Below the pieces are notes generated by a model. It saw only the letters and a program-made list of their open reading frames with translations, did not search any database and had not been told where the DNA came from. Made by a program: the position numbers and the translations under genes. A stretch of DNA of 64,000 bases. Origin: Yersinia bercovieri ATCC 43970 (GTDB lineage Bacteria; Pseudomonadota; Gammaproteobacteria; Enterobacterales; Enterobacteriaceae). Location: the NCBI RefSeq assembly GCF_013282745.1, contig NZ_CP054044.1:2232001-2296000 (forward strand). Direction: 5' to 3'. Below, in pieces: positions 1-64,000 of this stretch (position 1 is the stretch's first letter; each line of letters starts with the position of its first letter).

Positions 1-685
1 TGTAATCACGTAGCGCAAAATCTGAAATGCCGTAGTAAAGGCTGTTAATGGTGAAGTCGCGGCGTTGGGCATCATCTTCGATGGTGCCGAAAATGTTGTC
101 ACGCAGCAGCATGCCATTTAGCGCCTGCTGGGAAGAGTTTTTGTCACTATCTTCCGCTTGCTGTTGTTCGTGGTGACCACGGAACGTGGCGACTTCAATG
201 ATTTCCGGGCCAAACATCACGTGGGCCAGACGGAAGCGGCGACCCACCAGACGGCAGTTACGGAATAATTTCCGCACTTGCTCAGGGGTTGCGCTAGTGG
301 TGATATCAAAATCTTTTGGTTTTTTGCCCAGCAGTAAGTCGCGAACACCGCCGCCGACCAAATAGGCTTCATAGCCTGATTTATTCAGGCGATAGAGCAC
401 CTTCAGCGCATTATCGCTGATCTCCCTACGGGAAATATTGTGCTGATCTCGCGGAATAATCGTCATCGGACTCTGTTCCGAAGCAGGCACCGCATGATTC
501 TTGCGGCCAGTATTTGTTCTGGCAGGCCTTTTCTCTTTGCGGGCCACGTTATCTTCACCGGGCACTTTATCTTTACGGGTACTGCTATCACGGGCCGTAT
601 CGTCACGGACAGCTTTGCTATCGCGAGCTGATTTATCATCGCGAATCAGTACCTTACGGCAGAAATTGGCTACTCGGGTAAAAAT
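1..685 (-). CDS. pcnB: Poly(A) polymerase I PcnB, N-terminal part (runs off the window), AUU start
   Basis: Adds poly(A) tails to RNA 3' ends and so promotes their decay. Only about the first 228 codons are present; the gene continues past position 1. The nucleotidyltransferase core is plain: [18 protein letters not shown] with the catalytic Asp pair, then [15 protein letters not shown] and [11 protein letters not shown]. No ATG lies at the expected N-terminus. Translation with the family sequence ([12 protein letters not shown]) begins at an ATT codon at 685, preceded by GAGG six bases upstream. E. coli pcnB is known to use AUU, so the rare start looks conserved. Between the conserved N-terminus and the TIIPRDQ segment lies a longer, charged, low-complexity stretch rich in Arg, Asp and Lys than in E. 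coli. Confidence 0.93.
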
Positions 686-781
686 GGTACACCTCGATAG
701 TGGCTAATAAATAACAGAACTACAGAAAAACAGCGGCTAATCATAGCTCACCGTGCTTCCTTTGAGAATGCCGTTGTGTTT

Positions 782-1728
782 TCAGTGGCAGTTATCGCCT
801 CCTGAAGCGGCGTTGTTGGCCCCTGAAGCAGGAATGGCTGCCAACGTCCAGTTTTCGACTGCAAAACGTAATAATAACGGTAAATCAAGATCTTGCCAGC
901 ATTCGGGCAGTGGCTGACGCAAAAACTTCAGTGCATCGACCAAAACTGGGCGCGGATCACCGTCCGGCAGTGGTGGTGCATGGTTTTGTTTGGATAACTT
1001 ATTACCCTCATGATTCAGCGCCAGTGGCAGGTGCAAATAGCCGGGAACCGGTTGCTGTAACTGCTGGTAGAGAGCTATCTGGCGCACGGTTGGTTCAATC
1101 AAATCTGCCCCGCGCACCACTTCAGTTACCCCCTGAAATGCATCATCAACCACCACTGCCAGATTATAGGCGAACAGGCCATCTCGGCGGCGAATAATAA
1201 AATCTTCTTTCGCCAGCGCTGGCTCAGCATGCAACTCACCGAGTAATTTATCATAAAAGGCATAAACCGGCTGAGTCTGTCGCAAACGGATGGCCGCGCC
1301 TTTGGCTGGCAAATGACGTTCACGGCAATAGCCGTCATAGAAGCCGCCGATTTGTTGAATTCTGCTGCGAGTGCAGGTGCAGTAGTAGCTCAGCCCTTGT
1401 TGCTCTAACCACGCTAAGGTGGCGCGGTAGGCTTCATGGCGCTGTGATTGGTAGATGACGGAGCCATCCCAATGGAGGCCATAGTGGTCCAATGTGGCCA
1501 AAATACGCGCGGCAGCACCAGGGATTTCACGGGGGGATCAATATCTTCAATGCGAACCAGCCAATTCCCACCTTGAGCGCGAGCTTGCAGGTAACTGCCG
1601 AGTGCGGCAATGAGTGAACCGAAATGTAAATCGCCGGATGGAGAGGGCGCAAAACGGCCAACATACTGATTCTGCTTATGATCGGATTGCTGAGAATCAG
1701 ACGGCTGAATATGGGTATCTTCGGGCAT
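782..1728 (-). pseudogene. gluQ: Glutamyl-Q tRNA(Asp) synthetase GluQ, interrupted by a one-base frameshift
   Basis: The family attaches glutamate to queuosine at position 34 of tRNA(Asp). The first segment (from 1728) reads [18 protein letters not shown] and [10 protein letters not shown], with the class I HIGH-like motif. The rest is in another frame down to 782 and carries the zinc-site cysteines (CTCTR, YDGYC), [16 protein letters not shown] and KLSKQNH. The frames meet at six G on the + strand (1531-1536). A seventh G would restore [15 protein letters not shown] and give one 315-aa protein of normal family length. As read, the product stops after 104 residues, about 60 of them native. 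It follows dksA in the same orientation, as in E. coli. This is either a real slippage mutation or a homopolymer sequencing error. Confidence 0.9.
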
Positions 1729-1759
1729 AAAAAGGGAAAGGGAGTCCAGCCTGATAAAT

Positions 1760-1787
1760 ACGGTGCCGGAGGTGACTCTGGCACCGT
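1760..1787 (-). terminator. Stem-loop between dksA and gluQ
   Basis: A perfect 8-bp inverted repeat, ACGGTGCC and GGCACCGT, with a 12-base loop, sits between the dksA stop and the gluQ start. There is no strong U run after it. A terminator at this spot that limits read-through from dksA into gluQ has been described in Shigella; the same role is inferred here. Confidence 0.5.
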
Positions 1788-1806
1788 GTTACAGGTTATT
1801 GCTGTG

Positions 1807-2262
1807 TTAGCCTGCCATCTGCTTTTCGCGGATTTCGGCCAGGGTTTTACAGTCAATGCACAAATCTGCAGTTGGCCGTGCTTCCAGACGGCGAATGCCG
1901 ATCTCTACGCCACAAGACTCGCAGAAACCGAAATCGTCATCCTCGACTTTCTTCAGCGTTTTCTCGATCTTTTTAATCAATTTACGCTCGCGGTCGCGGT
2001 TACGAAGTTCAAGACTAAACTCCTCTTCCTGCGCGGCACGATCCACCGGATCTGGGAAGTTAGCAGCTTCGTCTTGCATGTGCGATACAGTACGGTCTAC
2101 TTCATCCCTGAGTTGGTTGCGCCATGCTTCAAGGATCAGCTTGAAGTGCAACAACTGGGCGGCATTCATATACTCTTCGCCGGGCTTCTCTTGGTACGGC
2201 TCTACCCCAGCGATGGCGAGAATGCTCAAGGACGAGGTTTTACGTTTTTGCCCTTCTTGCAT
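1807..2262 (-). CDS. dksA: RNA polymerase-binding transcription factor DksA
   Basis: DksA binds the RNA polymerase secondary channel and acts with ppGpp in the stringent response. The 151-aa product equals the E. coli length and starts [12 protein letters not shown], with AGGAGA just upstream of ATG 2262; the longer open frame upstream is not needed. The coiled-coil tip Asp residues ([16 protein letters not shown]) and the C-terminal four-cysteine zinc finger (CESC and CIDC) are all present. It lies upstream of gluQ as in other enterobacteria. relA, which makes its partner ppGpp, is also in this window. Confidence 0.97.
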
Positions 2263-2326
2263 GATGCTTCTCCTACATTCATACGCACTATCGAAATCCC
2301 CAAGACGGGGAAAAATCAGGCCGCTA

Positions 2327-2355
2327 TAAATAACAGAAGGGAGGTAGGTTGGCAA
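2327..2355 (-). promoter_or_regulatory. Candidate sigma-70 promoter of dksA
   Basis: On the minus strand TTGCCA (2355-2350) and TATTTA (2332-2327) are separated by 17 bases, about 65 bases upstream of the dksA start. The -35 is a good match and the -10 is weak. This is a pattern match only. Confidence 0.3.
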
Positions 2356-2448
2356 TTATTCCTGTCGCCTGCTTGACAATGGTGTGAAGGAAGGCGTATT
2401 TGGCGCACCACAATATCCAATAATTGCTTCTTTATTCAGCGTTTTTGG

Positions 2449-3183
2449 TTACCGCGTTTCGTCCAGTAATAACGGTAAACGCACATCCAGCACGATACCG
2501 TCAGGCGATAGTTGAAAACCGTAGCAAATAACTTCCACTCCTGCTTGCTGAGCCTGGGCCAGCAATTCTGCATAGCGACTGTCAATGTGTCGGGCTGCAG
2601 CGACTTGTCTGATACCCGTATGCAATACGGCAAAAAAAAGTACCGCCCGATGACCCTCGGCAACCATGCTTTGTAGCTCCCTGAGATGCTTTTGACCCCG
2701 CAGGGTAACAGCATCCGGGAAATACCCACACTGTTGCTGTAATAAGGTGACCGACTTGACTTCAATATAGCAGTTAGACCTATTTTCTGCCTGCAATAAC
2801 AAGTCTATACGGCTGTTCTCATCCCCATACTTAACCTCTCGTTTGACAGAAGTGTAACCAGATAATTCAATAATCTGATTATTATCTATCGCGATACTAG
2901 CTAACTCATTGGCACGCATCGTATTTACGCAGATCCAATCACCACTTTGGGTATGAGTCAGCTCCCAGCTGTGGGGATACTTACGTTTCGGATTATCCGA
3001 GGTTGAATACCAAACCGTATCCCCTGGCGTGGCACAACCGGTCATCGCTCCGGTATTAGCGCAATGAATGGTTAATGATTCTCCGGCGGGCGTCACAATA
3101 TCAGCTAAAAAGCGCTTATACCGCTGGATAAGTGTGGCTGGTTGTAACCGTGGGGTGAATAACAGCAGGGGATTAATCGGCAT
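2449..3183 (-). CDS. sfsA: Sugar fermentation stimulation protein SfsA
   Basis: SfsA is a conserved nuclease-like DNA-binding protein, first found because extra copies stimulate maltose metabolism; its exact role is unsettled. The 244-aa product shows the family signature throughout: [37 protein letters not shown] and GQKHLRELQ. The start at 3183 is chosen because GGAG lies 5-6 bases before it; it falls inside the 3' end of thpR, with 11 bases of overlap, suggesting translational coupling. An in-frame ATG at 3198 is less likely. The N-terminus is a few residues longer than in E. coli. Confidence 0.93.
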
Positions 3184-3778
3184 CAGATCTCCGTTCACTG
3201 CCCACCAACGGCCAGCTTTGTACCATGTTATAACGGGTACGTCCGCGCGCGAAAACGGATTCGTACAATGAAAAATGGTTCACTCGGAAGCTTTCATTAT
3301 GGGTTTTAGCCGGCAGGGCGACCGGACGTACCGCGCCACGCAGCAAGGTGACATGGGGATGAAAGGGGAGCGGCGTTTGGTAGCATCCGCTGCGTGCGGC
3401 CTGTGAACGCAGCAATTGCGCCAACTGCAATAGGCCACGGGGCGGATTCTTGCAGCCGAGCCATATCACACCGGAACCCGGCCAGTGGCCGATATCATCC
3501 AATGCCACGTTAAAGCCCAACTGACTGATGCGACCCGCTTGTTGCTGTAATATTTGCGCTTTGGCGGCACTGACCTCACCGAGGAACGCCAGTGTCAGGT
3601 GGAGGTTAGCGGCGGCAATGGGGCGGCCGGCCTCTGGTGAGAAGTTATCCGCTCGCCACTGCACAATGTTTTGCTGAAGGGCATTAGGCAGCGCCAGCGC
3701 AAAGAACAGGCGCTTATTTTCGCGTGTTTTATCAACAATCGTTTTATTAACAATCATTTTATCTACGGTATTAATCAT
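3173..3778 (-). CDS. thpR: RNA 2',3'-cyclic phosphodiesterase ThpR (LigT, 2H family)
   Basis: Members of this family hydrolyse 2',3'-cyclic phosphates in RNA and can reversibly join tRNA halves through a 2'-5' bond in vitro. Both catalytic HxT/S motifs of the 2H superfamily are visible, HLTLAF near residue 60 and HPHVTLLR near 142. The product is 201 aa. An N-terminal Lys/Asn/Thr-rich stretch of about 20 residues precedes RLFFALALP, where the conserved fold starts, so the true start may be a little downstream. It overlaps sfsA and is transcribed away from hrpB. Confidence 0.92.
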
Positions 3779-3854
3779 CAGGTTGGCATAATCACTCGGC
3801 TAAATACGCTATACGACCATGATGTTACAATGGCTGATGATGAAAGTAGAGAGC

Positions 3855-6344
3855 ATGGGGAAGAATGTGGTGGTGAGTCAGAGAGAAAGTGATGCTGCGA
3901 GGGCCGTTTTGCCGGTAGGTGAAGTGCTCAGCGAGATATTGTCCGCGTTGCAAAGCTCACCGCAAATCCTGCTCCATGCCCCCACTGGCGCGGGGAAATC
4001 GACCTGGTTACCGCTACAAATCCTGAAGTATGGTGGGTTATCGGGCCGTATTATCATGCTAGAACCCCGACGGCTGGCGGCAAAAAATGTGGCCTACCGT
4101 CTGGCGCAGCAGCTGGGCGAACAGCCGGGGCAGACTGTGGGTTATCGAATGCGGGCCGAAAGTAAAAGCGGGCCGCATACCCGTCTGGAAGTGGTGACCG
4201 AGGGTATCCTGACGCGCATGTTGCAACAAGACGCCGAGCTAACCGGTGTCTCCCTGGTGATCCTTGATGAGTTCCATGAGCGCAGCTTGCAGGCTGATTT
4301 GGCGCTGGCACTGTTGCTGGATGTGCAGCAGGGGCTACGTGATGATTTGAAGCTGCTGATTATGTCCGCGACGCTGGATAATCAGCGCCTTTGTGCGCTG
4401 CTGCCCGCCGCGCCCGCCATTGTTTCCGCGGGGCGCAGCTTCCCTGTCGAGCGCAGCTACCAGCCGTTATCGAGCCATGAGCGGCTGGAGGATGGCGTCG
4501 CCAATCGGGTGAAGCGCTTGCTGAATGAGCAATCTGGCTCTTTACTGCTGTTTTTACCGGGTGTCGGCGAGATCCATCGGGTGCTGGAGCGCTTGCATGG
4601 CGAGGTCGCCAGCGACACGGATCTCTGCCCGCTGTATGGTGCGCTGCCGCTAAATGAGCAGCAAAGAGCGATTCAACCCGCGCCTGCTGGGCGGCGTAAA
4701 GTGGTGTTGGCAACCAATATTGCCGAAACCAGCCTGACGATTGAGGGCATTCGGCTGGTGGTCGATAGCGGATTGGAACGGGTAGCGCGCTTTGATGTCA
4801 AAAACGGTCTGACGCGACTGGTGACTCAGCGCATCAGTCAGGCTTCGATGGTTCAGCGGGCGGGGCGCGCTGGGCGGTTGGCACCAGGGATCTGCTGGCA
4901 TCTGTTTGCCAAAGAGCAGGCCGAAAGGGCGGCGGAATACAGCGAACCGGAGATCCTGAACAGTGATTTATGTAGCTTGTGGCTGGAGCTACTGAACTGG
5001 GGATGTCAGGACGCGGCGCAGCTGACTTGGCTTGATCAACCGCCATCGTCGGCATTGGCTGCCGCGCGCGAGTTATTGCGGCGGCTAGGGGCTATCGATG
5101 TCTCCGGCCACCTGACGAGCACCGGGCGCGCCATGGCCAGCCTGGGCTGCGAGCCGCGTCTGGCCGCAATGCTCTGTTTTGCCGCCGAGCATAGCCCAGA
5201 TGCGCTGGCAACCGCCGCACTGCTGGCGGCGATTTTGGAAGAGCCGCCCCGCAGCGGCCAGATTGATCTGCATCACTGGCTTAGTCGCCCGCAGCCCCAC
5301 TGGCAGCGGCGAGCAAGGCAACTGACACAACGAGTCAACGGGCGCGTGGGTGCTGTTGACAGTGATATCGCCGACTCACTATTGGCGCTGGCTTACCCCG
5401 ATCGCATTGCGCAGCAGCGCGGACAAGATGGTCGCTACCTGCTGGCGAATGGTATGGGGGCGGCAATGGCGCAAGATGAAGCGCTGTCACGTTCGCCCTG
5501 GCTGGTGGCTGCCAGCTTGCTACAAAGCAACAGCGGGCCGGATGCGCGCATTTTACTGGCACTGCCCATTGATATCGAAAAATTGGCGAAGCAGTTACCA
5601 CGGCTGGTGGAGGAGCGCACGGTTGTGGAGTGGGATGAGGGCAAAGGCACGCTGCGGGCCTGGCGGCGCTGGCAAATCGGGCGACTGACCCTACGAGCGC
5701 AGCCATTGGCGAAACCGAGTGACGAGGCACTGCAATCGGCACTCCTGAACTGGGTGCGCGAACAGGGGCTACAGGTGCTGAATTGGGATGAAAATGCTGA
5801 ACAGCTCCGCACGCGATTGCAATGTGCCAGCCGCTGGTTACCGCAAGAGCAGTGGCCTGCTGTCGATGACGACCAGCTATTGGCTAAGCTTGAGCTATGG
5901 TTACAGCCATCATTATCCGGCGTGCGCGATCTCCGTGGGTTGCGGCAAGTGAATATCGTGGAGGCATTAACTCGCCTGTTGAACTGGCAGCTACGTCAAC
6001 GGCTGGATACTGAGCTACCAACTTATTACACTGTGCCCACTGGCAGCCGTTTACCAATCCGCTATTATGTCGACCGGCCTCCGGTGCTGGCGGTGCGTTT
6101 GCAGGAGGTTTTTGGTGAGCAACACAGCCCAATGCTCGCCAGTGGGCGGGTGGCCGTGGTGCTTGAACTGCTCTCTCCGGCCCATCGACCTTTACAGATT
6201 ACCGGTGATTTGGCCGCTTTCTGGCAGGGCGCGTATCGTGAAGTACAAAAAGAGATGAAAGGGCGCTATCCCAAGCATGTTTGGCCGGATGATCCCGCCA
6301 ATACCCGCCCGACCCGCAGAACCAAGAAGTATCAGGATAGATAA
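3855..6344 (+). CDS. hrpB: ATP-dependent RNA helicase-like protein HrpB
   Basis: A DEAH-box family protein of bacteria whose substrate is not well defined. Visible motifs are the P-loop APTGAGKST, the Walker B variant DEFHERSLQADLALALLLD, the motif III SATLDN, ATNIAETSLTIEG, and QRAGRAGRLAPG for motif VI. These are followed by the HA2-like region and the long HrpB-specific C-terminal domain. The open frame begins at 3819, but neither ATG 3819 nor ATG 3855 has a convincing ribosome site. GGGGAAG at 3857-3863 would suit a GTG start at 3873 (reading VSQRESDAARAVLP), which best matches the short N-terminus of the E. coli protein. The end is certain; the start is not. Confidence 0.93.
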   Translation: MGKNVVVSQRESDAARAVLPVGEVLSEILSALQSSPQILLHAPTGAGKSTWLPLQILKYGGLSGRIIMLEPRRLAAKNVAYRLAQQLGEQPGQTVGYRMRAESKSGPHTRLEVVTEGILTRMLQQDAELTGVSLVILDEFHERSLQADLALALLLDVQQGLRDDLKLLIMSATLDNQRLCALLPAAPAIVSAGRSFPVERSYQPLSSHERLEDGVANRVKRLLNEQSGSLLLFLPGVGEIHRVLERLHGEVASDTDLCPLYGALPLNEQQRAIQPAPAGRRKVVLATNIAETSLTIEGIRLVVDSGLERVARFDVKNGLTRLVTQRISQASMVQRAGRAGRLAPGICWHLFAKEQAERAAEYSEPEILNSDLCSLWLELLNWGCQDAAQLTWLDQPPSSALAAARELLRRLGAIDVSGHLTSTGRAMASLGCEPRLAAMLCFAAEHSPDALATAALLAAILEEPPRSGQIDLHHWLSRPQPHWQRRARQLTQRVNGRVGAVDSDIADSLLALAYPDRIAQQRGQDGRYLLANGMGAAMAQDEALSRSPWLVAASLLQSNSGPDARILLALPIDIEKLAKQLPRLVEERTVVEWDEGKGTLRAWRRWQIGRLTLRAQPLAKPSDEALQSALLNWVREQGLQVLNWDENAEQLRTRLQCASRWLPQEQWPAVDDDQLLAKLELWLQPSLSGVRDLRGLRQVNIVEALTRLLNWQLRQRLDTELPTYYTVPTGSRLPIRYYVDRPPVLAVRLQEVFGEQHSPMLASGRVAVVLELLSPAHRPLQITGDLAAFWQGAYREVQKEMKGRYPKHVWPDDPANTRPTRRTKKYQDR

Positions 6345-6451
6345 TATCCCATGGCTAAGAGCCAATAATTTCAGATGTTTCCCCTTTCTATTCGCTGGAT
6401 TGGGGAACACATTAAGCCGCAATAATCGCCAATGCGCGTGGAGAGAAAGAC

Positions 6452-8938
6452 ATGTCTGGGGATGATCGCGAGCCAATCGGGCGCAAGGGCAAGAAAGCCC
6501 TACCCAAAGCCGCACCGAAACGGCCACTGCGCCGGCGGCGTGATGAAGATGAATACGAAGAAGATGACTATTTAGATGATGAAGATCACGATGATGATGA
6601 CTATGACGACGAGGAAGAACCGATGCCAAGAAAGGTAGCATCACGTCCGCCCCGCAAAAAACGCCGCTGGCTTGGCCTATTTATCAAACTGTTCTTGGTC
6701 GGCGCGGTGGTGTTAGCCATTTACGGGGTCTACCTTGATTCACAAATCCGCAGCCGTATTGATGGCAAAGTGTGGCAACTGCCCGCTGCCGTATATGGCC
6801 GCATGGTTAACCTCGAACCGGGCATGTCCTACAGCAAAAAAGAGATGGTCGATTTGCTCGAGGGGATGCAATACCGTCAAGTCACCCGCATGACCCGACC
6901 GGGCGAGTTCACCGTGCAGGGCGACAGCATTGATATCTTGCGCCGCCCGTTTGATTTCCCCGATGCGAAAGAGGGCCAAATTCGTGCGCGCTTAGTGTTT
7001 AAAGACGATCGTCTGGCGCAGATCCAAAACCTGGATAGTCAACGCGATTTCGGCTTCTTGCGCCTCGATCCTAAGTTGATCACCATGCTGCAATCGCCGA
7101 ATGGTGAGCAGCGCCTGTTTGTGCCACGTGCCGGTTTCCCTGATTTGCTGGTGGATACTTTACTGGCAACAGAAGATCGCCATTTCTATGAGCATGACGG
7201 CATCAGCCCTTACTCCATTGGCCGCGCCATGTTGGCTAACCTGACCGCCGGAAAGGCAGTGCAGGGCGGCAGCACGCTGACGCAGCAGTTGGTCAAAAAC
7301 CTGTTTCTGACCAACGAGCGCTCATTGTGGCGTAAAGCCAACGAAGCTTATATGGCGCTGTTGGTGGACTACCGCTATAGCAAAGACCGGATTCTGGAAC
7401 TCTATCTGAATGAAGTTTATCTCGGCCAGAGTGGCAGTGATCAGATCCGCGGCTTTCCGCTGGCGAGCCTCTATTACTTCGGGCGTCCGGTGAATGAACT
7501 GAGCCTCGATCAGCAAGCGATGCTGGTGGGGATGGTAAAAGGGGCCTCGCTATATAACCCGTGGCGCAACCCGACGCTGGCACTTGAACGCCGCAATCTG
7601 GTGCTGCGCTTGTTGCAGAATCAGGGGGTGATCGACGCCGAGCTTTACACCATGCTCAGCGCTCGCCCATTGGGGGTCCAGCCGAAAGGTGGGGTTATCA
7701 CCCCTCAGCCTGCTTTTATGCAGATGGTGCGTCAGGAGCTGCAACAAAAACTGGGTGACAAGATTAATGATCTGTCTGGCGTGAAGATTTTCACCACGCT
7801 AGACCCGGTTTCACAGGATGCGGCAGAGAAAGCCATTGAAGACGGCATTCCGGCCCTGAGGGCCGCGCGTCATTTGGATGATTTGGAAGCGGCGATGGTG
7901 ATTGTAGATCGCTTCAGTGGTGAAGTTCGCGCCATGGTGGGTGGCGCGCAGCCGCAATTTGCTGGTTTTAACCGCGCGATGCAGGCCCGCCGTCTGGTGG
8001 GGTCACTCGCCAAGCCGCCGACCTATCTGACCGCCCTGAGTGAGCCGGATAAATACCGCCTCAATACCTGGCTTGCGGATCAACCGCTGTCGATCAAGCT
8101 ACCCAATGGTTCATTGTGGCAGCCGAAAAACTATGACCGCCAGTTCCGTGGTCAGGTGATGTTGATTGATGGGCTGGCGAACTCGCTAAACGTACCCACA
8201 GTGAATCTGGGGATGTCAGTTGGGCTGGATCAAATTACCGCCATGTTGCAACGTCTGGGTATCCCGAAAGCGGTGATCAACCCGGTTCCGGCTATGTTGC
8301 TGGGGGCTATCGATTTGACGCCAGTTGAGGTGGCGCAGGAGTACCAGACTATCGCCAGTGGCGGGAATCGAGCGCCGTTATCAGCGGTGCGCTCGGTGAT
8401 TGCTGAAGATGGCACCGTGCTGTATCAGAGCTTCCCGCAGGCGGAGCGCATGGTGCCGGCACAGGCCGCCTATCTGACACTTTACGCCATGCAACAAGGG
8501 GTTGCCCGTGGGACATCCCGTTCGCTGTCAGTGAAATTCTCTAAATACAATCTGGCGGCTAAAACCGGTACTACCAACGACCTGCGTGATAGCTGGTTTG
8601 CCGGTATTGATGGCAAGGAAGTGGCGATTGCCTGGGTCGGTCGCGACAATAACGGCCCCGCTAAATTGACCGGTGCCAACGGCGCATTGACCTTGTATCG
8701 CCGCTATCTGGAGAACCAAACACCGCTGCCGCTGGTATTGCAGCCACCGGAAGGGATTAGCCAGATGAACATTGATTCGGCAGGCAATTTTGTCTGCGGT
8801 GATGGTGGCGGTATGCGCTCGATTCCGGTGTGGACCGAGAACCCGCAAGGGCTGTGTCAGGCCGCCGCACCGACTGAACAGCCGAAAGCCGATGGTGACG
8901 GTGTCGCCGGTTGGATCAAAGATATGTTCGGTCAGTAA
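6452..8938 (+). CDS. mrcB: Bifunctional penicillin-binding protein 1b (peptidoglycan polymerase)
   Basis: PBP1b polymerises glycan strands and cross-links them in the periplasm. The 828-aa product has a cytoplasmic tail with a long run of Asp/Glu residues, a single membrane anchor near residues 72-93, the UB2H domain, and a GT51 transglycosylase domain ([10 protein letters not shown] with the catalytic Glu, [13 protein letters not shown]). The transpeptidase domain has SLAK as the active-site SxxK, NSLN as SxN, and KTGTTND as KTG. GAGAGAAAGAC precedes ATG 6452. A strong terminator follows. In E. coli the next gene is fhuA; here fhuC follows directly. Confidence 0.97.
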
Positions 8939-8957
8939 GCTGTAACCCTGCTCACCA

Positions 8958-8989
8958 AGACCCTTCGGTTTCGAAGGGTCTTTTTTTTT
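8958..8989 (+). terminator. Rho-independent terminator of mrcB
   Basis: A perfect 10-bp stem AGACCCTTCG/CGAAGGGTCT with a four-base loop is followed by eight further T, twenty bases after the mrcB stop. Confidence 0.93.
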
Positions 8990-9061
8990 GCCTTGCGTCC
9001 GGCTCAATCGGCTGGCTTAGCGCTTGCAGTCCGCTGTGGGTTACGCATAAACTACTCGCTT

Positions 9062-9092
9062 TGATAATTATTTCACTTTGATAATTATTATC
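9062..9092 (+). promoter_or_regulatory. fhuCDB promoter with overlapping Fur box
   Basis: TTGATA (9062-9067) and TATTAT (9086-9091) with 18 bases between them form a good sigma-70 promoter. The -10 is embedded in GATAATTATTATC (9080-9092), two perfect inverted GATAAT Fur half-sites around one base; another GATAAT is at 9063-9068. Fur with iron would block RNA polymerase here, giving iron-repressed ferrichrome-type uptake. Confidence 0.85.
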
Positions 9093-9145
9093 GTTTGGAT
9101 TCATCTTCTCGCTTGATACTTAATCGCGCAAAGCAGGGCACTATC

Positions 9146-9940
9146 TTGGACCAACAGGCAAGCCAATCCAGCATTTTCACACTCCGTGAACTGAGTTTTT
9201 CAGTTCCAGGGCGGACTTTATTGCAGCCACTGTCACTGACGTTTCCCGAAGGGAGAGTCTGCGGGCTTATTGGTCATAACGGTTCCGGCAAATCAACGCT
9301 ATTAAAAATGCTGGGTCGCCATCAACCGCCATCGAGTGGCGAAGTGCTGCTTAATGATGTGCCATTGTCCCTGTGGGAGAGCAAAGCCTTTGCCCGTGAA
9401 GTGGCGTATTTGCCGCAACAGTTACCCGCAGCAGAGGGGATGACGGTGCGCGAATTGGTCGCTATTGGCCGCTATCCGTGGCACGGCGCATTAGGCCGTT
9501 TTCGTCAGGAAGACCGCCAACAAGTGGAAGAGGCGATTGCGCTGGTGGACTTAAAACCGCTGGCGAATCGGTTAGTCGATAGCTTATCCGGTGGTGAGCG
9601 CCAACGTGCCTGGTTAGCGATGATGGTGGCCCAAAACAGCCGCTGCCTGCTGCTCGATGAACCAACCTCGGCACTGGATATTGCGCATCAGGTTGAAGTG
9701 CTGGGGCTGATTCAGCGCCTCAGCCGTGAACGTGGCCTGACGGTGATTGCGGTACTGCACGATATTAATATGGCGGCCCGTTACTGTGACCATTTAGTGG
9801 CATTGCGTGGTGGGGAGATGATCGCGCAAGGCCCGGCTAACAGCCTGATGCAGGGCGCGGTACTGGAACAAATTTACGGTATCCCAATGGGAATATTGCC
9901 GCATCCGGCCGGTGGCGCGCCGGTAAGTTTCGTCTATTAA
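9146..9940 (+). CDS. fhuC: Hydroxamate siderophore ABC transporter ATPase FhuC
   Basis: Powers import of ferric hydroxamate siderophores from the periplasm. Walker A GHNGSGKST, signature LSGGERQRA, Walker B LLLDEPTSALD and the switch His (VLHDINMA) are intact. The open frame reaches a TTG at 9095, but that lies two bases after the Fur box and close to the predicted transcription start. The TTG at 9146, with AGGG seven bases before it, gives 264 aa against 265 in E. coli and is preferred. No ATG is available. The stop overlaps the fhuD ATG by one base. Confidence 0.95.
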   Translation: MDQQASQSSIFTLRELSFSVPGRTLLQPLSLTFPEGRVCGLIGHNGSGKSTLLKMLGRHQPPSSGEVLLNDVPLSLWESKAFAREVAYLPQQLPAAEGMTVRELVAIGRYPWHGALGRFRQEDRQQVEEAIALVDLKPLANRLVDSLSGGERQRAWLAMMVAQNSRCLLLDEPTSALDIAHQVEVLGLIQRLSRERGLTVIAVLHDINMAARYCDHLVALRGGEMIAQGPANSLMQGAVLEQIYGIPMGILPHPAGGAPVSFVY

Positions 9941-10869
9941 TGAAAACATATCTCTCCATGGAACAGCCCCATTTATCCGCCCCAGATCTCACTCGGCGCA
10001 GGCTACTCACCGCATTGGCCCTATCGCCATTACTGTGTTCATTACCCGGATGGGCGGTGAATCCGCCTAAAGCGGATAGTCGGCGTGTCGTTGCACTGGA
10101 GTGGCTGCCCACCGAGTTACTGCTCGCATTAGGGGTTACGCCCTATGGCGTAGCAGACACCCATAATTACCGGCTATGGGTTGAGGAGCCAGAACTGCCC
10201 GCCAGTGTCATTGATATTGGTCAGCGCACTGAGCCTAATCTGGAGTTACTTCAACAAATGGCACCGTCGTTGATCCTGATGTCGCAAGGTTTTGGCCCCT
10301 CACCGGAGATGCTCGCGCCTATCGCCCCTTCCATGAGTTTCGCCTTCAATGAAGAGGGCAGCTCGCCGCTGGCGGTGGGTAAGAACTCATTGCGTGCCCT
10401 GGGCGAGCGTTTGGGACTAGAGGCCGCTGCGGAGCAACATATCGCCGATTTTACCCACTTTATGCAGGCCGCCCGCCAGCGCTTTACTGATACCAGCAAG
10501 GCATCACTATTGATGTTTTCCCTATTGGACACCCGCCATGCACTGGTGGTCGGTCAAGGCAGCCTGTTTCAGGATGTTTTGAATGAATTGAACATTAAAA
10601 ATGCCTGGCAGGGAGAGACTAATCTCTGGGGCAGCACGGTGGTCGGTATTGAGCGTTTGGCGACGATAAAACCGGGGCAAGCCATCTGCTTTAGTCACGG
10701 AAATAGCGATATTTTACAGCAGGTTGCCCGCACCCCATTGTGGCGGTCGTTCTCCTTTGTCCGCCAAAATCAATTACGTATATTGCCGCCGGTGTGGTTC
10801 TACGGCTCGACGCTGTCCGCCATGCGTTTTGTGCGTCTTTTAGAGCCGGTGTGGGGTAAAGCCTCATGA
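9940..10869 (+). CDS. fhuD: Hydroxamate siderophore-binding periplasmic protein FhuD
   Basis: Binds ferric hydroxamates in the periplasm and hands them to FhuBC. The N-terminus carries TRRRLLTALALS, a twin-arginine-like motif in front of a short hydrophobic core, as in E. coli FhuD. The mature part shows VALEWLPTELLLALGV, TEPNLELL, NAWQGETNLWGST and VWFYGSTLSAMRFVR, all typical of the family. The 309-aa product is slightly longer at the N-terminus than the E. coli one. It overlaps fhuC by one base and fhuB by four, so the three genes are translationally coupled. Confidence 0.96.
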   Translation: MKTYLSMEQPHLSAPDLTRRRLLTALALSPLLCSLPGWAVNPPKADSRRVVALEWLPTELLLALGVTPYGVADTHNYRLWVEEPELPASVIDIGQRTEPNLELLQQMAPSLILMSQGFGPSPEMLAPIAPSMSFAFNEEGSSPLAVGKNSLRALGERLGLEAAAEQHIADFTHFMQAARQRFTDTSKASLLMFSLLDTRHALVVGQGSLFQDVLNELNIKNAWQGETNLWGSTVVGIERLATIKPGQAICFSHGNSDILQQVARTPLWRSFSFVRQNQLRILPPVWFYGSTLSAMRFVRLLEPVWGKAS

Positions 10870-12863
10870 TGGCAAAAACACTGCGTAAAAGCTGGCTGCT
10901 GCCCGCGGGATTACTGGGCTTGCTGCTGCTCATTGCCATTGCGTTGACACTGCATAACCTCAGCCAGTTATTACCGGCATCACTTTGGGGTGAAGCACTC
11001 TGGCAGCCCGACCCTGATGATGTGCATCAAATGTTATTCCATTACAGCCAGTTACCTCGTTTGGCCGTGGCGCTATTGACTGGGGCCGGGTTAGGGTTGG
11101 TGGGGGTGTTGTTCCAGCAAGTTCTGCGCAATCCACTGGCTGAACCGGCGACATTAGGGGTGGCCGCAGGTGCTCAGCTCGGCCTGACTATTGCTACATT
11201 GTGGATGCTACCCGGCGGTGAATTGACCCGCCAACTGGCAGCAATGGCCGGTGGTATCACTATTGGTCTGCTGGTCTTTGGTGTGGCATGGGGCAAACGA
11301 ATGTCACCTGTCACCCTGATTTTGGCAGGGCTGGTTCTCGGCCTTTACTGTAGCGCAGTCAGTAACTTACTGGCGCTGTTTAATTATGACCAGCTGCAAG
11401 GGCTGTTCTTGTGGAGCAGTGGGGCCTTGAACCAGCAGGACTGGAGCACGGTACAGTTTCTCCTGCCACGTTTGCTGATTACCGCGCTCTTAGCGGCGTT
11501 ACTGATCCGCCCATTAACTCTGCTCGGGCTGGATGATGGCGTCGCCCGTAATTTGGGGTTAGGTCTATCTCTGGCGCGCCTGAGTGCGCTGGGGCTGGCA
11601 ATCCTATTCAGCGCAATGTTGGTTAATGCGGTGGGTGTGATTGGATTTATCGGTTTATTTGCTCCTCTGCTGGCAAAAATTCTGGGGGCGCGGCGATTAT
11701 CACAACGCCTGATATTGGCACCACTATTGGGTGCATTGCTGCTGTGGGTGACTGACCAAGGCATTGTCTGGTTGGCGCAAGTTTGGCGGGAGATCCCAAC
11801 CGGTGCGGCGACGGCGCTGATTGGTGCGCCACTGCTATTATGGCTGCTACCTCGTTTGCACAGTGCCACCGCGCCGTCGATGGATTTTGGCGACAATGTT
11901 CCTGCCGAACGACAGCGTTTGGGGTTATGGATCAGCGCCGGTTTACTGCTGCTGCTGGCTGGATTGACGGTAGCGCTAATGTTTGGTCGCGATAGCCAAG
12001 GCTGGAACTGGATTAGTGGTGATGAGCTTCAGGCTCTACTGCACTGGCGCTGGCCACGGGTGTTAGCGGCGCTGGCGGCGGGTATGATGCTGGCAGTGGC
12101 AGGGACACTGATTCAAAAACTGACGGGTAACCCGATGGCTAGCCCAGAGGTATTGGGTATCAGCTCCGGTGCCTCTTTCGGTGTCGTGATTATGATGTTT
12201 ATCGTGCCAGGTAATGCGCTGGCATGGCTGCTACCTGCGGGGAGTTTGGGCGCGGCCACAACCTTATTGATGATACTGGTGGTGGCCGGGCGGGGCGGCT
12301 TCTCCCCCAGCAGAATGTTATTGGCGGGGATTGCGCTGAGTACCGCCTTTACTACGGTAATCACCATGTTGTTGGCCAGTGGTGACCCGCGCATGCACGG
12401 ATTGCTGGCGTGGATTTCCGGCTCCACCTATGCTGTTGATAGCTCGCAAGCATTGAGTACTGGCTTAATTGCCTTGTTGTTGATTGCACTGGCACCTCTG
12501 TGCCGCCGTTGGCTAATGATTCTGCCTTTGGGCAGTGTGACGGCCAGAGCCTTAGGTATCGCGCTGGCACCTAGCCGGTTAGCTATTTTGCTCTTGGCGG
12601 CGACCATGACGGCGGCGGCTACGCTGACAGTAGGGCCATTGAGCTTTGTCGGGCTGATGGCGCCTCATATGGCCCGCATGTTGGGCTTCCGACGTGCTAT
12701 CCCGCAGCTGTTTATTGCCGCTATCTTGGGCGGCTTATTGATGGTATTTGCCGATTGGTGCGGGCGGATGCTGCTGTTCCCGAACCAGATCCCTGCCGGA
12801 TTGCTGGCAACCTTTATTGGCGCCCCCTATTTTGTTTACTTATTACGCAAACAGGGGCGGTAA
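10866..12863 (+). CDS. fhuB: Hydroxamate siderophore ABC transporter permease FhuB
   Basis: A double-length FecCD-type permease of the inner membrane: two homologous halves in one 665-aa chain, each with many hydrophobic helices. The repeated coupling segments are visible as GFIGLFAPLLAKILG in the first half and SFVGLMAPHMARMLG in the second, with NPLAEPATLGVAAGA and NPMASPEVLGISSGA as a matching pair. ATG 10866 overlaps the fhuD stop. A stem-loop follows the stop codon. Confidence 0.97.
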   Translation: MMAKTLRKSWLLPAGLLGLLLLIAIALTLHNLSQLLPASLWGEALWQPDPDDVHQMLFHYSQLPRLAVALLTGAGLGLVGVLFQQVLRNPLAEPATLGVAAGAQLGLTIATLWMLPGGELTRQLAAMAGGITIGLLVFGVAWGKRMSPVTLILAGLVLGLYCSAVSNLLALFNYDQLQGLFLWSSGALNQQDWSTVQFLLPRLLITALLAALLIRPLTLLGLDDGVARNLGLGLSLARLSALGLAILFSAMLVNAVGVIGFIGLFAPLLAKILGARRLSQRLILAPLLGALLLWVTDQGIVWLAQVWREIPTGAATALIGAPLLLWLLPRLHSATAPSMDFGDNVPAERQRLGLWISAGLLLLLAGLTVALMFGRDSQGWNWISGDELQALLHWRWPRVLAALAAGMMLAVAGTLIQKLTGNPMASPEVLGISSGASFGVVIMMFIVPGNALAWLLPAGSLGAATTLLMILVVAGRGGFSPSRMLLAGIALSTAFTTVITMLLASGDPRMHGLLAWISGSTYAVDSSQALSTGLIALLLIALAPLCRRWLMILPLGSVTARALGIALAPSRLAILLLAATMTAAATLTVGPLSFVGLMAPHMARMLGFRRAIPQLFIAAILGGLLMVFADWCGRMLLFPNQIPAGLLATFIGAPYFVYLLRKQGR

Positions 12864-12881
12864 AGACTTATTTGCACCGTC

Positions 12882-12915
12882 ATCAGCTTCAGTTAAGGAT
12901 AACTGAGGCTGATGT
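12882..12915 (+). terminator. Stem-loop after fhuB
   Basis: Fifteen bases at 12882-12896 pair with 12901-12915, with one G-T wobble, around a four-base AGGA loop, nineteen bases after the fhuB stop. No U run follows, so it may stabilise the mRNA end or act as a weak terminator. Confidence 0.5.
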
Positions 12916-13267
12916 CAGAGACATCCATGGGCATATTCCAATAATATGCGCTATAAAATAGTAAATGAGCAGGTAATATCACTCTATAGCTAATGGTTAT
13001 ATTTGAAATAAAGAAAAACAAAAATCACATATTAAAAATAAGAGTGCTAATTATTTTCTAATGCGGTTTAGCTTGAATGCTGAAATAAATATATTGTACA
13101 TCAAGTATTCTATGGTAATGTCAAACGCCAGATAAATTTTCATCAGCTATTAGCCTGTTGTTTTGTGGTTGATTACTACTCTTTTATGACTATTTATATT
13201 TGATATAAATACTTTTTTTATCTGGTCATCTTAGCCGTTAGTAACAATTATATTAGAGGGAAATAAT
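12916..13267. other. AT-rich intergenic stretch before the small membrane ORF
   Basis: This gap is visibly richer in A and T than its neighbours and has no convincing ORF, tRNA or repeat. It presumably holds the promoter of the 94-aa ORF at 13268. The composition is typical of H-NS-bound regions, but no specific site can be named. Confidence 0.5.
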
Positions 13268-13552
13268 ATGACTGAACTAAACTGTGAGGAAAGTAAGTCA
13301 CTCCCATACTCTAAGTCAGCCCTATACTCTGTTGATAACAAAGGAATAGCTAAAGTTGTGCTAGCCTATAGTCTACTGGTCGTCGGTCTTGGGGTCATAC
13401 TCAATTCTGATCTGTTTTTTGGTTATTTAGGGATGCTTACTGACACCGTTCAGCCCGTAATAAATAACATGACAAACCATTGTCCTGTTGAAGTTAAAAT
13501 GCCTGTTATTCCCATGGGGCCAAGTTGGAATGGTAGTGGCGGTAATATTTAA
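13268..13552 (+). CDS. Small putative membrane protein, unknown
   Basis: I do not recognise this 94-aa product. It has a charged, Ser-rich N-terminus of about 27 residues, one clear hydrophobic segment (VVLAYSLLVVGLGVIL, about residues 29-44), a shorter hydrophobic patch (LFFGYLGML) and a Gly/Pro/Asn-rich tail ending GPSWNGSGGNI. Two Cys are present, one on each side of the membrane segment. AGAGGG nine bases before the ATG is a good ribosome site and argues that the frame is real. It sits alone in AT-rich DNA between the fhu operon and hemL, both conserved neighbours in E. coli, so it is an insertion. No export, toxin or immunity partner is seen beside it. Confidence 0.6.
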   Translation: MTELNCEESKSLPYSKSALYSVDNKGIAKVVLAYSLLVVGLGVILNSDLFFGYLGMLTDTVQPVINNMTNHCPVEVKMPVIPMGPSWNGSGGNI

Positions 13553-13668
13553 TCGCATCGACTGTCGGAACTAATTAGTAACCCTGAGTACGTTGATTTT
13601 GATTAAATAAGCCACTTGAATTTCCTCGTAAATATTAAATTTCTTTAATTTCATTTAATTTAACTTGT

Positions 13669-13698
13669 TAACCACCGCCTAATATTAGGCGGTGGTTA
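13669..13698. terminator. Bidirectional terminator between the small ORF and hemL
   Basis: A perfect 30-base palindrome: TAACCACCGCCTAAT followed at once by its reverse complement. It lies between the ends of two convergent genes and 16 bases from the hemL stop, so it probably ends both transcripts. Confidence 0.75.
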
Positions 13699-13713
13699 GT
13701 CAATTCACTGATA

Positions 13714-14994
13714 TTAAAGCTGGGCAAAGCAGCGACGTGCAGCATCCACACTCTTCTGGATATCTTCCTTGCTATGCGCCACTGACATAAAACCTGCTTC
13801 AAAAGCAGAAGGCGCCAGATAAACGCCCTCTTCCAACATCAGATGGAAGAAGCGCTTGAAGCGCTCAACATCGCAATTCATGACATCCTGATAGCAGGTC
13901 ACGGTTTGTGCATCGGTAAAGAAGATGCCAAACATGCCGCCGACGTGGTTAACCACCAGCGGAATATTCTCTGCTTTAGCGGCATGTAGCAGGCCTGTCG
14001 CCAGCGAGTCGGTCAGTTCAGTCAGGGTCTCATGGATACCCACCTGCGCAACTTCTGTCAGACAGGCAAAACCTGCGGCCATTGCGATGGGGTTACCGGA
14101 CAGTGTACCAGCCTGATAAACCGGGCCTGTTGGTGCCAGTGCATCCATCACATCGCGGCGACCGCCGAAAGCACCGACTGGCATACCGCCACCGATGATT
14201 TTACCCAGACAGGTCAGATCAGGGGTAACATCGTAATAATCTTGCGCCCCGGCTAATGCCACACGAAAACCGGTCATCACCTCATCAATAATCAACAGCG
14301 CACCAAATTCGTCACACAGTGCGCGCAGGCCCGGCAGGAACTCTGGCAGTGGTGGCACGCAGTTCATGTTACCGGCGACGGGTTCGACGATAATACAGGC
14401 GATCTCTTGCGGATATTGCTCGAAAGCTTCGCGCACTGTGGCTAGATCGTTATAAGTGCAGGTCAGCGTGTGTTTAGCGAAATCAGCGGGTACGCCAGGC
14501 GAGTTGGGTTGGCCGAGTGTTAGCGCCCCGGAACCGGCTTTGACCAGCAGGCAGTCCGCGTGACCGTGATAGCAGCCTTCAAACTTGATAATTTTATCGC
14601 GACCGGTGAAGCCACGAGCCAGACGAATAGCACTCATGGTCGCCTCGGTGCCTGAGTTGACCATGCGCACCATATCCATGGTTGGCACTAAGTCGGTGAC
14701 CAACTTAGCCATTTTCACTTCCATCTCTGTTGGCGCACCAAAGCTCAAACCGCGCTCGACAGCTTCAATTACCGCCTGACGGATCGCCGGATGGTTATGG
14801 CCCAACACCATTGGCCCCCAAGAGCCGACATAGTCAATGTAAGCTTTACCATCTACATCAAATAAGTAGGCGCCATCAGCACGCTCAATAAATAGTGGGA
14901 CGCCACCAACCCCAGTGAATGCACGCACCGGGGAGTTAACCCCGCCTGGGATTAACTGTTTTGCCTGGGCATACAGATTTTCGGACTTACTCAT
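13714..14994 (-). CDS. hemL: Glutamate-1-semialdehyde 2,1-aminomutase
   Basis: Makes 5-aminolevulinate from glutamate 1-semialdehyde in the C5 route to heme and siroheme. The 426-aa product matches the family length. It shows [11 protein letters not shown], the [16 protein letters not shown] segment, [16 protein letters not shown], the PLP region [12 protein letters not shown] and the PLP-binding Lys in [20 protein letters not shown] lies seven bases before ATG 14994. It is convergent with the small ORF and divergent from clcA. Siroheme for the cysG and cysI products elsewhere in the window derives from this pathway. Confidence 0.98.
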
Positions 14995-15298
14995 AAACTG
15001 GCTCCTGAATTGGGGTTGGCGATATTAGTATTGATGACATCGACGCTAATAACATCCGCCTTAGCAATAGAATAATGCTGCCCATTCTAAAGAACTGGCA
15101 GCGGTTATCAAATGATTGGGCATATTTAACCGCTAGCTTGCGCAGCGTGCCGCAAATCCAACTCGATACCATTCAAATAGCCTTACTGAGGCAGATCATT
15201 TCATCGGCGTTTAACCAAGCGCATCATGGGTAGCTAGACTAGACTTAGGCTACTGTTTATTTGTACTACTTATCATTTGGCTGAAAATCATACAAACC
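14995..15298. other. Divergent hemL/clcA intergenic region
   Basis: The 304-bp gap must contain the promoters of hemL and clcA. I see no convincing ORF, repeat or named operator in it. Confidence 0.5.
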
Positions 15299-16734
15299 AT
15301 GACTGATTCAACGCAAAATATCTCTTCCGAAGGCGAGACTAAACTCAAGCGTGGGCGCTTTATCCATGCTCTGGTTAACCGTGATAAAACCCCACTGATC
15401 ATTCTTATTATGGCGGGTGTTGTCGGGGTCGTGACGGGGTTACTGGGGGTCGCCTTTGACCGCGGTGTCGATTGGATTCAACAACAAAGATTAGCGACGC
15501 TGGCGAAGGTGGCAGATTCTGCCATTTTGGTATGGCCACTGGCATTTATTATGTCGGCGCTATTGGCGATGCTGGGCTATTTTCTCGTGCGTCGTTTTGC
15601 TCCTGAGGCCGGTGGTTCGGGGATCCCCGAGATCGAAGGCGCGATGGAGGAGATGCGCCCGGTGCGCTGGTGGCGGGTCATCCCCGTTAAGTTTATTGGC
15701 GGCCTTGGGACATTAGGGGCGGGCATGGTGTTAGGCCGTGAGGGGCCGATGGTGCAGATGGGGGGTAACAGTGGGCGCATGATTGTCGATATTTTCCGTC
15801 TGCGCAGCCCTGAAGCACGGCACTCATTATTGGCGACGGGTGCAGCAGCGGGTCTTTCTGCCGCCTTTAATGCCCCGTTAGCGGGGATTTTGTTCGTCAT
15901 TGAAGAGATGCGCTCGCAGTTCCGCTACAGTCTGGTCTCAATCAAAGCGGTATTTGTCGGGGTAATTACCTCAACCATTGTCTATCGCTATTTTAATGGC
16001 GAGCGCGCGATTATTGAGGTGGGTAAACTTGGTGATGTCCCGCTGAATACCCTATGGCTTTACCTCCTGCTCGGCACTATTTTTGGTGCGGTGGGCGTAA
16101 TGTTCAACGCCCTGATATTTCGCACGCAGGATCTGTTTATGCGCTTCCACGGTGGCGATTGGCGCAAGCTGGTGTTGATCGGTGGTTTATTGGGGGGATG
16201 TGCGGCCTGCTGGCATTGATTCATGGCGAGGCGGTGGGCGGCGGCTTTACATTAATTCCTATCGCGCTGGCCGGCAACTTCAGCATTGGTATGTTGATCT
16301 TCATCTTTGTTGCCCGAGTTATTACTACCTTGCTGTGCTTTGGTTCGGGTGCACCGGGCGGAATATTTGCCCCGATGTTGGCTCTGGGGACCATACTGGG
16401 CACCGCTTTTGGCCTATCTTGTGCACACTTTTTCCCAGAATATGGTATTGAGGCTGGAACCTTCGCTATCGCCGGGATGGGCGCACTGTTTGCCGCTTCA
16501 GTACGCGCACCATTGACTGGGTTGGTATTGGTGTTGGAAATGACCGATAATTATCAACTTATTTTGCCGATGATTGTTACCTGTCTGGGGGCGACATTAA
16601 TTGCCCAGTTTATGGGGGGTAAGCCCTTGTATTCAGCTATTTTGGCCCGCACTTTAGAGAGACAAGAACAAGCAGCATCTGCGGCAGCACAGCAACAACC
16701 GGTGGTTGAAAGTCATGCTCAAACAGGTAAGTAA
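15299..16734 (+). pseudogene. clcA: H+/Cl- exchange transporter ClcA, interrupted by a one-base frameshift
   Basis: ClcA exchanges two chloride ions for one proton and supports extreme acid resistance in E. coli. The first frame (to 16219) has the selectivity motif GGSGIPE, the gating-Glu motif GREGP and the internal proton Glu (EEMRSQFRY). The second frame (to 16734) has [16 protein letters not shown] and the central Tyr in GKPLYSAIL. They meet at a run of six G (16192-16197); a seventh G would restore [29 protein letters not shown] sequence and one 478-aa protein, the usual length. As read, translation ends after 306 residues, removing the second half of the transporter. The start lacks a clear ribosome site. 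It may be a true mutation or a base-call error. Confidence 0.9.
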
Positions 16735-16851
16735 TATATAACATTAGTCAGCAATACTTGAATGAACTACTCAGGTATTGGATAATTGATGCATAGATCA
16801 GGCTGCCATTGTAGTAACCTGCAACTCGAATATCGGTTGGGAGTGATGAGT

Positions 16852-17196
16852 ATGAGCGACGAAACAGTACTGCCCCTACAGTTTACCGAGGCAGCAGCTA
16901 AAAAAGTTAAGCTGCTGATTTCTGATGAGGAAAATCCAAATCTGAAGCTGCGGGTTTACATTACCGGTGGCGGATGCAGCGGGTTCCAGTATGGCTTTAC
17001 CTTTGATGATCAGATCAATGATGGTGATATGACCATTGAAAAACAAGGCGTTGAGCTGGTAGTTGATCCAATGAGTCTGCAATATCTGGTCGGCGGCGCA
17101 GTGGATTACACCGAAGGGCTAGAAGGTTCGCGCTTTGTCGTGACTAACCCGAATGCGAAGAGTACCTGTGGATGCGGTTCTTCCTTCAGTATTTAA
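16852..17196 (+). CDS. erpA: Iron-sulfur cluster insertion protein ErpA
   Basis: An A-type carrier that delivers Fe-S clusters to apo-proteins, including those of isoprenoid synthesis. The start at 16852 gives [19 protein letters not shown] and 114 aa, the E. coli length, with TGGGAG eight bases upstream; ATGs at 16846 and 16786 are less likely. The three ligand cysteines are present: [11 protein letters not shown] and the C-terminal [11 protein letters not shown]. The gene follows clcA as in E. coli. Two window genes for isoprenoids (ispD, ispF) belong to the pathway it serves, though IspG and IspH are its direct clients. Confidence 0.97.
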
Positions 17197-17285
17197 ATTA
17201 CCCGTCCCCCTTGCTGAAACGCCAATGACTTTGGGTAATCGTTTTATCTCTACGTTGGAAATAAAGCTACCATCAAAATTTCGAT

Positions 17286-17321
17286 AAAAAAAACCGCAAC
17301 GTTGTGAGCTGCGGTTTTTTT
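17286..17321. terminator. Bidirectional terminator after erpA
   Basis: An A run, CCGCA, an 11-base loop, TGCGG and a T7 run form a hairpin that works on both strands. It lies 90 bases after erpA and just before the stop of the convergent small exported ORF. Confidence 0.85.
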
Positions 17322-17332
17322 ACATCTGCATC

Positions 17333-17635
17333 TTACCACTCTACAGTAATCAACTGCGCCATCTGACGAGTGCTGTTTTTACTAAGCAGCATGCCATCAG
17401 GAGCAATAAAGGTATGGCTGATTTTAGGTTCTGTAACCAATCCACCTCCTTTATGACATTGTATTGCTGGGTAATTCGCTTTTGAATCATGGGTGGTATC
17501 TACATTCTGATTCGATGATTTCACCTGGCAAGATGACACGATAGTCAGGCGTATATCTATTGTGCCGCTAAGCCCCTGAGCTAGCGACGAACTGGCAAAA
17601 AATACCAGCCAAAACATAAGAAAAATAGCTTTCAT
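17333..17635 (-). CDS. Small exported protein with fimbrial/spore-coat-U-like features
   Basis: The 100-aa product starts MKAIFLMFWLVFFASSSLAQG, a clear signal peptide with probable cleavage after SLA. The mature part begins SGTIDIRLTIVSSCQV and has a second Cys in AIQCHKGGG, ending QLITVEW. A first strand of the form GTI-x-hydrophobic with a Cys, plus an alternating hydrophobic last strand, recalls chaperone-usher pilins and spore coat U domain proteins; that similarity is my reading and is weak. No chaperone, usher or second subunit lies nearby. No strong ribosome site is visible before ATG 17635; a longer open frame upstream looks non-coding. Confidence 0.55.
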   Translation of the reverse strand: MKAIFLMFWLVFFASSSLAQGLSGTIDIRLTIVSSCQVKSSNQNVDTTHDSKANYPAIQCHKGGGLVTEPKISHTFIAPDGMLLSKNSTRQMAQLITVEW

Positions 17636-17687
17636 GATTTTAACTGCAGTTAAACTGTCGGTGTCCCATTTAGCCTGCCAAATGGGG

Positions 17688-17811
17688 ATATCCTTCTTAC
17701 TTGACGCCGCAGCGTTGTTAGCTGCTCTCACTCACCCAAATCACTGACTAGTGTCAGCTCATTGGGATTTATTCGTTTGCTGCCTAGCTGCAACGCCAAT
17801 TACTTTGGATA
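17688..17811 (-). repeat. ERIC element, tandem copy 1
   Basis: A 124-bp unit that, read on the minus strand, has the ERIC order of conserved blocks: GTTGCAGCTAGGCAGCAAAC, then GTCAGTGATTTGGGTGAGTG, then AGCAGCTAACAACGCTGCGG. ATATCC at one end and GGATAAT at the other act as terminal inverted repeats. It lies upstream of the small exported gene, downstream of yadS. Confidence 0.85.
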
Positions 17812-17937
17812 ATATCCTTCTTACTTGACGCCGCAGCGTTGTTAGCTGCTCTCACTCACCCAAATCACTGACTAGTGTCAGCTCATTGGGATTTATTCGT
17901 TTGCTGCCTAGCTGCAAAAGCAATAACTATAGATAGA
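17812..17937 (-). repeat. ERIC element, tandem copy 2
   Basis: A second ERIC element directly follows copy 1 in the same orientation. Bases 17812-17917 are identical to 17688-17793 (106 bases); the last 20 bases differ at several positions. The identity points to a recent tandem duplication. Confidence 0.85.
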
Positions 17938-18127
17938 TATCGGCTAATTATTTAAAAACTTGAAGATTTGAATCACATCAACACAAATGCTCTATCTTGA
18001 TTGATAGGATCATAAAGAGAGCTAATAGACTGGGTGAAAGTCTAAAAGTTCGGCGCTGAACCTAAAAAACCAGCGCATAGTACAAAAAATACGCTTTATT
18101 GCACAGGGAATCTTGCGAGGGCCGCTA

Positions 18128-18742
18128 TTAATGCTCAATTTCAAATGTTGGCAGTTTTAAGCGCCAGCGGATGGCGGCAAGGCGGATACCGAGTGTTATC
18201 ACCATCCCCAGCATCATTGCTTGCTGTAATGGCATGCCAAAAGTATAGAACGCTGTGGCATGGACAATGCCGCCAATGATGCAGGCGGTGGCGTAGATTT
18301 CAGTCCGCAGGATCATCGGGATCTCACGGGCTAATACATCGCGGATAATCCCGCCGCCGACACCGGTGATGACACCCATGCAGATAGCCACCAGTGGGCT
18401 GGCACCTGCAGCAAAGGCTTTATTGACGCCAATACCGACAAACACCGCCAAACCAATGGCATCAAGCACTGGCAGGATCCATTTTGGTGTTCGCCTCGGC
18501 TGACGTACCAGCAAAATAGTTGCCAGACAGGTTACCATCGCGACCACTAAATCGGTGGGATCTTTTACCCAAAATACCGGGCCATTGGCTAATGCCATAT
18601 CACGTATTGTGCCGCCCCCGACAGCCGTCACCACCCCCAAAACCAACACACCAAACGGGTCCATGCGCAACTTCCCCGCCAGCAATACACCAGAGATAGC
18701 AAATACCGCAGTACCTAAAATATCCAGCCAATAAACCAGCAT
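18128..18742 (-). CDS. yadS: TRIC-type inner-membrane cation channel family protein YadS
   Basis: A conserved membrane protein of the UPF0126/TRIC family. Prokaryotic TRIC proteins are trimeric potassium channels; the substrate of YadS has not been settled. The two internal repeats of the family are seen as TAVGGGTIRDMAL and TGVGGGIIRDVLAREIP, each on a kinked helix, in a seven-helix 204-aa protein. The start [19 protein letters not shown] at 18742 shares one base with the btuF stop, so the two are probably translationally coupled in an mtnN-btuF-yadS operon. Confidence 0.93.
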   Translation of the reverse strand: MLVYWLDILGTAVFAISGVLLAGKLRMDPFGVLVLGVVTAVGGGTIRDMALANGPVFWVKDPTDLVVAMVTCLATILLVRQPRRTPKWILPVLDAIGLAVFVGIGVNKAFAAGASPLVAICMGVITGVGGGIIRDVLAREIPMILRTEIYATACIIGGIVHATAFYTFGMPLQQAMMLGMVITLGIRLAAIRWRLKLPTFEIEH

Positions 18743-19620
18743 TAATGTGACTCCGCCACAGGGGATGGAAGACTGGCCATTTGTTGGCACAGCTGCTTAG
18801 CGGCCAGCAGAATACGTGGGCCAGCGCGATTAAACCAGTCCTCATTGAGGGTTATCACCGGTACAGCAAGCTGAGGCCGCCAAAAGGCGCTGATGCTCTC
18901 TGCCTGAGACTTATCACCACTCACCACAATAACTTGTGGCTGGCGGATCATCACTTGTTCGCGGCTCACCTGCGGCCAGGGAACCCGGCTGCCCGCAAAA
19001 ATATTCTCTCCACCACAGAGGGAAACTATCTCGCTCTGTAATGTATGCCCGGAACTGGTAAATAAGGGCTGTGTCCCAAATTGCAGAAAAGTACGTAATG
19101 GGGTTTGACGGGCATAGTGGCGGCGTAACTCCGCCACTTGCTGACGCAACTGCTCAGCGGCTCGATGGGCCTGCTCAGGATGAGGGCTGTACTGTGCCAA
19201 CTTATCCAGATCACCGGCTATTTGGTCAATATTTACCGGATCAGAATAGAAGATCGGAATGCCAAAAGAGGCCAGTTGATCCAGTGGGCGTTGTGGATTT
19301 CCGCCACGCCAGGCGAGGATCAAACTGGGCTTGAGTGCCAAAATACGCTCGACATTTACCCCTTGCCACGATGCCACATGTTCCAGTTTCTTTGCCGCTT
19401 CGGGATAATCGGAGTAAGCACTTACAGCAACCAGCTTATCCCCCAATCCAGCGGCATAGGCCAGCTCAGTCGTGCTGGGCGACAGACTGATAATCCGCTC
19501 TGCTGCCAGTGCCTGCAAGGAGAACAGGCTAAGGGCAAACAGCCCGAGCAATAATAGGATAATTGCTCGGGGCAAGGTTATTGCAGCTCGCGCCAGGGGG
19601 GCAATACTGAACTGCCCCAT
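18742..19620 (-). CDS. btuF: Vitamin B12-binding periplasmic protein BtuF
   Basis: Captures cobalamin in the periplasm for the BtuCD importer. The 292-aa product has a long N-terminal basic stretch, a hydrophobic signal core ([20 protein letters not shown]) and the mature start [20 protein letters not shown]. The TroA-type fold features are clear: [26 protein letters not shown] and [13 protein letters not shown], two Cys and a Trp-rich binding lip ([12 protein letters not shown]). It abuts mtnN (one shared base) and yadS. Confidence 0.95.
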
Positions 19621-20321
19621 TAACCGCGTTGAGCCAGCGTGGTTAACATGGCTTCGATCATCAGTGTCGACTGTTTAGCGGCGACAACCAGGAATTCATC
19701 AAAGCTCAGGTGAGACTCTTGATCTGCGACATCTGAAATAGCGCGTACGACAACGAATGGCGTCTTGAACAGATGACAAACATGGCCGATTGCTGCGGCT
19801 TCCATTTCAACTGCGGCTACGGTCGGGAAGGTGGTGCGAATACGCTCCAGAGGGGCGGCACCATTAATAAATGCATCTCCGCTGCAAATCAGGCCGCGTA
19901 CTGCGTTTAAATTCAATTGCTTGATGCAACTTTCCGCCAGCGCAATCAGGCTGGCATCAGCAACGAAAGCGGCTGGGCAACCGGCCATCTGGCCCGGTTC
20001 ATAGCCAAAGGCAGTGACATCGGCATCGTGGTAGCGAACCTCAGTCGAGACCACGATATCGCCCACTTTCAGGCTGGAAGCCAGGCCACCCGCCGAACCG
20101 GTGTTGATCACGATATCAGGTTGGAAATGTTCTAGCAGCAAGGTGGTACCCATTGCGGCTGCTACCTTACCAATACCTGACTTCAGTAATGCGACATCCA
20201 CGCCATTGAGTTGGCCGCTATAAATTTCGCAACCCGCACGGGATAAGGTTTGGCGATTTTCAATTTTGTCACGCAGCAGCGTCACTTCTTCTTCCATTGC
20301 ACCAATAATGCCAACTTTCAT
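19620..20321 (-). CDS. mtnN: 5'-methylthioadenosine/S-adenosylhomocysteine nucleosidase
   Basis: Cleaves methylthioadenosine and S-adenosylhomocysteine, feeding methionine salvage and the route to autoinducer-2. The product is 233 aa. Catalytic Glu in GAMEEEV near residue 12, NTGSAGGL, and the [11 protein letters not shown] and [10 protein letters not shown] segments with the catalytic Asp are all intact. It is the first gene of the mtnN-btuF-yadS operon and is divergent from dgt. Confidence 0.97.
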
Positions 20322-20507
20322 AGGGATACCTGCTGATTTTAACGAGTGAATTCATCTGTAATTATCGGCATACAGTTTATCAGCTAAGTGAGATCTTCGG
20401 GTAGCTAAGCAAAGATAATGCGTAATGTGCCGCAGTTCATACGTTATCAATTGCTTCTACGAGCAAGAGTGGGTATCACTGTTTGTATTGAAATATCAGG
20501 GGGAAAT

Positions 20508-22025
20508 ATGTCTGGGATCGACTTTAAGCAGAAAATCAGTTTTCAGCGGCCATTTGGTAAATCTAGTTCGGCGGAAGATGAATATGAGATTACCCGGGTA
20601 TTTGAAAGCGATCGTGGGCGTATTGTAAACTCTGCCGCTATTCGGCGTTTACAACAAAAAACCCAGGTGTTTCCGCTGGAGCGTAATGCCGCGGTACGCA
20701 GCCGCTTAACCCATTCGCTGGAAGTCCAGCAGGTGGGCCGCTATATTGCCAAAGAAGTCCTTAATCGCTTTAAGCAGGATAAGAAAATCACGACTTATGG
20801 GCTGGATAAGTTGCTTGATCCCTTTGAAAGTATTGTGGAAATGGCCTGTCTGATGCATGACATCGGCAATCCGCCCTTTGGTCATTTTGGTGAGTCAGCA
20901 ATCAATAACTGGTTTACCAAGCAGATGGATCCAAATGGAGGAGGGATCGAGCCACGGGGCAAGGATCATTGTCAGGTAAATGCATTGAGGCTGCGGGAAG
21001 GGGAAGCAGAACTTAATGTGCTGCGCAGCAAAATTCGCCATGATTTGAGTCAGTTCGAAGGTAACGCACAAGCGATACGGCTGGTTTACAGCTTATTAAA
21101 ACTGAATCTGACCTATGCTCAGGTGGGCTGTATCCTTAAATATACCAAACCGGCTTATTGGTCAGGCGATATTCCACCTTCCCATAACTATTTGATGAAA
21201 AAACCCGGTTTTTATCTTGCCGAAGAGAACTATGTTAAAGATTTGCGCCGTGAACTCAATATGGGAGAGTTTGACCGTTTTCCGCTGACCTATATTATGG
21301 AAGCTGCCGATGATATCTCTTATTGTATTGCCGATTTAGAAGACGCAGTGGAAAAAAATATTTTCAGCGTCGAGCAACTTTATGATCATATGGTGAAGGA
21401 GTGGGGCGATGTTACCCATGGTGATCTGTTTGATAAAGTGGTGGGTGGGGCATTTCGGCAATTAGGACGCGAACAAGGTCGGCGAAGTACCGAAGATCAA
21501 TTTTTTATGTATTTACGAGTCAATACGGTAGGGAAATTAGTTCCACATGCCGCACAGCGTTTTATTGAGAATCTACCCGCAGTATTTTCCGGTTCCTTTA
21601 ATCAGGCATTATTAGAAGATTCCAGTGCTGCATGTAAATTACTGCAAATTTTTAAAAAGGTAGCTGTAAAGCACGTATTTAATCATCCTGAAGTAGAACA
21701 GCTTGAATTACAAGGGTATAGAGTTATTAGTGGGTTGCTCGATATTTATAGTCCGCTATTAGCTATGCCGCAAACGGCATTTACGGCATTAGTCACAGAA
21801 GATAACCACCGTCAGTATCTCATTGAAACCCGATTATTCCATAAATTATCAACTAAGCACCGGTTGGCTTATGCTGAATCCGTGGAGCGGTTATGTAAAT
21901 TACCGCCTGAACAATATGAGATATATGAATATTATTATCGTGCTCGTTTAATTCAGGATTATATCAGTGGCATGACTGATCTTTATGCTTATGATGAATA
22001 TCGGCGCTTAATGGCTGCGGAATAG
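20508..22025 (+). CDS. dgt: dGTP triphosphohydrolase Dgt
   Basis: Hydrolyses dGTP to deoxyguanosine and tripolyphosphate. ATG 20508 is preceded by AGGGGG and gives [16 protein letters not shown] and 505 aa, the same length as E. coli Dgt; the open frame extends 30 codons further upstream without support. HD-domain metal ligands are visible in [31 protein letters not shown] and [14 protein letters not shown]. The next gene is degP, as in E. coli. Confidence 0.97.
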
Positions 22026-22112
22026 TATGCAGGCAAATTTAATTGTCCGTTTAATTAACTGTAGTTTTGTAAAGACGGACAATATTTTTTACTATTCTGA
22101 TTCTTGGGTCTG

Positions 22113-22140
22113 TGAACTTCATCCCCCATATTTAATCTTA
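22113..22140 (+). promoter_or_regulatory. Candidate sigma-E promoter of degP
   Basis: TGAACTT (22113-22119) and TCTTA (22136-22140) are separated by 16 bases, close to the sigma-E consensus GGAACTT-16-TCTGA, about 75 bases before the degP start. E. coli degP is a classic sigma-E target, which supports the reading. Confidence 0.6.
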
Positions 22141-22215
22141 CTATGCAAGACGGCATTAGTCTGCGACTCACCATTTATTGAATCATTATTAATTGTATAG
22201 CGAGAAACAAAATAG

Positions 22216-23658
22216 ATGAAGAAAACAACTTTAGTGTTAAGTGCATTGGCATTGAGCATCGGTTTAGTCATGGGGCCGGTTTCTTCTGCCATTTCGGCAG
22301 AAACGGCGCCTTCTAGCAGCCAGCAGCTCCCTAGCCTGGCGCCAATGCTAGAGAAAGTCATGCCTTCCGTGGTCAGTATCAATGTGGAAGGCAGCACCCA
22401 GGTAAGCAATGCAGCTGCTGGTGGTATACCACCACAGTTCCAGCAGTTCTTTGGTGATGATTCACCATTCTGCCAGGACGGTTCTCCGTTCCAGGGTTCT
22501 CCGATGTGTCAGGGGGGGCAAGGCGGTAAAGGCGCTGTGCCAAGCAAGCAGGAGTTCCGTGCACTGGGTTCGGGTGTAATTATTGATGCGGCTAAAGGTT
22601 ACGTCGTTACCAATAACCACGTGGTGGATAATGCGACCAAAATCAATGTCAAGTTGAGCGATGGCCGCAGCTATGAAGCGAAAGTGATTGGTAAAGATCC
22701 ACGTACTGATATTGCGTTATTGCAGCTGAAAGATTTTAAAAATCTGACCGCAATTAAAATGGCAGATTCTGATCAACTGCGCGTAGGCGACTATACCGTT
22801 GCTATCGGTAACCCATATGGTCTGGGCGAAACCGTCACCTCTGGTATTGTCTCTGCCTTGGGCCGTAGCGGTCTGAACGTGGAAAACTACGAAAACTTTA
22901 TCCAGACTGATGCGGCGATTAACCGTGGTAACTCTGGGGGGGCTTTGATCAACCTGAGCGGTGAGCTGATCGGGATCAATACCGCTATTTTGGCACCAGA
23001 CGGCGGCAACATTGGGATTGGTTTTGCCATCCCGAGCAACATGGTGAAAAACCTGACATCTCAGATGGTTGAGTTTGGTCAGGTGAAACGCGGTGAGCTG
23101 GGCATCATGGGTACTGAGCTGAACTCTGAGCTAGCAAAAGCGATGAATGTTGATACGCAGAAAGGGGCCTTTATCAGCCAGGTCGTGCCGAAATCTGCTG
23201 CGGCAAAAGCCGGGATCAAAGCTGGTGATGTGATTGTTAGCATGAATGGTAAACCAATCAATAGCTTCGCCGGCTTCCGTGCCGAAATTGGTACTCTGCC
23301 AGTGGGTAGCAAAATGACCTTAGGTCTGCTGCGTGACGGCAAACCTGTCAATGTGGAAGTAACATTGGAGCAGAGCAGCCAGGCACAGGTTGATTCAGGC
23401 AATATCTATACCGGCATTGAAGGTGCTGAACTGAGCAACTCTGATGTGAATGGTAAGAAAGGCGTGAAAGTCGATAACGTGAAAGCGGGGAGTGCAGCTG
23501 CACGTATCGGTCTGAAAAAAGGCGATATCATCATTGGGATTAACCAGCAACCGGTCCAGAATCTAGGTGAGTTGCGGAAAATCCTCGATACCAAACCATC
23601 GGTATTGGCATTGAACATTCAGCGTGGTGATACTTCTCTCTATTTGTTGATGCAGTAA
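22216..23658 (+). CDS. degP: Periplasmic serine protease/chaperone DegP (HtrA)
   Basis: Degrades and refolds misfolded envelope proteins and is needed for stress survival and virulence in several enterobacteria. The 480-aa product has a signal peptide (KKTTLVLSALALSIGLV, cleavage near AISA), an LA loop with a Cys pair (PFCQDGSPFQGSPMC), catalytic His in TNNHVV, Asp in RTDIALL and Ser in GNSGGAL, then two PDZ domains (about 280-370 and 390-480). Two G7 runs within the coding sequence (22512-22518 and 22936-22942) are intact, unlike those of gluQ and clcA. A terminator follows. Confidence 0.97.
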   Translation: MKKTTLVLSALALSIGLVMGPVSSAISAETAPSSSQQLPSLAPMLEKVMPSVVSINVEGSTQVSNAAAGGIPPQFQQFFGDDSPFCQDGSPFQGSPMCQGGQGGKGAVPSKQEFRALGSGVIIDAAKGYVVTNNHVVDNATKINVKLSDGRSYEAKVIGKDPRTDIALLQLKDFKNLTAIKMADSDQLRVGDYTVAIGNPYGLGETVTSGIVSALGRSGLNVENYENFIQTDAAINRGNSGGALINLSGELIGINTAILAPDGGNIGIGFAIPSNMVKNLTSQMVEFGQVKRGELGIMGTELNSELAKAMNVDTQKGAFISQVVPKSAAAKAGIKAGDVIVSMNGKPINSFAGFRAEIGTLPVGSKMTLGLLRDGKPVNVEVTLEQSSQAQVDSGNIYTGIEGAELSNSDVNGKKGVKVDNVKAGSAAARIGLKKGDIIIGINQQPVQNLGELRKILDTKPSVLALNIQRGDTSLYLLMQ

Positions 23659-23698
23659 CCGATATTTATGTGGCACTAAGCATCCAATAAATAGCGTC

Positions 23699-23735
23699 AA
23701 AAAGGGCACAGGGATTTATCGCTGTGCCCTTTTTA
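23699..23735. terminator. Terminator between degP and barA
   Basis: AAAAA and GGGCACAG pair with CTGTGCCC and TTTTT around a ten-base loop. The A and T runs on both sides make it bidirectional, serving the convergent degP and barA. Confidence 0.88.
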
Positions 23736-23756
23736 TTTCTGCGGTTCGGATGAGTG

Positions 23757-26519
23757 CTACGCCGCCCCTAAGTAGCTTTTAGCGGCATAGCGGACATTCT
23801 CTATCTCATCTAACAATTCAAACCATTCAGGTTGCAAATCCTGCAAATCAGTTTGCTGACGCAATTGCTGTTCGATTGTCATGCACAGCTGTTTTAGCCG
23901 TGGTACACCGCTACATGCACAGCTGCCGTGGAATTTGTGAATCAGATTCAGGATATCGTCATCATCTGTTCCTGCCAGAATCGCCTGCACACGATCTGTT
24001 ACCTGCGGCATAAACGCTAACAGCATGGTGAGTAGATCTTTGGCGAGATCCTCTTTATTTGCTGCCTGCCTGATAGCCAATGGCCAATCTATTGCTCCTG
24101 CATATGCAAGCGGCACGATTGGCCGGATATCATCCTTCATCTCGAGTGGTGACGAGCTATCGTGCTTATAACGGGAGAGCGCTTGTATCAATCGGGCTTC
24201 ATCAATAGGTTTTGCCAGATAATCAGCCATACCCAATTTTAATAACTGCTCTTGCTGCCCCCTGACCGCATGAGCGGTGACGGCAATGATCGGCGTGTCC
24301 AGATGATGGGACATCTGATGAATGATTTCACTGGCGCGGATGCCGTCAATTTCTGGCATTTGAATATCCATTAAAATGATATCCAAGGTGTTTTCACGGG
24401 CATAGGCAATGGCTTTCGCCCCGCTGTCGCAGAGCACGGTTTCTGCAACTTGCTCTTCCAGCAGGGTGCCAATCAATTTCAGATTAGCCGGATTATCGTC
24501 AACTGCCATCACTTTAAACGGTAATTTAAGCGGTTTCTCTGCTTGCTCTTCAACCAGTGATACCTCAAGCGGCTCTTCAGATAAAAATAAAGGAATCAAA
24601 CGATTAGATGATAATGGCTTGATGAGACATGCTTTTGCGCCCAGCTGTTTAAGCTGCTCGGCCTCCACCTGTGATTGGCTTGGCAGCGCCAGAATAACCC
24701 GCTCGGAGATCTTCATCGCCGCCACCAGTTTATCCTGATGAACAGCCATGTTATTACGGAACGGAATGGGTACGCCGACCAGCAGAAAATCATAATGTTG
24801 CACTGGCAATTGCGCTAATGTCGGGCTATGGGTTATCTGCAACGGCGTGATGCTGAGAATGTCAAGTGCGGCCCTGGCGGCAGAGGCGTTGCGCTCAATA
24901 TAGGCCAGCGTTTTCCCCTCTAAATATGACATATCCGGTTGGCGATAAGAGAGCGTTTCATTGAGATCCAGAGTGAGGTGGAATTTGAAGGTTGAGCCGC
25001 GATCCACCTGGCTGAGAAAGCTGATATCGCCCCCCATCTCTTTGACCAATCGTTCGGTAATCACCAGTCCAAGCCCGGTGCCGCCATGGCGGCGTGAGAT
25101 ACTGGCATCCGCTTGACGAAACGCCTGGAATAGTTGGGCCTGCTGCGATTCAGAAATTCCGATGCCTGTATCCTGAATCTCAACCACTAGGGTCACTCTC
25201 TGCGCCGTTAGTACTTGCGCGGTAACCAGAATATCGATATTGCCCTGTTCGGTGAATTTAATCGCATTACCGAGCAAGTTTGTGACAATTTGCTGCAAAC
25301 GCATCGCATCCCCGACCACCTGCTCCGGGACATCATTGTTAATATGCAGTGTCAGTTCCAGCCCCTTCTCATGAGCTGTGTGCGCCAGCAGGATAATCAC
25401 TTCATCCAGTGTGCTACGGAGCGAGAAGGGGATATGTTCCAAAATCAGTTTTTCGGCTTCCAGTTTGGAGAAGTCCAGCACGTCATTAATGATGCATAAC
25501 AAATTATTGGCCGAGCGTTGGATTGTTTGTAAATAGTCGGTTTGCGTCGGTGTCAGTGATGTTTTCAGTGTTTGCCGGGTAAAGCCAATCACGCCGTTTA
25601 GCGGAGTTCGCAGCTCGTGGGACATGTTCGCCAGAAACTCAGATTTAATGCGAGCCGCTTCCTGAGCGCGCTTATTCGCCAACCCAAGCTCGACGTTTTG
25701 TATCTCCATCTGCTCCAGGGTTTCACGCAAATCGGATGTGGCTTGATCGATATTTTGCTGCATCTCTTCGTGATAGGCCGCCAACGACATCGCCATCGAA
25801 TTGATACCATTTTTCAAAATATTCAGCTCACCGAGCATATGCCCTTCGACGCGGCTATCTAACTGCCCACGGCGGATCCGGTCGACGGCATTCACCATGT
25901 TGCGGATCGGGCCGGTGACATCACGCATTAGACGATAAGCAAACAAAATCGCTACACACATGCAGAACAGCAACAGTAGGGTCGAAATAAAGATCTCTTT
26001 ATATTGCTGCAAACGCACGGATTGCAGATCCAGATCGATGGCGATATAGCCCAGTGGCCGACTGGTGATATCTGAATCTGACTCCCGATCACTGGATAAA
26101 TTAGATTCGGAGACAATGGGCATACGCATGACCAGAGAGTCGCCGCGATAGGAGAGCATCAGCGAACGGGGGATGGGTTCGCCTTTGGGTAACCTTAATT
26201 GTGAGGAGTTGTAATTATAGTTAGATGTGACAAAAAGATGGTTATCTGCGTCGAAAACCGAAATTGACCGAACAATATTTGAGTGACGACGATGAAAGAG
26301 ATTTATCAACTGTCGGACGGTATCGCGGTTACGGAAGGTCATTCCGTACTCACTGGCAACCGCCAGCGGTTCAATAATGTTAGTGCCAGCGTTAACTATT
26401 TGGTTTTGCAGCTCATTATAGCGATTGACCATAAAGGAAGTGCTGAGTAACAGCCCAAGAAGCAGCGTGGGGGCCAGGATTAAAATCATCATGCGCGCGC
26501 GAAGACTGTATTTGGTCAT
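23757..26519 (-). CDS. barA: Hybrid sensor histidine kinase BarA
   Basis: Membrane sensor that phosphorylates UvrY and so controls the Csr small RNAs. The 920-aa product starts [20 protein letters not shown] at 26519. Order of parts: membrane helix (about 9-30), periplasmic sensor, second helix (about 175-195), HAMP, HisKA with HELRTPLNG, ATPase with [15 protein letters not shown] and GGTGLGL, receiver with [11 protein letters not shown], and HPt with [14 protein letters not shown]. All phosphorelay residues are present. The gene is convergent with degP and divergent from rlmD; degP and barA are not neighbours in E. coli. Confidence 0.96.
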
Positions 26520-26575
26520 GGTATTCCAATGTGGGAGAATTGGCAGCTTATAAAACTGACGCTCGATCAATCATT

Positions 26576-27907
26576 ATGGCGCAATTCTACTCTGCAAACC
26601 GACGTGTGACGACCCGACAAACGATAACTGTGACCGTAAACTCCCTCGACCCTTTTGGTCAGGGCGTTGCGCGCCATCAAGGTAAAGCTATTTTTATCCC
26701 TGGCGCTTTACCGGGAGAGCAAGCTGAAATTGAGCTAATTGAGCAAAAACGCCAGTATGGCCGTGGCAAAATTAAACGTTTGCTGAACCAATGCAGCGAA
26801 AGGGTCGCGCCTCCTTGCCCTCACTTTGGAATTTGTGGAGGCTGTCAGCAGCAACACGCCTGTAGCCAACTGCAACAAACGAGCAAAGCCGATTCGCTCT
26901 CGCGGTTGATAGCGCACGCAACAGGTCTCTGCCCTAAGTTAGAGCCGGTTATCTGCGGGCCTGAGTATGGCTATCGGCGGCGGGCGAGGTTGGGGCTGCT
27001 CTATCAGCCAAAACAGCATCGATTACAGATGGGATTTCGCCAAACCGAGTCTCACGATTTGGTCAGCGTGAAGCACTGCCCAGTTCTGCGGCCGGAGTTG
27101 GAGCGCCTGTTGCAACCGCTTTATCAGTGTCTATCCGCCTTACAGGCGGTGCAGCGGCTAGGGCATGTGGAGTTGGTGTTGGCCGACAATGGGCCGTTGC
27201 TGGTTTTACGTCACCTTGATACCCTTAAACAGGTAGATCGCACCGCGCTAATTGATTTTGCTAAACGTGAGCAGGTGACGTTTTATCTGGCTGGTGATGG
27301 CGAGAATCTGGAAAAACTCATTGGTGAGGAACCCTATTACCAGATTGATGGTCTACGTTTAGCATTTCACCCGCGAGATTTTATTCAGGTCAATGATGTT
27401 GTCAACCAGAAAATGGTGGCTCAGGCTATCGCCTGGCTTGATGTACAGCCACAGGAGCGGGTGCTGGATCTGTTCTGCGGCATGGGTAATTTCACCTTGC
27501 CGCTGGCAAAGCGCGCGCGGGAAGTTGTCGGAGTGGAAGGAGTTGCGGCGCTGGTGGCGAATGGGCAGTATAATGCGCGGAATAATACATTGCCTAACGT
27601 GTCATTTTTTCATGAAAATCTGGAATCCGATATCAGTTGCCAGCCGTGGGCGGTTCAAGGATTCGACAAAGTATTATTAGACCCGGCACGCGCTGGCGCT
27701 GCTGGGGTTATGTCACATATAGTTAAACTGGCGCCAAAGCGGGTGGTGTATGTTTCGTGTAATCCCACTACGCTGGCACGGGATAGTCAGGTGTTGTTAG
27801 CCGCCGGTTACCGTCTTGCTCAGGTGCGAATGTTGGATATGTTCCCCCACACCGGGCATCTTGAATCTATGGCGCTGTTCATGCAGGCGTCAGGGGTCGC
27901 AAAGTAG
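26576..27907 (+). CDS. rlmD: 23S rRNA (uracil-1939-C5) methyltransferase RlmD
   Basis: Methylates U1939 of 23S rRNA. ATG 26576 gives [15 protein letters not shown] and 443 aa; the open frame 15 codons upstream runs into the barA leader. A TRAM domain (about 15-75) is followed by the Fe-S cysteines [14 protein letters not shown], the SAM-binding [16 protein letters not shown], the DPARAG motif, and the catalytic Cys in [12 protein letters not shown]. It sits upstream of relA as in E. coli. Confidence 0.96.
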
Positions 27908-27916
27908 GGAGAAGTT

Positions 27917-30151
27917 ATGGTTGCGGTACGAAGTGCACATTTGAATCCAGCGGGCGAGTTTGCTCTCGACGATTGGATCGCCAGTTTGGGGCTTCCCAAT
28001 CCGCAGTCATGTGAGCGATTAGCCGAAACCTGGCGTTACTGTGAGCAGCAGACGCAAAACCATCCCGACGCCTCGTTGCTGCTGTGGCGCGGCCTTGAAA
28101 TGGTTGAAATTCTTTCCACCCTAAGCATGGATAATGACAGTATGCGCGCGGCGCTGCTGTTCCCGCTAGCGGATGCCAATGTGGTGGATGAAGCCACACT
28201 GACCGAGCAATTTGGCAAAGGCATCACCTATCTGGTGCACGGTGTGCGCGATATGGACGCCATTCGTCAGTTGAAAGCCACCCACAATGACTCCATGAGC
28301 TCCGAGCAAGTGGATAACGTGCGCCGTATGCTACTGGCGATGGTGGAAGATTTCCGCTGCGTGGTGATCAAACTGGCAGAACGCATCGCCCATCTGCGCG
28401 AAGTGAAAGATGCGCCAGAAGAGATTCGTGTTTTGGCCGCCAAAGAGTGCTCCAATATCTATGCGCCGCTGGCTAACCGCCTCGGGATCGGCCAGATAAA
28501 ATGGGAGCTGGAAGACTTCTGTTTCCGTTATCTGCACCCCGACGAATATAAGCAAATTGCCAAATTACTCCACGAACGACGTATCGATCGTGAGCAATTC
28601 ATTGATGACTTCGTTGCTTCATTGCACAAAGCGATGGCGGATGAAGGTATCAAAGCTGAGATTTATGGTCGCCCCAAGCACATCTACAGTATCTGGCGCA
28701 AAATGCAGAAAAAATCGCTCGCTTTTGATGAGCTATTTGATGTGCGCGCTGTGCGGGTGGTGGTGGAGCGCTTGCAGGATTGCTACGCCGCGCTGGGGAT
28801 TGTGCATACCCATTTTCGTCATTTACCGGATGAATTTGATGATTATGTCGCTAACCCTAAACCCAATGGTTATCAGTCGATCCATACCGTGGTATTAGGC
28901 CCGCGCGGAAAAACTCTGGAAATTCAGATTCGTACCCGCCAGATGCATGAAGATGCCGAGCTGGGGGTTGCTGCGCACTGGAAGTACAAAGAGGGGGCCG
29001 TGGTCGCAGGCCGCTCTGGTTATGAAGGGCGCATTGCCTGGTTACGCAAACTGATTGCCTGGCAGGAAGAGATGGCTGATTCCGGCGAGATGCTGGATGA
29101 AGTGCGCAGTCAGGTATTTGACGATCGGGTATATGTGTTTACCCCGAAAGGCGATGTTATTGATCTTCCAGCAGGTTCTACGCCACTGGACTTTGCTTAT
29201 CATATCCACAGTGATGTGGGCCATCGCTGTATTGGTGCAAAAATCAGTGGGCGCATTGTGCCCTTTACCTATCAGTTGCAGATGGGTGATCAGATTGAAA
29301 TCATCACTCAGAAACAGCCGAATCCAAGTCGCGACTGGCTGAACCCTAACCTCGGTTACGTCACCACCAGCCGTGGGCGATCCAAGATACATAACTGGTT
29401 CCGAAAACAAGATAGAGACAAGAATATTCTTGCTGGTCGGCAGATGTTGGATGACGAGCTGGAGCATATGGATATCAGCCTGAAAGAGGCTGAGAAGCTA
29501 CTGGTGCCGCGCTATAACATGAACTCTATGGATGAAGTGTTGGCGGCCATTGGTGGTGGTGATATCCGTCTGAATCAGATGGTGAACTTCCTGCAAGGGA
29601 AACTGAATAAGCCGACGGCGGAAGAGGCTGATTTAGAAGCATTACGCCACCTGAAGAATAAAACGCAGCAACCGCCGCGCAATGCCAGCAAAGACAGTGG
29701 GCGCATTGTGGTCGAGGGTGTCGGCAATCTGATGCACCACATTGCTCGCTGTTGCCAGCCGATCCCCGGTGATGAAATTATTGGCTTTATCACCCAGGGG
29801 CGGGGGATATCAATCCACCGCGCCGATTGCGAGCAGTTGGCTGAATTGCAATCTCATGCGCCAGAGCGGATTGTTGATGCCGTCTGGGGTGAAAGCTACT
29901 CCAGCGGCTATTCGCTGGTGGTGCGAGTAAGCGCCAACGATCGCAGTGGATTGTTGCGCGATATCACCACCATTTTGGCGAATGAAAAAGTCAACGTGCT
30001 GGGTGTTGCTAGCCGTAGTGATACCAAAAAGATGATGGCAACTATTGATATGGATATCGAGATCTATAACTTGCAGGTGTTGGGGCGGGTATTGGCGAAG
30101 TTGAATCAGTTGCCGGATGTGATAGATGCCCGTCGGCTCCACGGCAATTAA
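27917..30151 (+). CDS. relA: (p)ppGpp synthetase I RelA
   Basis: Ribosome-bound enzyme that makes (p)ppGpp from ATP and GTP/GDP during amino-acid starvation. The 744-aa product equals the E. coli length. The N-terminal hydrolase-like domain lacks the HD catalytic pair, as expected for monofunctional RelA. The synthetase domain shows YGRPKHIYSIWRKM, FDVRAVRVVV and NGYQSIHT. TGS (DDRVYVFTPKGDVIDLP), a Cys-pair zinc domain (ARCCQPIPGDEI) and a C-terminal ACT/RRM domain follow. GGGAGAAGTT precedes the ATG. An ERIC element begins seven bases after the stop. Confidence 0.97.
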   Translation: MVAVRSAHLNPAGEFALDDWIASLGLPNPQSCERLAETWRYCEQQTQNHPDASLLLWRGLEMVEILSTLSMDNDSMRAALLFPLADANVVDEATLTEQFGKGITYLVHGVRDMDAIRQLKATHNDSMSSEQVDNVRRMLLAMVEDFRCVVIKLAERIAHLREVKDAPEEIRVLAAKECSNIYAPLANRLGIGQIKWELEDFCFRYLHPDEYKQIAKLLHERRIDREQFIDDFVASLHKAMADEGIKAEIYGRPKHIYSIWRKMQKKSLAFDELFDVRAVRVVVERLQDCYAALGIVHTHFRHLPDEFDDYVANPKPNGYQSIHTVVLGPRGKTLEIQIRTRQMHEDAELGVAAHWKYKEGAVVAGRSGYEGRIAWLRKLIAWQEEMADSGEMLDEVRSQVFDDRVYVFTPKGDVIDLPAGSTPLDFAYHIHSDVGHRCIGAKISGRIVPFTYQLQMGDQIEIITQKQPNPSRDWLNPNLGYVTTSRGRSKIHNWFRKQDRDKNILAGRQMLDDELEHMDISLKEAEKLLVPRYNMNSMDEVLAAIGGGDIRLNQMVNFLQGKLNKPTAEEADLEALRHLKNKTQQPPRNASKDSGRIVVEGVGNLMHHIARCCQPIPGDEIIGFITQGRGISIHRADCEQLAELQSHAPERIVDAVWGESYSSGYSLVVRVSANDRSGLLRDITTILANEKVNVLGVASRSDTKKMMATIDMDIEIYNLQVLGRVLAKLNQLPDVIDARRLHGN

Positions 30152-30158
30152 AACTATC

Positions 30159-30285
30159 TATACCCAAAGCCATTGGGGTTGCAGCTAGGCGGCAAGCAAA
30201 CAAATCCCGATGAACTTACTCAGGTAAGTGATTCGGGTGAGTGAGCGCAGCTAACAACCCTGCGGCTTCAAGGGCGAAGGGTATA
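30159..30285 (+). repeat. ERIC element after relA
   Basis: Exactly 127 bp, the canonical ERIC length, bounded by inverted TATACCC and GGGTATA. Internal blocks match ERIC in the plus orientation: GGTTGCAGCTAGGCGGCAAG, AGGTAAGTGATTCGGGTGAG and GCAGCTAACAACCCTGCGGC. It lies in the relA-mazG gap and would be transcribed with relA, forming a long hairpin in the mRNA. Confidence 0.92.
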
Positions 30286-30325
30286 AGCGGCTACTGCGCT
30301 TTGGCATATTGATAAAAAATGTATC

Positions 30326-30441
30326 TGCTGCGGAGAGAATTAGGCAGATCGTAAAGACGCCGTAAACCCACCCCTGGGGGCTGGTGCCGCGCCATCCGTG
30401 GTGCGGACACTTTACTCTTCTGCCTATCCTTTCCGCTGATA
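30326..30441 (-). repeat. Dispersed hairpin repeat, copy A
   Basis: On the minus strand this stretch matches the plus strand of 42594-42708 over about 100 bases, sharing CGGA(G/A)AGGA, GAAGAGTAAAG, GATGGCGCGGC, TTTACGGCGTCTTTACGATC and TTCTCTCCGCA. Its core GCACCACGGATGGCGCGGC can fold on itself. No ORF is supported. It may be a non-autonomous (MITE-like) Yersinia repeat; I cannot assign a family name with certainty. Confidence 0.75.
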
Positions 30442-30471
30442 TTGTGCAAATAACAAAAGTGATAAATCGTC

Positions 30472-31311
30472 ATGACCCAAATTTCGACTCCCAACTCCAC
30501 CGCCTTAGCTCTGCAACGTTTGTTGGATATTATGCGCACCTTGCGTGACCCTGAGCACGGCTGTCCGTGGGATCGTAAGCAGACTTTTGACACTATTGCG
30601 CCCTACACGTTGGAAGAGACTTATGAAGTGCTTGATGCGATTCAGCGCAAGGATTTCGACGATCTTCGCGACGAATTGGGTGATCTGCTGTTTCAGGTGG
30701 TGTTTTATGCGCAAATGGGGCAGGAGCAGGGGCTGTTTGCGTTTGATGATGTGTGTCACGCCATCAGTGATAAGCTGGTGCGCCGCCATCCGCATGTGTT
30801 CCCCAATGAAGCTCAGCACGCCGCTGAGGCGACTATTGGCAGTGAAGCCGCGCTGGCAGGTTGGGAGTCCCGTAAAGCGGAGGAGCGGGCCGAAAAGGCA
30901 CTGTATTCGGCTTTGGATGATATCCCTGATGCACTGCCCGCATTGATGAAAGCCCATAAAATCCAGAAACGCTGTGCGTCGGTGGGCTTTGATTGGGATA
31001 CGCTGGGGCCAGTGCTGGATAAAGTCTACGAAGAGATTGATGAGGTGATGTTCGAGGCGCGTCAAGCGGTGGTCGATGAGGATAAGTTGGGCGAAGAGAT
31101 CGGTGATTTGTTGTTTGCCACGGTGAATTTATCCCGCCATTTAGGTCATAAAGCGGAAAATGCTCTACAGGCGGCTAATCGTAAGTTTGAGCGGCGTTTT
31201 CGTCAGGTAGAACAAATAGTTACAGCATCAGGTCGTACCATGGAGAGTGCCACACTCGCTGAGATGGAAGCCGCCTGGCAGCAAGTTAAAAAGCAAGAAA
31301 CTGAAATGTAA
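30472..31311 (+). CDS. mazG: Nucleoside triphosphate pyrophosphohydrolase MazG
   Basis: Hydrolyses NTPs and dNTPs to the monophosphate and pyrophosphate, and in E. coli lowers ppGpp during starvation. The 279-aa product has two MazG domains: the first with CPWDRKQT, LEETYEVLDAI and DELGDLLFQVVFYAQM, the second with VYEEIDEVMFEA and EEIGDLLFATVNLSRH, both with the EExxE and ExxD metal ligands. It is somewhat longer than E. coli MazG. In E. coli it lies directly after the mazEF toxin genes; here relA and mazG are separated only by repeats, and no mazEF is seen. Confidence 0.96.
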   Translation: MTQISTPNSTALALQRLLDIMRTLRDPEHGCPWDRKQTFDTIAPYTLEETYEVLDAIQRKDFDDLRDELGDLLFQVVFYAQMGQEQGLFAFDDVCHAISDKLVRRHPHVFPNEAQHAAEATIGSEAALAGWESRKAEERAEKALYSALDDIPDALPALMKAHKIQKRCASVGFDWDTLGPVLDKVYEEIDEVMFEARQAVVDEDKLGEEIGDLLFATVNLSRHLGHKAENALQAANRKFERRFRQVEQIVTASGRTMESATLAEMEAAWQQVKKQETEM

Positions 31312-31439
31312 GGTGTTTTAATTCATTTTACGGATGGTTGTTGAATTTTAATTACGTTAATATATTGAATTATAACGGATAGTAAGACGATGTTCCGCGC
31401 GGTTTTGGCAGCGAAAACCGCCATGGTCGTGGAGATCAT

Positions 31440-31468
31440 TTGTAGCGAAACCAAGGTTCCGGTATACT
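31440..31468 (+). promoter_or_regulatory. Candidate pyrG promoter
   Basis: TTGTAG (31440-31445) and TATACT (31463-31468) are 17 bases apart, about 55 bases before pyrG. Just upstream, GCGGTTTT and AAAACCGC (31399-31421) form a hairpin that may end mazG transcripts. Pattern match only. Confidence 0.45.
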
Positions 31469-31507
31469 ACTTTCCCGTCCTGGTACTTCCATCGTCTTTA
31501 AACCTAA

Positions 31508-34535
<3,028 letters not shown>

Positions 34536-34607
34536 TCTTACTGCGCCTTATCTTCTGAAAAGTTGATTGAAAAATCCACTTCGGTGGGTTAATGAGATGA
34601 TCACCCC

Positions 34608-34645
34608 CACCCTGTGAGCGATAAGCTGACAGGGTGTTTTATTTT
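34608..34645 (+). terminator. Rho-independent terminator of eno
   Basis: CACCCTGT pairs perfectly with ACAGGGTG around a 13-base loop, followed by TTTTATTTT. Confidence 0.88.
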
Positions 34646-34992
34646 GGGGCATCATCTAAAAAAACAGCAGAGTTGGCAGTTAATCCACTATCAACTTCAA
34701 TGTGTTATCTGAAGATTGTCTGTTTAGGCAAAACCAAGATGAAATATAATCAGTGTTGCCAAAGCAGAGATAACTATAGACTTATAGTCTTAATATTATC
34801 AATTAATATAGCTATCCGATTGTTAACTATAATTTAGGTGTATTTTTTATTTCATTCTCAATAATAATGTTATATTTTCATTGTTATAAAAATAAGTATT
34901 ATAAAGATAATATCATTAGTCATATAATTTAATTTTATATAGTATCAATTAGTAAGCATGCTAGTGTTAACAAAAACTAATTGGAGTATATA
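34646..34992. other. AT-rich gap before the orphan 332-aa gene
   Basis: From about 34740 the DNA becomes very rich in A and T, with many TATA/TAAT stretches, in sharp contrast to eno. Several stretches could act as a -10 box, so no single promoter can be chosen. No RNA gene or repeat is seen. Confidence 0.5.
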
Positions 34993-35991
34993 ATGGATTA
35001 TCATTTTGAAAATGAATACAATTCTAGTTCTTTATCCACAGAGGTAGCTGAAGATATTAAGTTAATTAGTGAAGGGATTTATATTGATGGGGCACACAGA
35101 GCTGACTTTAGCCTGGATTATATATTTAAGTCTTATAAGGTAAGCGATAAAGTCGCTAAACTAATGCGTCGCCATGGTGTTTATGGCAAAACCGATGTGG
35201 CAGCATTATGCATACTTGAGAAACTGAAGGTTGACGACCACTCACTGGAGTATGTTGCTAAGAAAATTTCTAATTTTGATGTGCTTGATTTCATTAAAAT
35301 GGTGAAGTGTGGCGTTAAGGATATAGAAACCTATCTTTTTTATAAAGAAATTATACGGTATAAAAAGGAAGTAAGGGAAGTAATAAAGGATCTCCTTCAA
35401 CCGAAGGAGATGGGTTCTTATGTGAATGAACAATCTTATTACATAAATAAATATCCTGAACACAGCAAACTGATTAATTCATCTTCTAGCCGCGGAATGG
35501 TGCACATAGGAAATCTAGCATCATTGATTGTATTATCTGCTCATAAATTGACTGACGATCTGTTAATTTCGGCTAAGGAGAAAAATATAGAAAATCATAT
35601 TCTTTTCGCCGCGATTAAGTCTGTGGATAGTCATGAGGTAATAAAAAGTATATTTATTGATTTAGGTAAAACCCCTATTACTGAAAAAGAATTTATTGAT
35701 GTTACTCTTGGCAAGTTAACAATAGATGAGATCAAATTTGACTATAATGAAAAAACGGCAAAGTTACAGAAAGAAATGGATGACTTAAATAAGGAAATGT
35801 TTGGCGATGCTTATCTAGATGGTGGCCATGCAGTTGATAGCGCTATTCTTAGTGACGCGACAGCGGCAATGTTGGAAACTCGTGATGAGTTATTATCTTT
35901 TGCTTTTGAGAAGCAATTAAGCCAGGAAACAACCGCCATACCTTCTTCTTTATTCAAAGCTATTGTGCTAGGCCACGGAGCAACGCTCTGA
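34993..35991 (+). CDS. Orphan protein of unknown function, AT-rich gene
   Basis: I do not recognise this 332-aa protein. ATG 34993 has GGAG six bases upstream; a TTG at 34981 lies before that site and is not used. The sequence starts MDYHFENEYNSSSLSTEVAE and appears mostly helical and soluble: no signal peptide and no membrane segment. Recurrent short helices rich in Lys, Asp, Ile and Leu fill residues 30-190; a Lys/Glu-rich, coiled-coil-like stretch (YNEKTAKLQKEMDDLNKEM) is near residue 255, and the C-terminus ends KAIVLGHGATL. Codon use favours A/T endings, unlike eno and sodC, which suggests horizontal acquisition. It could be a secreted effector or a phage-derived protein, but nothing visible decides this. 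Confidence 0.7.
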   Translation: MDYHFENEYNSSSLSTEVAEDIKLISEGIYIDGAHRADFSLDYIFKSYKVSDKVAKLMRRHGVYGKTDVAALCILEKLKVDDHSLEYVAKKISNFDVLDFIKMVKCGVKDIETYLFYKEIIRYKKEVREVIKDLLQPKEMGSYVNEQSYYINKYPEHSKLINSSSSRGMVHIGNLASLIVLSAHKLTDDLLISAKEKNIENHILFAAIKSVDSHEVIKSIFIDLGKTPITEKEFIDVTLGKLTIDEIKFDYNEKTAKLQKEMDDLNKEMFGDAYLDGGHAVDSAILSDATAAMLETRDELLSFAFEKQLSQETTAIPSSLFKAIVLGHGATL

Positions 35992-36048
35992 CAAACGTTA
36001 AAAGTCAGTCATGACTGCACTCTACTTTATTGTTGTCATTGATTGCCC

Positions 36049-36076
36049 TTTGCCAGATTCATCTGAATCTGGCAAA
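36049..36076 (+). terminator. Stem-loop after the orphan gene
   Basis: A perfect 12-bp stem, TTTGCCAGATTC and GAATCTGGCAAA, with a four-base ATCT loop lies about 60 bases after the orphan stop. No T run follows. Confidence 0.5.
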
Positions 36077-36190
36077 TAACCCTCATCTGACTCACATCTA
36101 TAACACTGCTATCGTGCAGATAATTCATCAACAGTTATCCTTATTAATCACCCGAATGACTCGATAATCATGCATAAAGGAAGATAACTG

Positions 36191-36715
36191 ATGAAATTGA
36201 AATACTTACTGTTACCGGCGATGCTGTTCTCCGGTAGCTTGCTGGCTGCCGGCGTTACCGTGACCATGAATGAATCCCTGCCCGAAGGTAATGGCAAGGT
36301 GCTGGGTACTGTTACAGTAACAGAAACCGCTTATGGTTTATTGTTTACCCCCAATCTGACTGGGCTGGCAGCAGGTATCCATGGGTTCCATCTGCATGAA
36401 AAGCCAAGTTGTGCACCGGGCCAGAAAGAGGGTAAAGCCGTGCCTGCCCTTGCCGCTGGTGGCCACCTTGACCCGCAAAAAACCGACACTCACCTTGGCC
36501 CTTATAATGATAAAGGGCATCTGGGGGATTTACCGGGGCTGGTGGTCAATGCTGATGGCACCGCCACCTATCAGCTCTTGGCTCCGCGCCTGAAATCGTT
36601 ATCCGAGCTGAAACAACATGCGCTGATGATCCATGCCGGTGGTGATAACTATGCTGACCATCCAATGCCACTGGGTGGTGGCGGTGCTCGCATGGCCTGC
36701 GGTGTTATTGAGTAA
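36191..36715 (+). CDS. sodC: Periplasmic Cu/Zn superoxide dismutase SodC
   Basis: Removes superoxide in the periplasm and protects some pathogens from phagocyte oxidants. The 174-aa product has a signal peptide (MKLKYLLLPAMLFSGSLLAA) and the full metal site: HGFHLHEKPSC (copper His pair and disulfide Cys), GGHLDP, DTHLGPYNDKGHLGDLP (bridging His and zinc ligands), and MIHAGGDNYADHPMPLGGGGARMACGVIE-like end with the last copper His, catalytic Arg and second Cys. AAGGAAGATAACTG precedes the ATG. It lies between eno and queE, a place where E. coli has no sodC. Confidence 0.96.
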   Translation: MKLKYLLLPAMLFSGSLLAAGVTVTMNESLPEGNGKVLGTVTVTETAYGLLFTPNLTGLAAGIHGFHLHEKPSCAPGQKEGKAVPALAAGGHLDPQKTDTHLGPYNDKGHLGDLPGLVVNADGTATYQLLAPRLKSLSELKQHALMIHAGGDNYADHPMPLGGGGARMACGVIE

Positions 36716-36819
36716 CGCTCTGATACAAACAAACTGGCACTCTGGGGGCTGCCGGTTTGGTGAAGGCGAGGGAATCTGCAATAATTGCCCATTGGCCTAA
36801 TCACGATATAGAGATACTG

Positions 36820-37491
36820 ATGCTGTACCCGATTAATGAGATGTTCCAGACCTTGCAGGGCGAGGGTTACTTCACCGGCGTTCCGGCGATTTTTGTGCGC
36901 TTGCAGGGTTGCCCGGTAGGCTGTAGTTGGTGCGACACCAAGCATACCTGGGAAAAAGAGGCAGATCGGGAAGTCGATATGCAGCGCATTATGGTGAAAA
37001 CCGCTGAAAGTGATGCCTGGGGTTCTGCCAGCGAACAGCAGCTATTGGCTATCTTTTCTCAGCAAGGATATACCGCTCGCCATGTGGTGATAACCGGCGG
37101 GGAGCCGGCTATCTACGATCTGCTACCGCTAACATCTGTATTGGAGCAAGCCGGTTACAGCTGCCAGATTGAAACCAGCGGCACGCACGAGGTGCAGTGC
37201 TCAGCAGCCACTTGGGTCACTGTTTCGCCGAAAGTGAAGATGCGCGGTGGCTTGAAAATATTGCCGCAAGCATTGCAGCGCGCAGATGAAATTAAGCATC
37301 CGGTGGGGCGCTTACGGGATATCGAAGCGCTGGAGGTGTTATTGGCTACTCTACATGATGATAAAAAACGGATAATTGCGTTGCAGCCCATCAGTCAGAA
37401 AGATGATGCAACCAAACTCTGCATTGAAACCTGTATCGCCAGGAACTGGCGGCTCTCCATGCAGACGCATAAATACCTAAACATAGCTTAA
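36820..37491 (+). CDS. queE: 7-carboxy-7-deazaguanine synthase QueE
   Basis: Radical-SAM enzyme that turns 6-carboxytetrahydropterin into 7-carboxy-7-deazaguanine on the queuosine path. ATG 36820 gives MLYPINEMFQTLQGEGYFTG and 223 aa, exactly the E. coli length; the open frame begins 21 codons earlier without support. The cluster motif is CPVGCSWCDTKHTW, the family's extended CxxxCxxC form, and VVITGGEP is the SAM-binding stretch. Neighbouring queD makes its substrate. GluQ in this window modifies queuosine in tRNA(Asp), downstream on the same path. Confidence 0.97.
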   Translation: MLYPINEMFQTLQGEGYFTGVPAIFVRLQGCPVGCSWCDTKHTWEKEADREVDMQRIMVKTAESDAWGSASEQQLLAIFSQQGYTARHVVITGGEPAIYDLLPLTSVLEQAGYSCQIETSGTHEVQCSAATWVTVSPKVKMRGGLKILPQALQRADEIKHPVGRLRDIEALEVLLATLHDDKKRIIALQPISQKDDATKLCIETCIARNWRLSMQTHKYLNIA

Positions 37492-37495
37492 AGTG

Positions 37496-37515
37496 CAGGG
37501 CGTGGCAGCGCCCTG
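37496..37515. terminator. Stem-loop between queE and queD
   Basis: CAGGGCG pairs with CGCCCTG around a six-base loop in the 33-bp gap between two convergent genes; probably a bidirectional terminator. Confidence 0.6.
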
Positions 37516-37524
37516 ACGAATGAT

Positions 37525-37884
37525 TTAACCGCGATAAACACAGCCCGCAGAGCAGGTCTCTTTCACCATCACGGCACTTAACTCAGGTAGTTGCGGTTTC
37601 AGCTGTTGCCAAATCCAGCACGCCAACACTTCGCTGGTTGGGTTTTCCAGGCCAGGAATATCGTTCAGATAGTGGTGATCCAAACGTTCCCAAATAGGGT
37701 TAAATGCCGCTTTTAGATCAGCAAAATCCATCACCCAACCGGAGTGAGCATCAACTTCACCAGTCACCTCGATACGAACCATAAATGAGTGACCGTGCAA
37801 ACGGCCACATTTGTGCCCTGCTGCAACATGGGGCAGCCGGTGAGCGGCTTCAAACTGAAAATCTTTAAATAGGGTGGTGCTCAT
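37525..37884 (-). CDS. queD: 6-carboxy-5,6,7,8-tetrahydropterin synthase QueD
   Basis: Makes 6-carboxytetrahydropterin from dihydroneopterin triphosphate, the first committed step towards queuosine. The 119-aa product has zinc-binding His residues in FEAAHRLPH and GRLHGHSF, the catalytic Cys in [14 protein letters not shown], and [16 protein letters not shown] lies upstream of two adjacent ATGs (37887 and 37884); either could be used. It is convergent with queE and divergent from cysJ. Confidence 0.96.
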
Positions 37885-37887
37885 CAT

Positions 37888-38253
37888 TCTGACCTTAATT
37901 GACTCAAAAAACCGCCGCATAGTACCGGAAAGCACTGATGCTGGCTATGAAAGCCCGTCATTACGCCGTCAATTTACTCCAGCGAGCCGTGGTAATCATG
38001 ACGTAGCCTACTGATTTATATGCAGAGATGGCAAACCCAGGGGTTGATATCCGCTGCTGGGAATTTCCCCAATAAGTTGAACACTTTAACTCGTATTGAT
38101 TACCTGAAAAACTGCTTAGTCGTTTTAGTTATTTATTATTTCCATCGCTTCTTTAATTGTTATTATCGAGATGGTTAACCTTACAAACATAAAGATTTTT
38201 TGCCCAAAATAATCGACTGACACTGGCTCAAGCATAAAGGAATTCGTACTGCA
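37888..38253. other. Divergent queD/cysJ control region
   Basis: This 366-bp gap carries the cysJIH promoter and, by analogy with E. coli, CysB binding sites, which are too degenerate to place by eye. The stretch from about 38120 to 38215 is AT-rich. AAAGGA lies 12 or so bases before the cysJ ATG, rather far for an efficient ribosome site. Confidence 0.5.
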
Positions 38254-40059
38254 ATGACGACTCAGGCCCCCCCTACCTCTGTACTTCCGCTATCGCCGGA
38301 TCAGTTGACCCGCATACAAGCGGCAGTTGGTGAGCTATCTCCAACCCAAATGGCATGGTTGTCCGGCTACTTCTGGGGCAGGGTGGATCAGCAGCCTGGC
38401 ATGGTTGCGGCTCCTGCGGCGGTAACCCCTCCGGCGGTGACAGTAACCCTAATTTCGGCCTCTCAGACCGGCAATGCAAGGCGCTTAGCGGAACAGTTAC
38501 GTGATGACCTTTTGGCCGCTAAGCTTAGCGTCAATCTGGTCAATGCGGGCGATTACAAGTTTAAACAAATTGCGCAAGAGCGCCTGTTGGTGGTGGTGGC
38601 CTCGACTCAGGGTGAAGGCGAGCCTGCGGAAGAAGCCGTCGCATTGCACAAATTCCTCTGCTCAAAAAAAGCCCCGAAATTGCCAGAAACCGCGTTTGCG
38701 GTATTTGGTCTCGGGGACACGTCATATGAGCATTTCTGTCAGGCGGGCAAAGATTTTGATAGCAAACTGGCCGAGTTGGGGGCTGAGCGGCTATTGGATC
38801 GCGTCGATGCTGATGTGGAGTATCAGGAGTCAGCGCTGCAGTGGCGTCAGCAGGTGGTTGCGGCATTGCAGGCCAGAGTTCCGGCCCAATCGACGGCGGT
38901 AGTTGCGGCAACACCAAGTGGCGCTGTTGATGAGATTACCTCCAGCCCCTACAGCAAAACCGCGCCACTGACGGCGCAGTTATCCGTTCAGCAAAAAGTG
39001 ACTGGCCGCCACTCAGAAAAAGATGTGCGCCACATTGAAATTGATTTAGGTGACTCAGGGCTGCGTTACCAGCCGGGTGATGCGCTGGGGGTCTGGTTTG
39101 ATAATGACCCGGCACTGGTCGATGAGCTGCTGGCGCTATTGTGGCTCAAAGGTGATGAGCCAGTTGGCATTGATGGGCAGAACATGCCGCTGGTACAAGC
39201 GCTGCGTAGCCATCTTGAACTGACACAAAACACCACGGTGATCGTCGATAAATACGCGGCGCTCTCGCGTGATCAAACCCTGATTGCTTTGCTGGCAGAT
39301 AAACCGGCGCTGCAACACTATGCGAAAAACACGCCAATTGTTGATATGGTGCGTCAGGCTCCATCGGACTTGAATGCCGATCAACTGGTAGCGCTACTGC
39401 GCCCGCTGACACCGCGCCTCTACTCCATCGCCTCCTCGCAGGCAGAAACCGAAACTGAAGTTCATATCACTGTGGGCGTGGTGCGTTATGACATTGATGG
39501 CCGACCACGCGCGGGTGGCGCTTCAGGTTATCTGGCTGATCGGCTGGAGGTAGATGACGACATCCGCATCTTCATTGAACATAACGATAACTTCCGTTTA
39601 CCAGCTAACCCAGAAACGCCGGTGATAATGATTGGGCCGGGCACTGGTATCGCCCCATTCCGCGCCTTTATGCAACAGCGTGAGGCTATTGGTGCCAGTG
39701 GTAAGAACTGGCTACTGTTCGGCAACCCGCACTTCACCGAAGACTTCCTCTATCAGGTTGAATGGCAGCGCTACGTCAAACAGGGCTTGCTGACCCGCAT
39801 TGATCTGGCCTGGTCCCGTGATCAGGCTGATAAAATATACGTACAAGACAAACTGCGCGAACAGGGCGCAGAGCTGTGGAGCTGGATCCAACAAGGCGCC
39901 CACATTTACGTCTGTGGCGATGCAAACTGCATGGCAAAAGATGTCGAGCAAGTTTTACTGGACGTGGTGGCTGAGCACGGTGCAATGGATACCGAGCAGG
40001 CTGATGAATATTTAAGTGAGCTGCGCCTGGCGCGCCGTTATCAGCGGGATGTGTACTGA
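38254..40059 (+). CDS. cysJ: Sulfite reductase flavoprotein alpha subunit CysJ
   Basis: Passes electrons from NADPH through FAD and FMN to CysI for sulfite reduction. The 601-aa product has a flavodoxin domain (about 65-200: [39 protein letters not shown]), then a ferredoxin-reductase-type domain with the FAD motif PRLYSIASS, the NADPH sites [16 protein letters not shown] and [13 protein letters not shown], and the C-terminus [10 protein letters not shown]7 run at 38267-38273 near the start is intact. The stop overlaps the cysI ATG. Confidence 0.98.
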
Positions 40060-41789
40060 TGAATGAAAAACACCCAGGGCCACTGGTCGTGACCGGAAAA
40101 CTCTCCGATGGCGAACGGATGAAGTCGGAAAGCAATTTCCTGCGCGGAACCATCGCCAAAGATCTGAATGAGGGGCTGACCGGTGGTTTCAACGGCGATA
40201 ATTTCCTGCTGATCCGCTTCCACGGTATGTATCAGCAAGATGACCGCGATATCCGCGCAGAACGTGCTGAGCAGAAGCTGGAACCTCGCCACGCCATGAT
40301 GCTGCGTTGCCGCTTACCGGGGGGGATTATTACCCCGCAACAGTGGCTGGGTATTGATAAATTCGCGGCGGATAACACCTTATACGGCAGCATCCGTATC
40401 ACCAACCGCCAGACCTTTCAGTTCCATGGCATTTTGAAGGGCAATGTAAAACCGGCCCACCAGTTGCTGAATCAATTGGGGCTAGATGCGCTGGCGACGG
40501 CAAATGATGTCAACCGTAATGTGCTCTGTACGTCGAACCCGGTTGAGTCGGTGCTGCATCAAGAGGCCTATGAATGGGCGAAAAAGATCTCTGAACATCT
40601 GCTGCCACGAACCCGTGCTTATGCTGAAATTTGGCTGGATGCGGAAAAAGTTGCCACCACGGATGAAGAGCCGATTCTCGGTGCGACCTATTTGCCGCGT
40701 AAATTTAAAACCACAGTCGTTATTCCGCCGCAAAATGATGTCGATCTCCATGCTAACGACCTCAACTTTGTTGCAGTGGCGGAAAAAGGCAAATTAGTGG
40801 GCTTTAACGTGCTGGTGGGCGGCGGGTTATCCATTGCTCATGGTGATAAGAATACTTATCCACGTAAGGCCAGTGAATTCGGTTATATCCCACTGCAACA
40901 CACTCTGGCGATCGCTGAAGCGGTGGTCACGACTCAACGTGATTGGGGTAACCGCACCGATCGTAAAAATGCCAAAACCAAATATACCCTTGAGCGCGTT
41001 GGTGTTGAGACATTCAAAGCTGAAGTTGAAAAACGCGCCGGTGTGAGTTTTGCTGCCATCAAACCCTACCAGTTTACTGGTCGTGGTGATCGTATCGGTT
41101 GGGTAAAAGGTATTGATAAAAAATGGCATCTGACCCTATTTATTGAGAATGGGCGTCTGTTGGATTACCCCGACCGCAGCCTGAAAACCGGCGTCGCCGA
41201 GATTGCTAAAATCCATCAGGGCGATTTCCGTCTGACGGCTAATCAGAACTTGATTGTGGCGGGCGTGCCGGAAAAAGATAAATCGCGCATTGAAGCTTTG
41301 GCGCGCGAACATGGCTTGATGGACGACACTGTTAGTTCGCAGCGTGAAAACTCCATGGCGTGCGTTTCATTCCCAACCTGCCCGCTGGCAATGGCGGAAG
41401 CCGAGCGTTTCTTGCCGGAATTTGTCACCCGCATTGAAGGCATTTTGCAGCAGCACGGTCTGCCCGATGAACATATTGTGATGCGCGTAACGGGCTGTCC
41501 GAACGGCTGTGGCCGCGCTTTATTGGCTGAAATGGGGCTGGTGGGGAAAGCGATTGGCCGTTATAACCTGCATCTGGGCGGCAACCGTGAGGGCACGCGC
41601 ATCCCACGGATGTACCGCGAAAACATTACTGAAGATGAGATATTGGCTATCACTGATCAACTGGTCGGGCGTTGGGCCAAAGAGCGCCATACCGATGAAG
41701 GCTTCGGTGACTTTGTTATCCGCGCAGGTGTTATTGCGCCAGTGATTGATTCAGCCCGTGACTTTTATGAAGTGCTGGAGGCGGTGTGA
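40059..41789 (+). CDS. cysI: Sulfite reductase hemoprotein beta subunit CysI
   Basis: Reduces sulfite to sulfide at a coupled siroheme and 4Fe-4S centre. The 576-aa product contains the cluster cysteines in [18 protein letters not shown] and [15 protein letters not shown], and anion-binding Arg/Lys residues around [15 protein letters not shown]. An intact G7 run is at 40319-40325. Siroheme is made by CysG, encoded 2.4 kb downstream. It overlaps both cysJ and cysH, consistent with one cysJIH transcript. Confidence 0.98.
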
Positions 41790-42520
41790 GCCAAATGAAT
41801 TTAAGCGAACTTAATGCGCTACCGAAAGCGGAACAAGCGGCGGCATTAGCCATGATTAATGGCAAACTTGAGCATTTAACCGCTCAAGAGCGCGTGAGCT
41901 GGGCGCTGGAAAATCTGCCCGGTGAGTTTGTGCTCTCTTCCAGCTTTGGGATTCAGGCGGCAGTCTGTTTGCATCTGGTGACCCGTCAGCGCCCTGATAT
42001 TCCGGTCATTCTGACGGATACCGGCTATCTGTTCCCAGAAACCTATCAGTTTATTGATACGTTGACCGAGCAACTGCAACTTAACTTGCAGGTATTCCGC
42101 GCCCCGCAAAGCCCCGCATGGCAGGAAGCACGGTACGGCAAGTTGTGGGAGCAGGGGGTTGAGGGCATTGAGCGCTACAATGATCTGAACAAAGTGGAGC
42201 CTATGAATCGGGCGCTAGAGACCTTGGGCGCGCAAACGTGGTTTGCTGGTTTACGCCGCGAGCAATCGGGCAGTCGTGCGCAGCTACCTGTTTTGGCTAT
42301 CCAGCGCGGCGTATTTAAGCTGTTGCCGATCATTGACTGGGATAACCGCCAGATTTATCACTATTTGACGCAAAATGGGTTGAGCTATCATCCGCTGTGG
42401 GAGCAGGGCTATCTATCTGTCGGTGATACCCATACAACGCGTAAATGGGAACCCGGTATGAGTGAGGAAGAGACCCGCTTCTTTGGCCTAAAACGTGAGT
42501 GCGGCCTGCATGAGGGCTGA
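41786..42520 (+). CDS. cysH: Phosphoadenosine phosphosulfate (PAPS) reductase CysH
   Basis: Reduces PAPS to sulfite with thioredoxin. A GTG start at 41786, overlapping the cysI stop by four bases, gives 244 aa, the E. coli length; an ATG three codons later is possible. The PP-loop-type region [22 protein letters not shown], and the catalytic Cys in the C-terminal KRECGLHEG are intact. No 4Fe-4S cysteine pairs are present, so it is PAPS-specific as in other enterobacteria. Confidence 0.97.
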
Positions 42521-42593
42521 TGTGGCTGATTAGTGATAATAAGGGGCGCAGAGTGCGCTCTCAGACTGCTGACAAACCCCGATGACGCGATCT

Positions 42594-42708
42594 GGAACGG
42601 AGAGGACGGGTAGAAGAGTAAAGCGTCCGCGCCAGGGATGGCGCGGCTCGAGCCTCCAGGGAAGGATTTACGGCGTCTTTACGATCTAGCTGTTCTCTCC
42701 GCAACCAG
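42594..42708 (+). repeat. Dispersed hairpin repeat, copy B
   Basis: The same element as at 30326-30441 in the opposite orientation. A strong hairpin GCGCCAGGGATGGCGC (42630-42645) lies near its middle. It occupies most of the 367-bp cysH-iap gap. In E. coli the cas genes and CRISPR array lie between cysH and iap; nothing like a CRISPR repeat is seen here. Confidence 0.75.
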
Positions 42709-42754
42709 CACTTTGTCAATAACCTCAGGGCGCAGAGTCCGCCCTTATTTTTTA

Positions 42755-42802
42755 TCATGATGAACCCGTGTCATGATGAACCCGTGTCGCGATGAACCAG
42801 TA
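42755..42802 (+). repeat. Three tandem 16-bp repeats
   Basis: TCATGATGAACCCGTG is present twice without change (42755-42770, 42771-42786), then once as a degenerate copy, TCGCGATGAACCAGTA (42787-42802). It lies between repeat copy B and the 3' end of iap. The function is unknown; the copy number may vary between strains. Confidence 0.85.
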
Positions 42803-42887
42803 TCAAAATTAGCTAGAAATTCGCTCGCGAGCCAGCTTCGCCAAAAACTGGCGGCGATCCTTATCGCCAGCGCGCGTAGCGCTAAAA

Positions 42888-43940
42888 TTACTGCTTCGCG
42901 CCAGCTAACTCTTCTATCAGCGGGAGCAATATTTTTACCGTGTCATGGGTGCGTTTAGTGATTCGGCCCGGCAAGAATTTATCCAGATAATTTAAGTTAT
43001 CCAACTGACTCTGGTGACGAGTGCTGCCTTGTGGGAAGTGGCTGTTGATGGCGCGTTGCTGGCAGCCATCTTTGTTACCCAAGCTGTAGTTGCTGGCTTC
43101 GACGGATAGCAGCGGCAATCCGGCAGTCGCGAACAGAGATTTATCTACCCGACACGGGGCGTTGACCTGATTTTTAATGGTCGCTGCGGTAATGCCATAA
43201 CGGCGTGCCAGCTTCAGTGCCTGCTCTTTGGCGGCAATGGCCGAGGGCTGGTTGCTGGCATTAAAATAGAGGCGGTCGCCAGTAATTAGGTTATCCAGAT
43301 TGATCACCAACAAGGTGTTGGCCCTCTCTGTTTTACTCATCCGTTGCAGATAGTTCTCGGTGCCTTGCGCTCCAATTTCCTCCGCGCTGAGGGCGACAAA
43401 ACGCAAATCATAGCGCAGCGGCACTGTTTTCAGGCGCTCGGCCAGTTCCAGCATGACACCTACCCCGGCGGCATTATCATCGACACCTTGCAGTGTCAGG
43501 CCACCAAGGTTTTTATCTAAATCGGCATCACTTTGCGGCGTGTAAGTATCAAAGTGCGCCATGATCACTATCTGCTGCTGTTCATCCGCTTTACTGGCCG
43601 CATCACTGTTGGTGGCTGTTGCGCTGCGCGCCGCAATCACTGAAGTTGCACTCAGTGTCCGCCAGCTCTGCTTGCCATTTTTGCTGGTATAGAGGTAGCG
43701 GGTATTAAAACCGCGCATATTGCTTTGGTAGCCCATCTGTTGAAAGCGATGATTGATATACTCGGCTGCCAGTAACTCAGCCGGGCTACCCGCCATTCGG
43801 CCGGGGAAGTAGGTGCTAATGTGGCGAGTTTGCTGCTCAGCAATGTTGCCAGCGGCTTGAGTCGTGGCGGCCTGCAATGGCAGCGCGGCACTGAAACAGA
43901 GGGTGAATAGTGCCCACTTTAGGCGACGGCGGGAAAACAT
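42888..43940 (-). CDS. iap: Aminopeptidase Iap (alkaline phosphatase isozyme conversion), M28 family
   Basis: In E. coli Iap trims the N-terminal Arg of periplasmic alkaline phosphatase. The 350-aa product has a signal peptide (RRRLKWALFTLCFSAALPLQA). M28 zinc-peptidase motifs are present: MAHFDTY (His ligand), GVDDNAAGVGVMLELAE (bridging Asp), ALSAEEIGAQGT (catalytic Glu and ligand) and NLDNLI. Its neighbours cysH and cysG/cysDNC are those of E. coli, apart from the missing CRISPR-cas block. Confidence 0.93.
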   Translation of the reverse strand: MFSRRRLKWALFTLCFSAALPLQAATTQAAGNIAEQQTRHISTYFPGRMAGSPAELLAAEYINHRFQQMGYQSNMRGFNTRYLYTSKNGKQSWRTLSATSVIAARSATATNSDAASKADEQQQIVIMAHFDTYTPQSDADLDKNLGGLTLQGVDDNAAGVGVMLELAERLKTVPLRYDLRFVALSAEEIGAQGTENYLQRMSKTERANTLLVINLDNLITGDRLYFNASNQPSAIAAKEQALKLARRYGITAATIKNQVNAPCRVDKSLFATAGLPLLSVEASNYSLGNKDGCQQRAINSHFPQGSTRHQSQLDNLNYLDKFLPGRITKRTHDTVKILLPLIEELAGAKQ

Positions 43941-44219
43941 ACCGAAATATCCTTGTTATAGTCTGGGGCATGCCTGCTGGCATGGATAACACGACGCTTA
44001 GTATGAAACTGTCTGCACAAATTAACAATTTGTATGATTCTTAAATTGCAGAAAGATAGGCCCGAAAATAGCTCCCGTGAAAACGGGCTAACATAGCTGT
44101 GAGCTATACTATTGTGGCTATATATCATTATGGAACTTGTAATTACTTTTCGTCATTTCATAAGGTCAGGCCCCCCACCTATAGTCACCCTACGCTTTAT
44201 CATGTAATCGAAGGCCGTT

Positions 44220-45638
44220 GTGGATTATCTACCTCTTTTTGCCGACTTAAAACAGCGCCCAGTACTGGTGGTTGGCGGCGGTGAAGTTGCTGCGCGAAAA
44301 ATTGAATTGCTGCACCGCGCAGGTGCTCAAGTGCGGGTAGTGGCTCAGACGCTCTCATCTGAACTCGAAAAACAGCATCAGGATGAGCGCATTCACTGGC
44401 AGGCAAAGGCTTTCTTGCCCGAACAGTTGGATGAGGTGTTCCTGGTGATTGCGGCCACTAATGATGCCGCACTGAATGCCGCTGTTTTCGCCGCTGCGGA
44501 TCAACGGCATATTTTGGCTAACGTGGTGGATGATCAACCTCTCTGCTCATTTATCTTCCCATCGATTGTCGACCGCTCCCCCTTGGTGGTGGCTATCTCC
44601 TCTGCCGGTCAGGCCCCAGTGTTGGCGCGAATATTGCGCGAGAAACTGGAGGCACTGTTACCGCCCAGTTTGGCTGAGATGGCGGCAGTTGCCGGGCGCT
44701 GGCGCAGTCGCGTTAAGCAGCAGATTAACTCGATGGGCGCACGACGCCGCTTTTGGGAGAACGCCTTTAGTGGTCGTTTTGCCAGCTTGATCAGCCGTGG
44801 TCAATTTGCGCAGGCGGAGGAGGAGCTGCAACAGTCGCTTGAGGGGCAGGGCAGTACCCTCGGTGAGGTTGCCTTGGTGGGAGCCGGCCCCGGTGATCCC
44901 GGTTTGCTGACCTTACGCGGTCTGCAAGTTATTCAGCAGGCTGATGTGGTGCTGTATGACCATTTAGTCAGCCCAGAGGTTTTAGATTTGGTTCGCCGTG
45001 ATGCTGAACGAATTTGTGTTGGCAAGCGGGCGGGTGCGCACTCAGTGGCGCAGGAGGAGACCAATCAATTGCTGGTCACCCTCGCGCAGCAAGGGAAGCG
45101 GGTGGTGCGGCTGAAAGGGGGCGACCCCTTTATTTTTGGCCGTGGTGGCGAAGAGTTACAAGTAGTGGCGCGTGCGGGTATTGCGTTTCAGGTGGTGCCG
45201 GGGGTGACGGCGGCGGCTGGGGCGACAGCCTACGCCGGTATTCCCCTGACTCACCGTGACCATGCACAGAGCGTGACTTTTATTACCGGCCATTGCCGTA
45301 GTGATGGCGATGAGTTGGATTGGCAAGCACTGGCCCGTGGTCGTCAGACCCTGGCGATTTACATGGGCACGGTGAAAGCGGCTGAGATCAGCCAGCAGTT
45401 AATCACTCATGGCCGCGCGAGCACCACGCCAGTGGCGGTCATCAGTCGGGGCACCCGCGCAGACCAACAAGTTCGCACCGGCACATTGGCACAGCTAGAG
45501 TCATTAGCGCATCAGGCCCCCACTCCGGCACTGCTGGTTATCGGTGAAGTGGTGGATTTGCATCACCAAATCGCCTGGTTTGGGCAACAACGACAGACTG
45601 AACAGGCCATCAGCCCGTCAGTCGTGAATTTGGCATAA
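44220..45638 (+). CDS. cysG: Siroheme synthase CysG (multifunctional)
   Basis: Makes siroheme from uroporphyrinogen III: methylation twice, NAD-dependent dehydrogenation and iron insertion. The GTG start at 44220 follows GAAGG at good spacing, giving [27 protein letters not shown] and 472 aa. The N-terminal Rossmann domain (1-110) and the dimerisation region (113-200) are followed by the methyltransferase part: [32 protein letters not shown] and [13 protein letters not shown]. In E. coli cysG is with nirBD; placement directly before cysDNC links siroheme to sulfite reduction. Yersiniae are reported to have two cysG copies, so another may be elsewhere. Confidence 0.96.
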
Positions 45639-45648
45639 AGGATCTGTT

Positions 45649-46557
45649 ATGGACGAAAAACGACTCACTCATTTGCGGCAATTGGAGGCGGAGAGCATCC
45701 ATATCATCCGTGAAGTGGCCGCCGAATTCGGTAACCCGGTGATGCTCTACTCCATCGGCAAAGACTCCTCTGTGATGCTGCATCTGGCGCGCAAGGCATT
45801 CTTCCCCGGTAACTTGCCCTTCCCGCTACTGCATGTGGATACTGGTTGGAAATTTCGCGAAATGTACCAATTCCGCGACCGCACAGCCAAAGCTTTTGGC
45901 TGTGAATTACTAGTTCATCGCAATCCGGAAGGGGTGGCGATGGGTATCAACCCGTTTGTCCATGGCAGTGCCAAACATACCGATATCATGAAAACCGAGG
46001 GCCTCAAACAGGCACTGAACAAATATGGTTTTGATGCGGCTTTCGGTGGCGCGCGGCGTGACGAAGAGAAATCACGTGCTAAAGAGCGAATTTACTCTTT
46101 CCGTGACCGCTTCCACCGCTGGGACCCGAAAAATCAGCGCCCTGAGTTGTGGCACAACTACAACGGCCAGATTAACAAAGGCGAAAGTATCCGCGTCTTC
46201 CCGCTCTCCAACTGGACTGAGCTGGATATCTGGCAATATATCTTCCTGGAAAAAATCGACATTGTGCCGCTCTATCTGGCGAAGCCACGGCCAGTGCTGG
46301 AACGTGATGGTATGTTGCTGATGGTGGATGATGATCGCATCGATTTACAGCCGGGTGAGGTCATTACTCAGAAGATGGTGCGTTTTCGCACATTGGGTTG
46401 CTGGCCACTTACCGGTGCGGTGGAGTCTGAGGCAGAAACCTTGCCCGCCATCATCGAAGAGATGCTTATCTCGACCACCAGTGAACGCCAGGGTCGAATG
46501 ATCGACCGCGATCAATCCGGCTCCATGGAGCTTAAAAAGCGTCAGGGATATTTCTGA
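45649..46557 (+). CDS. cysD: Sulfate adenylyltransferase subunit 2 CysD
   Basis: With CysN, forms adenosine 5'-phosphosulfate from sulfate and ATP. The 302-aa product shows the PP-loop variant [43 protein letters not shown] and the [15 protein letters not shown] segment of the family. AAAGGA lies eight bases before the ATG. It follows cysG by ten bases, so cysG, cysD, cysN and cysC probably form one transcript. Confidence 0.98.
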
Positions 46558-46567
46558 GGAGCGCACG

Positions 46568-48082
46568 ATGAACACCAAATTACAACATCAACCTGTTGCA
46601 GCCCAACAATCAGCGCCTGAAAAATCAGCGCCAGAAAACAGGTCGATGATTTTACAAAGCAGCTCTATTGCCGAGCAAATCGCCAACGAGGGCGGGGTCG
46701 AAGCTTACCTGCATGCACAGCAGCATAAGACCATGCTGCGCTTTTTGACCTGCGGCAGTGTCGACGACGGCAAAAGCACCCTGATTGGGCGTTTGCTGCA
46801 CGATACCCGCCAAATCTACGAAGATCAGCTAACTACGCTGCATACTGATAGCAAGCGCATTGGTACGCAGGGCGAAAAACTGGATCTGGCGCTACTGGTG
46901 GATGGTTTACAGGCCGAGCGCGAGCAGGGCATTACTATTGATGTAGCTTATCGTTACTTCTCAACTGAACAGCGCAAATTTATCATTGCGGACACTCCGG
47001 GCCATGAGCAGTACACCCGCAATATGGCCACCGGGGCCTCGACTTGTGATCTGGCGATTTTATTGATTGATGCCCGCAAAGGGGTGCTGGATCAAACCCG
47101 TCGCCACAGCTTTATTGCCACCTTACTGGGTATTCGCCATCTGGTGGTGGCGGTGAACAAGATGGATCTGGTGGATTATCAGGAGAGTGTCTTCGAGCAA
47201 TTTAAAGAGGATTACCTGAGTTTTGCCGAGCAGTTGCCGACAGATCTGGATATTAAGTTTGTCCCGCTCTCGGCGCTAGATGGCGACAATGTGGCCTCAC
47301 CTGGCGAGAGAATGAAGTGGTATTCCGGCCCGACGCTACTTGAAGTGCTGGAAAGTGTCGATGTGGTGAACTCCAGCCGCCAACAGCCATTGCGCTTCCC
47401 GGTGCAGTACGTTAATCGGCCCAATCTGGATTTCCGTGGCTATGCCGGCACCTTGTCGGCGGGCATTGTGCGGGTTGGGCAAAAAGTGAAAGTGCTGCCC
47501 TCTGGTGTGGAGTCGACGGTGGCACGTATCGTCACTTTTGATGGCGATTTGGCCCAGGCCGTCCCCGGTGAAGCCATCACGCTGGTGCTGACCGATGAAG
47601 TCGATATCAGCCGTGGAGATTTACTGGTAGATGCCGGTGAAACCCTAAAAGCTGCGCAGAATGCGCTGGTGGATATTGTCTGGATGGCGGAGCAACCGCT
47701 GGTGGTTGGGCAAAGTTATGACATCAAAGTGGCGGGTAAAAAGAGCCGTGCACGGGTTGAAAATATCCAATATCAGGTCGAGATCAATTCGCTAACTCAG
47801 CGGGTGGTGGAGAGTCTGCCGCTCAATGGCATCGGCTTAGTTGAACTGGCGTTCGATGAGCCGCTGGTGCTGGACAGCTATCAACGCAATCGTGATACCG
47901 GCGGCATGATCTTTATTGATCGGCTGAGTAATGTCACGGTCGGCGCGGGTTTAATTCGTGAAACAGTGGCGTCGGTTTATCAGGAAAGCACCGCCTTCAG
48001 TGCCTTTGAGCTGGAGCTGAATGCGCTGGTTCGTCGCCACTTCCCACATTGGGGTGCGCGCGATCTGTTGGGGGGGAAATAG
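46568..48082 (+). CDS. cysN: Sulfate adenylyltransferase subunit 1 CysN (GTPase)
   Basis: GTP hydrolysis by CysN drives sulfate activation by CysD. The 504-aa product has an EF-Tu-like GTPase domain with [33 protein letters not shown] and VNKMDLV, then two beta-barrel domains. The N-terminal extension of about 45 residues contains a short repeat ([10 protein letters not shown]) and is longer than in E. coli. An intact G7 run (48070-48076) is at the very end, and a GTG two bases after the stop begins cysC. Confidence 0.97.
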
Positions 48083-48083
48083 C

Positions 48084-48704
48084 GTGCCGGTCGATCAAGT
48101 GACGCCAGCCGATGAGAATATCGTCTGGCACCCCCATGCGGTGACTCGGCAGGATCGTGAGCAGCAGCATGGGCATCAGGGCGTAGTGCTCTGGTTTACC
48201 GGGTTGTCCGGCTCAGGAAAATCCACGGTGGCCGGCGCGCTGGAACAGGCGCTGTTCGCCCGCGGTGTTAGCACTTACTTGCTGGATGGTGACAATGTGC
48301 GCCATGGCTTGTGCCGTGACTTGGGTTTCTCGGATGATGATCGGCGCGAGAATATCAGGCGGGTCGGCGAAATGGCTAAACTGATGGTGGACGCCGGTTT
48401 GGTGGTGCTGACGGCATTTATTTCGCCTCATCGTGCCGAGCGGCAAATGGTGCGAGATATGTTGGCGTCAGGCCAGTTTATCGAGGTTTTTGTTGATACG
48501 CCGTTGGCGATTTGTGAGGCTCGCGATCCTAAAGGTTTATACAAAAAAGCCCGTGCTGGCGAGCTGAAAAACTTCACCGGCATCGACTCTATTTACGAAT
48601 CACCTGAGCACGCAGATATTCATTTGCAGGGTGAACAATTAGTAACAAATTTGATTGAACAATTGTTAGACGTACTGCGTGGTCGCGCTATTATCAAATC
48701 CTAA
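48084..48704 (+). CDS. cysC: Adenylylsulfate (APS) kinase CysC
   Basis: Phosphorylates adenosine phosphosulfate to PAPS, the CysH substrate. GTG 48084 is used because it directly follows the cysN stop and has a G-rich ribosome site; it gives [18 protein letters not shown] and 206 aa. The open frame extending back into cysN is an artefact. P-loop [26 protein letters not shown], and [24 protein letters not shown] are intact. It is the last gene of the sulfate-activation operon. Confidence 0.96.
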
Positions 48705-48707
48705 ACG

Positions 48708-48833
48708 TATATCCTTCACCCCTGCCGTTACTGGGTTGTTCGCTCGCTACACTCACCCGAGTCACTGACTTAAGTTAGCGTCTCGGGACTGTTGCTTGCT
48801 GCCGACCTGTAACGTCAATGGCTTAGGATGTAA
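48708..48833 (-). repeat. ERIC element between cysC and ygbE
   Basis: About 126 bp with the ERIC block order on the minus strand: CATTGACGTTACAGGTCGGC, AAGTCAGTGACTCGGGTGAG and GTAGCGAGCGAACAACCC. One end is TATATCC and the other ends near GGATGTA. It fills the whole gap after cysC, starting four bases after its stop. Confidence 0.88.
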
Positions 48834-48892
48834 TGACTAAACTGGCAAAACGTCCTCAGAACGTGCCGGTAAATTGTACCTACAGGATTTCT

Positions 48893-49210
48893 ATGCAGAA
48901 TGTCACCCAAATGATGATCGACGAACAGCGGGAGCGGGATGAACCTTCATACTCCTTTCTCGGTGGCGTCACTGGTTTTGTTTTTTATTGGCTGGCGTTT
49001 GCGATCCCCTTCTTTGTCTACGGCCCCAATACCGTCTTCTTTCTGCTGTACACCTGGCCGTTTTTCTTGGCGCTGATGCCGGTTTCAGTATTAATTGGCA
49101 TTGTACTCAGTGTGTTATCGCGCGGTAATCTGCTGGTAACCATCGGGGGCGCCGGGATTGCAGTATTGTGCTTATTCTGGATGCTGTTCTCATTTCTCAC
49201 TGGCTGGTGA
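48893..49210 (+). CDS. ygbE: Inner-membrane protein YgbE (DUF3561)
   Basis: Small conserved membrane protein of unknown function found next to cysC in E. coli. ATG 48893, with AGGA five bases upstream, gives MQNVTQMMIDEQRERDEPSYSFLGG and 105 aa, close to E. coli; an ATG at 48833 lies at the edge of the ERIC element and is rejected. Three hydrophobic segments: GVTGFVFYWLAFAIPFFVYG, FFLLYTWPFFLALMPVSVLIG and LLVTIGGAGIAVLCLFWML. The TWPFFLALMPV stretch is the best family match. Confidence 0.9.
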   Translation: MQNVTQMMIDEQRERDEPSYSFLGGVTGFVFYWLAFAIPFFVYGPNTVFFLLYTWPFFLALMPVSVLIGIVLSVLSRGNLLVTIGGAGIAVLCLFWMLFSFLTGW

Positions 49211-49221
49211 GCGCTGAATCC

Positions 49222-49256
49222 GCGGGCTACTAAGGTGTAATACGCTAACAGCCCGC
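49222..49256. terminator. Stem-loop between ygbE and the isomerase gene
   Basis: GCGGGCT (49222-49228) pairs with AGCCCGC (49250-49256) in the gap between convergent genes. The 21-base loop is long and no T run follows, so the call is weak. Confidence 0.4.
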
Positions 49257-49327
49257 AATGATTTTCCACTATCGTTATCGTATTCCTTCCCTGTTGCCGC
49301 CAGCTTGATGAATGGCAGCGGCATTTC

Positions 49328-49783
49328 TCAGAGATTTTGTCGCTGCTCGTAATAGCTGATGCGTTCCACTTTTTCAGTTGAGCTGCCGCCATCGAAATCA
49401 CACTCAAGCCAGGTATCGACCAAGGTTTTGGCTAACTCAACACCAATCACCCGCGCGCCCAGACAGATGATCTGTGCATTATTGCTTTTTCTGGCCCGCT
49501 GGGCTGAGAAGGGGTCATGGCACTGTGCGGCACGAATGCCCAGCACTTTATTGGCCGTGATGCTCATACCAATGCCGGTTCCACAGATCAAAATTCCGCG
49601 TTCATGCTTGCCATCCTTAATGGCTTGAGCAACCTGAACGGCGATATCGGGGTAGATGGTGGGTTCGCGTTGTTGGTCGCAACTGTAATCGACAACAGTT
49701 ATGTTTTTGTTTTGCAGAAAGGCAAGAATCTGATTTTTCATATCAATAGCCGCATCATCACAGCCGATGGCAATAGATAACAT
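49328..49783 (-). CDS. RpiB/LacAB-family sugar-phosphate isomerase (possible D-erythrulose 4-phosphate isomerase)
   Basis: Family members interconvert phosphorylated aldoses and ketoses. The 151-aa product has the catalytic Cys in CGTGIGMSI and HDPFSAQRARKSNNAQ. The first motif reads GCDDAAIDMK; ribose-5-phosphate RpiB has GCDH or SDHAG there, so the usual His is Asp. GCD-acidic-AA forms occur in RpiB-like enzymes of polyol clusters, suggesting a substrate other than ribose 5-phosphate. AAGGGG precedes the ATG. It is divergent from the dehydrogenase-permease-kinase genes across a shared control region. With a DhaK-type kinase and dehydrogenases nearby, D-erythrulose 4-phosphate to D-erythrose 4-phosphate is the best-fitting reaction (inference). 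Confidence 0.9.
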   Translation of the reverse strand: MLSIAIGCDDAAIDMKNQILAFLQNKNITVVDYSCDQQREPTIYPDIAVQVAQAIKDGKHERGILICGTGIGMSITANKVLGIRAAQCHDPFSAQRARKSNNAQIICLGARVIGVELAKTLVDTWLECDFDGGSSTEKVERISYYEQRQNL

Positions 49784-50226
49784 ATTTCACCCCTTAACAA
49801 ATTGAACGGTAATCCGATTAACCACTTTTATTGCCGCCACACATTATTAGCGAGCTGATTACTGGGCATTTCGGCCTCAAGAACACAACATAATGTCATT
49901 AACAAAAGTTATTAATGTGTTCATATGTTTATTATATTTACTCCTTTCATTTGATCAGTCAATAAACTTATGTTCATTTTAAGCGAATCTTGATGTCGTT
50001 TGGATCTCCTATCGCCTTTCTCTTAGCCCACTAATCTCCCACTAAAATAGGGGCTATTGCCATTTTGCTTTTATTTATGATCTCCCTCACAGCCTGAGTA
50101 TTTTTTAATAGCGTAAATCTGGTGCTTAATCGTACTGTTCAATAGTACATTTAAAGATCTTATGTTCATCTCGTGTTATGGCGAACTTAAATTTATGACA
50201 AAGAAGAATTGTCGAAGGAGTCAATT
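49784..50226. promoter_or_regulatory. Divergent control region of the polyol cluster
   Basis: This 443-bp gap separates the isomerase gene from the dehydrogenase gene. TGTTCA occurs at 49918, 49971, 50136 and 50163. Two of these lie in an identical 11-mer, CTTATGTTCAT (49967-49977 and 50159-50169), and one lies in the inverted repeat GTACT...AGTAC (50132-50148). The motif recurs upstream of the SorC-family regulator gene (minus strand, 56338-56333), so these are candidate regulator operators. SorC-family operators elsewhere contain TGAACA/TGTTCA-like half-sites. Confidence 0.6.
50075..50092 (+). promoter_or_regulatory. Candidate CRP (cAMP receptor protein) site
   Basis: TATGA-TCTCCC-TCACA matches the CRP consensus TGTGA-N6-TCACA at nine of ten core positions. 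It lies about 140 bases before the dehydrogenase start, a plausible activation distance. It would put the polyol cluster under catabolite repression. Confidence 0.65.
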
Positions 50227-51342
50227 ATGTATAACGAATGTTCTAAAGATGCTCAGATGCTGGAAAATATTCCTAAAAATATGCGTGCAGTTGTTGCCTA
50301 TGGGCCAGGGGATTATCGGCTTGAGATAGTTTCGGTACCGACAATTGATGCGAAAGAGATTTTAGTTAAGGTTGAAGCCTGCGGTATCTGTGCTGGTGAT
50401 ACAAAAGCTTTTGGCGGCGCGCCCAGTTTTTGGGGTGATAAGACGCAACCCGCCTATATCAAAGCACCGATGATCCCCGGTCATGAGTTTATCGGCCACG
50501 TGGTGGGTCTTGGGGCTGAAGTTGAGGGGTTTGAGTTAGGCGATCGGGTGACCTCGGAACAGATCGTTCCTTGTTGGGAGTGTCGGTTCTGTAATCGTGG
50601 GCAGTATTGGATGTGTGAAAAACACGATCTCTACGGTTTTCAGCACAACGTTAATGGCGCAATGGCTGAATATATGAAATTCACCAAAGAGGCAATTAAT
50701 TACCGCGTTCCTGACGATCTTCCCTTGGAAAAAGCAATTCTGATCGAGCCATACGCGTGCTCTTTCCATGCTGTGCAGCGCGCCAATATCAAACTCGGCG
50801 ATGTTGTGGTGCTGGCTGGCGCAGGGACATTAGGGCTAGGCATGGTGGGGGCTATCAAAAAATCAGGCCCCGGCAAGCTGATTGTTTTGGATTTGTCCGA
50901 TGATCGCTTGGCACTGGCGAAGAAGTTTGGTGCCGATTTAGTGCTTAACCCCAGTAAAGATGACGTGATCTCTATTATTAAAGAGATGACCGACGGCTAT
51001 GGCTGCGATATCTACATTGAGGCCACTGGCGCGCAAAAGGCGGTAGAGCAGGGACTAACGCTACTACGCAAGTTGGGTACTTTTGTGGAGTTCTCGGTCT
51101 TCAAAGAGCCAGTGACGGTTGACTGGAGCATCATCAGTGACCGCAAAGAGCTGGATGTGTTGGGATCACATCTGGGGCCTTATTGCTACCCGCTGGTCAT
51201 CAAGGGCATCTGTAACGGTGACCTGCCAACCGATGGTGTGGTGACGCATATCCTACCGCTGGAGAGATTTGCCGAAGGCTTTGAGATGGTCACCAAAGGC
51301 ATCGGCTCTCTTAAAGTCGTCCTCAATCCCAATATCCAGTAA
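50227..51342 (+). CDS. Zinc-dependent polyol dehydrogenase (erythritol/L-threitol dehydrogenase-like)
   Basis: A medium-chain dehydrogenase of 371 aa. ATG 50227 has AAGGAG six bases upstream; a TTG at 50209 lies before that site. Catalytic zinc ligands are seen in CGICAGD and PGHEFIG, the four structural zinc Cys in CWECRFCNRGQYWMC, and the nucleotide fold in AGAGTLGLGMVGA with an acidic residue after strand two (LIVLDLS), favouring NAD. First gene of a five-gene operon with a polyol-type permease. EltD of Mycobacterium, which oxidises erythritol and L-threitol to erythruloses, is the functional model I have in mind; sorbitol- or xylitol-type substrates cannot be excluded. Confidence 0.88.
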   Translation: MYNECSKDAQMLENIPKNMRAVVAYGPGDYRLEIVSVPTIDAKEILVKVEACGICAGDTKAFGGAPSFWGDKTQPAYIKAPMIPGHEFIGHVVGLGAEVEGFELGDRVTSEQIVPCWECRFCNRGQYWMCEKHDLYGFQHNVNGAMAEYMKFTKEAINYRVPDDLPLEKAILIEPYACSFHAVQRANIKLGDVVVLAGAGTLGLGMVGAIKKSGPGKLIVLDLSDDRLALAKKFGADLVLNPSKDDVISIIKEMTDGYGCDIYIEATGAQKAVEQGLTLLRKLGTFVEFSVFKEPVTVDWSIISDRKELDVLGSHLGPYCYPLVIKGICNGDLPTDGVVTHILPLERFAEGFEMVTKGIGSLKVVLNPNIQ

Positions 51343-51377
51343 TCAGCGCATTATTTCCAAATCACAGGTGATGCACC

Positions 51378-52661
51378 ATGTTAAACATGTTGATTAAAAA
51401 GATAGGGCTGCCTAAGAAAATATTATTAGGTTATATCGGTGTACTGATATTTATGGCCGGGGAGGGACTGGAGCAAAGTTGGCTATCTGATTTCATTATT
51501 CGTCGCGGTTTGACGGTTGAAGAGTCCGGCCTGATGTTCAGTGTGTACGGCTTTGCCGTGGCGATTGCCGCATGGCTGTCCGGTGTATTAGCTGAAATGT
51601 TTACCGCTAAAAAGGTGATGGCGGCCGGTGTCGTGATTTTCCTGATAGGTTCTGTACTGTTCTTATCACTCGGCTTACCCAGCAATAACTTGTCAATTAT
51701 GATCCCGACCTATGCGCTACGCGGACTCGGCTACCCCTTGTTCTCATACGGCTTTTTAGTTTGGATTGCCTATGAAGCCCCTAGAGCCAAATTGGGGTCG
51801 GCGGTGGGTATTTTCTGGTTTGTGTTTACCGGCGGGCTAAGTGTCCTCGGGGTGTTCTACGCCAGTATTGCGCTGCCGATATTAGGGGAGATCCACACGC
51901 TGTGGAGCGGAATTGTGTTTGTTTTGATCGGGGCGGTGATTGGCCTGATGTTGAGCAAAGAGAGCAAAATTACTGCGCCAACGGATGCGCCACCTAAAAC
52001 CTTCACTTATCTGTTCAAAGGGGTGTCGATCGCCTTTGAGAATTACAAAATCGGGCTGGGTGGCCTTGTGCGCACCATTAACCTGTCGTTTGCTTTCGGC
52101 ATGATCGTTTTCCTGCCGACCTATCTGCAAGATGAGATTGGTTTTACCCGTGACCAGTGGTTGTCTATCTATGCCTTTATGTGGACAGTCAATATTGTCT
52201 TCAACTTATTGTCCGGTGTGATCAGTGACCGGTGGGGCTGGACGAATACCGTGATGTGGTTTGGCTGTGTGGGCAGCGCCATCTCTATCCTGCTGCTCTA
52301 TTACATCCCAACGAATTTTGGCGTTGAAGGCTACAGCTACACAATGCTGGCCGCTGGGGCGCTGGGCGCATGCTTCGCCGGATTTGTTCCCCTGTCAGCC
52401 ATTATGCCAAGTCTTGCGCCCAATGATAAAGGTGCGGCCATGTCAGTGCTGAACCTGGGGGCCGGGCTTTGTGCCTTCATCGGGCCACTGATCGTCACTC
52501 TCTTTATTGCTCCTTTAGGTATCGAAGGCATTATTTGGCTCTTCTCAGGGCTATACCTGGTTGCCGCCATCTTGATGAGGTTTGTCACCTTGCCAGCAGA
52601 CAGCCCTGATGAGCAACTGGAGGAGCACGAGCAGATCTACAGGGTGAACAAAACATTGTAA
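51378..52661 (+). CDS. MFS permease of the polyol (ribitol/arabinitol-type) family
   Basis: A 427-aa protein with about twelve hydrophobic helices and the major facilitator layout. FMAGEGLEQSWLSDFI, LMFSVYGFAVAIAAWLSG, ALRGLGYPLFSYGFLVWI and GAAMSVLNLGAGLCAFIGP correspond to stretches I recall from ribitol transporter RbtT and D-arabinitol transporter DalT. It probably imports the polyol by proton symport. It begins 35 bases after the dehydrogenase stop, with AGGTG before the ATG. Confidence 0.88.
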   Translation: MLNMLIKKIGLPKKILLGYIGVLIFMAGEGLEQSWLSDFIIRRGLTVEESGLMFSVYGFAVAIAAWLSGVLAEMFTAKKVMAAGVVIFLIGSVLFLSLGLPSNNLSIMIPTYALRGLGYPLFSYGFLVWIAYEAPRAKLGSAVGIFWFVFTGGLSVLGVFYASIALPILGEIHTLWSGIVFVLIGAVIGLMLSKESKITAPTDAPPKTFTYLFKGVSIAFENYKIGLGGLVRTINLSFAFGMIVFLPTYLQDEIGFTRDQWLSIYAFMWTVNIVFNLLSGVISDRWGWTNTVMWFGCVGSAISILLLYYIPTNFGVEGYSYTMLAAGALGACFAGFVPLSAIMPSLAPNDKGAAMSVLNLGAGLCAFIGPLIVTLFIAPLGIEGIIWLFSGLYLVAAILMRFVTLPADSPDEQLEEHEQIYRVNKTL

Positions 52662-52723
52662 CTCAGCACCTTACTAGCAGATCAGCCGTGATAACCAGAG
52701 AGCCATTGAAAGGGAGTTAAAAC

Positions 52724-53494
52724 ATGAAAGTTGAATACAACAGATTCAATGTTGATTTTTCTCTGCAAGGTAAAGTTGCCGCCATTACCGGCGGCGCAGC
52801 AGGAATTGGCTACGCCATTGCCGAGCTATTTTTGGCTAAGGGGGCGAAAGTTATCTTGATTGACTGTAATGATAGCGTCACTGAGGTGGCAAAGCAGCTA
52901 AATGCCGATAGCGCGAGCGGACTGTTTTGTGATGTCAGTGATAGCGAATCGGTCAAAATAGCGGTAGCCGAGGCGATCAATACCTTTAACCGACTGGATA
53001 TTTTAGTCAACTGTGCCGGAATTGTGGCGCTGAATCCGGCGGAAAAGACCACGGAGCAAGATTGGGACCGGACAATTAATGTCAATCTGAAAGGGGTTTT
53101 CCTCATGAGCCAGGAAGTGGGGCAGCATTTTATTGCCCAGGGCCATGGCAAGATCGTTAATTTGGCATCGCAAGCGGGGATCGTGGCGCTACCCAATCAC
53201 TTGGCCTATTGCACCAGTAAAGCCGGGGTGATCGGCATGACGAAAGTGCTGGCGCTCGAGTGGGGGCCGCTCGGGATACAAGTTAATGCGATCTCACCCA
53301 CCGTGGTATTAACTGAATTGGGCAAAAAGGCATGGTCAGGAGAGGTGGCGGAAGAGATGAAACTGAAAATTCCCGCTCGTCGTTTTGCTTACCCGGTCGA
53401 GGTCGCTGCCTGCGCGCTATTCCTGTCCAGTGACGCTGCTAACATGATCACCGGGGCAAATTTGGTGATTGATGGCGGCTATACCATCCAGTAG
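52724..53494 (+). CDS. Short-chain dehydrogenase/reductase (possible D-threitol dehydrogenase type)
   Basis: A classical SDR of 256 aa. The cofactor site is TGGAAGIGYAIAE with an Asp after strand two (LIDCND), pointing to NAD. NCAGIVAL, the catalytic Ser in NLASQAGI and YxxxK as YCTSK are intact, as is the C-terminal GANLVIDGGYT. AAAGGGAG precedes the ATG. A second dehydrogenase in the same operon suggests that the pathway accepts more than one stereoisomer or has two oxidation steps. In Mycobacterium the D-threitol dehydrogenase DthD is also an SDR; equivalence is inferred from context. Confidence 0.88.
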   Translation: MKVEYNRFNVDFSLQGKVAAITGGAAGIGYAIAELFLAKGAKVILIDCNDSVTEVAKQLNADSASGLFCDVSDSESVKIAVAEAINTFNRLDILVNCAGIVALNPAEKTTEQDWDRTINVNLKGVFLMSQEVGQHFIAQGHGKIVNLASQAGIVALPNHLAYCTSKAGVIGMTKVLALEWGPLGIQVNAISPTVVLTELGKKAWSGEVAEEMKLKIPARRFAYPVEVAACALFLSSDAANMITGANLVIDGGYTIQ

Positions 53495-53528
53495 TCCGCT
53501 ATCTATTTTCTGTTGCGAGGAGATTGTC

Positions 53529-54530
53529 ATGAACCGAATTATTAACGATCCCGACCACGTTGTTGAGGATGCCATCAAGGGGTATCTGGCGGCTTACCCA
53601 CATTTTTTCGCTAAAACGGATCATGAGAAAGTGTTGAAGCACCCCGAGGCCCCCTATAAAGGAAAGGTCGGTGTGGTGACTGGGGGCGGCTCTGGCCATG
53701 AGCCGGCATTTTTAGGTTACATTGGTAAAAATATGCTGGATGCAGTCGCTATCGGGGAGATTTTCTCCTCACCGGCGGCTGGCGCATTTTTAGCCGCCAT
53801 TAAAGCGGCTGACGGAGGGGCTGGTGTTGCTTGTCTGTATGGCAACTATGCCGGTGACAATATGAACGTCAAAATGGCGGTCAAAAAAGCGCAAGCGCTG
53901 GGCATCAAAGTCAGAACTGTCGTCGCCAATGATGATGTGGCCTCCGCTCCTGCGACAGAAAAAGAGAAACGCCGTGGGGTGGCCGGTGAAATTTTCATGT
54001 GGAAGGTGGGCGCTGCGGCTGCGGCTCAACACTATGAGTTAGATGCCGTCATTGATGTGGCGCAAAAAGCCATAGATAACTGCCGCTCGGTGGGGGTGGG
54101 TTTAACCTCTTGCACCATTCCGGCGGTAGGTAAACCTAACTTCCATATTGAAGATAGCATGATGGAAGTGGGTATTGGTCATCATGGCGAGCCGGGGATT
54201 CGGGTGGAGCCATTACAATCTGCGGCTCAGATTGCTCAAACCATGGTGGATATCGTGGTGGATGATGTGCCTTTTGTCGATGGTGATGATGTGGCGATTT
54301 TGATCTCCGGTTTAGGGGCCACGCCGACCCTTGAACTGTATATTTATTATGCTGAAGTTGTCAGCTTATTGAAAAATAAAGGGATAAATATATACCGCCC
54401 CTATATTGGTAACTATTTTACCTCGCTGGACATGATGGGTGTCACGCTGACATTGATGAAATTGGATGATGAATTAAAGGCGCTAATTGATGTGCCGACT
54501 CATTCATTAGGCTTAACGCAGGTGGAGTAA
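53529..54530 (+). CDS. DhaK-family kinase substrate-binding subunit (erythrulose/dihydroxyacetone kinase-like)
   Basis: A 333-aa DhaK-type subunit that binds a short keto-sugar covalently through a His. ATG 53529 follows GAGGAG; the frame open from 53469 overlaps the SDR gene and is not used. TGGGSGHEPAFLGYIG forms the nucleophile pocket, GNYAGDNMN and VVANDDVASA follow, and the covalent His lies in GIGHHGEPGIR. The ATP-binding DhaL part is the next gene, and no DhaM phosphotransfer subunit is seen in the cluster. That fits an ATP-dependent kinase of erythrulose; dihydroxyacetone is the alternative substrate. Confidence 0.9.
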   Translation: MNRIINDPDHVVEDAIKGYLAAYPHFFAKTDHEKVLKHPEAPYKGKVGVVTGGGSGHEPAFLGYIGKNMLDAVAIGEIFSSPAAGAFLAAIKAADGGAGVACLYGNYAGDNMNVKMAVKKAQALGIKVRTVVANDDVASAPATEKEKRRGVAGEIFMWKVGAAAAAQHYELDAVIDVAQKAIDNCRSVGVGLTSCTIPAVGKPNFHIEDSMMEVGIGHHGEPGIRVEPLQSAAQIAQTMVDIVVDDVPFVDGDDVAILISGLGATPTLELYIYYAEVVSLLKNKGINIYRPYIGNYFTSLDMMGVTLTLMKLDDELKALIDVPTHSLGLTQVE

Positions 54531-54533
54531 GGG

Positions 54534-55178
54534 ATGATGAGCGTATTTTGTAACCAAGATGGCACGCCGATTGTTGAGGAGTTGGTGGAGACTATTATCG
54601 CCAATCGCGACTATCTCAGTGAGATCGACGGCGCGATTGGCGATGGCGACCATGGCATCAATATGGCGAAAGGATTCAATATTTGTGCCGACAGTATCAA
54701 AGGTAAGGATCTGACGGTGTCCGAGGCGCTGGATGTACTGTCTGACTCCCTGATGGAGGGAATTGGTGGTTCGATGGGGCCGCTTTATGGCAGCATTTTT
54801 ATGGGCATGGCGGATAGTATCCGCAACTGCGATAACATTGATGCCACGGCATTTGGCACCATGTTGAGAGGCGGACTTTCCAGCTTACAGGATATTAGCG
54901 ATGCCGGTGTGGGTGATAAATGCATTATGGATACGCTGATCCCCACGGTCGAAGCATTCGAACTGGCGCAACAGCAGAATAAGTCCTTCGTTGAGTCACT
55001 CCACCTGATGAAAAATGCGGCCCATGCAGGGCGCGACTCCACCATTGATTTAGTCGCCAGAATTGGCCGGGCCAGCCGTTTGGGTGAGCGTTCTCGCGGT
55101 GTTTTAGACGCGGGGGCAACATCATGTTGCTTAATATTGAGTCAATTGGCTGATTCGGTAGAGCAGCGTTTGGTCTAG
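54534..55178 (+). CDS. DhaL-family kinase nucleotide-binding subunit
   Basis: The 214-aa product is the all-helical nucleotide-binding partner of the preceding DhaK subunit. The Mg-binding Asp motif AIGDGDHGINM, the Gly-rich GIGGSMGPLYGSIF loop, AGVGDKCIMDTL and GLR-like SRLGERSRGVLDAGATS are intact. It starts three bases after the dhaK-like stop (an alternative ATG follows at 54537). In PTS-dependent systems DhaL keeps ADP and is recharged by DhaM; with no DhaM nearby, direct use of ATP is more likely. Confidence 0.9.
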   Translation: MMSVFCNQDGTPIVEELVETIIANRDYLSEIDGAIGDGDHGINMAKGFNICADSIKGKDLTVSEALDVLSDSLMEGIGGSMGPLYGSIFMGMADSIRNCDNIDATAFGTMLRGGLSSLQDISDAGVGDKCIMDTLIPTVEAFELAQQQNKSFVESLHLMKNAAHAGRDSTIDLVARIGRASRLGERSRGVLDAGATSCCLILSQLADSVEQRLV

Positions 55179-55180
55179 TC

Positions 55181-55198
55181 AACCGCTAGGCGGCGGTT
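55181..55198. terminator. Stem-loop between the kinase and regulator genes
   Basis: AACCGC pairs with GCGGTT around six bases, directly after the dhaL-like stop, between convergent genes. No T run is present. Confidence 0.5.
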
Positions 55199-55244
55199 AG
55201 CCGGGACGCTGACCGCCGTATTGTCGCCAGCAGTAAAAGCCAGC

Positions 55245-56216
55245 TTAAGGTTGTTGCTGGATCATCTTCAAAATTGTCCGCGCATTTGATGCGCTGGTGG
55301 CAATAATATCAATCGCACCGGTGCGCAAAGCACCCAAAATAGCCAATGCTTTGGTGCTTTCGGAGGCGATAGCTATCACGCAAGGTATCTGGCGCAACTC
55401 TTGAGTACTGATGCCGATAACCCGATCGTTCATAACGGTATTCGCCGGCAGGCCCTGGGCGTCAAAGAAATCGTATCCGGCGATCTCACCGGTCACACCT
55501 TGATGCATACTGGCATCAACAATCTCCTGCGGCGTGAACCAGCCCAGTTTCACCATATAGCTGTTTTCATTCATATCACCAATACCGACCAGGGCGATAT
55601 CCGCTTTTCTGGCGCGATCGAGGGTCTCTTTGATGGTGCCATTTTGCATAAAAGCTTCTTTTAACGCACGATTTTCCACATACGCGGGGGCGTAAAGGGT
55701 TTCGCTGGAACCACCAAATTTTTTGGCTAGCCGACGGCTGATATGGTCGGCATTAATTGCATCACCGGGGCGATGTGTTCCGCCAATGCCGCAGATGAAC
55801 TTACACTGCCTTTCCGGCACGATGCTAACGTGATCGGCGATGGCGGCGATATTACGCCCCTGTCCAACCGCTAATACCGTGTTGTCTTTTAAATTTGTTG
55901 CCAGATAGCCGGAAACCAGCGAGGCAACCTGACGCCGCTGCTCATCTTCATCTTGATAATCCAGCGCGATCAATGCCCGTTTCAGGCCAAAATGCTCAAT
56001 CAACTGCTGTTCGAGGCGGGTGCTAAACACCGGATGATAACGTACTGTAATCTCAACAATGCCCTCGGCTTTTGCCCGCTTAAGCAGCCGCCCGACCTTG
56101 ATCCTTGAAATACCAAACTTATGTGCAATCTCTTCCTGCGTCATTTCATCTTGGTAATAAGACACTGCAATTTCAGTTAACAATTCATTATCTGGCGGAA
56201 TTGTTTGTTTTTCCAT
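55245..56216 (-). CDS. SorC-family transcriptional regulator of the polyol cluster
   Basis: A 323-aa DNA-binding sugar-sensing regulator. The N-terminal helix-turn-helix is clear (YYQDEMTQEEIAHKFGISRIKVGRLLKRAKAEGIVEI, broken here only by prose: motif QEEIAHKFGISR near residue 27). The C-terminal sugar-binding domain has VLAVGQGRNIAAIADHV and ICGIGGTHRPGDAINADHI. ATG 56216 is preferred; a TTG at 56234 is possible. It faces the operon at its far end. TGTTCA on its coding strand (56338-56333), about 115 bases upstream, matches the motifs in the divergent control region, suggesting that it regulates both itself and the pathway genes. Confidence 0.9.
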   Translation of the reverse strand: MEKQTIPPDNELLTEIAVSYYQDEMTQEEIAHKFGISRIKVGRLLKRAKAEGIVEITVRYHPVFSTRLEQQLIEHFGLKRALIALDYQDEDEQRRQVASLVSGYLATNLKDNTVLAVGQGRNIAAIADHVSIVPERQCKFICGIGGTHRPGDAINADHISRRLAKKFGGSSETLYAPAYVENRALKEAFMQNGTIKETLDRARKADIALVGIGDMNENSYMVKLGWFTPQEIVDASMHQGVTGEIAGYDFFDAQGLPANTVMNDRVIGISTQELRQIPCVIAIASESTKALAILGALRTGAIDIIATSASNARTILKMIQQQP

Positions 56217-56688
56217 GGGTTTTGCCCCCGGCAAAAGAAGAGTCGGCCTCTTTGACAGTGTTTACCGAACACCTAAAATTCAGAATTATCCTGTCGGATT
56301 GAGTAAAATAGTAGAACATTTGTTTAATATAGTGAACAGAAAATATCCTTATTTCTTTGTGTTTTTTCGTTCTAACTTACAAAAATCCCATTTATTGGAG
56401 ATAAAAGGTATTAACCTGCGCATTAATCCATTTGGTGGTTTATTTCTCTTTTTATTACTCTTGATTTACCGCGTATAACCACAAACAAAAGTACGTATGT
56501 TGCTCATTTGTTATGCGAGGATTCGGCGAAAATAAGGTCAATCACATTTATTAAGTGAAATTCGCGAAAAGTAGTGCTGTTATTGGGCTGGAAATCGCCC
56601 TTAATCTGGGTGTTATGGCCTATTTCCGTCACAGAGTGGAGTCCGACGAAAAGTTGTGGGATGATTAGGCAGTTTTCGGGGGGCGGGA
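56217..56688. other. Gap between the SorC-type regulator and ftsB
   Basis: This 472-bp gap holds the regulator promoter (with TGTTCA on the minus strand and a related AGAACA at 56313) and the ftsB promoter. An AT-rich stretch spans about 56320-56580. The right end of the inserted cluster must lie here, but no terminal repeat, tRNA or integrase gene is visible. Confidence 0.5.
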
Positions 56689-57009
56689 ATGGGAAAACTT
56701 ACACTTCTTTTGCTGATTTTACTTGGCTGGCTCCAGTATTCACTGTGGTTGGGCAAGAATGGTGTTCATGATTTTGTTCGGGTTAAGGATGACGTGGCTC
56801 TTCAAGAGACCAACAACGGCAAACTTAAAGCCCGGAACGACCAGCTATTTGCTGAAATTGATGATTTAAACGGTGGTCAAGAGGCGATCGAAGAGCGCGC
56901 ACGTAACGAACTGGGTATGATTAAACCCGGCGAAAGTTTCTATCGTCTGGTTCCTGACCAATCCAGACGCAATGCGAGTACCCCTTCGACGCAAAATAAC
57001 GCGCAATAA
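56689..57009 (+). CDS. ftsB: Cell division protein FtsB
   Basis: Small bitopic protein that joins FtsL and FtsQ at the septum and helps activate FtsWI. The 106-aa product has a short cytoplasmic start, one membrane helix ([19 protein letters not shown]), a periplasmic coiled coil ([20 protein letters not shown]) and the [18 protein letters not shown] motif. GGCGGGA precedes the ATG. ispD starts two bases after its stop, as in E. coli. Confidence 0.97.
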
Positions 57010-57011
57010 TA

Positions 57012-57731
57012 ATGAGTAATTTTGCAGTTTCCCTTCCTGAAGTCATTGCTGTAATACCGGCTGCGGGTATTGGCAGCCGTATGCAGGCTGATTGCCCTAA
57101 ACAGTATTTAACTGCGGGCGGTAAGACAATCATTGAGCACGCAATTTTTTCTTTGCTTGATCACCCGCAAATTCAGCAGATTATCGTCGTCATACATCCG
57201 CAGGACACGCAATTTACCAAGTTACCTATCGCGCAGGACCCCCGCATTCATATTGTTCACGGGGGTGAACAGCGGGCCGACTCGGTGATGGCTGGTTTAC
57301 AATGTGCCGGGCAGGCGGAGTGGGTTTTGGTCCATGATGCGGCGCGCCCTTGCTTGCACCGTGACGATCTTGATCAATTGCTGTCGATTATTGGGCATAG
57401 CAAAGTGGGCGGTATTCTGGCAGCACCCGTGCGTGACACCATGAAACGCAGTGAGGCAGGGGTTCAAGCCATTGCCCACACTGTTGATCGTCAAGCACTG
57501 TGGCATGCTTTGACACCTCAACTTTTTCCGCTTGAGTTATTAAAATTGTGTCTATCCCGCGCCTTGAAAGAGGGGGCGGTGGTCACCGATGAAGCTTCTG
57601 CATTAGAGCACTGCGGCTATCATCCGATATTAGTTTCTGGCCGTTCGGACAATATCAAAGTGACGCGTCCAGAGGATCTGGCGCTGGCAGAGTTTTACTT
57701 AACCCGGTTACATCATATGGAGAAGCACTAA
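57012..57731 (+). CDS. ispD: 2-C-methyl-D-erythritol 4-phosphate cytidylyltransferase IspD
   Basis: Third enzyme of the MEP isoprenoid pathway. The 239-aa product has the CTP-binding [33 protein letters not shown], and PVRDTMKR with the conserved Asp and Arg, then [10 protein letters not shown] and [10 protein letters not shown]. The stop overlaps the ispF ATG by one base, so the two are coupled. Confidence 0.98.
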
Positions 57732-58210
57732 TGCGGATCGGTCACGGTTTCGATGTTCATAAATTTGGTGAGAATGGCAGTGGTCCCCTGATTATTGGCG
57801 GTGTACGCATCCCCTACGAAAAGGGGCTGGTGGCACACTCCGATGGTGATGTGGCACTGCACGCGGCCACCGATGCCTTGTTAGGCGCTGCTGCTTTAGG
57901 TGATATCGGCAAGTTATTTCCCGACACTGATCCGGCATTTAAAGGGGCCGATAGCCGTGGTTTACTGCGCGAAGCTTACCGCCGTATTCTGGCTAAAGGG
58001 TATAAGTTGGGGAATCTGGACATTACCATTATTGCCCAAGCGCCTAAAATGGCCCCCCATATCCCGCAGATGCGCGTTCATTTGGCGGAAGACCTACAAT
58101 GTCATATGGATGATATCAACGTCAAAGCTACCACCACGGAACAGCTTGGTTTCACGGGGCGTGGCGAAGGTATTGCTTGTGAAGCGGTAGCTCTGCTGGT
58201 TAAGGCATAA
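57731..58210 (+). CDS. ispF: 2-C-methyl-D-erythritol 2,4-cyclodiphosphate synthase IspF
   Basis: Cyclises the CDP-ME2P intermediate in the MEP pathway. The 159-aa product has zinc ligands in [10 protein letters not shown] and [32 protein letters not shown], and [19 protein letters not shown]. It lies between ispD and truD in the conserved enterobacterial order. Confidence 0.98.
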
Positions 58211-58213
58211 AAC

Positions 58214-59263
58214 ATGGACATGGAAAATCTCACCTGGCTGCACGGCAAACCCAAAGCGAGTGGCATTCTAAAAGCTAATCCGGAAGATTTTGTAGTGATC
58301 GAGGATTTGGGTTTTGAGCCAGATGGCGAAGGCGAGCATCTGTTGGTTCGTATCCGCAAAAACGGTTGTAATACTCAATTTGTCGCTGACTATCTGTCGC
58401 GTTTTGCCAAGATACATCCCCGCCTGGTGAGCTACGCCGGCTTGAAAGATCGCCACGCCGTTACCGAACAGTGGTTCTGTCTGCACCTGCCGGGTAAAGA
58501 GGCCCCGGATCTCTCCACCTTTGAACTGGAAGGGTGCGAAGTACTGGAGTCGGTGCGCCAAAAAAGAAAACTGCGCATTGGTTCACTGAAGGGCAACGCT
58601 TTTACCCTGGTATTGCGCCACATTACCGATAATCAGGATGTCGAGCAGCGGTTGCAGCAAATTGCGGAGCATGGCGTGCCGAACTATTTTGGCAGCCAGC
58701 GGTTTGGCCGTGGTGGCAATAATCTGGTGCAGGCGCGTTTGTGGGCGAACAACCAAATCCGGGTCAAAGAGCGCAGTAAGCGTAGCTTTTATCTGTCAGC
58801 CAGTCGTAGCGCAATGTTCAATCTGATTAGCAGCATCCGTTTGGCACAACAGCAGGCCACGACAGTGCTGGAGGGCGATGCATTGCAGCTTTCCGGTCGC
58901 GGCAGTTGGTTTGTTGCCGCCATTGATGAATTGACCGCGCTACAGCAGCGCGTCGATGCAGGCGAATTGAATATCACCGCCCCGTTGCCAGGGGAGGGTG
59001 AGCTGGGCACTCAGGGCGAGGCACTGGCTTTCGAACTGGCCTGTTTGGCGGAGCAGAGCGAATTACTGGCGCTGGTAAAGCGCGAAGGTGTCGAGGGCGC
59101 ACGTCGGGCAATCCTGCTGCAACCGCAGAACATGGCGTGGAGCTGGTGGGATGATGTGACCCTCGAACTCCGTTTCTGGTTACCCGCCGGCAGCTTTGCC
59201 ACCAGTGTGGTGCGCGAAATCATGAATCAGGATAATGCTGATGCTGCGGATATTGCTGAGTAA
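58214..59263 (+). CDS. truD: tRNA pseudouridine(13) synthase TruD
   Basis: Makes pseudouridine at position 13 of tRNA(Glu). The 349-aa product has the catalytic Asp in [27 protein letters not shown], and [18 protein letters not shown] 58214 has AAGG eight bases upstream and is preferred over ATG 58220. The 3' end overlaps the surE start by more than 20 bases. Confidence 0.97.
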
Positions 59264-60008
59264 CGACGATGGTATCTCTGCGCCGGGCATCCAAACGCTC
59301 GCCAGCGCATTGCGGACATTCGCGCAGGTACAAATCGTGGCTCCTGATCGTAATCGCAGTGGCTCTTCCAATGCATTAACGCTGGATAGCGCACTGCGCA
59401 TCACCACATTATCCAATGGTGATATTGCGGTTCAGCAAGGTACGCCAACCGATTGTGTCTATCTGGGGGTGAATGCATTAATGCGCCCTCGGCCCGACAT
59501 TGTGGTTTCCGGCATCAATGCCGGCGCAAATCTCGGTGATGATGTTATCTATTCCGGGACGGTCGCGGCCGCGATGGAGGGGCGGCATTTGGGGTTTCCT
59601 GCCTTGGCTATCTCACTTAATGGGCATCAGCATTATGAGACGGCGGCGGCGATCACTTGCCGCATATTGCGCACGTTACAACATATTCCATTGCGTACCG
59701 GCAAAATACTGAATATTAATGTACCTGATTTACCCTTATCTGAGATTAAAGGTATCCGGGTAACACGTTGTGGTAGCCGCCATCCAGCGGAGCAGGTATT
59801 TTGTCAACAAGACCCGCGAGGGCAAGATCTCTACTGGATTGGCCCTCCGGGTGAGAAATTTGATGTGGCACCGGACACAGATTTTGCGGCAATTGAGCAA
59901 GGTTATGTCTCTATCACGCCACTTCAGGTTGATTTAACCGCCTATGGGGCGCAAGACGTAGTTGAAAACTGGTTAGCCAGCATTCATGAGGTTGACGGGG
60001 AATGGTAA
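59241..60008 (+). CDS. surE: 5'/3'-nucleotidase and polyphosphatase SurE
   Basis: Dephosphorylates nucleoside monophosphates and short polyphosphate; linked to stationary-phase survival. ATG 59241 (AGGA eight bases upstream) gives [18 protein letters not shown] and 255 aa; ATG 59235 is too close to that site. Metal-binding NDDG, the [14 protein letters not shown] segment, [20 protein letters not shown] and the C-terminal QGYVSITPL are intact. It overlaps truD upstream and pcm downstream. Confidence 0.97.
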
Positions 60009-60628
60009 ATAAACGCATGCAAACATTGTTGATGCAGTTACGTCAGCAAGGTATTCAGGACGATCGCTTGTTACAGGCGATTGAAGCGGTGCCGCGCGAG
60101 CGTTTTGTTGATGAAGCTTTGGCGCATAAAGCGTATGAGAATACAGCTCTACCAATAGGTTCGGGTCAAACTATTTCCCAGCCTTATATGGTGGCGCGAA
60201 TGACCGAATTGTTGCAATTGACGCCGACCTCGCGGGTATTGGAGATTGGCACCGGTTCGGGTTATCAGACCGCAATTCTGGCGCATTTAGTCGAACATGT
60301 TTGCTCAGTTGAACGAATCAAAGGGTTACAGTGGCAGGCAAAACGCCGCCTGAAACAGCTGGATCTGCATAATGTCTCTACCCGCCATGGTGATGGCTGG
60401 CTAGGCTGGGCATCACGCGGGCCATTTGATGCGATCATTGTGACAGCGGCACCACCAGAGATCCCGCAGGCATTACTTGAGCAGTTAGATGATGGTGGGA
60501 TATTGGTTCTGCCGGTCGGAGAGCTAGCTCAAACATTGAAATGTGTGCAGCGCCGTCACAATGAATTTCAGATTGAAACGGTGGAAGCTGTCCGCTTTGT
60601 CCCCTTGGTCAAAGGGGAATTGGCCTGA
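60002..60628 (+). CDS. pcm: Protein-L-isoaspartate O-methyltransferase Pcm
   Basis: Repairs isoaspartyl residues in aged proteins. The 208-aa product equals the E. coli length. [14 protein letters not shown], the SAM-binding [18 protein letters not shown] and [13 protein letters not shown] are intact. Its start overlaps the surE stop by seven bases. surE-pcm-nlpD-rpoS is a conserved stationary-phase block. Confidence 0.97.
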
Positions 60629-60805
60629 ACTCAATCTTTTTAATTCAGCCCTAAATCTTTTATCTCATCCGAGACGTGTTGGTTTACGTGAAAGATCGGC
60701 AAAAAAATCAGTAACATAAATTTTATGGTATGGCAGGCGTGGTATTGATAGCATGCGCGCTTCTGTATTTGATACATCGCTTATTATTGCTGTCATGGGG
60801 GAAGC

Positions 60806-61789
60806 ATGAGCACGGGAAGCCCAATGATTACATTACGCCGAATCGCGGCATGTACGGTTATGAGTTTATGGTTGGTAGGTTGTAGCAATGATAATACAAC
60901 CTCTGCGCCAATCAGCAGTGTCGGTGGTGATCGTTCAGGTACTATGCTAAATGGCTCGGACACCAACAGTTCGGGTGAGCGCATCGTTTATAACCGCAGT
61001 TATGGCACTATCCCCAAAGGAAGTTACAGCGGTGATACCTATACCGTTAAGCGTGGCGACACGCTGTTTTATATCGCCTGGATAACGGGAAATGACTTCC
61101 GTGATCTGGCGGCAAAAAATAATATTGCTGAGCCATATAGCCTAAATGTGGGGCAATCCATTCAGTTGGGTAATGGCTCTGGCGGTGGAATGTTAGCTGC
61201 AACTGATGCCACATCAGGCGGAATAGCAAAACCGCCGTCAAATATTCAGAACACAACTACAACGGTTGATTCTCAACCAACTAGCGCGTATTCTGGAAAC
61301 TCGGGTAAACAGAATGTTGGTAAAATGTTACCAGCGTCAGGGGCAGTTGCCGCGACAACCGCACCTGTTACTGCGCCAAGCAGTCCCATCAGTGATCCAA
61401 CCAGCAATGGGGGTCCAGTTAGTAGCTGGAAATGGCCAACTGAGGGTAAAACGATCGATAGCTTCTCTGCTTCCGAAGGGGGCAATAAAGGGATTGATAT
61501 CGCCGGTTCTCGTGGGCAACCAATCTTCGCTACAGCAAATGGGCGGGTTGTGTATGCTGGGAACGCACTGCGTGGTTACGGTAATCTAATCATCATCAAA
61601 CACAATGATGATTACCTGAGCGCCTACGCTCACAACGATACAATGCTGGTCCGGGAACAAGAAGAAGTGAAGGCGGGTCAAAAAATAGCCACCATGGGTA
61701 GCACCGGAACCAGTTCAGTAAGATTGCACTTTGAAATTCGTTACAAGGGGAAATCCGTAAACCCGCTGCGTTACCTTCCGCAGCGATAG
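60806..61789 (+). CDS. nlpD: Murein hydrolase activator lipoprotein NlpD
   Basis: Outer-membrane lipoprotein that activates amidase AmiC at the septum. The 327-aa product has a signal peptide with lipobox LVGC (Cys near residue 26), a LysM domain ([17 protein letters not shown], about 85-130), a Ser/Thr/Pro-rich linker, and a LytM/M23 domain at the end ([36 protein letters not shown]). The usual M23 catalytic His/Asp set is incomplete, as in other NlpD activators. GGGGGAAGC precedes the ATG. In E. coli the main rpoS promoter lies inside nlpD; I could not place it here. Confidence 0.96.
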
Positions 61790-61843
61790 ATTGGGCAGAA
61801 TACGCTGTATTCTGCTCGCCGGATTCACGGGTAGGAGCAGCAT

Positions 61844-62842
61844 ATGAGCCAAAATACGCTGAAAGTTAACGAGTTGCATGAAGATGCTGATTTTGATGAA
61901 AACAGTACGGAAACTGAAATTTTCGATGAAAAAGCATCAGTAGAAGATGAACCTACTGAAAGCGAGTTAGCGGAAGATGAGCTGTTGGCGCAAGGCGTTA
62001 CCCAGCGCGTGCTGGATGCAACACAGCTCTACCTTGGTGAGATTGGTTATTCGCCACTGCTGACCGCAGAAGAGGAGGTTTATTTTGCCCGGCGTGCATT
62101 GCGCGGAGATGTGCCTTCACGTCGGCGTATGATTGAAAGTAACTTGCGGTTGGTGGTGAAAATCGCTCGTCGTTACAGCAATCGCGGCTTAGCGCTGCTG
62201 GATCTGATTGAGGAGGGTAACCTCGGCCTGATCCGGGCGGTGGAAAAGTTTGATCCTGAACGCGGTTTTCGTTTCTCCACTTATGCTACATGGTGGATTC
62301 GTCAAACGATTGAACGGGCAATTATGAATCAAACCCGAACCATACGTTTACCTATCCATATCGTTAAAGAATTAAACGTTTATTTGCGTACCGCCCGAGA
62401 ACTTTCTCATAAATTGGATCATGAACCGAGCGCTGAAGAGATTGCTGAGCAACTCGACAAGCCGGTCGATGACGTGAGCCGTATGTTACGCCTCAACGAA
62501 CGTATCACTTCTGTTGATACGCCTTTAGGCGGCGACTCAGAGAAAGCCTTGTTGGATATTCTCTCTGACGAGAATGAAAACGGTCCAGAAGATACAACGC
62601 AAGATGATGATATGAAACAAAGTATCGTCAAATGGCTGTTTGAATTGAATGCAAAACAGCGCGAAGTATTGGCCCGTCGTTTTGGTCTGTTAGGATACGA
62701 AGCCGCAACGTTAGAAGACGTTGGCCGGGAGATTGGTTTGACACGCGAACGTGTCCGCCAGATTCAGGTTGAAGGCTTGCGCCGTCTGCGGGAAATTCTG
62801 CAAACTCAAGGTTTAAGTATTGAGGCGCTGTTTCGCGAATAG
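61844..62842 (+). CDS. rpoS: RNA polymerase sigma factor RpoS (sigma-38)
   Basis: General stress and stationary-phase sigma factor. The 332-aa product has an acidic N-terminus, region 1.2 ([16 protein letters not shown]), region 2 ([37 protein letters not shown]), region 3 ([18 protein letters not shown]) and region 4 ([37 protein letters not shown]). TAGGAG lies eight bases before the ATG. No frameshift or stop is seen; rpoS is often mutated in laboratory strains. Confidence 0.98.
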
Positions 62843-62844
62843 AG

Positions 62845-62878
62845 ATACCCGTCATACTTCAGATTGTCTTTAGGGTAT
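62845..62878 (+). repeat. Short inverted-repeat element after rpoS
   Basis: ATACCCGTC at one end and AGGGTAT at the other bracket 34 bases. These ends resemble the TATACCC/GGGTATA ends of the ERIC element at 30159, so this may be an internally deleted copy. Too short to be certain. Confidence 0.4.
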
Positions 62879-62901
62879 AGAGCGTTATTCCGATAAAACA
62901 C

Positions 62902-62933
62902 AAAAACGGTGAACTGATGTTCACCGTTTTTTT
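62902..62933 (+). terminator. Rho-independent terminator of rpoS
   Basis: AAAAACGGTGAAC pairs perfectly with GTTCACCGTTTTT around a TGAT loop, followed by more T, 60 bases after the rpoS stop. Confidence 0.93.
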
Positions 62934-63000
62934 GTGCACAGAAAACCCCCAGCTAGGCTGGGGGTTCCGTAAAGCTTTCAGCTTTGAGTCAGTTATAAAA

Positions 63001-63072
63001 ACCCCTTTTGATTTGTTAAAACAGTTTGCGGTCTGGCAACTGCAAACGTTCAACAAGAAATCAAAAGGGGGT
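63001..63072 (+). promoter_or_regulatory. Transposase mRNA leader stem-loop that can hide the ribosome site
   Basis: ACCCCTTTTGATTT (63001-63014) is the reverse complement of AAATCAAAAGGGG (63058-63070) plus the following bases, and the paired strand contains the GGGGG ribosome site of tnpA. An inner hairpin GTTTGC/GCAAAC lies between. IS200 leaders are known to repress transposase translation this way. Confidence 0.75.
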
Positions 63073-63076
63073 CCCT

Positions 63077-63535
63077 ATGAGGGACGAAAAGAGCTTAGCG
63101 CACACGCGATGGAACTGTAAATATCACATAGTATTTGCGCCGAAGTACCGAAGACAGGTGTTCTACGGGGAAAAGCGCAAAGCGATTGGCAGTATTTTAA
63201 GAAAGCTGTGCGAATGGAAGAACGTGAATATTCTGGAAGCGGAATGTTGTGTGGATCACATCCATATGCTTCTGGAAATCCCACCCAAGATGAGTGTGTC
63301 GGGCTTTATGGGATACCTAAAGGGAAAGAGTAGCCTGATGCTTTATGAGCAGTTTGGCGATTTGAAGTTCAAATATCGTAACCGGGAGTTTTGGTGTCGA
63401 GGGTATTACGTTGATACGGTGGGTAAAAATACAGCCAGGATACAAGAATACATAAAACACCAACTGGAAGAGGATAAAATGGGTGAGCAGTTGTCGATCC
63501 CCTATCCGGGTAGCCCGTTTACGGGCCGTAAGTAA
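63077..63535 (+). CDS. tnpA: IS200/IS605-family transposase TnpA (Y1 HUH type)
   Basis: Single-strand DNA transposase of 152 aa, the IS1541/IS200 length. ATG 63077 gives MRDEKSLAHTRWNCKYHIVF after a G-rich ribosome site; frame upstream of it is leader. The HUH motif is seen as VDHIHMLLE, and the catalytic Tyr lies in GYYVDTVGKNTARIQEY. The reading frame is complete, so the element may be active. Expression is expected to be low because of the leader stem-loop. Confidence 0.95.
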   Translation: MRDEKSLAHTRWNCKYHIVFAPKYRRQVFYGEKRKAIGSILRKLCEWKNVNILEAECCVDHIHMLLEIPPKMSVSGFMGYLKGKSSLMLYEQFGDLKFKYRNREFWCRGYYVDTVGKNTARIQEYIKHQLEEDKMGEQLSIPYPGSPFTGRK

Positions 63536-63652
63536 CGAATTGTGATGCAAATGTCAGATCGCGATGCGCCTGTTAGGGCGCGGCAGGTAAGAGAGCCTTA
63601 TAGGCGCATATGAAAAACCTCCGGCTATGCCGGAGGATATTTATTATGGGCG

Positions 63653-64000
63653 CTATACCATGCTTTTCAGGCGGTAAATCCACTCCAGTGCCTGACGAGG
63701 TGACAGCGAATCGGGGTCTAGTGCTTCTAATGCTTCAACGGCGGGTGGCGTCTCTTCATTGAGCAGCGTTAGTTGCGAACCATCAATTTTGCTCGCCGCG
63801 GCACTATTGGAGAGCGACTCCAGCTCTTTCAACTTCTGCCGTGCCCGCTTGATCACATCTCGCGGCACACCGGCCAGTGCTGCAACCGCCAAACCATAAC
63901 TTTTACTGGCTGCGCCATCTTGTACACTGTGCATAAAAGCGATAGTTTCCCCATGCTCCAATGCATCAAGGTGTACATTTACCACGCCCTCCATTTTTTC
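63653..64000 (-). CDS. mutS: DNA mismatch repair protein MutS, C-terminal part (runs off the window)
   Basis: Only the last 115 codons are present; the gene continues beyond position 64000. The segment has [39 protein letters not shown], the end of the MutS ATPase domain with the helix-turn-helix dimer region, and a C-terminal tail ending [17 protein letters not shown], as in enterobacterial MutS. Convergent with rpoS. The IS1541-like element ends just after its stop and does not interrupt it. Confidence 0.96.

Follow-up and report, generated by a model that had tools for sequence, protein, structure and literature searches.

The tetritol pathways of Mycobacterium smegmatis were reportedly worked out by Huang et al. 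in 2015. EltD, a zinc ADH, and DthD, an SDR, oxidize tetritols to erythrulose, DhaK-type kinases phosphorylate it, and an RpiB-type isomerase leads to D-erythrose 4-phosphate; LerI is taken to be a TIM-family protein, and tetritol uptake in this organism proceeds by ABC transport. The enzymes named for these pathways are EltD, DthD, LerK/DerK, LerI and DerI (PMC10733421 and PMC12780249, in excerpt), and EltD together with LerK takes erythritol to D-erythrulose 4-phosphate (PMC10733421, in excerpt, which also describes a delta-tktAB selection strain of E. coli K-12). In the ery pathway of the rhizobiales, EryA phosphorylates erythritol first, EryB, EryC and EryH follow, and the RpiB-family isomerase EryI carries out the last step, which gives D-erythrose 4-phosphate (PMC5992420 and PMC10190533, in excerpt); EryH is a TIM-family protein (PMC5992420, in excerpt). 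PMC5992420, in excerpt, also describes bacteria without eryA and eryB that have a DHA kinase and EryH/EryI-like isomerases, as well as the Yarrowia EYK1 cluster; the idea of a DHA-kinase-family enzyme paired with an RpiB-family isomerase is already in print there.

Here, we analysed a cassette in Yersinia bercovieri ATCC 43970, within a window of 64,000 nucleotides (the whole stretch of DNA that was analysed; NZ_CP054044.1, positions 2,232,001 to 2,296,000). Seven open frames at 49328-56216 are flanked by ygbE and ftsB, with cysC and ygbE to the left and ftsB, then ispD/ispF/truD-like frames, to the right; the E. coli K-12 chromosome has cysC, ygbE and ftsB side by side. The features, in window coordinates, are as follows.

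49328..49783, minus strand: RpiB/LacAB-family isomerase (PF02502)
49784..50226, no strand: divergent intergenic control region, A+T-rich (GC 0.348)
50076..50091, plus strand: putative CRP-like site TATGATCTCCCTCACA (pattern match, weak alone)
50227..51342, plus strand: zinc alcohol dehydrogenase (ADH), predicted tetritol (erythritol) dehydrogenase (PF08240 and PF00107)
51378..52661, plus strand: MFS polyol permease of the RbtT/DalT/CsbX family (TIGR00897, 514.5 bits versus a cut-off of 375)
52724..53494, plus strand: SDR of the GolD/DthD family, predicted D-threitol dehydrogenase (NF005309, 412.4 bits versus a cut-off of 286)
53529..54530, plus strand: DhaK-type ketose-binding kinase subunit (Dak1), predicted D-erythrulose kinase (PF02733)
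54534..55178, plus strand: DhaL-type nucleotide-binding kinase subunit (Dak2) (PF02734; TIGR02365, 160.6 bits versus 138.3)
55245..56216, minus strand: SorC/DeoR-type sugar-binding transcriptional regulator (PF04198)

The preliminary description had placed seven genes with these identities between ygbE and ftsB, had noted DhaK and DhaL without DhaM, and had called the group an island. Open frames and profile matches bore out the identities, no DhaM gene was found among the seven, and the island holds in the sense of a patchy presence in a variable slot (5 of 25 Yersinia genomes). The GC content hardly differs between cassette and window (0.49 versus 0.506). The grouping is not due to chance, since the gene set recurs in Enterobacterales, Pseudomonas and Bacillota and on plasmids.

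Judging from sequence, the cassette quite probably serves tetritol catabolism, in which D-threitol and erythritol would be converted via D-erythrulose to D-erythrose 4-phosphate. In the proposed route, the MFS permease would take up the polyol, the DthD-family SDR would oxidize D-threitol and the zinc ADH erythritol to D-erythrulose, DhaK and DhaL would phosphorylate it to D-erythrulose 4-phosphate, probably with ATP, and the RpiB-fold isomerase would convert this to D-erythrose 4-phosphate, which transaldolase and transketolase, either the host's own or, in certain relatives, those encoded next to the cassette, would pass to central metabolism. The SorC-type regulator may sense a pathway intermediate, perhaps with additional activation by CRP-cAMP. 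The sequences themselves show which genes are present, that the isomerase active site is altered, that DhaM and a LerI candidate are missing, which partners occur in relatives, and that the distribution is patchy and partly on plasmids; each reaction with its stereochemistry, the source of the phosphoryl group and the mode of regulation are what we infer. Like the M. smegmatis pathway, the model proceeds by oxidation to erythrulose, followed by a DhaK-type kinase and a DerI-type isomerase that yields D-erythrose 4-phosphate. In contrast to that pathway, the cassette has a two-subunit kinase, MFS transport, a SorC regulator and no LerI candidate, and its kin include plasmid forms and, in some cases, adjoining transaldolase and transketolase genes.

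The window isomerase carries Asp10, Cys66, Ser99, Ser133 and Lys137 in E. coli RpiB numbering. It has its fold family and Cys66 in common with ribose-5-phosphate isomerase B, whereas the residues matching His10, His99 and Arg137 of the E. coli enzyme are replaced by Asp, Ser and Lys. All three were kept in 51 of 51 background RpiB sequences, taken from a phylum sample and not belonging to the DerI-like group (51 of 61 matches; the other 10 lay at places already counted via NF051858). Ser99 was present in 13 of 13 sequences over the DerI cut-off, in 73 of 73 DhaK-linked sequences and in EryI, the final isomerase of the rhizobial ery pathway. In a tree of 84 RpiB sequences, with most Pseudomonas sequences and a few duplicates thinned, one 53-member clade joined the window isomerase with the DerI/EryI sequences (support 99/97). 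The window isomerase did not pass NF051858, the curated DerI model (169.8 bits versus a cut-off of 240), and passed the general rpiB model TIGR01120 (159.8 bits versus 138.65). The name of NF051858 points to rhizobia. The genome has one rpiA, and no PF02502 match other than the window isomerase was found in it (E up to 1e-20). An ordinary RpiB identity was rejected because the three active-site residues are lost, so the protein is read as a non-housekeeping RpiB; by these comparisons it groups with the D-erythrulose-4-phosphate isomerases.

To see the company that the isomerase keeps, related loci were collected by a genome scan, of which the best 80 of 358 were used, so that counts per 80 describe the nearest relatives. 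The DerI-like isomerase accompanied DhaK in 72 of these best 80. A transaldolase gene lay beside the isomerase in 7 of the best 80 loci and in all seven enterobacterial plasmids that were opened; in the other 73 loci the stretch retrieved had no match to transaldolase. Transketolase also adjoined the isomerase in Budvicia, in Edaphovirga and in five of these seven plasmids.

The cassette kinase has Dak1 and Dak2 subunits, and residues matching E. coli His56, Asp109 and His218, in common with the PTS-dependent DhaKLM; it differs in having no DhaM, in sharing about 36-38% identity with the DhaK encoded elsewhere in the genome, and in several residues that surround the catalytic positions. The His218 position holds Gln in one of 100 locus-type sequences (a count that includes duplicates and close kin) and Tyr in one PTS-type sequence. 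DhaM was found in none of the best 80 of the 358 related loci, and three control loci did match; since DhaM is lacking, DhaKL probably uses ATP. A Sinorhizobium meliloti homologue (L189/L190) with 63% identity to the cassette DhaK is part of a dhaKL-dhaKL tandem that clusters with ABC genes, and the isomerase, ADH and SDR of the window had no match there; because of this relative, kinship of DhaK alone is not specific and was rejected as a marker of the system.

The Listeria gol operon is a glycerol/dihydroxyacetone system, and a similar role here, in which the SDR would convert glycerol to DHA, DhaKL would form DHAP and the isomerase would be an accessory, would suit the GolD/DthD name of the SDR model and the DHA kinase families to which DhaK and DhaL belong. 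We consider it very unlikely, and ranked DHA or glycerol low as the main role, because the genome holds a separate dhaKLM elsewhere, with an iron-type ADH gene adjoining, and DhaM is absent both from this locus and from all of the best 80 relatives. Furthermore, neither the Ser99 isomerase nor the transaldolase and transketolase of the relatives would be necessary for DHAP.

Within the tetritol reading, the family search of the genome found one TIM-family gene and no second; on the assumption that LerI is of the TIM family like EryH, the genome has no LerI candidate, and D-erythrulose is therefore expected as the intermediate. A route through L-erythrulose and LerI was rejected on this ground. 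An ery-type route was also rejected, because EryA, EryB, EryC and EryH, which make up the rhizobial pathway together with EryI, are all absent from the locus, and the seven genes include no non-Dak kinase, GlpD-like or TIM-family member. As proposed for the cassette, a DHA-kinase-family enzyme feeds an RpiB-family isomerase for tetrulose phosphates in the systems of PMC5992420, in excerpt; these systems, however, are described for L-erythrulose and with an EryH homologue.

The dehydrogenases and the permease bear on which polyol is used. The zinc ADH, whose ATG start is preceded by AAGGAG, passes no curated NCBIfam cut-off, the best solved relative of the SDR is 4npc, named sorbitol dehydrogenase, and each enzyme could act on other polyols. 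The RbtT/DalT/CsbX permease family takes its name from ribitol and D-arabitol. A cassette for pentitols (ribitol, D-arabitol or xylitol), with DhaKL and the RpiB-like enzyme processing the resulting pentulose, would account for that family name, for the TIGR01120 match of the isomerase and for the relatives' transaldolase and transketolase, which also fit pentose phosphates. It appears just as improbable as the glycerol role, since, by family profiles, none of the seven genes encodes a pentulokinase of the FGGY type and the isomerase is without the residues matching His10, His99 and Arg137. In addition, 89.5% of 48 isolates of Pseudomonas viridiflava, a species whose genomes carry the locus in strains that differ from those phenotyped, were erythritol-positive versus 2% adonitol-positive, D-arabitol being outside the table (PMC9412563, in excerpt); PMC3338640, in excerpt, agrees on erythritol. 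Yersinia fenwicki, which may or may not carry the locus, is given as erythritol-negative (PMC12828076, in excerpt), and PMC3390384, in excerpt, contributed no usable figures on erythritol. Least probable of all is that growth truly depends on an unphosphorylated tetrulose or another C4 compound akin to it (erythrulose, threose or tetronate-linked), in which case the dehydrogenases would be mainly auxiliary or reducing: neither dehydrogenase lay within the fetched stretch in 4 of the best 80 of 358 loci (L048, L056, L079 and L080), the Budvicia locus includes PdxA-like and DtnK-like genes, and isolates growing on L-erythrulose or D-erythrose are in print (PMC12780249, in excerpt), but both dehydrogenases of the window cassette are of polyol type, its permease belongs to a polyol family, and 76 of the best 80 loci have one or both dehydrogenases. 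Four loci were set aside from the SDR/ADH patterns: L073 and L049, in which the ADH and the SDR match, respectively, fell in two pieces, and L023 and L044, cut by a contig end.

These results collectively leave the tetritol reading of the cassette well supported at the level of sequence. The tetritol chemistry with a split kinase put forward in the preliminary description is favoured by the DerI-like isomerase residues, the separate genomic dhaKLM, the transaldolase and transketolase beside the isomerase in relatives and the erythritol-positive reports for P. viridiflava; its suggestion that a LerI-like isomerase is missing and D-erythrulose likelier agrees with the single TIM-family gene.

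The composition of the intergenic region was computed, and the region was aligned with those of eight relatives. The CRP-like pattern had one match in the window versus 0.25 expected, with at least one match in 22 of 100 shuffles, and TWTGA-N6-TCACA was present in 7 of the 9 intergenic regions examined. The candidate regulator motif ACATWTGTTTA (one mismatch) was found three times versus 2.12 expected, no commoner than chance, so no operator is claimed. The regulator itself matched PF04198 at 272.8 bits, with weak HTH matches at residues 17-60; it did not pass the DeoR equivalog model NF053881 (166.7 versus 420), and its nearest solved chain is 3kv1 (356.8 bits).

The patchy presence in Yersinia and the occurrence on seven enterobacterial plasmids go beyond the preliminary description. 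Plasmid records matching DhaK numbered 120, and the nine that were opened comprised the seven enterobacterial plasmids, hosted by Klebsiella, Salmonella, E. coli and Raoultella, and two from Sinorhizobium. Other carriers are Yersinia, Budvicia, Edaphovirga and Serratia, and also Pseudomonas (P. simiae, L069, among them) and Bacillota. With some hesitation, we lean towards the view that the tetritol cassette is mobile and almost self-sufficient, that it is passed around within Enterobacterales, and that through it hosts without the ability could come to grow on D-threitol or on erythritol, the sweetener. Its fullest plasmid form would bring together permease, dehydrogenase and regulator with the split ATP-dependent D-erythrulose kinase, the D-erythrulose-4-phosphate isomerase, transaldolase and transketolase, with transposase genes close to both ends on plasmids from Klebsiella, E. 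coli and Raoultella. Around an invariant DhaKL-DerI core, the transporter and the dehydrogenases (SDR or zinc ADH) would be interchangeable modules.

No paper describing the locus was found in the open-licence literature by title or start of abstract, a search that leaves subscription papers mostly outside and is no proof of priority. Where genes bear the annotation ribose-5-phosphate isomerase B, the residue signature of the isomerase offers a simple means of picking out those that likely encode tetrose-phosphate isomerases. If the model is true, the cassette would reach erythrose 4-phosphate by a short path that bypasses LerI, and it probably enables its Yersinia host to feed on C4 sugar alcohols, D-threitol or erythritol among them. 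Few enteric bacteria are known to ferment erythritol, a widely used sweetener; a transferable tetritol cassette in Yersinia, Budvicia, Edaphovirga and Serratia and on plasmids of Klebsiella, Salmonella, E. coli and Raoultella would, if true, alter that picture.

The preliminary description had placed a seven-gene set between ygbE and ftsB. This was confirmed by open frames, by domain and curated models, and by E. coli K-12, in which cysC, ygbE and ftsB adjoin one another. Seven open genes occupy the ygbE-ftsB interval of the window sequence:

49328-49783, minus strand: RpiB-fold isomerase, divergent from the ADH-to-DhaL genes
50227-51342, plus strand: zinc alcohol dehydrogenase (ADH); zinc ADH models not passed
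51378-52661, plus strand: MFS permease; RbtT/DalT/CsbX model passed (514.5, cut-off 375)
52724-53494, plus strand: SDR; GolD/DthD-family model passed (412.4, cut-off 286)
53529-54530, plus strand: DhaK; DhaK models not passed
54534-55178, plus strand: DhaL; DhaL model passed (160.6, cut-off 138.3)
55245-56216, minus strand: SorC-type regulator, convergent with dhaL

By eye, the cysC-ygbE stretch at 48705-48830 resembles a putative short interspersed repeat.

The isomerase passed the general models NF004051 (196.7, cut-off 135), TIGR00689 (160, cut-off 88.3) and TIGR01120 for rpiB (159.8, cut-off 138.65), and scored 169.8 with NF051858, the D-erythrulose-4-phosphate isomerase (DerI) model, below its cut-off of 240. 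His10, Cys66, His99, Arg133 and Arg137 of E. coli RpiB correspond to Asp, Cys, Ser, Ser and Lys in the window isomerase. Ser99 and Lys137 were found in 73/73 RpiB rows from loci of the nearest relatives of the window DhaK (72 of the best 80 of 358 loci, Budvicia contributing two rows). Across 398 sampled Pseudomonadota genomes, all 13 proteins above the NF051858 cut-off carried Ser10, Ser99 and Asn137, and all 12 others below it carried Ser99 and Lys137; NF051858 had no match at E up to 1e-40 in any of the 14 named control genomes, which included E. coli. For background rows, 150 genomes were searched with PF02502, which matched 61 times, in 60 of them. The 51 matches fetched from outside the DerI-like group (30 + 21) all had His10, His99 and Arg137, and the remaining 10 were places already counted via NF051858, the window included. 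A maximum-likelihood tree built from 84 rows placed the window isomerase, its relatives and the DerI/EryI rows in a 53-row clade (support 99/97) that excludes E. coli RpiB and the background rows. In one of the four DerI/EryI surroundings examined (L219), the isomerase is adjoined by genes for a TIM protein and a transketolase. His99 of E. coli RpiB opens the ribose ring; because D-erythrulose 4-phosphate would be unable to form a ribose-type ring, the loss of His99 would suit a tetrose phosphate substrate.

The Y. bercovieri genome (4.40 Mb, two contigs) contains one copy of rpiA, one talAB gene above cut-off and one TIM-family gene, and the window isomerase is its sole PF02502 match at E up to 1e-20; therefore, this isomerase is not needed as a housekeeping ribose-phosphate isomerase. 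DHA is already served by its own system, because a separate cluster near 2.02 Mb groups a second dhaK (product 36-38% identical to the window DhaK) with DhaL, a PTS protein resembling DhaM, and a gene for an iron-type ADH of the glycerol-dehydrogenase kind. LerI is an isomerase of the EryH kind. The TIM-family search of the genome found no further TIM protein that could be an EryH/LerI-type enzyme, bearing out the earlier statement that a LerI-like isomerase is absent; PMC5992420 describes EryH as TIM-family (TpiA2) and EryI as RpiB-family.

His56, Asp109 and His218 are the catalytic residues of E. coli DhaK. The window DhaK, which shares 96% identity with its Yersinia aleksiciae counterpart, keeps the matching residues. 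Residues near these sites differ class-wise between 100 locus-type and 31 PTS-type rows: position 59 is Ala (96/100) versus Met (29/31), 60 is Phe (99/100) versus His (31/31), 104 is Gly (100/100) versus Lys (31/31), 107 is Ala (92/100) versus Thr (31/31), 110 is Asn (90/100) versus Ile (29/31) and 217 is His (91/100) versus Ile (31/31). The pairing of DhaK and DhaL without DhaM, as first described, was confirmed at the locus. ATP is the likely phosphoryl donor of this kinase, because DhaM had no match in any of the 80 related loci (best 80 of 358); three control loci did match. Elsewhere, a dhaKLM cluster in Yersinia G004 (L126:2814-9395) is adjoined by an extra 550-aa DhaK-like protein, perhaps a second DHA kinase. 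On Sinorhizobium meliloti plasmid p_2 (L190:8001-12572), two tandem dhaK-dhaL pairs accompany ABC genes; the window DhaK and the first of these DhaK proteins share 63% identity, and no window-isomerase match lies nearby.

As outlined in PMC10733421, EltD and LerK convert L-threitol and erythritol to L-erythrulose 1-phosphate and D-erythrulose 4-phosphate, and the erythritol route therefore needs only DerI afterwards. This route fits the window locus, with its two dehydrogenases, DhaK-type kinase and DerI-type isomerase; L-threitol use would not be expected, because the locus is without LerI. P. viridiflava is listed as erythritol-positive in PMC3338640, and Table 2 of PMC9412563 gives erythritol use by 89.5% and adonitol use by 2% of 48 isolates. 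The locus is present in three P. viridiflava genomes (L044, cut by a contig end, L051 and L074), of strains that differ from the phenotyped isolates.

Among the best 80 of 358 loci, the isomerase was present in 72, the SDR in 68, and the zinc ADH and the SorC regulator in 64 each; a window-type MFS was found in seven and a sugar-ABC ATPase match in 65. The transporter is swapped between loci, most of which retain the DhaKL-isomerase core. Both dehydrogenases occurred in 56 loci, the SDR only in 12, the ADH only in eight and neither in four (SDR-only 11 and ADH-only five without split or contig-cut cases). The existence of SDR-only and ADH-only loci suggests that the two enzymes may be two entry points into one ketose. 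A transaldolase adjoins the isomerase in seven of these 80 loci (Budvicia, Edaphovirga, Serratia oryzae, Thorsellia and three Pseudomonas), as does a transketolase in Budvicia and Edaphovirga; three further transketolase matches, all Pseudomonas, sit at the distal end of the sequence retrieved. In Budvicia aquatica, the dhaL-sorC interval (L004:10725-14903) holds a second Ser99 isomerase and PdxA-like, DtnK-like and MFS genes, hinting at a possible linked C4 acid sugar route; the PdxA-like and DtnK-like genes did not reach the cut-offs for D-threonate-4-phosphate dehydrogenase and D-threonate kinase.

A close DhaK homologue (at least 86% identity) was found in 5/25 Yersinia genomes. By coordinates, the cysC-ftsB gap is ~8 kb in four, 3.2-3.5 kb in 18 and < 1 kb in three of the 25. 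Four of the 18 mid-size gaps were examined: in three, the ygbE-ftsB interval is occupied by an ABC transporter whose solute-binding protein is of family 3 (gene families verified for one of them), and the fourth has other genes, placed between cysC and ygbE. The slot is empty in three further Yersinia. In L116, L117 and L123, this transporter has three genes. In the fifth carrier, G022 (like Y. similis), the slot is empty; its cassette, which lacks the MFS gene, lies elsewhere, near arsB/arsC-type genes. The content of the ygbE-ftsB slot varies, with different cargo in different genomes.

The window DhaK has matches in 120 records of the plasmid collection; all seven enterobacterial plasmids among the matches listed were examined. 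All seven carry their own transaldolase, and five a transketolase. These five (L186, L187, L191, L193 and L194; three Klebsiella, one E. coli, one Raoultella) have tkt-tal-rpiB divergent from ADH-MFS-dhaK-dhaL-sorC, without the SDR, flanked by transposase genes (IS1 or IS5 on the tkt side, IS66 or IS3 on the sorC side). The two Salmonella plasmids (L188 and L192) have tal-rpiB divergent from ADH-MFS-SDR-dhaK-dhaL-sorC and a transposase gene on the tal side. Three of the seven were typed conjugative, and Asp10, Ser99 and Lys137 occur in 7/7 plasmid isomerases. Among 5426 complete E. coli genomes, the single dhaK match is on the examined E. coli plasmid.

Given the isomerase residues and clade, the separate DHA system, the one TIM gene and the gene sets of relatives, the tetritol reading initially proposed is the best among the readings. 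The isomerase residue signature, the transaldolase and transketolase partners, the core to which interchangeable dehydrogenases and transporters are joined, and the plasmid forms are additions to it. The proposed chemistry follows a known type; what sets the cassette apart as a variant is that its kinase is split, LerI is missing and the genes come in mobile form. Because PMC5992420 already relates the idea that bacteria lacking eryA/eryB may use tetruloses by means of a DHA kinase together with EryH/EryI-like isomerases, and because most related loci (best 80 of 358) are without a transaldolase match, we lean only slightly towards the boldest reading, that a mobile, nearly self-sufficient tetritol cassette may circulate in Enterobacterales.
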